Shown here: piece by piece, positions 1-26,338 of the stretch | How positions within the stretch are numbered: the first letter of the stretch is position 1 | How the letters are laid out: every line of letters starts with the position of its first letter | IMG/VR virus record: IMGVR_UViG_3300021976_000066 | Location: 1-26,338 of that record | Length of the DNA stretch: 26,338 nt | Direction: 5' to 3' (one strand) | DNA from: a virus | Translations under genes and position numbers: made by a program | The notes under the pieces: generated by a model | Seen by the model: the letters and a program-made list of their open reading frames with translations, nothing else | Told to the model about the DNA's origin: nothing | The model's database searches: none

Positions 1-22
1 GGCTTTTGAAAACTTTCTCGGA

Positions 23-235
23 TTAGGAATTTTCGGTCTCAGCCCGGCTCAGGTCTTCGCGTGGATAGATGAGTGCTCCCCAAGGAACTGTCTGGACGTG
101 GGCGGGAATATGGTTCAGCCTCAGCACCACTTGTTCTGGATCGGTGAGAACCTGATCAACGATCCAAACGTCATTGCTTGATGCGAGTGTTACCGGGTCA
201 CCAACCTTGGGTATGCGATTCATACGTTCAATCAT
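23..235 (-). CDS. Small hypothetical protein (70 aa)
   Basis: I do not recognise this 70-residue product. It is compact and soluble-looking, with alternating hydrophobic residues and a VPWGAL segment near residues 50-55, which suggests a small beta-barrel; that fold is a guess. On the minus strand a GAGG element lies 4 bases upstream of the first ATG, which supports the start at 235. A second in-frame ATG at residue 5 is possible but lies far from the GAGG. It is transcribed away from the terminase genes with a 69-base divergent gap, so it belongs to a different transcription unit from the late operon. Confidence 0.55.
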   Translation of the reverse strand: MIERMNRIPKVGDPVTLASSNDVWIVDQVLTDPEQVVLRLNHIPAHVQTVPWGALIYPREDLSRAETENS

Positions 236-304
236 TTCACCTCGGGCCTTGCTGCGCTAGGCCTGCTGATTTCAACTGAACGACCTACCGAACCTTCTTA
301 AAAC
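236..304. other. Divergent intergenic gap before terminase
   Basis: These 69 bases separate the minus-strand small gene from the small terminase gene. A promoter for the late operon might be expected here, but I see no convincing -35/-10 pair, no inverted repeat and no good ribosome binding site before the ATG at 305. Confidence 0.4.
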
Positions 305-751
305 ATGCCACCTAGAGGACAGAAGCCCAAACCATACGTTCTGAAGGCCGCCGAAGGCTTTCGAGGCCATCGCAAGCACGCTCAAGGTGTCGATGTGCCT
401 GCGGATAGCTTCGACCCGCCATTCGAACTCGGGAAGGTTGCGCGCGCGGAGTGGGACCGAGTTATCGGTGTCGCTTTTTGGATCCGCTCATCCGATGCCG
501 CGGCGCTGGCCGATCGCTGCGCCTGTTTTCAGCGGCTCCAGGAGTGCGAACAGGAAATCGACAGCGAAGGGATGACGGTCGTCACCGAAAAGGGTGTCCA
601 GACCCACCCGGCGGTGCGCAATGCGAAGACCTACCGCACTTCTCTGCAGCGGTATGATTCCGAGCTTGGCCTGACCGCATCGAGTAGGACGCGCGTGGGC
701 AGCGATGCCAAGCGCGAGGTCGACGCCATCGAAGCAAAGCTGTGTGGCTAA
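305..751 (+). CDS. terS: Terminase small subunit, P27 family
   Basis: This 148-residue protein is the DNA-recognition subunit of the packaging motor. It should bind the pac or cos site and load the large subunit. The P27-type pattern is visible: a basic start (RGQKPKPYVLK), an ARAEWDRV segment near residues 46-53, a helical stretch ending in SSDAAALADRC near 62-72, and a C-terminal ELGLTASSRTRV motif near 120-131, which is typical of the family. The length is normal. The neighbour is the large terminase, whose likely GTG start at 744 overlaps this gene by 8 bases, so the pair is probably translationally coupled. No clear Shine-Dalgarno sequence precedes the ATG. Confidence 0.88.
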   Translation: MPPRGQKPKPYVLKAAEGFRGHRKHAQGVDVPADSFDPPFELGKVARAEWDRVIGVAFWIRSSDAAALADRCACFQRLQECEQEIDSEGMTVVTEKGVQTHPAVRNAKTYRTSLQRYDSELGLTASSRTRVGSDAKREVDAIEAKLCG

Positions 752-2423
752 CTACCGGCCGGACACCTGCTCATACTGCCAGACGGATACCTGGTGCGAG
801 CAGCGTGCCAATGGTCGACCACAATGCCGCGCATGCAAGGCGGCGAAGTTTTACGAGAACGTCCTTTACCCGCCGCTCGGCCTGATTCTTGTTCCCTGGC
901 AACGGCAGATTATCCGAGCATTGCTGGGCGAGAGCTTGGCGCAGACGGGCGGCCGGCGATACAAGCGCGCCTACATCTCGACGCCGAAGAAGAATGGCAA
1001 ATCATTCGTCTCGGCGGGCCTGCCCATCTATCACCTCCTGATGGAGCCAGAGATGAATCCGGAGGCCTACGGGTGCGCCGCGGCGAAGGAACAAGCTGGC
1101 CTGGTGTTCAAAGCGGCCAAGCGGCTGGTGGAGGCGAATCCGGACCTCCAGTCACGGCTCAAGATTATCGGCAGCACGAAGCGCATCATCCGCAGGGACG
1201 GTGCTGGCTACTATCAGGTGCTCTCGGCTGACGGAGACGTGCAGGACGGTATCGAACCAAGCCTGCTAATACGCGATGAGATGCACCGCTGGAAAGGCGC
1301 GAAGGCGGAGACGCTCTACGACGTCACCACCAAAGGCCAGATCAGCCGTGCCGAGCCGTTGGACATTGCGATCACAACCGCTGGCGCCGAGTATGAGTCG
1401 CCACTCTGGTGGCGTGAGTATCAACTGGCGAAGAAGGTTCAAGACGGCTCGCTGACGATAGAAGACTTCTACGTAGCGATCTGGGAAGCGGATCAGTCGA
1501 AGCTCGACGAGGATCCGGAGTATTGGAAGTCGCGCGAAGCTCGAGTCTTAGCGAATCCCAGCCATGAGGACAATGGCGGCTTTCTTCGGGATGAAGCGAT
1601 TGTCAGGGAGCTAGACAAGGCGATTCTTCAGCCGGCGGAGAAGTCAAAGTACCTGCGCTACCACCTGAATATTCCGGTGCAGCAGGCAGAAGACCCGATT
1701 ATCAACATGGCGAAGTGGCAGGCCGGGCAGGATGTGGACCTGCGCACCTGGCCGATCTTCGACGTCGAGCTCCTGATGAGCAAGTGGGGGCTGGTCAACA
1801 AAACATGCTTCGCCGGCGTCGATGCTTCATGGACGATCGACATGACGGCGCTGGTTTTGGGCTTTCCTATCGGTGATAGCTGGACGCTGCTGCCGTTCAT
1901 TTGGGTTCCGAAAGAGCGCGTTCTTGAGATTGAGCGCAAGTGCATGGTGCCACTCTCGCTCTGGATCGAGCAGGGCTTCGTCGAGGCGACGCCGGGCAAT
2001 GCAATCGATCTTCGCGCGGTAAAGAAGCGAATCCGCTGGGCGCATCAGATGTTCGACCTCCAGCTTATTTCCTATGACCGCACGAACTTCCGTGTGGAGG
2101 CGATGGAGCTTTCCGATGAGGACGGGTTCGCGGTCAAAGAGGTGCCGCAAAGCTTCATGCACCTCAACGAGCCGACCAAGTTCCTGTTGGCGGCCTACGA
2201 AGACGGCAAGATTCGCCATGGAAATCACCCGGTCACGAACTGGCACGCATCCTGTCTCCAGTTGCAGTATGACCGCAAAGACCTCTGCCAGCCGAGCAAG
2301 CCAGAACGCTTGAAGACGGCAAAGCGGATTGACATCATGCAGGCGGGAATCACCATGTTGGCCGAAGGCCGCACAGCAGAGGAGAACACCATTCATTATT
2401 CAGGCTTGCGGAGTCTCGGCTAA
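744..2423 (+). CDS. terL: Terminase large subunit (ATPase and nuclease)
   Basis: This 559-residue packaging motor pumps DNA into the prohead and cuts it. Numbered from the GTG at 744, the ATPase domain shows a Walker A-like TPKKNGKS at 80-87 and Walker B LLIRDE at 174-179 with the catalytic Glu at 179. The nuclease domain begins near 355 with FAGVDASWTIDMT, whose D360 is the likely first metal ligand; SYDR follows further on. Before the ATPase lies a Cys cluster (C9, C12, C18, C28, C31) with the CxxC-x15-CxxC spacing of a small zinc-binding knuckle. An ATG at 705 is in frame but would overlap the small subunit by 47 bases, so the GTG at 744 with an 8-base overlap is preferred. The stop codon abuts the portal start. 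Confidence 0.93.
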   Translation: MANYRPDTCSYCQTDTWCEQRANGRPQCRACKAAKFYENVLYPPLGLILVPWQRQIIRALLGESLAQTGGRRYKRAYISTPKKNGKSFVSAGLPIYHLLMEPEMNPEAYGCAAAKEQAGLVFKAAKRLVEANPDLQSRLKIIGSTKRIIRRDGAGYYQVLSADGDVQDGIEPSLLIRDEMHRWKGAKAETLYDVTTKGQISRAEPLDIAITTAGAEYESPLWWREYQLAKKVQDGSLTIEDFYVAIWEADQSKLDEDPEYWKSREARVLANPSHEDNGGFLRDEAIVRELDKAILQPAEKSKYLRYHLNIPVQQAEDPIINMAKWQAGQDVDLRTWPIFDVELLMSKWGLVNKTCFAGVDASWTIDMTALVLGFPIGDSWTLLPFIWVPKERVLEIERKCMVPLSLWIEQGFVEATPGNAIDLRAVKKRIRWAHQMFDLQLISYDRTNFRVEAMELSDEDGFAVKEVPQSFMHLNEPTKFLLAAYEDGKIRHGNHPVTNWHASCLQLQYDRKDLCQPSKPERLKTAKRIDIMQAGITMLAEGRTAEENTIHYSGLRSLG

Positions 2424-3779
2424 GTGTTTCCGGCGCTGACCGACGCGGTGAAAGCCGCGTTCAAAACCGTGCGCGCGGGCTCCGGCGCGGAAACTCTCGC
2501 CCTCGACATCAGCGGGCGAAAGAACGTCGACGCATCCTTTGCGATCAGCGATCCGAACCTCGGCTGGTATCTGAGGAACGGGTATCCGCAGATCTATGCC
2601 ATGCTCTCGGGCGGCATGCCATCGCATTCCGGCGAGACGGTATCCCTGCAGACAGCCTTGGGACATTCGGTCTTCTGGGCATGTAATCGGCTGATCAGTG
2701 AGACGGCCGGCTCCACTCCGCTCGCGATGCTCCAGCGGAAGGATGGCGCCAAGCGGTTGGCCGAGGACCATCCGATGTATTCGGCGCTGAGCAACGCGCC
2801 AAACGACGAGATGACCGCGATGACCTTCCGCGAGACGCGGACGAGTCACCGGCTGCTCGAGGGCAACGGATACGCATTCATTGAGCGGCGATCGGGAACC
2901 GGGACCGCAAAGGCACTGCACCCGCTGGACCCCGGGCAGGTCAGAGTCGATCGGGAAAAGGGCGGCCAACGCCGACTGGTCTATCTGGTAGATGACGGGA
3001 GCACGAACGGCAAGACCTATACAGTTGTCCCGGGTAAGCCACACGACATCCTGCACCTCCGCGGTATCGGCTGGGATGGCCTCAAAGGTTATTCCGTCGT
3101 GCACATGGCGCGGCAGTCGGTTGGAACTGCTCTTGCAGTAGAGAGACATGTCGGCAGGTTCTACGGGAACGGTGGAAGAACGCCATACCTGATCGAGATG
3201 GCGAAGAAGTTCAACAGTGATCAGGACTTTGACAAGTTCCGCACTGATTGGGAGACGACCTACTCGCAGCCGCATAAGGTTCCGATTCTGGAACCGAGCA
3301 TGACTTATAAGCAGATCGGCCTCAATGCAGTCGAGGCCCAGATGCTCGAAAGCCGGCTGTTCGATATCCACGAGATTTGCCGGTGGTTCCTGATGTCTCC
3401 TCACCTCGTCGGGGATCTGAGCCGTGCGACGTTCTCGAACATTGAGCAATTGGCGCTGGAGTTCGTGAAGATTACGATGAACCCGCATTACACAGGCTGG
3501 GAGCAGGACCTCTGGCGCTGCGTACTGACTCCGGAAGAGAAATCGCAAGGCTTCTATTTCAAACACAACACGAATGAACTGCTGCGCGGCGACTTCCTCA
3601 CCCGCATGCAGGGCTACTCGATCATGTTGCAGAACGCCGTAGCCAATCCCAACGAGATACGCGACCTCGAGGACTGGAACCCATACGAGGGCGGCGACAA
3701 CTACCACTATCAGCTGAATATGCAGCCGGCCAATGCATCAGGTGGCCAGCCTGCGGCACTCGTGCGCGCGAGCGAGTAA
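2424..3779 (+). CDS. Portal protein, HK97 family
   Basis: This 451-residue protein should form the twelve-subunit ring at the special capsid vertex through which DNA enters and to which the tail attaches. Family signatures are visible: VFWACNRLISETAGSTPLA near residues 75-93, a HPMYSALSNAPN segment, the MTFRETRTSHRLLEGNGYAF region near 130-155, and GLKGYSVVHMARQSVG near 220. The start is a GTG directly after the terminase stop, with GGAG 10 bases upstream. The stop overlaps the first in-frame ATG of the next reading frame (TAATG), as in a tightly coupled head operon. Length is normal for the family. Confidence 0.94.
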   Translation: MFPALTDAVKAAFKTVRAGSGAETLALDISGRKNVDASFAISDPNLGWYLRNGYPQIYAMLSGGMPSHSGETVSLQTALGHSVFWACNRLISETAGSTPLAMLQRKDGAKRLAEDHPMYSALSNAPNDEMTAMTFRETRTSHRLLEGNGYAFIERRSGTGTAKALHPLDPGQVRVDREKGGQRRLVYLVDDGSTNGKTYTVVPGKPHDILHLRGIGWDGLKGYSVVHMARQSVGTALAVERHVGRFYGNGGRTPYLIEMAKKFNSDQDFDKFRTDWETTYSQPHKVPILEPSMTYKQIGLNAVEAQMLESRLFDIHEICRWFLMSPHLVGDLSRATFSNIEQLALEFVKITMNPHYTGWEQDLWRCVLTPEEKSQGFYFKHNTNELLRGDFLTRMQGYSIMLQNAVANPNEIRDLEDWNPYEGGDNYHYQLNMQPANASGGQPAALVRASE

Positions 3780-3796
3780 TGAAAGGACCATCCCCC

Positions 3797-4861
3797 ATGG
3801 CAGCACTGAAAAAGCAGATGTCCGTTCAGATCAAGGCGCTGTCGGACGACGGCAGTTTCGAAGGTTTGCTGGCGGTCTATAACAACGTGGACCTGGGCCA
3901 GGATCTCATCGAGCCGGGCGCGTTCAAGAAGACCATTGCCGAAAAGGGAAACACCATTCCCCTCCTTTGGCAGCATGACCCGGACTTCCCTATCGGCAGC
4001 CTGACTCTGCTCGACGGTGCGGATGCGCTACGTGTGAAAGGTCAGCTGCTCCTAGACATCCAACAGGCAAAGACGGCCTATTCGCTGATCAAGGCCAACG
4101 TGATCAAGGGACTGTCCATCGGCTACGACACCGTCAAGGCCGAAGTAGAGAACGGCGTGCGCATGCTGAAGGAACTGCGGCTCTGGGAAGGCTCCATCGT
4201 GACCTTTCCGATGAACGAAGCCGCGATGATTACCTCCGTCAAGATGGTGAACGGCAAAGTAGTCGAGAGCAAGGGCGACTTCAACGAAGAGCTCGCGGAG
4301 AACCAGCTTCGCAGTGCCGGGTATCAGATGTTCGATGCTCTCTGCACTGCTCTGTGTAGCGTGACCTGGACCGCCGGGCTCGACAATTCCCAGAAGACGG
4401 ACGCTGCGAAGATGATCATCGATCAGTTCGCGACGGCCTACATGACATATTTTCCGCAGTATCTGGACTGGCTGGCTGCGGAATACGGCGACATGGAGCT
4501 CATGGGCAAGCTGCAGAATGAGCACAAATCATTCGCAGGGATGCTCGGCCGCGGGATCAAGACCATCGAACTGGCCCGGGAGGTCAAAGAGGGTCGCGTG
4601 CTCAGTACCGCGACGAAGAAGAGCATGAAAGAGGCGCACGGTCACATCAAGAGCGCCGACGAGATTTTCAACGCACTTTTGGACGACGAAGCCGGCGACG
4701 AAATCGACGACGACGACCCCAATGAGCAAATGGGGAAGACGGGCGACGACGCCACTTCGGAGACGAAAGCCGCGGGGAAAGAAGAAACCGAGCCGGTCGT
4801 CGACCACTCGGCAGCCGAAGAAATCCTGGCGCAAGTCAGGTCGCTTATCCCAAAAGCGTAA
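3797..4861 (+). CDS. Prohead maturation protease with long C-terminal scaffold-like extension
   Basis: This is an HK97-type (U35-like) serine protease that should remove the capsid protein's delta domain after prohead assembly. Numbered from the ATG at 3797, the catalytic candidates are H60 in LLWQHD and S107 in KGLSIGY; the conserved LWEGSIVTFPMN lies at 129-140. After about residue 160 comes an extension of about 190 residues that is helical, then very acidic (DDEAGDEIDDDDP) and ends in a short helix. Such tails can act as scaffold; that role is inferred here. The start at 3797 has AAAGGA 9 bases upstream. The alternative ATG at 3779 overlaps the portal stop and would add six residues. Confidence 0.9.
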   Translation: MAALKKQMSVQIKALSDDGSFEGLLAVYNNVDLGQDLIEPGAFKKTIAEKGNTIPLLWQHDPDFPIGSLTLLDGADALRVKGQLLLDIQQAKTAYSLIKANVIKGLSIGYDTVKAEVENGVRMLKELRLWEGSIVTFPMNEAAMITSVKMVNGKVVESKGDFNEELAENQLRSAGYQMFDALCTALCSVTWTAGLDNSQKTDAAKMIIDQFATAYMTYFPQYLDWLAAEYGDMELMGKLQNEHKSFAGMLGRGIKTIELAREVKEGRVLSTATKKSMKEAHGHIKSADEIFNALLDDEAGDEIDDDDPNEQMGKTGDDATSETKAAGKEETEPVVDHSAAEEILAQVRSLIPKA

Positions 4862-4885
4862 TTCAACGAAAAGGAAATGAGCACA

Positions 4886-6100
4886 ATGGAACTCAAAGAC
4901 CAGCTCACTGCGCTGCAGACCGAGCTCAAATCTCATTTCGACAAGGCTGCCGAGGAACAGAAGGCCAACGGCACCATGCGCGAAGAAACCAAAAACGCAA
5001 TCACCAAGCTTCAGACCCAGGTCGATGCCATCGATACGAAGCTGGCCGACCGGCCCAACTCCGGCGCGCCCACAGTCAACGCATTCAAGGCAGCATTTGA
5101 CGAGTGCGACGCTGTCCAGAGGCTGGTGAAGGATCGCAGCGGCAAAGCGGTCATTCACTTCAAGGGCGACGCCGTGCGCGAGATGCAGCGCAAGACGGTG
5201 CTCACGGAGAACGTGACGGGCTCGATCGGTAGCGATACCGGTGTTGCGGCAGGATATGCGACGACCGGCGTTCTGCAGATCGACCGCATTCCCGGAATCA
5301 CGACAGAAGCGCGGCAGGTACTCAAGATTCGCAATGTCTTGACTGCCCGTCCGACCACGCTCCCCGTCGTCGATTTCGTGAAGGTGTCGACGCCTCTGAG
5401 CATCGCCTCGCCAGTCGCAGAAGGTTCGCTGAAGCCCGAGCAGTCGCTCAACTTCAGTTCCTCGTCCGAGCGGGTTAAGACCATCGCCTCATGGGTGCCG
5501 GCATCGCGTCAGATTCTCGACGACATGACCGAACTCATGGGCTTCATCCGTCAGAGCCTGCCCTATTACACGGACCTGGCGGAAGAGCAGCAGCTTCTGT
5601 CCGGTGACGGTACCGGGGAGAATCTGCACGGCTTTATCTCGCAGGCCTCGGCTTTCAGCACCGCTCTCCTTCCTTCCGCCGCAAGGGGCTGGACGAAGAT
5701 AGACGTCATTGGCTGCGCGGTCGAACAAATCACGATTGCCAAGGAGACCGATCCGACCTTCGTTATCCTCAACCCGAAGGACTGGTGGGATATCCGCCTG
5801 ACCAAGGATGGCTTCGGTCGCTACATTCTGGGCGACCCGCAGTCGACAGTGCAGCCGAACATCTTCGGCCTCGATGTGGTCTACACCACCTCGATTGCAC
5901 CGGGCACCTTCCTTGTGGGCAGCGGCAATCCGATCGCGCAGGAAATCCGCGACAAGATGGAGATGGTTGTCGAAATCTCCACCGAGCACCTGGATTATTT
6001 CGCGCGCAACTTGATTGCCATCCGCGGTGAGAAGCGCCTCGCCAATGTGGTCAAGCGCCCGGGCAGTTACGTGTCCGGCTCGTTCACGACCAGCCCGTAG
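4886..6100 (+). CDS. Major capsid protein, HK97 fold with N-terminal delta domain
   Basis: This 404-residue protein builds the icosahedral shell. Residues 1 to about 57 are a charged coiled coil, the delta or scaffold domain, followed by a linker and the HK97-fold core. Alignment by eye to HK97 gp5 matches IPGI, the E-loop SLKPE, VKTIASWVPASRQILDD, LLSGDGTGENL and the C-terminal FARNLIAIRGEKRL. HK97's cross-linking lysine, asparagine and catalytic glutamate correspond to K183, N375 and E382, all conserved. The cleavage site is probably just before the SIGSD segment. AAAAGGA at 4869-4875 suits the ATG at 4886 (10 bases) and not the ATG at 4877 (1 base). A terminator hairpin follows 20 bases after the stop. 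Confidence 0.95.
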   Translation: MELKDQLTALQTELKSHFDKAAEEQKANGTMREETKNAITKLQTQVDAIDTKLADRPNSGAPTVNAFKAAFDECDAVQRLVKDRSGKAVIHFKGDAVREMQRKTVLTENVTGSIGSDTGVAAGYATTGVLQIDRIPGITTEARQVLKIRNVLTARPTTLPVVDFVKVSTPLSIASPVAEGSLKPEQSLNFSSSSERVKTIASWVPASRQILDDMTELMGFIRQSLPYYTDLAEEQQLLSGDGTGENLHGFISQASAFSTALLPSAARGWTKIDVIGCAVEQITIAKETDPTFVILNPKDWWDIRLTKDGFGRYILGDPQSTVQPNIFGLDVVYTTSIAPGTFLVGSGNPIAQEIRDKMEMVVEISTEHLDYFARNLIAIRGEKRLANVVKRPGSYVSGSFTTSP

Positions 6101-6120
6101 TTTTGCTGCTAGTTGCCATC

Positions 6121-6156
6121 CTGGCGCCTCAAGACATCGGGGCGCCAGTCTTTTCC
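6121..6156 (+). terminator. Rho-independent terminator after the capsid gene
   Basis: A perfect 8-base stem (CTGGCGCC at 6121-6128 and GGCGCCAG at 6141-6148) with a 12-base loop is followed by TCTTTTCC. It begins 20 bases after the capsid stop. The T-tract is interrupted, so termination may be partial. That would allow heavy capsid expression with reduced read-through into the accessory island. Confidence 0.7.
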
Positions 6157-6161
6157 GAGAC

Positions 6162-6497
6162 ATGAAACTCATCGCGAATCGCCAGCTGACTGGCACCTAT
6201 GGCACCGTTACGGCCGGCCAAACCTTCGAAGTTGAAGATGCCACGGCTGTGCAACTCATCACGCAAGGCGTAGCGCACAAGGCCGACCCGCCACGAGTGG
6301 AATATCAAACGAAAGTCATTAAGCCGGAAGCTCCCGAGGTAAGCCCGCGGGAACCCTTTCGTGACAGCCTTATGCCTTACGAGGAACCGGCGGCAGTGGC
6401 TCCCGAAAGCAATCGAATCGTTCCGCAGTCAGACATACCGGAACGCAGAGATGTTGATCGTCGCAGACGGCGAGGACGTCCGCGATCTGGTTCCTGA
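6162..6497 (+). CDS. Small hypothetical protein after the capsid gene
   Basis: This 111-residue reading frame starts at an ATG 6 bases beyond the terminator. Residues 1-45 look like a folded domain (MKLIANRQLTGTYG, AGQTFEVEDATAVQLITQGVAHK), a pattern seen in small phage proteins with a beta strand, an acidic turn and an LI..G helix. I cannot name its function. The last 46 residues overlap the next gene out of frame by 137 bases and are rich in Arg, so they may be poorly constrained. There is no clear ribosome binding site. It could be a small head-associated protein, judging only from its position. Confidence 0.55.
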   Translation: MKLIANRQLTGTYGTVTAGQTFEVEDATAVQLITQGVAHKADPPRVEYQTKVIKPEAPEVSPREPFRDSLMPYEEPAAVAPESNRIVPQSDIPERRDVDRRRRRGRPRSGS

Positions 6498-6951
6498 CGA
6501 CATTCGCCTGATCCACTTGGCGGAAAAACCGTTCTCGATCGGAGAAAAGCGCAACTTCGGGGTCGCGCAATCGCGTGGCGATGTCATCTGCCATTGGGAT
6601 GATGACGACTGGAGCGCGCCAGAACGACTTCAGCGGCAGATAGATGGCCTGCTCTCGAGCGGCCTGCAGGTTGCCGGCTTCCATTCGATGAAGTTTACCG
6701 ATGGAGCGAAGTGGTGGAGCTACAAGGGCATCACGACGTATTCGCTCGGGACATCGCTTTGCTACTGGCGGTCGTGGTGGGAGAAGCATCACTTCCCTGC
6801 AAAGAACATTGGCGAGGATAACGAGTTCGTCGCTACATCTGTCGCGGCGAAGCAACTGTACTCGGAAGACGCGGGAGACCTGATGCACGCGACGATTCAC
6901 TCAGGCAACACAAGTCCACGTTTCTTCGGGACTAACTGGAAAGAGCTATGA
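6361..6951 (+). CDS. Glycosyltransferase family 2 (GT-A fold)
   Basis: This 196-residue enzyme should transfer a sugar from a nucleotide-sugar donor. The GT2 pattern is clear: a first strand ALCLTRNR at 3-10, LPKAIESFRSQTY at 14-26, ADG at 35-37, then EKRNFGVAQSRGDVI at 62-76 and the metal-binding acidic cluster DDDDW at 80-84. The start is a GTG with GGGA about 10 bases upstream; a frame stop at 6340 rules out a start further back. It overlaps the preceding small gene by 137 bases and the next gene by ATGA. The protein is shorter than many GT2 enzymes and has no membrane segment, so it should be cytoplasmic. The acceptor is unknown. Confidence 0.88.
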   Translation: MTALCLTRNRRQWLPKAIESFRSQTYRNAEMLIVADGEDVRDLVPDDIRLIHLAEKPFSIGEKRNFGVAQSRGDVICHWDDDDWSAPERLQRQIDGLLSSGLQVAGFHSMKFTDGAKWWSYKGITTYSLGTSLCYWRSWWEKHHFPAKNIGEDNEFVATSVAAKQLYSEDAGDLMHATIHSGNTSPRFFGTNWKEL

Positions 6952-7187
6952 CGGCACTGCTTATTGCGATCCTGATTCTGATCGTCATCTCGCTCGCGAT
7001 TAACGCGATGATCCTGGCCGCGATCGGAGACGTGCTCGCATGGTCGCGGCAGCGCTCCGGTCCCCGACTAGACAATAGCGACTTGCGTCAGATTCTCGCT
7101 ATGGCGACGGAAGCTGCAAGGGAAGCTACAAAGGAAAGCGAATCGCGGATTCCGTGGCCAGCGCGCATTCCGCGTTACGACGCATGA
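6948..7187 (+). CDS. Small membrane-anchored protein
   Basis: This 79-residue protein has one strong N-terminal transmembrane helix (about residues 3-30, rich in Ile, Leu and Ala) and a soluble, charged helical tail with EAAREATKESES near 55-66. I do not recognise a family. The ATG overlaps the stop of the upstream glycosyltransferase (ATGA), with GGAAAG just before it, and its own stop overlaps the next start in the same way, so it is translated as part of the island. By context it might tether an island enzyme to the membrane; this is speculation. Confidence 0.7.
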   Translation: MTALLIAILILIVISLAINAMILAAIGDVLAWSRQRSGPRLDNSDLRQILAMATEAAREATKESESRIPWPARIPRYDA

Positions 7188-7897
7188 GTAAGGCATGGTT
7201 CGCAATACCTTCAGCCCGGCCATCACGCGAGGCAAACGAATCTCTCGTCAGATGGCGTTGCAAGGGCTATGGCGTCTCCATCTGGCGCGATTCAGCGGAA
7301 GGCGCACCGTTCTGCAACCTCCTGACGGTCGGGCCTTATCCCGGATACGCCAAGGCCGTGAACGCACTGGCGGCCGAGATTCTTCGAACGGATCCGGAAT
7401 GCGAATGGATCGTTTGCGGCGGGGACGATACGCTCCCCGATGAGCGAAGCGCAGATGATATTGCCGCAGAGTGTTCAGCCCATTTCAAGGGCACGCTGGG
7501 GGTCATGCAGCCCACAGGCGACCGCTGGGCAGATGGTTCTATCGATCGCATCGCAGGCAGCCCGTGGATGGGCAGGGACTGGTGCCTGAGGGCAAACGGC
7601 GGGGCTGGTCCGCTGTGGCCTGAATTTACTCACATGTACGTGGATCAAGCCCTGCAAGAGACGGCCATTCGGTGCGGAGTCTTCTGGCAGCGGCGCGACG
7701 TGACGCACCTTCACCGGCACTACCTCCGAGATGCGGAACGAATCGATGCTGGCGTGAGGTATGCGGACCCGCCGGAGCACCTGAAGAAATGGAACAGCCC
7801 ACAGCACTGGAGAGAGATGGCGGCCATTTACGAAAGGCTGAGAGCGCAGAACTTTGCGCCGTGCATGCCGGTTGGGGCGGCTGAGAGAAGCGTATGA
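7184..7897 (+). CDS. Probable glycosyltransferase-like protein
   Basis: This 237-residue protein looks like a GT-A nucleotide-sugar transferase. It opens with AWFAIPSARP, then YPGYAKAVNALAAEIL at 52-67, and EWIVCGGDDTLPD at 74-86, whose GDD can serve as the metal site. Later segments include GVMQPTGDRW and DRIAGSPWMGRDWC. Aromatic and acidic residues are abundant, as in sugar-binding enzymes. I recall similar proteins from phage genomes, but the specific family is not certain. The ATG at 7184 overlaps the upstream stop by ATGA; an earlier in-frame start at 7154 would overlap the previous gene by 34 bases. It has no signal peptide or membrane segment. Confidence 0.68.
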   Translation: MSKAWFAIPSARPSREANESLVRWRCKGYGVSIWRDSAEGAPFCNLLTVGPYPGYAKAVNALAAEILRTDPECEWIVCGGDDTLPDERSADDIAAECSAHFKGTLGVMQPTGDRWADGSIDRIAGSPWMGRDWCLRANGGAGPLWPEFTHMYVDQALQETAIRCGVFWQRRDVTHLHRHYLRDAERIDAGVRYADPPEHLKKWNSPQHWREMAAIYERLRAQNFAPCMPVGAAERSV

Positions 7898-8139
7898 ACG
7901 AGTCCGAGAGGAAGATATGGAACGAGGCCATTGAGGCAGCCGTTCAGGAAGCGCGGCTCGCCGACGTGGATGTTCTCTATGGAAGCGCGGGAAACAAGCT
8001 GCGGAGCGAAATCATCAGCCGCATCTGGGGGCTAAGCAAATGGGCTGACGGTGGAGTCATAGAAAATCGTGAGCCGTTCATCGTCGGCGAAACGGTGCGC
8101 AATTGCCACCACGCTCCCTGGGACAAAGAGAAATCTTGA
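7894..8139 (+). CDS. Small hypothetical protein (81 aa)
   Basis: This 81-residue, mostly helical protein (ERKIWNEAIEAAVQEAR near 5-21, IISRIWGLSKWA near 40-51) has no recognised family. It is held in the island by an ATGA overlap at its start and a TGATG overlap at its end. Small proteins with an amphipathic N-terminal helix are common in phage genomes. I infer only that it is co-translated with the flanking enzymes. Confidence 0.65.
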   Translation: MNESERKIWNEAIEAAVQEARLADVDVLYGSAGNKLRSEIISRIWGLSKWADGGVIENREPFIVGETVRNCHHAPWDKEKS

Positions 8140-8831
8140 TGGATATGCCCGAAGAAGAAAGGAGCCGCGGAGAATCGCCAGAGCTGACCGGGGCGCCTCA
8201 GGGTGCCCTTTGTCATATGCCTGTGAACTACTCTCAAGGCGAAGAGCAGAAGCACATCTTGGAGCATGCTGGCGATTCGGGGCGGTTTCTCGACATCGGT
8301 GCCTGGCATGCGAAGAACCTTTCGAACACGCGCGCGCTGTACGAGCGCGGGTGGTCTGGCGTTCTGGTCGAGCCGTCACCGGAGCCGTTCTTGGGGCTTC
8401 TGAAGGAGTACGGCGAAGACGAGCGGATCAGTTTGGTATGTGCCTGCGTGGGTGGCGTGGAGACTCTCGCGCAATTCCACGCTTCTGCCGATGCGCTGAG
8501 CACGTCCTCTCAGGAGAACTTCGAGAAGTGGCGGGCAGTGGGTGGATTCTACGGTCGCTTTTACTCCCCACGTGTCGAGCTAGACTACCTGATGGAGCGG
8601 TTCGGGGAGTTCGACTTCGTCAGCATTGATGCCGAAGGGTCGAGCGTTCAGATCTTCGGCGATCTACTGTGCCTGCCGCGCTTCATTGATGGGATAGGGC
8701 TTCCGAAGTGCATATGTGTCGAGCACGACGGGCGTAACGCAGAGACGCTGCTGATGGCGACCGCTGCCGGGTACCGCGAGGTTTACTTCAGCGGAGAGAA
8801 TCAGGTTTTCGCGCGCGGTATCAATGGCTAG
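8139..8831 (+). CDS. FkbM-type SAM-dependent methyltransferase
   Basis: This 230-residue enzyme should O-methylate a sugar or glycan using S-adenosylmethionine. Motif I is RFLDIGAWHAKN near 49-60, motif II is GVLVEPSPEPF near 71-81, and a third conserved stretch, FDFVSIDAEGSS, is seen near 165-176; this order matches FkbM proteins. The start at 8139 is a TGATG overlap with the previous stop; an ATG at 8217, just before VNYSQGEEQ, is closer to where the fold begins and is an alternative. Methylation of sugars added by the neighbouring transferases is the natural reading of the context. Its last 11 bases overlap the convergent zinc-ribbon gene. Confidence 0.85.
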   Translation: MDMPEEERSRGESPELTGAPQGALCHMPVNYSQGEEQKHILEHAGDSGRFLDIGAWHAKNLSNTRALYERGWSGVLVEPSPEPFLGLLKEYGEDERISLVCACVGGVETLAQFHASADALSTSSQENFEKWRAVGGFYGRFYSPRVELDYLMERFGEFDFVSIDAEGSSVQIFGDLLCLPRFIDGIGLPKCICVEHDGRNAETLLMATAAGYREVYFSGENQVFARGING

Positions 8832-8955
8832 GGCAAGCCTTGCGGCGATCCCGAGCCGATAGCACCTTGCCGCACCTTGGGCATGGCAACATCTTTTTGG
8901 CTGGACCGCCGTAGGTTTTGCGCATCAGGGATAGTTCGCGGGCTGGATTCTTCAT
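8821..8955 (-). CDS. 44-residue zinc-ribbon microprotein
   Basis: This small minus-strand gene encodes a basic 44-residue protein with Lys and Arg throughout and a C-terminal metal site, CPRC at 25-28 and CPSH at 41-44, giving the CxxC...CxxH spacing of a zinc ribbon or knuckle. Its ATG overlaps the TGA of the upstream minus-strand gene (ATGA at 8955-8952), which supports translational coupling and makes a chance frame unlikely. It ends inside the last 11 bases of the convergent methyltransferase gene. Basic charge plus a zinc knuckle suggests nucleic-acid or protein binding. The function is unknown and I do not recognise a named family. Confidence 0.68.
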   Translation of the reverse strand: MKNPARELSLMRKTYGGPAKKMLPCPRCGKVLSARDRRKACPSH

Positions 8956-9221
8956 GCGTTCACCGCGAGGAAGCGCTCAACCATCTCGCGGATCGCTGGA
9001 TCGCTGGTATAGGGGCTATCGCTGCCCTCTGGCTTGAGAACGCTAAGGAAGTTGGCGATGGCGCGTGCAGTCCATGACGCGTACGGAGAGTAGCGAACCA
9101 CATCCCAGGGGCCAAGCTGATCGCCGGCAGCCGTCACTAATACGGGGATGCCATAGCTGGACTGGGAGTGATCGGTCGAAAGTGTGTACTGGGTGCTGTG
9201 TGCATCGAATGTGACTTGCAT
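8952..9221 (-). CDS. Hypothetical protein in antisense cassette (89 aa)
   Basis: This 89-residue protein is not recognised. It starts with a beta-rich half (MQVTFDAHSTQYTLS) and ends with a short helix (AIREMVERFLAV). An excellent ribosome binding site, AGGAGA at 9233-9228, lies 6 bases before the ATG at 9221; a longer frame reaching to 9341 lacks such a signal and would run through the promoter and palindrome described below. The next minus-strand gene overlaps by ATGA. The pair lies against the direction of every island gene around it, which suggests it is an independently expressed insert. Confidence 0.72.
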   Translation of the reverse strand: MQVTFDAHSTQYTLSTDHSQSSYGIPVLVTAAGDQLGPWDVVRYSPYASWTARAIANFLSVLKPEGSDSPYTSDPAIREMVERFLAVNA

Positions 9222-9227
9222 TTGGCA

Positions 9228-9272
9228 TCTCCTGAACTGATAAGAGATTAGCACAACATCGCTGTTGTGCAA
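9228..9272 (-). promoter_or_regulatory. Promoter with operator-like palindrome for the antisense cassette
   Basis: Reading the minus strand, TTGCAC (9272-9267) and TAATCT (9250-9245) are 16 bases apart, and TG-C before the latter makes an extended -10 element. The spacer is a perfect inverted repeat, GCACAACA and TGTTGTGC around a 4-base centre (9251-9270). A start site near 9238 would give a 17-base leader holding AGGAGA and then the ATG at 9221. Each hexamer matches consensus at only three of six bases, so the palindrome, the TGn and the geometry carry the call. A repressor bound there would block RNA polymerase. Confidence 0.5.
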
Positions 9273-9300
9273 GAGGAAAAGTGAAGGAATTGGAGAAACC

Positions 9301-9990
9301 TTGGTAACGTTTCGCAGCCGCTGCGTGGTCAACGTGGCCACCGGCCGCTTCGTGATCGGTCAGAATCGACTCGATTCCCTTCTGACCGTCCCGCTGGTGA
9401 AGTGGACTGACCATCTCCCCCCCACTTCACCGGCCCATAACGATGTGCCCTATGCATTCAAAGCGTGGGCGCTATACGAAGCCAGCAAGCAATACACGAC
9501 GCTGCTCTGGGCGGATGCCTGTATCGTTCCGCGCGACCTGACGCCGCTCTTTGAGCGCATCGAGCGCGAGGGCTATTGGATGTCAAGGAATGGCTGGACG
9601 AATGCCGAATGGACGGCGGAGTCGGCTTATGAGGATCTCGGAATCACGCGAGAGGAAAATGCACGGATTCCGCATGTGGTGGCGACCGCGTTCGGTATCA
9701 GTCTCAAGCACGCCAAAGGTGCCGGGTTCCTGGGCGGGTATCTCAGGCTGGCGCAAGCGAATGCCTTCCGGGGCCCGTGGTGGAACAGCAACCACCCTGA
9801 GCATGGGAATAACCCGGGCGCGGTGCCATGCGGAGACGAAACAGTCAGAGGCCACCGCCATGATCAGAGTTGCGCCAGTGTCATCGCATGGAAGCTCGGC
9901 TTCGAACTGACGGAACCGCCGAATTGGTTTAGCTACAAAGGTGCCGAGACGGTGGATACAGTGCTCATCGCTGACGGCGATTACGCATGA
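9301..9990 (+). CDS. Putative glycosyltransferase-like protein
   Basis: This 229-residue protein is probably a nucleotide-sugar transferase of the GT-A type. DVPYAFKAWALYEASK at 48-63 precedes LLWADACIVPRDL at 68-80, where the ADA acts as a degenerate metal motif, and GHRHDQSCAS near 190 resembles the late HDQ segment of such enzymes. The family is not certain. The start is a TTG at 9301 with GGAG 5 bases upstream; a TTG at 9265 is in frame but lies inside the palindrome and lacks a good ribosome binding site. It resumes the forward island after the antisense cassette and is joined to the next gene by ATGA. Confidence 0.6.
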   Translation: MVTFRSRCVVNVATGRFVIGQNRLDSLLTVPLVKWTDHLPPTSPAHNDVPYAFKAWALYEASKQYTTLLWADACIVPRDLTPLFERIEREGYWMSRNGWTNAEWTAESAYEDLGITREENARIPHVVATAFGISLKHAKGAGFLGGYLRLAQANAFRGPWWNSNHPEHGNNPGAVPCGDETVRGHRHDQSCASVIAWKLGFELTEPPNWFSYKGAETVDTVLIADGDYA

Positions 9991-10874
9991 AGCTCGTTGG
10001 CATGATGCCGTGTCGCAACGAAGACTGGGTACTCGGCACTTCGGCCCGTGTGGCTCTGGAGTGGTGCGATGCGCTGATGATCTTCAACCATGCCAGCACA
10101 GACCGGACGCAGGAGATCATCCGCGAACTGACCGACGAGTTCCCGGACCGCGTCTTCCATGGCAGAGATAAGGACCAGGAATGGCATGAGATGGACCAGC
10201 GGCAATTGCTGCTGGAAGCTTCGCGCGAGATAGGTGCGACGCATCTGGCCATCATCGATGCAGATGAGATTCTGACGGCGAACGTCTGGCAGCAGGTGCG
10301 CAAAGCCGCAGAGACGATGCGGCCGAATCAGCTTATGCAGTTGCCCGGCTACAACCTGCGCGGCAGTCTGGATCGCTATCACCTCACCGGCATCTGGGGG
10401 GAACGCTGGTTCTCTACAGTCTTCATGGATGACCCCAGGCTGAACTGGAAGGGCGACCGGTTCCATCATCGCGAGCCAATGGGCATGACACTGCATCCCT
10501 ACCGGCCGATTCAGCAAGGGCAAGGCGGCATCCTGCACCTCTGGGGCGTCAGCGAACGCAGGCTGAAGGCCAAGCACGCGCTTTACAAGATGACGGAGAC
10601 GCTGCGCTGGCCTAGCAAGTCGAGAGTTGAAATAGACAGGCTCTACGGCCTGGCATTCGATCCGCGATTGAATCTGCAGTTCGATCAGGACTGGCGGTAC
10701 GCGGCAGTGCCGGATGGCTGGTGGTCGCATACGGAATATCTGAAACTCGACTCTCTTCCGTGGCAGGAATGGGAGTGCGGGCAACTTTACCGAGAGCATG
10801 GCGCGGAGCGGTTTCAAGGACTGAATCTTTTCGGAGTCTGTGGGGAGGCTGTGCATGAGCATCTGGCTCGATAA
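9987..10874 (+). CDS. Glycosyltransferase family 2-like protein
   Basis: This 295-residue enzyme shows the GT2/GT92-like layout: KLVGMMPCRNEDWVLG at 2-17, IFNHASTDRTQEII at 32-45 and the metal-binding IDADE at 90-94. Further along are HHREPMG and an aromatic-rich C-terminal half. It should transfer a sugar in the cytoplasm; no membrane segment is seen. The ATG overlaps the stop of the upstream gene (ATGA), and the end overlaps the connector gene by 20 bases, so the island runs directly into the head-tail module with no terminator between them. Confidence 0.85.
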   Translation: MKLVGMMPCRNEDWVLGTSARVALEWCDALMIFNHASTDRTQEIIRELTDEFPDRVFHGRDKDQEWHEMDQRQLLLEASREIGATHLAIIDADEILTANVWQQVRKAAETMRPNQLMQLPGYNLRGSLDRYHLTGIWGERWFSTVFMDDPRLNWKGDRFHHREPMGMTLHPYRPIQQGQGGILHLWGVSERRLKAKHALYKMTETLRWPSKSRVEIDRLYGLAFDPRLNLQFDQDWRYAAVPDGWWSHTEYLKLDSLPWQEWECGQLYREHGAERFQGLNLFGVCGEAVHEHLAR

Positions 10875-11541
10875 TTACGGCTTCACCCAATACGGCCTCT
10901 ATGGAGCGCTCGACCGATTCGGAAGCCTTTCGCTCACCGACTCGTCCCCGGCACAAAGCTGGACCGAGCCGCTGGATGTGGATCTCGTAAAGGACTACTT
11001 GAAGGTGCCATTCCGTTCGCCGGCGGATTCCTTCGAAGACATGCAGATCGGCATGTACATCTCCGCGGCGCGCGAGCAGGCGGAGATACTTCAGGGCAGG
11101 GACCTCGTTCCGAAAAGCTGGGACCTAACTTTTGACTACTGGCCGTCGTTTCGCATCCGGCTCCGCGATCCGCTGAAGAGCGTCGATCTGGTTACGACAA
11201 AGGATTTCACCGGAATCGTTACTACGCTGAATAACGGTACTGACTTCATTGTTGATACGACGAAGCATCCTGGCATCATCACGCCGCCCTATAACATGAC
11301 GTGGCCGGCCTTCTCCCTGTGGCCGACGTCCTCGATTCTGATTCGCTTCACGTCGGGCTATTCGCTCGCTGACCCGTTCTGGAATGGCTCTGGAGCGCGG
11401 ATCAAGAACGGCATGCTGCTACTCATCTCGGCCTGGTACAACAACCATCTGCCATTCGAGAAGGGCGTCAGCTGCACGAACGAGTATCCGTATGCAGTTA
11501 CATCGTGCCTGAGCTACGGAGCCATGGAGCGCGCGCGGTGA
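10855..11541 (+). CDS. Head-tail connector (HK97 gp6 / phiE125 gp8-like)
   Basis: This 228-residue protein should form the adaptor ring under the portal. The typical core is DVDLVKDYLKVPF near 43-55, followed by YISAAREQAEILQGRDLVPKSW near 68-89 (the helix that inserts among subunits) and beta strands with RIRLRDPLKSV. A C-terminal helix, IKNGMLLLISAWY, matches the family. GGGGAGG lies 7 bases before the ATG at 10855; the in-frame GTG at 10840 is less likely. It overlaps the last island gene by 20 bases. Confidence 0.82.
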   Translation: MSIWLDNYGFTQYGLYGALDRFGSLSLTDSSPAQSWTEPLDVDLVKDYLKVPFRSPADSFEDMQIGMYISAAREQAEILQGRDLVPKSWDLTFDYWPSFRIRLRDPLKSVDLVTTKDFTGIVTTLNNGTDFIVDTTKHPGIITPPYNMTWPAFSLWPTSSILIRFTSGYSLADPFWNGSGARIKNGMLLLISAWYNNHLPFEKGVSCTNEYPYAVTSCLSYGAMERAR

Positions 11542-11882
11542 AGTCATGGCCGCAGATTGACCCCGGCGAGATGGTGCACCAAGTCACGATCCTGCAGCAG
11601 ACGCAGGCCACTGACATCTCTGGCGCCATCACCGTTTGGACGCCATTTGTCACAACCTGGGCGGCAATCGATCCAGTCAGCGGAACGGACGTCCTGCGCG
11701 CCGGGCAGGACACGACGAAGCTCTACCTGAAGATCCGCATCCGCTGGCAGACGGGCATTAGTCCGAACATGCGCCTGCAGCGCGTCGATGGAACGCAATA
11801 CGTGATTCAGGCAATTGAGAATCCCGGGGAGCGCAACGTGATCCTGACCCTGTTCTGTCTCGCGTTGGGAAACTACAACTAG
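11538..11882 (+). CDS. Head-tail adaptor / joining protein (SPP1 gp16-like)
   Basis: This 114-residue beta-rich protein matches the head-tail joining family: HQVTILQQTQATD near 15-27, WTPFVTTWAAIDPVSGTD near 35-52, a FRI-like core (LYLKIRIRW) and VDGTQYVIQAIENPGERN near 85-102. It should seal or extend the connector stack. The GTG start at 11538 overlaps the connector stop (GTGA) and has GGAG 8 bases upstream; a GTG at 11505 would add eleven residues from inside the upstream gene. Confidence 0.82.
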   Translation: MKSWPQIDPGEMVHQVTILQQTQATDISGAITVWTPFVTTWAAIDPVSGTDVLRAGQDTTKLYLKIRIRWQTGISPNMRLQRVDGTQYVIQAIENPGERNVILTLFCLALGNYN

Positions 11883-12319
11883 TGGACATCAAGGTAGATG
11901 TCCAAGGGCTGAAAGGCTTGGAGGATGCTCTCGCCTCGGCTGGTCCGAAGATCGCGCGCAAAGTCATTCGCAAGGGCCTGAATGCGGCTGCGGACGTGGT
12001 TCTCGATGCTGTCAAAATTCACACGCCAGTCCTCACGAAAGGCACGCCACAGCGCCGCCCTGGAGAACTTAGAGACGCGATGGTGAAGAAGGTCACGCTC
12101 TCGGCCAAAGAGGAATCCGGCGTTGCCATCATCGGCGCCGAATACAAGAAGGCTGATGGCAATCAGTCCCCGGGCGTTTACAACACCGATGTTGAGTTTG
12201 GTTCGATCCATAACCCAGTGCCGATTCCTCACATGCGGATGGGGTTCGACGAATCAAAAAACGCCGCCCTCGATGCATTCGTTGCGGTTGCCAAAGAAGG
12301 CGTGGAGTCGCTGAAGTGA
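11882..12319 (+). CDS. HK97 gp10-like tail completion protein
   Basis: This 145-residue protein fits the HK97 gp10 family of neck and tail-completion proteins: VDVQGLKGLEDALASAG at the start, IARKVIRKGLNAAADVVLDAVKIHTPV in the first helix region, the basic LTKGTPQRRPGELRDAM segment, and a C-terminal EFGSIHNPVPIPHMRMGF, which is a hallmark. The GTG start overlaps the upstream stop (TAGTG). The stop overlaps the next GTG. It should join the tail to the filled head. Confidence 0.86.
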   Translation: MDIKVDVQGLKGLEDALASAGPKIARKVIRKGLNAAADVVLDAVKIHTPVLTKGTPQRRPGELRDAMVKKVTLSAKEESGVAIIGAEYKKADGNQSPGVYNTDVEFGSIHNPVPIPHMRMGFDESKNAALDAFVAVAKEGVESLK

Positions 12320-12714
12320 TCGATCAGGGCCTTGTCCTGCTGCTTCAGGGATCGCCGGCAGTTGCCGCAATCGCCCCGACTGGCGGATTCAACACGCAGC
12401 TTCCGCCCGACAAGCAACTGCCAAGCTGGACCTTTCAGCTGATATCCAGCCCATCTGACCTGACATTGCAGGGTCCGATTTCGCTCACGATGGCTCGTTA
12501 CCAGTTTGATTGCTATGGCCAGACGAAAGCACAGACGATCCTGCTCGCCAAGGCCATCAACGACGTGCTCGACGGATTCGCAGGAATGCTGACCGATCCC
12601 GACGCCACCATCGTGCAAGTCGCTGTCCGGTCCAACATGCTCGACTTTTTCGATGATGATGCTCGGAACTACCGGCGCATGCTCGAATACCAAATTCAGT
12701 ATGTAGCACCCTGA
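12316..12714 (+). CDS. Tail terminator-like protein (DUF3168 type)
   Basis: This 132-residue protein has the layout of DUF3168/gpU-like tail terminators: IDQGLVLLLQGSPAVAAIA at 2-20, LPPDKQLPSWTFQLIS, MARYQFDCYGQTKAQTILLAKAIND near 59-83 and a C-terminal MLEYQIQYVAP strand. It would cap the growing tail tube and set the joint with the neck. It begins with GTG in a GTGA overlap. A strong terminator lies 28 bases after its stop, closing the connector block. Confidence 0.82.
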   Translation: MIDQGLVLLLQGSPAVAAIAPTGGFNTQLPPDKQLPSWTFQLISSPSDLTLQGPISLTMARYQFDCYGQTKAQTILLAKAINDVLDGFAGMLTDPDATIVQVAVRSNMLDFFDDDARNYRRMLEYQIQYVAP

Positions 12715-12741
12715 CGTACTGAATATCCCCCAACCCACCAC

Positions 12742-12770
12742 ACCCGCCGTTTGCTGGCGGGTTTTTCTTT
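12742..12770 (+). terminator. Rho-independent terminator before the tail tube gene
   Basis: A perfect 7-base stem (ACCCGCC at 12742-12748, GGCGGGT at 12756-12762) with a 7-base loop runs into TTTTTCTTT. It lies between the connector block and the tail tube gene. The tail tube gene has its own strong AAAAGGAGA ribosome binding site just downstream. Confidence 0.85.
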
Positions 12771-12791
12771 GCCCGCAAAAGGAGAACACGC

Positions 12792-13262
12792 ATGGCACGG
12801 TCTAACGCAAACGTTGGTTACAAAGCTACTTTCGAAATCGGGACCAATGCGAGCCCGATTTCGTATACGCAGATTGCGGAGGTCAAGAGCATCAAGTCGT
12901 TCGAAATGACGACTCCGGTGGTCGACGTCTCGCATCTGCAGAGCCCGAACTTTACCCAGGAAAAGCGTCCCGGCATGATCCAGCCCGGAACCGTGGAACT
13001 GAGCGGTAACTTCACCGGCGATGATAGCCAGATGACCATTCTGGGTATGCAGCAGTCGGGCGAGGTCTTCCCATTCCGCGTCCAGGCTCCGGTCAACAAC
13101 AGCACGAAGACGTATCAGTACACGGGGACGGCGTTTATCTCGAAATACACCCCGGGTACATTTGAGGCGACCAAGGTGAACGAATTCACGATCACCATGG
13201 AAGTCACCGGATTCGTCACCGAAGACGTGCTTGACACCGCGATGCCCGATATCACCTCGTAA
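12792..13262 (+). CDS. Major tail tube protein
   Basis: This 156-residue protein should stack as hexamers to build the tail tube. It is beta-rich, with ATFEIGTNASPISYTQIAEV, a loop TTPVVDVSHLQSPNFTQEK, VELSGNFTGDDSQM and a C-terminal EFTITMEVTGFV, matching lambda gpV/HK97-type tube proteins. A strong AAAAGGAGA at 12777-12785 precedes the ATG by 6 bases, consistent with high expression. The gene lies 21 bases after a terminator and directly before the chaperone pair, the usual place for the tube gene. Confidence 0.87.
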   Translation: MARSNANVGYKATFEIGTNASPISYTQIAEVKSIKSFEMTTPVVDVSHLQSPNFTQEKRPGMIQPGTVELSGNFTGDDSQMTILGMQQSGEVFPFRVQAPVNNSTKTYQYTGTAFISKYTPGTFEATKVNEFTITMEVTGFVTEDVLDTAMPDITS

Positions 13263-13270
13263 GGACTGAA

Positions 13271-13711
13271 ATGACGCAGAAGAAAGTGCCTAATGCTGTG
13301 ACCGGTGGGGTAGATGTGGAAGTTGGAGGGCAGAAGTACACGCTTCTGCTCTCCAACCGCATCATCATGGAGATCGAAGACGAAACCGGCCTCGATCTCT
13401 ACGACCGCGACAACCTCCTTCAACCCAAAACCAGATTCATCGCGACGGTGTTCCACGCATTGCTGAAGCGCGCTGGCGCCGATCTCACCTTCGATGATGT
13501 CGTTGAAATCTGTGCAGGTAAGAACCGCGCGCCAATTCAGCTGGCGATTATCACGGCCATGGGTAACGCGCTACCGACCGAGGAGCAGGTCAAACTCTTG
13601 GACCCTACAATGGCGGGAGCTCTGAAGAAGGCGCAGCAGACGGAACTCGAAGCATTTCAGAAGGGTTTCGGTGGCTCGACGGCTGGGCGCAAGCGCGCGA
13701 CCTCGGCCTGA
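13271..13711 (+). CDS. Tail assembly chaperone, gpG-like
   Basis: This 146-residue protein coats the tape measure during tail assembly. It reads as a small beta N-terminus (GGVDVEVGGQKYTLLLSNRIIMEIEDETG), then helices with FIATVFHALLKRAGADLTFDDVVEI, as in other tail chaperones. Position between tube and tape measure is diagnostic. A GGGTTTC heptamer at 13663-13669 in the correct phase would let some ribosomes slip by -1 and make a longer gpGT fusion with the downstream frame. The last 14 codons after the slip site appear only in the short form. Confidence 0.84.
   Translation: MTQKKVPNAVTGGVDVEVGGQKYTLLLSNRIIMEIEDETGLDLYDRDNLLQPKTRFIATVFHALLKRAGADLTFDDVVEICAGKNRAPIQLAIITAMGNALPTEEQVKLLDPTMAGALKKAQQTELEAFQKGFGGSTAGRKRATSA
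13663..13669 (+). promoter_or_regulatory. Programmed -1 frameshift slippery site
   Basis: GGGTTTC fits X XXY YYZ in the zero frame (G GGT TTC, codons at 13664 and 13667). After slipping, Phe and Gly tRNAs can re-pair with GGG and TTT. The -1 frame is open from 13567 to 13971 and reads as a sensible gpT-like protein. This is the expected recoding event for lambda-like G/T chaperones. Confidence 0.8.
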
Positions 13712-13971
13712 CAACCGAGGAATGGCTCGAGATCACCCCGCGTATGGTTGCGGCGCTGCGCATCCGCCGCCACCATCGGTTGCAGCACCTGGAAATGCTG
13801 GCGGGAATCATCGCGTCGACCTCTGCGAACTTCAGCTTCTGCCGTCCGGAAAAAGCTATGTCGCCGGCAGACTTCATGCTTCACAAGCTCCCGCCAGAAC
13901 CCGAGAAGCCAGTCAGCTACCTAGACATCCGTGCGGCATTCGGCTCGCGGATCAAGCAGCCCATTCAGTAG
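13669..13971 (+). CDS. gpT-like extension of the tail chaperone (read by -1 frameshift)
   Basis: This -1 frame continues the chaperone as about 100 residues. After the slip it reads RWLDGWAQARDLGLTTEEW, then a helical basic stretch (MVAALRIRRHHRLQHLEMLAG) and ends in YLDIRAAFGSRIKQPIQ. The LGLTTEEW-LEITP pattern is typical of the second half of such chaperone pairs. It has no convincing start of its own: the first ATG is at 13744, after the conserved part. I therefore read it as part of a fusion running from 13271. It ends 6 bases before the convergent repressor gene. Confidence 0.8.
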   Translation, partial: RWLDGWAQARDLGLTTEEWLEITPRMVAALRIRRHHRLQHLEMLAGIIASTSANFSFCRPEKAMSPADFMLHKLPPEPEKPVSYLDIRAAFGSRIKQPIQ

Positions 13972-13977
13972 TGGCGA

Positions 13978-14463
13978 CTAGCGACATTCCTTTGCCGCCC
14001 GACGTAGAGCGGACAAGGCTCTCAGACCAGCTTCTTTGCGCGCGGGATGTGGAGAGTCCAGCGCGTCCATCACGATCTTGAAAGACTCTACGGCCTGACG
14101 GGACCGTGGGTTATGTGAGTGAACCAGAAGGACTCCCGTGGAGCTTTCCGACGAAGGAAGCGCCTTTCTCAATTGAGCGTCTGCGCGCTGCATGGCATCG
14201 CGCTCATGCAGCGATATGAACGTCTCGCGAAGTAAAAGCAGGGCCCGGCTTTTATCGGGCAAGGCTTCCGACTGCTGATAGGCGACGGCAGCAAGTTCCA
14301 AGAGAGCTAGTTTTGCCGGGGGATGGCTCGTTTCATACCTAGCCACAGTCGTTACGGTCTTGCCCAATAAGGCGGCGAACCCTTCTTGCGTAATTCCGAT
14401 AGTTTCCCGTAGCGCGATCAATGCCGCGCTGGCAACGTGACGCTCCCCACCATTCGTTCTCAT
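13978..14463 (-). CDS. XRE-family (Cro/cI-like HTH) transcriptional regulator
   Basis: This 161-residue regulator has an N-terminal helix-turn-helix: ALIALRETIGITQEGFAALL near 15-34 then GKTVTTVARYETSHPP near 35-50, which is the canonical XRE layout. The rest is helical and Arg/Ala-rich and probably serves dimerisation; no peptidase-type cleavage motif is seen. It is antisense to the tail operon, sitting between the chaperone pair and the tape measure, an unusual place for a regulator. The ATG at 14463 is preferred because the predicted transcript starts there; an ATG at 14484 would add seven residues but lies inside the promoter. It may be a repressor of itself or of a neighbouring or distant phage promoter. 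Confidence 0.85.
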   Translation of the reverse strand: MRTNGGERHVASAALIALRETIGITQEGFAALLGKTVTTVARYETSHPPAKLALLELAAVAYQQSEALPDKSRALLLLRETFISLHERDAMQRADAQLRKALPSSESSTGVLLVHSHNPRSRQAVESFKIVMDALDSPHPARKEAGLRALSALRRAAKECR

Positions 14464-14498
14464 GTCATAACAATAGCATGACATAAATAAGTCATCAA
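14461..14498 (-). promoter_or_regulatory. Leaderless promoter with inverted-repeat operator for the XRE gene
   Basis: On the minus strand, TTGATG (14498-14493) and TATTGT (14475-14470) are 17 bases apart, with TGC before the latter forming an extended -10. The expected start site, 7 bases on, is the A of the ATG at 14463, so the mRNA would be leaderless. The inverted repeat ATGTCAT/ATGACAT (14462-14468 and 14478-14484, 9-base spacer) covers the -10 and the start codon, and a third half-site, AAGTCAT, is at 14489-14495. Binding by the encoded regulator would give autorepression. Confidence 0.55.
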
Positions 14499-14516
14499 GA
14501 GCAAAGGAGAGAGTCC

Positions 14517-17500
14517 GTGGCCGTTACTGTTGGCACACTCGTTATCGACTTAGCGGCGAACACCGCCTCCTTCTCCACTGAGATGGGAAAGGCCAGCAAT
14601 CTCGCGGCAAAATCCGCCAACGATATCAAGCGATCTCTCGAAAAGATCGCGCTTGCCGGGGCAGCCATGGCCGCGGCGCTGGTCACGGGAACTGCTGGAG
14701 TCATCCGTAGCGCACTCGATCAGGTTGACGCTCTGGGAAAAGCTGCGCAGGCAGCCGGCACAACTGCAGAAACACTCTCCACACTGCAATACGCGGCGAA
14801 GCTGTCGAACGTCGAGAGCGAGCAGCTAACGAAAGGGCTGGAAAAGCTCTCCCTAGCCGCATTCAAGGCGCAGGGCGGCAATGTCCAGTTGGGGAACATC
14901 TTCAAGCGTCTAGGCGTGAACATAATGGACGCCAACGGGCACCTGAAGGACTCAGGAATCCTGCTCGAAGAGATGGCGCCGAAGTTCGCCAACATGGCGG
15001 ACGGAGCCGGAAAGACGGCTCTGGCGCAAGCGCTCTTAGGTAAGGCGGGGGCAGGGATGATTCCCTTGCTGAACCAATATGGCGCGGAGCAGGCGCGCGT
15101 CAATGATGAGGCCCATCGCTTCGGATTGGTGCTGAGTCAGTCGACCGTAGACGTTGCGATGAAGGCGCACGACAATCTCGATCGCCTGACATCCGTGATG
15201 AAGGGCATGGGATTCTCTCTTCTCTCCGCTACGCTGCCAGCGCTCGATCAGTTGCTGCAGAAGCTCATCGACATTGCGGCAAAGGCGAACCTCCAAGACC
15301 TCGCCAAATCATACGGGGAAAAGGTAACGACAGCCGTGCACGCGCTCGGGGATAGCTTGGATTTCGCCACGCAGCATGCCACGGCATTGAAGCGGGCGCT
15401 GGAGGCCCTGATTGCCCTCAAACTGGTGGCGATCGCCATACCAGTGCTGGGAGATTTGAACAAAGGCGGCGCGGCCAACGTAGGCAAAGGCATAGATAAG
15501 TTCACGGTTGGATTTCTCGGCCTTGAAAAGGTGCTCCCCGTCCTCAAGGAGTTTGGTGGGTGGCTGAAGTACACCACTTCGTTTATCGGCTTACTGGCGG
15601 CCGAGGAAGGCGTCGCATCCGCTGCCAGCTATGTCCTCGGTGGCGCCTTCGCAGCCATCGGCGGCCCGATTGGTATAGCCGTCGCCGCGATTGGTGGCAT
15701 TGTCGCACTGCTCTACACATTCCGTGATGCCACCTTCAGCCTGGGCGGCACAACGTATGAGCTGCGCGATACATGGAACGCCGCGTGGCTTGCGATGAAG
15801 GACGTGGTTGGCGTGGCTGTGGACTTTATCAAGACGCGGTTCGAGGACATCAAGGTCGGGTGGACGGCTGCCGTCAATTGGATCAAGGACAACCCCATCG
15901 CCCAAGCCATGACCTTCGACTTTGGTGGCAGCGCCTTTGAAAAGTGGATCGCCAGCAAACTCGGTGTTCCCGACATTGCAAATAAGTATCTCGATGAAGC
16001 AAGGAACCAGCGGCTGGCGGCCAACGTCCCCGAAGGCTACACCACGGGGGGTAATCACCCGGAGCATCAGGACTTCGGACCGCCGAAAAAGGACCAACCG
16101 GACACCTCCGGTCTCGGCAAGGCAAAGAAAGATCCTTACACCGATGAGATCGAGAAACTGACTCAAGCCATCGAGGCGCAGAGGGCCTATCTGGCGGTCG
16201 TCAATGGAACTCCCGAGGCTATCCAGGCTGCCACGGCTGCCGAGAAGGCCAACGCGGTCATCGTGGAGATCAACAACAAACTCCATGACGAAGGCCGCGC
16301 TAAGCTCACAGCGCTACAGCGCGCAACGATCGAGCAGAAGGTCGCCACCGAAGAATCCCTGAAGTCTCTGGTCGATTACGGCCGCGAAGTCGTTGGCCAG
16401 GAGCACTCTGCGGATCTGTCGATTCAGCAGGCCAGAGTTCTTGCTGTGGCGAATGCAGAGGGAGATGAGGCTGTGCGCCGCGCGACGGTCGACAATGCCA
16501 TCCTCGGCCTGACCTACAGTAAAACGGCAGAGCAGATCGCAAAGATGGCACCGGAATTGACTAAACTCCGCGGACTGCTCACGATCAAGGCCAACATCGA
16601 TCTAGTTGACGGGATCAATCGCGACATCTTTGCGATCCAGCAGGAATCGGCAGCGCAGGGGATTCTGAATGCGGCCATTCTCGAGGGCATAGATGTCCAG
16701 CGGAAAGCAGAGATTGAGGCGAAGACTTATGCGATCAACCAGCAGATCGCCGCTGCATCGGACGACACGGCGCGCCAGGCTCTCATCGCTAAACGCGATT
16801 TAATGGTAGAGCAAATGAAGGCGCAGCAGGCAGCTTCTGACCTCAGCGCTGCTGATAGTGAACTGAAGAGCCCGCAGGAGCGCTATGACGATGAAATAGA
16901 CTCTCTGACTCATCTCGCCAATGCCCTCAAAGGAGCACAGGAGGGCCGCCTCACCTTTATGCAGGGGCTGGAACTCGCCTCGCGTGCGGAGGATGCGTTC
17001 AACAAGAAAACCGATGAGACAGTGAACCTGTTGCTTCACTTCGGCAACGCCAGCGATGGCGTCCATGCCTTCTTCCTGGACATGCAGAAGCAGGCGCAGA
17101 GTACGGGATCGATCATCTACGAGGCAATGCATTCGGCTTTCGACAAGATCTCCGAGAACCTCACTCAGTTGGTCACCGGCGGCAAAACCAGCTTTGCGAA
17201 GATGTTCGAGGACATCGGCCGGCAGATGGTGAACTCTGAGATCAAAAAGCAATTGCAGGAAAGCCTCGGTAAGCTCGGCCAGCGCTTCCCTGGACTCGGC
17301 GGCATGCTTGGCACAACGGAGACCGCCAAGCTGGATGGATCCAGCCCGAATAACGCACTGTGGGTGCGCATGGCCTCTGCCGATGGCTCGGAGCTGACGA
17401 ACTTCGGCCAGCCGCGGACCACGAATGAACTTACAGACCTGATCGGGCCGAATCCGAAGCCGGCAGCATCCGCTCAGCAGAGCGTATCGCAGATCAACCA

Positions 17501-18329
17501 GATTGCGCAGCATCCCCCAGTCGACATGAAGAGCGCACTATCCGATTTGCCATCCTTCATCAAGCTGCTCGGCGGGATGTCCTCGCAGAAGAGCCCCTTC
17601 GGTGAAAGTCTCGGGCTGCCAAAGACAAGTCTCGGGATGCCAAAGACAAATGAGTTGGATGACTTGCTTGGATCAGGCTCCAACACGGATCAGAAAGCCG
17701 GAGATAGCTCCGGCGGGGGCGTCGCGTCCGCTCTCAGCTCTATTCTTGGTGGCTTGGGCGGCATGCAGGGTACCCCGAAAGGAACGGCGTCGAGTCCGTT
17801 CTATGTGAAGAATACTGGCGGTTCTTCGCAGGGCGGACTTGGCAATCTCTTTAGCGGTTCCGGTAGTTCTGCGAATGATGGCTCAGATGGCGGTGACGGG
17901 ACGGGAGATTCTGGAGGCGGATTCTTCAGCAACCTGTTTTCCAAGCTAGGCGGCCTTTTCAAAGGCGGCAGTTCGGGCGACAGTTCGGGTGGAGATTCCG
18001 GATCGGGTGGCGATTCCAGCTTCTGGAGCAAGCTTATCCCTCACGCAGAAGGTGGCCCGGTCTCGCCAAGCAGCGCCTATCTGGTCGGAGAGAAGGGACC
18101 GGAAATCCTGACTGGCATTTCGGGAAACATTACGAGCAACGCCAACTCGATGCGCGCGCTTTCCTCTGGGGGCGGTCCAACAATCCATTACTCCATCGAT
18201 GCGCGCGGCACTGATCCTGCCTTAACGGAGCAGAGGACGCGGCAGGCAATTCTTGCTGCCCACAATTCCTCAGTGAACCAGAGTCTTCAGGCAAGCGCGG
18301 AGCGCATGAAGCGCGTTCCTAATAGGTAA
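14517..18329 (+). CDS. Tail tape measure protein
   Basis: This 1270-residue protein sets tail length and is ejected ahead of the DNA. The N-terminus is helical, with a hydrophobic segment near 44-63; a second, strongly hydrophobic segment lies near 372-402. A central coiled region (about 540-860) follows, and then a Gly/Ser-rich, low-complexity part (about 1060-1175). The C-terminus carries HAEGGPVSPSSAYLVGEKGP, the typical end of lambda-type tape measures. The start is a GTG with AAAGGAGA 6 bases upstream. If fully helical at about 1.5 angstrom per residue, the tail would be near 190 nm, less when the glycine-rich part is excluded. It lies just beyond the antisense repressor gene. Confidence 0.94.
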   Translation: MAVTVGTLVIDLAANTASFSTEMGKASNLAAKSANDIKRSLEKIALAGAAMAAALVTGTAGVIRSALDQVDALGKAAQAAGTTAETLSTLQYAAKLSNVESEQLTKGLEKLSLAAFKAQGGNVQLGNIFKRLGVNIMDANGHLKDSGILLEEMAPKFANMADGAGKTALAQALLGKAGAGMIPLLNQYGAEQARVNDEAHRFGLVLSQSTVDVAMKAHDNLDRLTSVMKGMGFSLLSATLPALDQLLQKLIDIAAKANLQDLAKSYGEKVTTAVHALGDSLDFATQHATALKRALEALIALKLVAIAIPVLGDLNKGGAANVGKGIDKFTVGFLGLEKVLPVLKEFGGWLKYTTSFIGLLAAEEGVASAASYVLGGAFAAIGGPIGIAVAAIGGIVALLYTFRDATFSLGGTTYELRDTWNAAWLAMKDVVGVAVDFIKTRFEDIKVGWTAAVNWIKDNPIAQAMTFDFGGSAFEKWIASKLGVPDIANKYLDEARNQRLAANVPEGYTTGGNHPEHQDFGPPKKDQPDTSGLGKAKKDPYTDEIEKLTQAIEAQRAYLAVVNGTPEAIQAATAAEKANAVIVEINNKLHDEGRAKLTALQRATIEQKVATEESLKSLVDYGREVVGQEHSADLSIQQARVLAVANAEGDEAVRRATVDNAILGLTYSKTAEQIAKMAPELTKLRGLLTIKANIDLVDGINRDIFAIQQESAAQGILNAAILEGIDVQRKAEIEAKTYAINQQIAAASDDTARQALIAKRDLMVEQMKAQQAASDLSAADSELKSPQERYDDEIDSLTHLANALKGAQEGRLTFMQGLELASRAEDAFNKKTDETVNLLLHFGNASDGVHAFFLDMQKQAQSTGSIIYEAMHSAFDKISENLTQLVTGGKTSFAKMFEDIGRQMVNSEIKKQLQESLGKLGQRFPGLGGMLGTTETAKLDGSSPNNALWVRMASADGSELTNFGQPRTTNELTDLIGPNPKPAASAQQSVSQINQIAQHPPVDMKSALSDLPSFIKLLGGMSSQKSPFGESLGLPKTSLGMPKTNELDDLLGSGSNTDQKAGDSSGGGVASALSSILGGLGGMQGTPKGTASSPFYVKNTGGSSQGGLGNLFSGSGSSANDGSDGGDGTGDSGGGFFSNLFSKLGGLFKGGSSGDSSGGDSGSGGDSSFWSKLIPHAEGGPVSPSSAYLVGEKGPEILTGISGNITSNANSMRALSSGGGPTIHYSIDARGTDPALTEQRTRQAILAAHNSSVNQSLQASAERMKRVPNR
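17607..17648 (+). repeat. 21-bp tandem duplication inside the tape measure gene
   Basis: Two adjacent 21-base units (17607-17627 and 17628-17648) differ at one position (C/A at 17616/17637). They encode SLGLPKT and SLGMPKT. The repeat keeps the frame and lies in the low-complexity tail of the tape measure. Confidence 0.85.
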
Positions 18330-18331
18330 CT

Positions 18332-18940
18332 ATGGCCCTGACATTGATCGATATGCCGACAGTTCCGTCGGCACCGCAGACTGTGGAATGGACGATCAAC
18401 GATATCGTGGCGACGAATATCTCACCGTTTAGCGGTCAGCAACAGACACAGGACTGGCAGGCAGGCTGGCTGGAAGCATCCATCTCCATGCCTCCGCTGA
18501 CTCATGTTCAGGCGCAGGCATGGGTTGCTTTCCTAATGCAGTGCCGCGGGCAAGTGAGTGCATTTCTCTTCGGCGATCCTCTAGCCGTCGCTCCTCAGGG
18601 AAGCGGCAGCGGCACGCCCCTAGTCAACGGAAGTTCTCAGTCCGGATTCTCTCTTGCGACAAAGGGATGGACCGCTGGCGCCTCGCGAGTCCTTCTTCCC
18701 GGCGATTGGGTCCAGGTAGGCCAGCGCATCTATCGGGTACTGACAGCGGCAAGCGCAGACGGGAGCGGGAACGCCACACTGAGCATCTGGCCGCAATTAC
18801 GCGAGTCTCCTGCAGATGGTGACGCCATCACGCTGAACAATACGCGGGGAGCGTTCCGGCTGAAGTCGAACTCGCGCAAGTTTTCCATTACCGAGGCTCG
18901 GTTCTATGGCTTTCAATTTGAGATTCGCGAGGCTATCTAG
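18332..18940 (+). CDS. Distal tail-like protein
   Basis: This 202-residue protein lies directly after the tape measure, where the distal tail (Dit) protein is expected in phages and gene transfer agents with the order Dit, DUF2163 hub, NlpC/P60 peptidase and tip protein. The N-terminal half has beta strands and QAQAWVAFLMQCRGQVSAFLFGDP near 68-91. A central inserted segment (PQGSGSGTPLVNGSSQSGFS) leads to a second beta part, and the end is SITEARFYGFQFEIREAI. The function is inferred mainly from order. AGG lies 5 bases before the ATG. Confidence 0.7.
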   Translation: MALTLIDMPTVPSAPQTVEWTINDIVATNISPFSGQQQTQDWQAGWLEASISMPPLTHVQAQAWVAFLMQCRGQVSAFLFGDPLAVAPQGSGSGTPLVNGSSQSGFSLATKGWTAGASRVLLPGDWVQVGQRIYRVLTAASADGSGNATLSIWPQLRESPADGDAITLNNTRGAFRLKSNSRKFSITEARFYGFQFEIREAI

Positions 18941-18943
18941 ACT

Positions 18944-19525
18944 ATGCCACGGAGTATGTCTGGGCCTTATGCCAATGCCATCGCGTCGGATGAAACGAGG
19001 CCCGCTCTCTTTGTCGAGATCAACTTCGTTTCTGGCCCCGTTTATGTCTGGACAGGCATTTATAGCATCGTCTGGAACGGTCACACGTGGGTGGGAGTCG
19101 GAGCTCTAGGCAGTATCTCGACAATCGAAGAGGGCTCAACCGTCGAGGCCAAGGGAATCACTGTATCTCTAAGTGGAATCCAGGCTGATCTACTCACGGA
19201 CATTCTGCAGGAGTTCCAGGTTGGACTTCCGGCCATCGTCTATCTCGGATTTTTCGATGACACATTGACGCTGATTCCGGACCCGATCATCTCGTGGGCC
19301 GGCAGAACGGACCAGCCAACCATCGATGTGGACGGCTCAACAGCAACAATCTCTATCAACTGCGAAAACCAGCTTGTAGAGATGAATGTCGCAGTCGACC
19401 GCCGATACACGAACGAAGACCAGCAGTTGGATTTTCCGGGTGATCGTGGCATGGAATTCGTGAACTCTATTCAGGATGCGCGGATCTTCTGGGGCTCGGC
19501 ACCTTCTTCTAAAAACAACCTCTGA
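18944..19525 (+). CDS. Tail hub protein, DUF2163-like
   Basis: This 193-residue beta-rich protein looks like the N-terminal part of DUF2163 tail hub proteins. SDETRPALFVEINF near 15-28 is followed by YVWTGIYSIVWNGHTWVGVG near 33-52, and the C-terminus has RRYTNEDQQLDFPGDRGMEFV, close to the family's usual Q...PGD.G segment. It should sit at the tail tip between the distal protein and the gpJ-like protein. Its stop overlaps the next start (TGATG). Confidence 0.8.
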   Translation: MPRSMSGPYANAIASDETRPALFVEINFVSGPVYVWTGIYSIVWNGHTWVGVGALGSISTIEEGSTVEAKGITVSLSGIQADLLTDILQEFQVGLPAIVYLGFFDDTLTLIPDPIISWAGRTDQPTIDVDGSTATISINCENQLVEMNVAVDRRYTNEDQQLDFPGDRGMEFVNSIQDARIFWGSAPSSKNNL

Positions 19526-19953
19526 TGACGCGACGTCCCGACTGGCAGGAAAGATTGAGTCGGTTTCTCGGCGTGTACGCGAGAAGGCCGTTCCGCTATG
19601 GCGAGTGGGACTGCTGCCTCTTTGTCTGCGACGCCGTTCTCGAGATGACAGGAACGGACCTCGCGGCGGACTTCCGAGGCGCCTATGCATCGCGCGAAAC
19701 AGCCTATGCCGCGATCTGCAAGGCCACAGGAAAGCGATCAGTGCGCGCGGTAGCGGAATTGGTCACGCGCCGCGCTGGAATGCCACAGGTGCCCATCCTG
19801 TATGCACGGCGCGGCGATGTAGTGCTGATTCAACGGAAGACGGACTGTTCGCTCGGTCTTCTTTCTCTCACCGGCAAGGAGATTATCGTCCTGCGTTCAC
19901 GCATCCTATGCAAACTACCTATCTCGCACGGACTCCTGGCCTGGCATGTCTAA
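19525..19953 (+). CDS. NlpC/P60-like tail peptidase (DUF6950 type)
   Basis: This 142-residue protein is a compact papain-like cysteine peptidase of the tail tip, expected to cut or bind peptidoglycan during DNA entry. The catalytic region is FRYGEWDCCLFVCDAVLEMTG near 23-43, with the Cys after WD as the probable nucleophile, then GAYASRETAYAAI and a GDVVLIQ strand near 96-102. No clear catalytic His is seen where GHVGI is usual; the sequence there is SLGLLSLTGK, so activity is uncertain. It overlaps the gpJ-like gene by 8 bases. Confidence 0.75.
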   Translation: MTRRPDWQERLSRFLGVYARRPFRYGEWDCCLFVCDAVLEMTGTDLAADFRGAYASRETAYAAICKATGKRSVRAVAELVTRRAGMPQVPILYARRGDVVLIQRKTDCSLGLLSLTGKEIIVLRSRILCKLPISHGLLAWHV

Positions 19954-22900
19954 ATTCGTAGGCATCGCCATCGGCGCGGCCGAGATTGCTACCGGAGTCC
20001 TGCTCGAGGTCTTCACCTTCGGTGCATCTACGCCGCTGACCATGTTCCTGATCTCCTCTGGAGCCGGAATGTTGATTTCCGGCATTGGGACTCTGCTCTC
20101 CGGTACAGTACATGGGACCAGCACGGGAACCCGCAACCCCATTGCGCCGTGGAACGTCGTCTATGGACGTGCGAAGGTAGGTGGCACACTCGTCTACTTC
20201 AACGAATTTGGCGACGACAATAAATACCTCGACATGGTCTTCGTTCTGGCCTCTCACCCGTGCCAGAGCTTCGACGCTTTACTTCTGGATGGGCAGAGAG
20301 TCAGGCTGGACGGCAACGGCTGCAGCTTTACTCCTACGGAGCAGACTGTATCGATCGTCAGCATATCGCGAACCAATGACGTTGTGACCGTTCAGGTCGC
20401 CGCTGCAATTACCGACTTGCAGACAGCGGACTCTATCCAGATCAAGAACGTTTCCGGTGACCTCGACTCTGACAAGACGTTCAATGGCATCTTTCCTGTC
20501 ACGGTCATCGATGCGACGCACTTCAGCTATATCAACGGTGGCCTGGCTAGAACGCTGACCGGCACAGGGCAGGCAACGACGCTCTGGCCGAACTATAAGG
20601 CCAAGATTCACGCGGAATGGTTGTTGGGCAATCACACAGCTACCTTTCCCGGAATGCTGAATGGAACTCCCTATGACGGAGACCCTGGAAACCTCGTCAC
20701 CTTCGACAGCAATCCTTGGGATGCAGATCATAAGCTACTTGGCAAGACCTCCGTATTCCTGCGGCTGCATTATAACGATGAAATCTTTGCCAATGGTCTG
20801 CCGACGATTTCCTTCCGCATCTCTGGGAAGAACGACATCTTCGACCCGCGCGCATCATCGGTTTCGAACATCCTGCAGCGGCCGACGACGCTCCTCAATG
20901 GCTGGGGAGGCAACGCGCATGTCGGAGCTTACGAAGAAGGCGTTGACCAGGGCCAAAACTTCGGCCTCGATAGCGGTACGACGAGCGGCTACCAGAATCC
21001 CGGCAGTGCAGTAGATGGAGATCTAACTACTAACGCTTCGGCCGTCATTCGCCACAGCCATACTTACGCCGGATGCGTCTGGCAGTTCGAGTCTTTGCCC
21101 GCATCGCCGGTGCCGGGAACGCTCTTTCTCAACATCCTCTCCGCAGTGAATCCGTTCACATTTACTGGACGATCCGCAGGTATCTGGTATTCGCTCGATA
21201 ACGGAACGACCTGGACGCAGGTCTATAACTCGCCAGACCATCCGCAAGGCTGGGACAGCATCCCGCTCTCTCCAATAACAGATACAAGCCAGCTGCAGGT
21301 CATGGCATTTACCGATGCTCATGACGACATGGGCCACTATGTCTACGATATCCAGCTTTCGACCGGTCCGGGAACGTCGAATCCCGATGGAACTGGATAC
21401 ACGGAAAATGCCGCTCTCTGCATTGCCGATTATCTCTGCCAGAAGACATGGGGCTTCAAGGCAAACTATGGGACGGATGTACCGATTGATCGGCTTATCG
21501 CTGCGGCGAATATTTGCGATGAACCGGTCCAGCTCGCATCCGGAGGGACAGAGCCGCGATATGCCTGCAATGGCGGATTTCCACTCAGTCTGAAGCGCGG
21601 TGAGGTTCTTCAGAATCTCCTGACCTCATGCGCCGGAAGAATCACTTATTCCAACGGTCAGTTCGTCATCTGGCCTGCCGCATGGATGGGGAGCAGCTTC
21701 GTGCCCGATCCTCCGTTCCCTCCTGCTCCCGGAGAATCGGTGGCGTGGTCCTTTGCGACCACTGGCCCCGGGGGCGGAGAATTTGACAATCCTCCGAGCA
21801 TCTTCAACGGCGGCTTCGGATGCTCCGGCAATGCCAACGGAACTCTCTACTCCGGCATTCTCTCTGTGTCCGGTGGGCAAACGATCTTGGGACAAAACAG
21901 CGTTAGCCTCGTCTGGGGAGGCTTCCAGATGCCTCCGGAGATTCCCGAGGACGCAGTCATCACCCACGTCTATCCAGTGGTGAAGGCGAACATTACCCCG
22001 GGGGGATTTCAGATTATCGAATGCACCCCGGCACCACCCGGACAAGTCATTTTTCCGATAGGTGGCAATCCGCTCCCCGGCATCGGCCCAGATATGGGCA
22101 CGGTAGAGGGGGTATCCATCGGGGCAACCTGTCAAAGCACCGTACCCATCCTGTCCTTCATCGGGATGCAGATCAGCTTTGTCGGGATGGCGGTCTATTA
22201 CACAACAGGCAGCGATACCAACCCAGTGGTGCCATTCCCGGGTGCCACCGAAATTCAAGCGATTGCCGCAGGCCCTTTCCGCTGGCGCCAGAAGGTATCC
22301 ATCCGCGACCTCTACAACGGGGTCAAGGGGACCTATATTTCGCCCGCGAATAACTGGCAGGCCAGTGATATTCCTCCATACGCGCAAGACTCGGATCACG
22401 GTTATTCGAGCGGCTCTCCCCTTTATCCCTTTGGCGATGCCAACCTTGCAGCCGATGGTGGGGATCGGCGGTGGTTCGATATTCAGCTCCCGTTCACGAT
22501 CTCCTGTCCCTGTGCGCAGAGGCTCTGCAAGATTGAATTGATGCGGAGACGCCAGCAGGGCACCGGGACATTCCTCTTCAACTTATCCATGTATAAGACG
22601 ACGGTATTGGATGTCGTGCAGCTGACGTTCCCACTCCTCGGATGGACGAACAAGCTTCTGGAGATCAGCGCTCATAGGTTCACGCTCGCGAAAGAGAATC
22701 AGAATGGCGTTGAGGTTGTGCGCCTGGCGACGGAAATCGATGTGCAGGAGACGGATCCATCTATCTATGAGTGGAGTCCGAGCGAGGAACTGACGGCGCA
22801 AGGATTCCAGCAGAGCACTTCCGGTACCCCGAGCACTCCCGGAGGAATCTCCTCCACCTACCAGAACAATCCGCCCATTTCCCTTTCACAGCCGAGTTCG

Positions 22901-23209
22901 ACGGAAATTGATCTCACCGCAGTCATGGTCACTTTTGGCAATGGGAATGTCGTCAATTACAACGCGCGCGCCATCACTATCACGGCAGTTACAGATCCTA
23001 CTTGGCTCTATGTCTATGTCGTCGACCCGGACATGCTGGGAGACATCGCGGGAACATCCTTGACGGCGAATGCTGATCCAGCCACGACGAACGTCGGCGT
23101 TACTGGGTTTATCTATATGGGCGCGATCCTTGCCCTTCCAGACGGTAATGCCACGCAGATTCTTGCCGGTGGCTGGCCAGCGCCTCAGACGTTCCAGGTC
23201 GGTTCCTGA
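19946..23209 (+). CDS. Tail tip / host-recognition protein (gpJ-like) with inserted beta domains
   Basis: This 1087-residue protein forms the central tail tip. It begins with a hydrophobic region (about 5-52), followed by a beta core. A first insert (about 132-212) looks Ig-like. A second (about 345-475) resembles a discoidin/F5-8-type sugar-binding domain (AVDGDLTTNAS, WYSLDNGTTW). The gpJ core then returns at about 480-585 (NAALCIADYLCQKTWG, EPRYACNGGFPL). A third beta insert spans about 600-755 before the core resumes (FRWRQKVSIRDLYNGVKGTY). The C-terminus (about 935-1087) is a separate beta module. Inserts of this kind usually bind glycans; that role is inferred. The stop overlaps the next start (TGATG). 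Confidence 0.85.
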   Translation: MSKFVGIAIGAAEIATGVLLEVFTFGASTPLTMFLISSGAGMLISGIGTLLSGTVHGTSTGTRNPIAPWNVVYGRAKVGGTLVYFNEFGDDNKYLDMVFVLASHPCQSFDALLLDGQRVRLDGNGCSFTPTEQTVSIVSISRTNDVVTVQVAAAITDLQTADSIQIKNVSGDLDSDKTFNGIFPVTVIDATHFSYINGGLARTLTGTGQATTLWPNYKAKIHAEWLLGNHTATFPGMLNGTPYDGDPGNLVTFDSNPWDADHKLLGKTSVFLRLHYNDEIFANGLPTISFRISGKNDIFDPRASSVSNILQRPTTLLNGWGGNAHVGAYEEGVDQGQNFGLDSGTTSGYQNPGSAVDGDLTTNASAVIRHSHTYAGCVWQFESLPASPVPGTLFLNILSAVNPFTFTGRSAGIWYSLDNGTTWTQVYNSPDHPQGWDSIPLSPITDTSQLQVMAFTDAHDDMGHYVYDIQLSTGPGTSNPDGTGYTENAALCIADYLCQKTWGFKANYGTDVPIDRLIAAANICDEPVQLASGGTEPRYACNGGFPLSLKRGEVLQNLLTSCAGRITYSNGQFVIWPAAWMGSSFVPDPPFPPAPGESVAWSFATTGPGGGEFDNPPSIFNGGFGCSGNANGTLYSGILSVSGGQTILGQNSVSLVWGGFQMPPEIPEDAVITHVYPVVKANITPGGFQIIECTPAPPGQVIFPIGGNPLPGIGPDMGTVEGVSIGATCQSTVPILSFIGMQISFVGMAVYYTTGSDTNPVVPFPGATEIQAIAAGPFRWRQKVSIRDLYNGVKGTYISPANNWQASDIPPYAQDSDHGYSSGSPLYPFGDANLAADGGDRRWFDIQLPFTISCPCAQRLCKIELMRRRQQGTGTFLFNLSMYKTTVLDVVQLTFPLLGWTNKLLEISAHRFTLAKENQNGVEVVRLATEIDVQETDPSIYEWSPSEELTAQGFQQSTSGTPSTPGGISSTYQNNPPISLSQPSSTEIDLTAVMVTFGNGNVVNYNARAITITAVTDPTWLYVYVVDPDMLGDIAGTSLTANADPATTNVGVTGFIYMGAILALPDGNATQILAGGWPAPQTFQVGS

Positions 23210-24333
23210 TGCCACAACCTACCACAGGCATCTTCCTGAATCAGAGCAATCCGGCCGCGACCGGGGGCGATCAGACTGTCATCTTTCAGACAGACAATGC
23301 TCAGCCTCAGCAGTCGGTCACGGCCGTTCCCAAGCGCGCCACTCTGGACTTGTTCGGCACCGTCAAGCCAGACGGCACCACGCTGCAGATCGGGCCTGAT
23401 GGCACGCTCTTTGCAGTTGCCGGGAGCGGCGGTGGCGGCGGCGGTGGTGGCGGTGGTGGCAGCACCGGCACTACGCTTATCCGCGAAGATCTCACGAGTT
23501 TCATCGACGGCTCTACGCAGGATTTTCCGCTGAGCTTCACGCCGACCGGCGGCGTCGACATCGTCTTCTACAACGGCGTGGGGCTCTATCCCTATGATTC
23601 GAGCTACTCGATTCTCGGAAGCACACTGCATCTTAATTTTGCTCCAGTCGTGTCTCCTGTTCAGGACAGGCTCTGGATTCTGTACTCGCCCTCGTCCGGC
23701 ACCACGCCCACGCCGCCACCGCCAGACCCCACACCGCTGGCGTTCCGCGGCACGGGAAGCGGGGCGGCCACATCCGGTTCGTCGATTACCGTTCCTTGGC
23801 CGTCGGGAACAGTGGTGGGAGATTTCGTTGTCATCTTTGCAGCATCGGGCTTTACCCCATCAGCCCCAGCAGGATGGACGACAAGCTATGGAGGCACACC
23901 ATTCTTAAATTGGGGCGCCGTTGTCTGCTCGAAAGTTCTGACCAGCGGCGATATTGCGGCTGGTTCTGTCGCAGTGCCTGTGAGCGGGAGCTTCAACAAT
24001 ACATATGAAATAGTGGCATTCATCGGACCTACAAACGGTATCCGCGAAGCGGATGGACTCAATGATTCTGGGAGTACCTCAGCTATAACCACATCGAGTG
24101 CCGTGACAGCGGGCGATTTCGCTATCTATTTTGGTTCAGCTAGAAGCGACGCTACTAACGTCTGCACGGTAGATCGCGGGGTGTTGCAACAGCAAGCCAG
24201 CGACGGAAGCATTGGATCAAGCTGTCTCTACACTGAATCGATTGCATCGTCCGGCACAGTGATGACAGCTAATTTCAACTACAGCGACGGCTCTATCGCT
24301 TCTCAGCAGGCGATTGTCATCGTTAAGCCGTAA
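23209..24333 (+). CDS. Tail fibre or adhesin-like protein
   Basis: This 374-residue protein follows the gpJ-like gene and is probably a minor tail or receptor-binding protein. Residues 1-70 would attach to the tail (FLNQSNPAATGGDQTVIFQ, TLDLFGTVKPDG). Residues 74-84 are eleven glycines, forming a flexible hinge. A beta domain follows (LTSFIDGSTQDFPLSFTPTGG, FYNGVGL, LWILYSPSSG), then a Pro-rich linker (TPTPPPPDPTP). The C-terminal domain (about 178-374) has SGFTPSAPAGWTTSYGG and repeated Ser/Thr/Gly-rich strands, typical of surface adhesin modules. No chaperone or endosialidase-type motif was seen. Confidence 0.75.
   Translation: MPQPTTGIFLNQSNPAATGGDQTVIFQTDNAQPQQSVTAVPKRATLDLFGTVKPDGTTLQIGPDGTLFAVAGSGGGGGGGGGGGSTGTTLIREDLTSFIDGSTQDFPLSFTPTGGVDIVFYNGVGLYPYDSSYSILGSTLHLNFAPVVSPVQDRLWILYSPSSGTTPTPPPPDPTPLAFRGTGSGAATSGSSITVPWPSGTVVGDFVVIFAASGFTPSAPAGWTTSYGGTPFLNWGAVVCSKVLTSGDIAAGSVAVPVSGSFNNTYEIVAFIGPTNGIREADGLNDSGSTSAITTSSAVTAGDFAIYFGSARSDATNVCTVDRGVLQQQASDGSIGSSCLYTESIASSGTVMTANFNYSDGSIASQQAIVIVKP
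23428..23460 (+). repeat. GGN codon run encoding eleven glycines
   Basis: Eleven successive GGC/GGT codons form a short, imperfect triplet repeat in the fibre gene. Changes in copy number would keep the frame and alter only hinge length. Confidence 0.85.
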
Positions 24334-24381
24334 CGGTCAAACTACAAACCTTCCCACCTAAAAAGAAAGCCTGATTCACAT

Positions 24382-26338
24382 ATGAAAAAGCTGCTCACGC
24401 TGCTCGCGCTGTGCTGCGCGCCGATGTCGTGTGTCCGGGCCCTTGCGCAATCAACTCCCTGGAGTTCCATCCTTTCAGCCCCTACAGGCTCAGGGGCGAA
24501 TACTGGCCTGGCAATAGACTGGTCACAGACCGGGCTTAACTCACAGGGCGGCATTCCCACCACACGCACGCAATGCGGCTCGACCATCGCCGCTACAGGC
24601 TCAGATCAGAGTAGCGCCATTAACTCGGCGCTTTCTGGCTGTGGGTCTGGGCACTTTGTGCAGCTGGCGGCCGGTACTTACACCATCAATTCGAGCATCA
24701 GTATCCCGTCCAATGTCACTTTGAGGGGCACGGGCGCTGATCAAACTAAGCTGAGTGTTCACGGGTCATCCGCGGGCGCGATCAATCTGGGCTCGGGGGG
24801 TGTCTCCTATACGGGTGTGCTCAACATCACTTCTGGTGGCGGCGCAGGCTCCACATCGCTCACCCTGAGCGGAACAAGCGGCGTCTCGGTGGGCAGCTAT
24901 ATGGTTGTCAGCGAGACGAATGATTCGGCCTATGTTACCAATCTCGGCGGCGAAGGTACGGCATCCTGGGTGGATGGCTGGTCTACCAACGGAACAAGGG
25001 CACGTGGCCAGATCGTGGAAGTGAGAGGTGTCTCCGGGAATACCGTAACCATATTCCCTGCGCTCTATTCCAGCTACACCCATTCACCGACAGTAGTTCC
25101 CTTCAGCGCTACCAAGTTCGCAGGTGTAGAAGACCTGCAAATCGTAGACAACAACACCGGCTATACAAACGACATCTACATGGCCAGGTGCGCCTACTGC
25201 TGGGCCAAGGGCGTCGAGGTCAACTATACGGGCGGCGACTTTGTCGAGATATCGTGGGGCTTTGGTGACGAGGTCAGGAACAGTTACTTTTCGAATGCCT
25301 ATACGCACGCGCCAGGTACTACGGATGCTGATATATTCGTCGACTACAAGACGAGCAATTCCCAGATCGTCAATAACATATTGGAGCGCAGCCACGCGGG
25401 CATCATGCTCAACTGGGGCGCGGCTGGCAACGTCATCGCCTATAACTTCACCGAGGGCGAGTTTGACACACTTGGTTTTAACTTCGTCATCGGCGGCATC
25501 GACATGCACGGTGCCCACCCACAGTTCAACTTGATTGAGGGCAACAACGCCACGCTCTACTATCCCGATCAGGTGTGGGGATCATCGAGCAACAACACGA
25601 CCTTTCGCAACTGGTTTCGGGGCACCACGCTGATATGTAATCCGTTGACCGGACGGGCAACGGTCAACTGTACGACGGTCGGCACCCACGGCAATGCGGG
25701 TGTGAACGGCTGGTTTACCACTCAAGATTCCATTCCTGAACAGATCGCGCATCTTTCTACATACGACAACTTTGTCGGCGATATCGCTGGATCGGAGGCG
25801 CAGCAAGCTCTCTTGACCACGCACATCCCTATTGTTCACTGGACGCAAGGTACGACAGCCACCCGCGCCGGTTTCTCCCAGACCAACTGGAACATGACCT
25901 TCGGTTATGGCGAAAGCAACGACGATGGCACGGGAACCTCATCTACTTCGGGCTGCTCTAATGCTTCGACCGGCCCATGTCATGGTGTGCTTCCCTATAA
26001 CACAGCCACGATCTACAAGACGTACACGCATTCAAACTCGACGACGAACTGCATCCTGGGCGGCACCTCCGGCACTTGTTCGGCTTCCCTGCCCGCATCC
26101 TTCTACCTGTCCGCGAAGCCTTCATGGTGGACTTCGGCTGTGGCCTGGCCTGCAATCGGGCCTGATGTTTCGGGCGGTGATGGGCCGGGCGGCCACACCT
26201 CGCTCGCCACAGCGAATCCAGCCACGTATTGCTTCACGCATTTTATGAGCGGTTCAGAAGGCGGCGCGGCCGGTCCTTATAAGTTCAATGCAAACACCTG
26301 TTATCCGGATTCAGCCCAACCAGCGCCACCACCACCGG
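24382..26338 (+). CDS. Secreted beta-helix (pectate-lyase-like) protein, cut by window end
   Basis: The frame opens at the ATG at 24382 and has no stop through 26338, giving at least 652 residues; the 3' end is outside the window. Residues 1-23 form a Sec signal peptide: KK, a Leu/Ala core, then RALAQ as the likely cleavage site. No lipobox is present. The mature part begins with a pectate-lyase-superfamily pattern (SAINSALSGC, then QLAAGTYTINSSISIPSNVT and LRGTGADQTKL), and continues with repeated N/G-rich turns (NNILERSHAGIML, NVIAYNF, FNLIEGNNATLYY) of a right-handed beta-helix. It may bind or cut polysaccharide. It starts 48 bases after the fibre gene with no terminator between. A signal peptide is unusual for a virion protein, so phage cargo or host gene are both possible. 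Confidence 0.82.
   Translation, partial: MKKLLTLLALCCAPMSCVRALAQSTPWSSILSAPTGSGANTGLAIDWSQTGLNSQGGIPTTRTQCGSTIAATGSDQSSAINSALSGCGSGHFVQLAAGTYTINSSISIPSNVTLRGTGADQTKLSVHGSSAGAINLGSGGVSYTGVLNITSGGGAGSTSLTLSGTSGVSVGSYMVVSETNDSAYVTNLGGEGTASWVDGWSTNGTRARGQIVEVRGVSGNTVTIFPALYSSYTHSPTVVPFSATKFAGVEDLQIVDNNTGYTNDIYMARCAYCWAKGVEVNYTGGDFVEISWGFGDEVRNSYFSNAYTHAPGTTDADIFVDYKTSNSQIVNNILERSHAGIMLNWGAAGNVIAYNFTEGEFDTLGFNFVIGGIDMHGAHPQFNLIEGNNATLYYPDQVWGSSSNNTTFRNWFRGTTLICNPLTGRATVNCTTVGTHGNAGVNGWFTTQDSIPEQIAHLSTYDNFVGDIAGSEAQQALLTTHIPIVHWTQGTTATRAGFSQTNWNMTFGYGESNDDGTGTSSTSGCSNASTGPCHGVLPYNTATIYKTYTHSNSTTNCILGGTSGTCSASLPASFYLSAKPSWWTSAVAWPAIGPDVSGGDGPGGHTSLATANPATYCFTHFMSGSEGGAAGPYKFNANTCYPDSAQPAPPPP

What the first reader, a model, noticed from the sequence alone, without database searches (positions are those of the whole stretch)
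6162..10874. Glycosyltransferase and methyltransferase island inserted inside the head module
Two clear GT2-type and two probable glycosyltransferases, an FkbM methyltransferase and small genes (one with a membrane helix) lie between the capsid and connector genes, where HK97-like phages normally have none or one small gene. Forward genes are chained by ATGA or TGATG overlaps, suggesting one translated unit. Phage-encoded glycosylation of virion proteins is known in some actinobacteriophages, and serotype conversion is known for temperate phages. Adjacency to the capsid gene makes the virion an attractive acceptor, but this is inference. The set could build and methyl-cap a small glycan.
Basis: partly seen in the sequence, partly recalled or inferred. 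Interest (0 to 1): 0.75.

Follow-up and report, generated by a model that had tools for sequence, protein, structure and literature searches.

The report
Frameshift fuses phage head protein to glycosyltransferase
Behind the capsid gene of soil phages related to prophages of Acidobacteria, ribosomes appear to be made to slip forward one base, joining a small head-region protein to a sugar-transferring enzyme, next to a changeable set of sugar-modifying genes; this suggests how a virus could tie a glycosylation enzyme to its own particle.

Summary
The island is real: glycosyltransferases and an FkbM methyltransferase lie between major capsid and connector genes. The first GT gene (GT1, 6361-6951) overlaps the small post-capsid gene (hp, 6162-6497) by 137 nt in the +1 frame, and it is apparently expressed by a programmed +1 ribosomal frameshift at TTT_C (6357-6360), giving a 262-aa hp-GT fusion.

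Evidence: of 64 distinct hp/GT1 junctions, 61 have TTT at the exact site and two more have TTT CGC slightly upstream. In 52 non-redundant junctions TTT is 52/52, against 15-44% at six other conserved Phe columns. In 21 of 64, GT1 has no start codon. Sister phages carry the same two domains fused in one frame; others have hp without GT. The hp frame is kept open through the overlap far beyond expectation. UUU_Y is a known +1-prone site in bacteria.

hp-GT1 is the conserved part: 72 of 85 capsid relatives have both genes. The rest is a 0-6.8 kb variable cassette of sugar enzymes. Virion glycosylation is the best reading but remains inference. Two of the four claimed GTs (7184-7897, 9304-9990) could not be confirmed. 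Three relatives lie in Acidobacteria genomes.

The parts
4877..6100 (+). Major capsid protein (HK97 fold family, PHROG 10)
   Evidence: PHROG E 2e-52
6121..6148 (+). Terminator-like hairpin (10 bp stem, T-rich tail) between MCP and hp; probably lowers expression of what follows
   Evidence: similar hairpins in 21 of 57 relatives versus 2% in shuffles
6162..6497 (+). hp: small post-capsid protein, 0-frame product of 111 aa; N-terminal domain (PHROG 2616, unknown function), linker, basic Ser/Arg-rich tail encoded in the overlap
6327..6365 (+). Conserved RNA element 5' of and across the shift site, GAAGCTCCCGAGGTRAGCSCGCGGSAACCSTTTCGTGAC, with an SD-like AGGTRA
   Evidence: strong synonymous codon bias upstream of the site; alignment
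6357..6360 (+). Proposed +1 slip site TTT_C (context CCC_TTT_CGT)
   Evidence: TTT in 61/64 distinct junctions, 52/52 non-redundant
6361..6951 (+). GT1: GT-A fold, family-2 glycosyltransferase domain in the +1 frame (HWDDDDW, GEDN motifs)
   Evidence: Pfam, PDB profile hits SpsA, CgT and heparosan synthase, fold
6162..6951 (+). Trans-frame fusion hp(1-66)-GT1, 262 aa
   Evidence: translation with TTTC read as one Phe step; natural in-frame fusions in relatives
6361..6497 (+). Dual-coded overlap: hp tail (0 frame) and GT1 start (+1 frame)
   Evidence: 0 frame open >=41 codons in 62/63 versus 43% expected
6948..7187 (+). 79-aa protein with an N-terminal hydrophobic helix; no counterpart found in relatives
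7184..7897 (+).
7894..8139 (+). 81-aa protein of unknown function
8139..8831 (+). FkbM-type methyltransferase; 82% DNA identity with L017 while neighbours show no such match (cassette exchange)
8821..8955 (-). 44-aa zinc-ribbon-like ORF, minus strand
   Evidence: weak Pfam match Zn_ribbon_3
8952..9221 (-). 89-aa ORF, minus strand, unknown
9304..9990 (+). 228-aa protein, GT claimed but not confirmed; relatives only in L007, L008, L009, L017
9987..10874 (+). GT4: family-2 glycosyltransferase (Glyco_tranf_2_4)
10840..11541 (+). Head-tail adaptor Ad1 (gp6-like)
   Evidence: PHROG 442

Best explanation
The core is an hp-GT1 gene pair read by a programmed +1 ribosomal frameshift. Most ribosomes translate hp (a small post-capsid protein) to its own stop. 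Some slip forward one base when tRNA-Phe sits on UUU with C next, re-pair on UUC, and continue into GT1. This makes a protein with the hp N-terminal domain, a short linker and a GT-A glycosyltransferase. By the logic of Gag-Pol, the hp domain would bring the transferase to the assembling head, where it puts a sugar on a virion protein, possibly the capsid or hp itself. The variable genes downstream (further GTs, methyltransferases, sugar aminotransferases, deacetylases) would extend and cap that sugar, so the glycan differs from phage to phage. Shown by comparison: conserved overlap, invariant slip site, missing start codons, in-frame fusion relatives, selection on the 0 frame, GT-A fold. Inferred: that hp binds the head, that the acceptor is a virion protein, the share of ribosomes that slip, and the order of the enzymes. 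My confidence is about 0.92 for the frameshift and 0.6 for virion glycosylation.
For: Overlap and frame conserved. TTT in 61/64 junctions, two more with TTT CGC 1 or 5 codons upstream; A-site CGT 56, TGT 4, CGC 2, CAT 1. In 52 non-redundant junctions the Phe codon is TTT 52/52, versus 14/50, 19/43, 9/33, 8/52, 20/52 and 10/51 at other conserved Phe columns. GT1 first codon is GTC, GTA, GCG, GCA or ATC in 21/64; 20 of these have no ATG/GTG/TTG between the upstream in-frame stop and the first codon, and L150 has no near-cognate start either. Natural in-frame hp-linker-GT fusions: L166, L167, L169/L170, L172, L176, L184/L186, L238; a full-length fold match, A0A6J5P5Q4, in another phage. 0-frame openness 62/63 versus 43% expected; T-ending codons before AA/AG/GA 1.6% in the overlap versus 15% downstream. 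Synonymous bias 5' of the site. [quoted passage not shown] influenza PA-X uses UCC_UUU_CGU (PMC3498833). The fold model of a natural fusion has pLDDT 93 and is GT-A, with a Che8 glycosyltransferase among its viral fold matches. Cassette content is sugar enzymes.
Against: No protein or translation data. In 43/64 junctions, the window included, GTG at the GT1 start could initiate translation. No consistent RNA structure was found around the site, and the SD-like sequence lies about 14 nt upstream, not at the 3-nt spacing of prfB. The amino-acid sequence of the 0-frame tail is not more conserved than a shadow frame elsewhere. hp has no known function (PHROG 2616) and no solved relative, so head binding is unproven. 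L033 lacks the TTT site.
Confidence: 0.7

Rival explanations
1. GT1 is a separate protein started at GTG 6361 inside hp; the overlap is only gene compaction.
For: GTG is present at that place in the window and in 43/64 junctions; GT-A domains often begin with exactly this first strand; an SD-like AGGTAA lies upstream.
Against: 21/64 junctions have no start codon there, including an isolate genome (L049, GCG). It does not explain invariant TTT one codon upstream, the in-frame fusions or the 5' synonymous constraint. SD-to-GTG distance is about 19 nt.
Confidence: 0.07
2. The GTs act on host surface sugars (serotype conversion, superinfection exclusion), not on the virion.
For: L012/L049 is a prophage; several gene sets could alter LPS or exopolysaccharide; GT fold matches include polysaccharide enzymes.
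Against: No GtrA-like flippase and no membrane-bound GT in the window or among the families listed for 108 relatives' island proteins. The genes sit inside the late head operon and GT1 is joined to a post-capsid protein.
Confidence: 0.2
3. The fused GT domain works as a sugar- or cell-binding decoration on the particle (like Ig-like frameshift extensions) rather than as an active enzyme.
For: Frameshift-made extensions of phage structural proteins are often Ig-like decorations (PMC5009743).
Against: DxD-type HWDDDDW, KRN and GED motifs are near invariant, as expected of an active enzyme.
Confidence: 0.12
4. The enzymes glycosylate phage DNA (hypermodification).
For: GT2-like enzymes modify DNA in some phages (general knowledge).
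Against: No modified-base synthesis genes among the genes scanned here; late head operon position; variable methyl/amino sugar enzymes fit protein glycans better. The rest of the genome is not in the 26-kb window.
Confidence: 0.04

Closest known systems
Virion glycosylation of mycobacteriophages Che8 and Rita (Freeman et al. 2023, as cited in PMC11256854)
   Same: Phage-encoded glycosyltransferases; a Che8 GT is among the fold matches of GT1; capsid proteins are the acceptors there
   Different: In that report on relative Maravista the GTs lie near the 3' genome end, not fused to a head-region protein and not made by a frameshift; acceptor is shown there, unknown here
Influenza A PA-X +1 frameshift, UCC_UUU_CGU (PMC3498833)
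   Same: Same P-site UUU, same +1 re-pairing on UUC, A-site CGU favoured, dual-coded overlap downstream
   Different: Eukaryotic ribosomes, different genes; here bacterial ribosomes and a conserved 5' element
Programmed frameshifts in phage structural genes (Listeria phage PSA +1 on a proline codon; T3, A118 and others; PMC5009743)
   Same: Frameshift makes a second, longer structural product from one late gene
   Different: Known extensions are capsid/tail extensions or Ig-like domains; none found in the papers searched adds an enzyme such as a GT
YopN-TyeA +1 shift at UUU_Ynn in Yersinia (PMC5009743)
   Same: Bacterial UUU_Y +1 slip that fuses two adjacent gene products
   Different: Not a phage gene
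Retroviral Gag-Pol frameshift
   Same: Works like it in logic: a minor share of a structural protein carries an enzyme into the assembling particle
   Different: Not related; particle incorporation is only inferred here
Serotype-conversion gtrABC clusters of temperate phages
   Same: Phage-borne glycosyltransferases
   Different: No flippase or membrane GT; different genome position

Membership tests
Programmed +1 ribosomal frameshift gene | Two ORFs overlapping in a fixed relative frame across relatives | tested here: met
   +1 frame, mostly 125-143 nt overlap in the set; 64 distinct junctions
Programmed +1 ribosomal frameshift gene | Invariant slippery site that allows re-pairing in the new frame | tested here: met
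   TTT_Y in 61/64 at the same place, two more nearby
Programmed +1 ribosomal frameshift gene | Downstream ORF lacks its own start, at least in some members | tested here: met
   21/64 without a start codon at the GT1 position
Programmed +1 ribosomal frameshift gene | Fused homologues in one frame | tested here: met
Programmed +1 ribosomal frameshift gene | Both frames under selection in the overlap | tested here: met
   0-frame openness; but no sequence conservation of the tail beyond control
Programmed +1 ribosomal frameshift gene | Stimulatory element (SD-like at 3 nt, pseudoknot or hairpin) | tested here: inconclusive
   Conserved 5' RNA stretch, no consistent structure
Programmed +1 ribosomal frameshift gene | Trans-frame protein detected | not testable with these tools
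   needs mass spectrometry or a reporter
GT-A family 2 glycosyltransferase (GT1) | GT-A fold and DxD motif | tested here: met
GT-A family 2 glycosyltransferase (GT4, 9987-10874) | Pfam GT2 match above the curated cut-off | tested here: met
   PF13704 32.6 bits, cut-off 27.5
Glycosyltransferase (7184-7897) | GT fold or family match | tested here: inconclusive
   no family match, low-confidence model
Glycosyltransferase (9304-9990) | GT fold or family match | tested here: inconclusive
   no match anywhere by sequence; fold not predicted
Phage virion glycosylation system | Glycan covalently bound to virion protein | not testable with these tools
   needs intact mass or glycopeptide analysis
Serotype conversion gtr cluster | GtrA flippase, GtrB/GtrC membrane transferases | tested here: not met
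   no such family in the window island, nor among the 25 commonest families in 108 relatives' island proteins
DNA glucosylation | Modified-base synthesis genes with DNA GT | not tested
   most of the genome lies outside the 26-kb window

The most novel reading that the evidence does not exclude
The frameshift product is a structural part of the particle: a minor share of a head decoration or minor head protein carries an active glycosyltransferase into or onto the virion, a Gag-Pol-like way of packaging a sugar enzyme in a DNA phage, with an exchangeable cassette that varies the glycan.
Probability: 0.4. Interest if true: 0.88.

Novelty: new variant of a known kind. Interest (0 to 1): 0.74.

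Why it matters
Virion glycosylation and frameshifting are each known in phages, but I found no case where a frameshift joins a head-region protein to a glycosyltransferase. It would give a simple, testable rule for how an enzyme is brought to its target during assembly and in what share. It would also be a broadly conserved bacterial use of UUU_Y +1 slippage, and it explains why a GT gene is a near-constant part of the head module of a large phage group of which no close relative was found among 50,697 deposited phage records. Gene callers will mis-annotate GT1 in these genomes, or miss its N-terminus.

Tried and rejected
(1) Sequencing error: rejected, the overlap recurs in more than 60 independent contigs and in an isolate genome. 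(2) Transcriptional slippage: rejected, only TTT(C), no long homopolymer. (3) -2 frameshift: unlikely, tRNA-Phe cannot re-pair on CGT/GTT, and TTT_Y is invariant. (4) RNA hairpin stimulator: folds of 5' and 3' flanks differ between sequences. (5) Conservation of the 0-frame tail as a protein: not above a control shadow frame; basic charge only slightly above expectation. (6) Structure prediction of the window's own fusion: the tool does not accept this four-letter step, so the unchanged in-frame fusion of L167 was folded instead. (7) One alignment row (L015 in A3) and one (L129 in A6) were wrong and were dropped in A4/A5/A8. (8) hp in named phages: no match even at E 0.1; Paracoccus phage Shpa gp7 looks alike by eye (small, Lys-rich tail) but was not tested statistically. 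(9) Literature: no paper found on frameshift-made GT fusions, but the library holds only open-licence papers and all 10 searches are used.
Full report
What is there. The window is a 26,338-bp IMG/VR virus fragment with an HK97-type siphovirus late region: TerS, TerL, portal, protease, MCP 4877-6100, then the island, then Ad1, Hc1, Ne1, tail terminator, major tail protein, tape measure and J-like fibre. Base composition does not mark the island as foreign. GT1, GT4 and FkbM are firm by Pfam. The proteins at 7184-7897 and 9304-9990 have no family match, and the first gave only a poor fold model. They may be GTs, but this is not shown.

The overlap. hp (6162-6497) and GT1 (6361-6951) overlap by 137 nt with GT1 in the +1 frame. 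In the relatives fetched from viral contigs the overlap is mostly 125-143 nt, always in the same frame. Nucleotides at the junction read CCC TTT CGT GAC in the window (TTT 6357-6359), and GT1 codon 1 is GTG 6361. In relatives this codon is often GTC, GTA, GCG, GCA or ATC.

The statistics. After removing identical junctions there are 64. P-site codon TTT: 61. L159 and L174 have TTT CGC one and five codons upstream; L033, a distant case, has none. A-site: CGT 56, TGT 4, CGC 2, CAT 1. Elsewhere in the same phages Phe is TTT in 891 of 4086 codons, and TTT CGT is 6 of 229 Phe-Arg pairs. 21 of 64 GT1 frames have no start codon at the expected place, and in all but L144 none occurs between the upstream stop and that place. 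In L150 not even a near-cognate start is available. With junctions less than 85% alike (52), the shift-site Phe is TTT 52/52, while six other conserved Phe columns have TTT in 15-44%. The sequences share ancestry, so no simple P value is given; the contrast with the control columns carries the argument.

Both frames matter. When GT1 codons are replaced at random by synonyms, the hp frame stays open for 41 or more codons in 43% of trials; observed 62 of 63, and no simulated set exceeded 38. Stops cluster at codons 45-47 (76% versus 18%). Codons ending in T before AA/AG/GA, which would make a stop in the hp frame, are 1.6% in the overlap and 15% downstream. The tail's sequence is not conserved beyond a control region, so what is kept is an open, basic tail of nearly fixed length. 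Upstream of the site the hp codons show strong synonymous bias (GCT 27/37 with 3.9 expected, GAG 32/32 with 17.6, CGG 37/37 with 11.8). This suggests a cis-acting 5' element; no common fold was found.

Natural experiments. In a sister group (L166, L167, L169/170, L172, L176, L184/186) and in L238, the same hp domain and GT lie in one open frame with a similar linker and no TTT site. The L167 fusion folds with pLDDT 93 into a small beta-rich domain plus GT-A. Best PDB matches are SpsA, AvpGT, WrtF and TarP. The best viral match is a 258-aa phage protein aligned along its whole length, and a Che8 GT is also found. Three MCP relatives (L228, L229, L231) have hp with a short basic tail followed directly by Ad1 and no GT. 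So hp exists alone, fused in frame, or fused by frameshift.

Core and cassette. Among 85 distinct MCP relatives with enough downstream sequence, 72 have hp and GT1. The gap from GT1 to Ad1 is 0.02-6.8 kb, median 2.2 kb; in L151, L155, L023 and L177 nothing lies between. The 108 cassette proteins scanned are mostly GT2-like, with methyltransferases, DegT aminotransferases, PIG-L, YdjC and GNAT. FkbM is 82% identical in DNA to L017 while flanking genes give no such match, a sign of gene exchange. A terminator-like hairpin separates MCP from hp in the window and in 21 of 57 relatives, so hp and GT1 are probably made in smaller amounts than the capsid.

Hosts. Genome searches place close relatives in Acidobacteriaceae bacterium KBS 96 (L049, the same prophage as L012), a Ca. 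Sulfopaludibacter MAG (L050) and an Acidobacteriia MAG (L051). The window's own host is not known directly. No close relative of GT1 or hp is found in 50,697 phage records.

How it likely works. UUU followed by a pyrimidine is especially prone to +1 slippage in bacteria (PMC5009743), and influenza PA-X uses UCC_UUU_CGU in the same way (PMC3498833). tRNA-Phe re-pairs on UUC and translation goes on into GT1. I infer that the hp domain ties the transferase to the head and that virion protein is the acceptor, because the enzymes are soluble, lie in the head operon, and no flippase or membrane GT is present. Capsid glycosylation is reported for Che8 and Rita (cited in PMC11256854). Host-surface or DNA targets are not excluded.

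What is not shown. No expression data exist here. The frameshift rate, head binding of hp, enzyme activity, sugar and acceptor are all open. In the window itself GTG at 6361 could also start GT1.

Noticed in passing
window 13271-13971: Tail assembly chaperone pair: first ORF 13271-13711, continuation in the -1 frame to 13971 (..DGWAQARDLGLTTEEWLEITPRMVAALRIRR..), with GGGTTTC as a candidate slip site; ordinary for siphoviruses.
   Followed up: partly
window 6121-6148: Strong terminator-like hairpin between MCP and hp; similar hairpins in 21 of 57 relatives.
   Followed up: yes
window 8821-9221: Two small minus-strand ORFs (one zinc-ribbon-like) interrupt the forward gene chain inside the island.
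   Followed up: partly
window 13978-14484: Minus-strand 168-aa ORF between tail chaperone and tape measure; looks like a helix-turn-helix regulator by eye.
   Followed up: no
L026, L166, L167, L170, L176: GT1 is followed in the same polypeptide by a second GT-like domain.
   Followed up: partly
island proteins of relatives (alignment A2): One TIR-domain protein and two HNH endonucleases occur in the same hotspot, so it also takes up non-sugar genes.
   Followed up: no
L028, L029, L030, L038: In other phage groups GT1-like genes lie elsewhere in the head module, just after or just before the Ad1 gene; in L029 and L038 other genes follow before Hc1.
   Followed up: no
L005, L208, L217, L222: Relatives whose MCP is followed by a protease-like gene instead of hp/GT1: a different module order or a duplication.
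   Followed up: no
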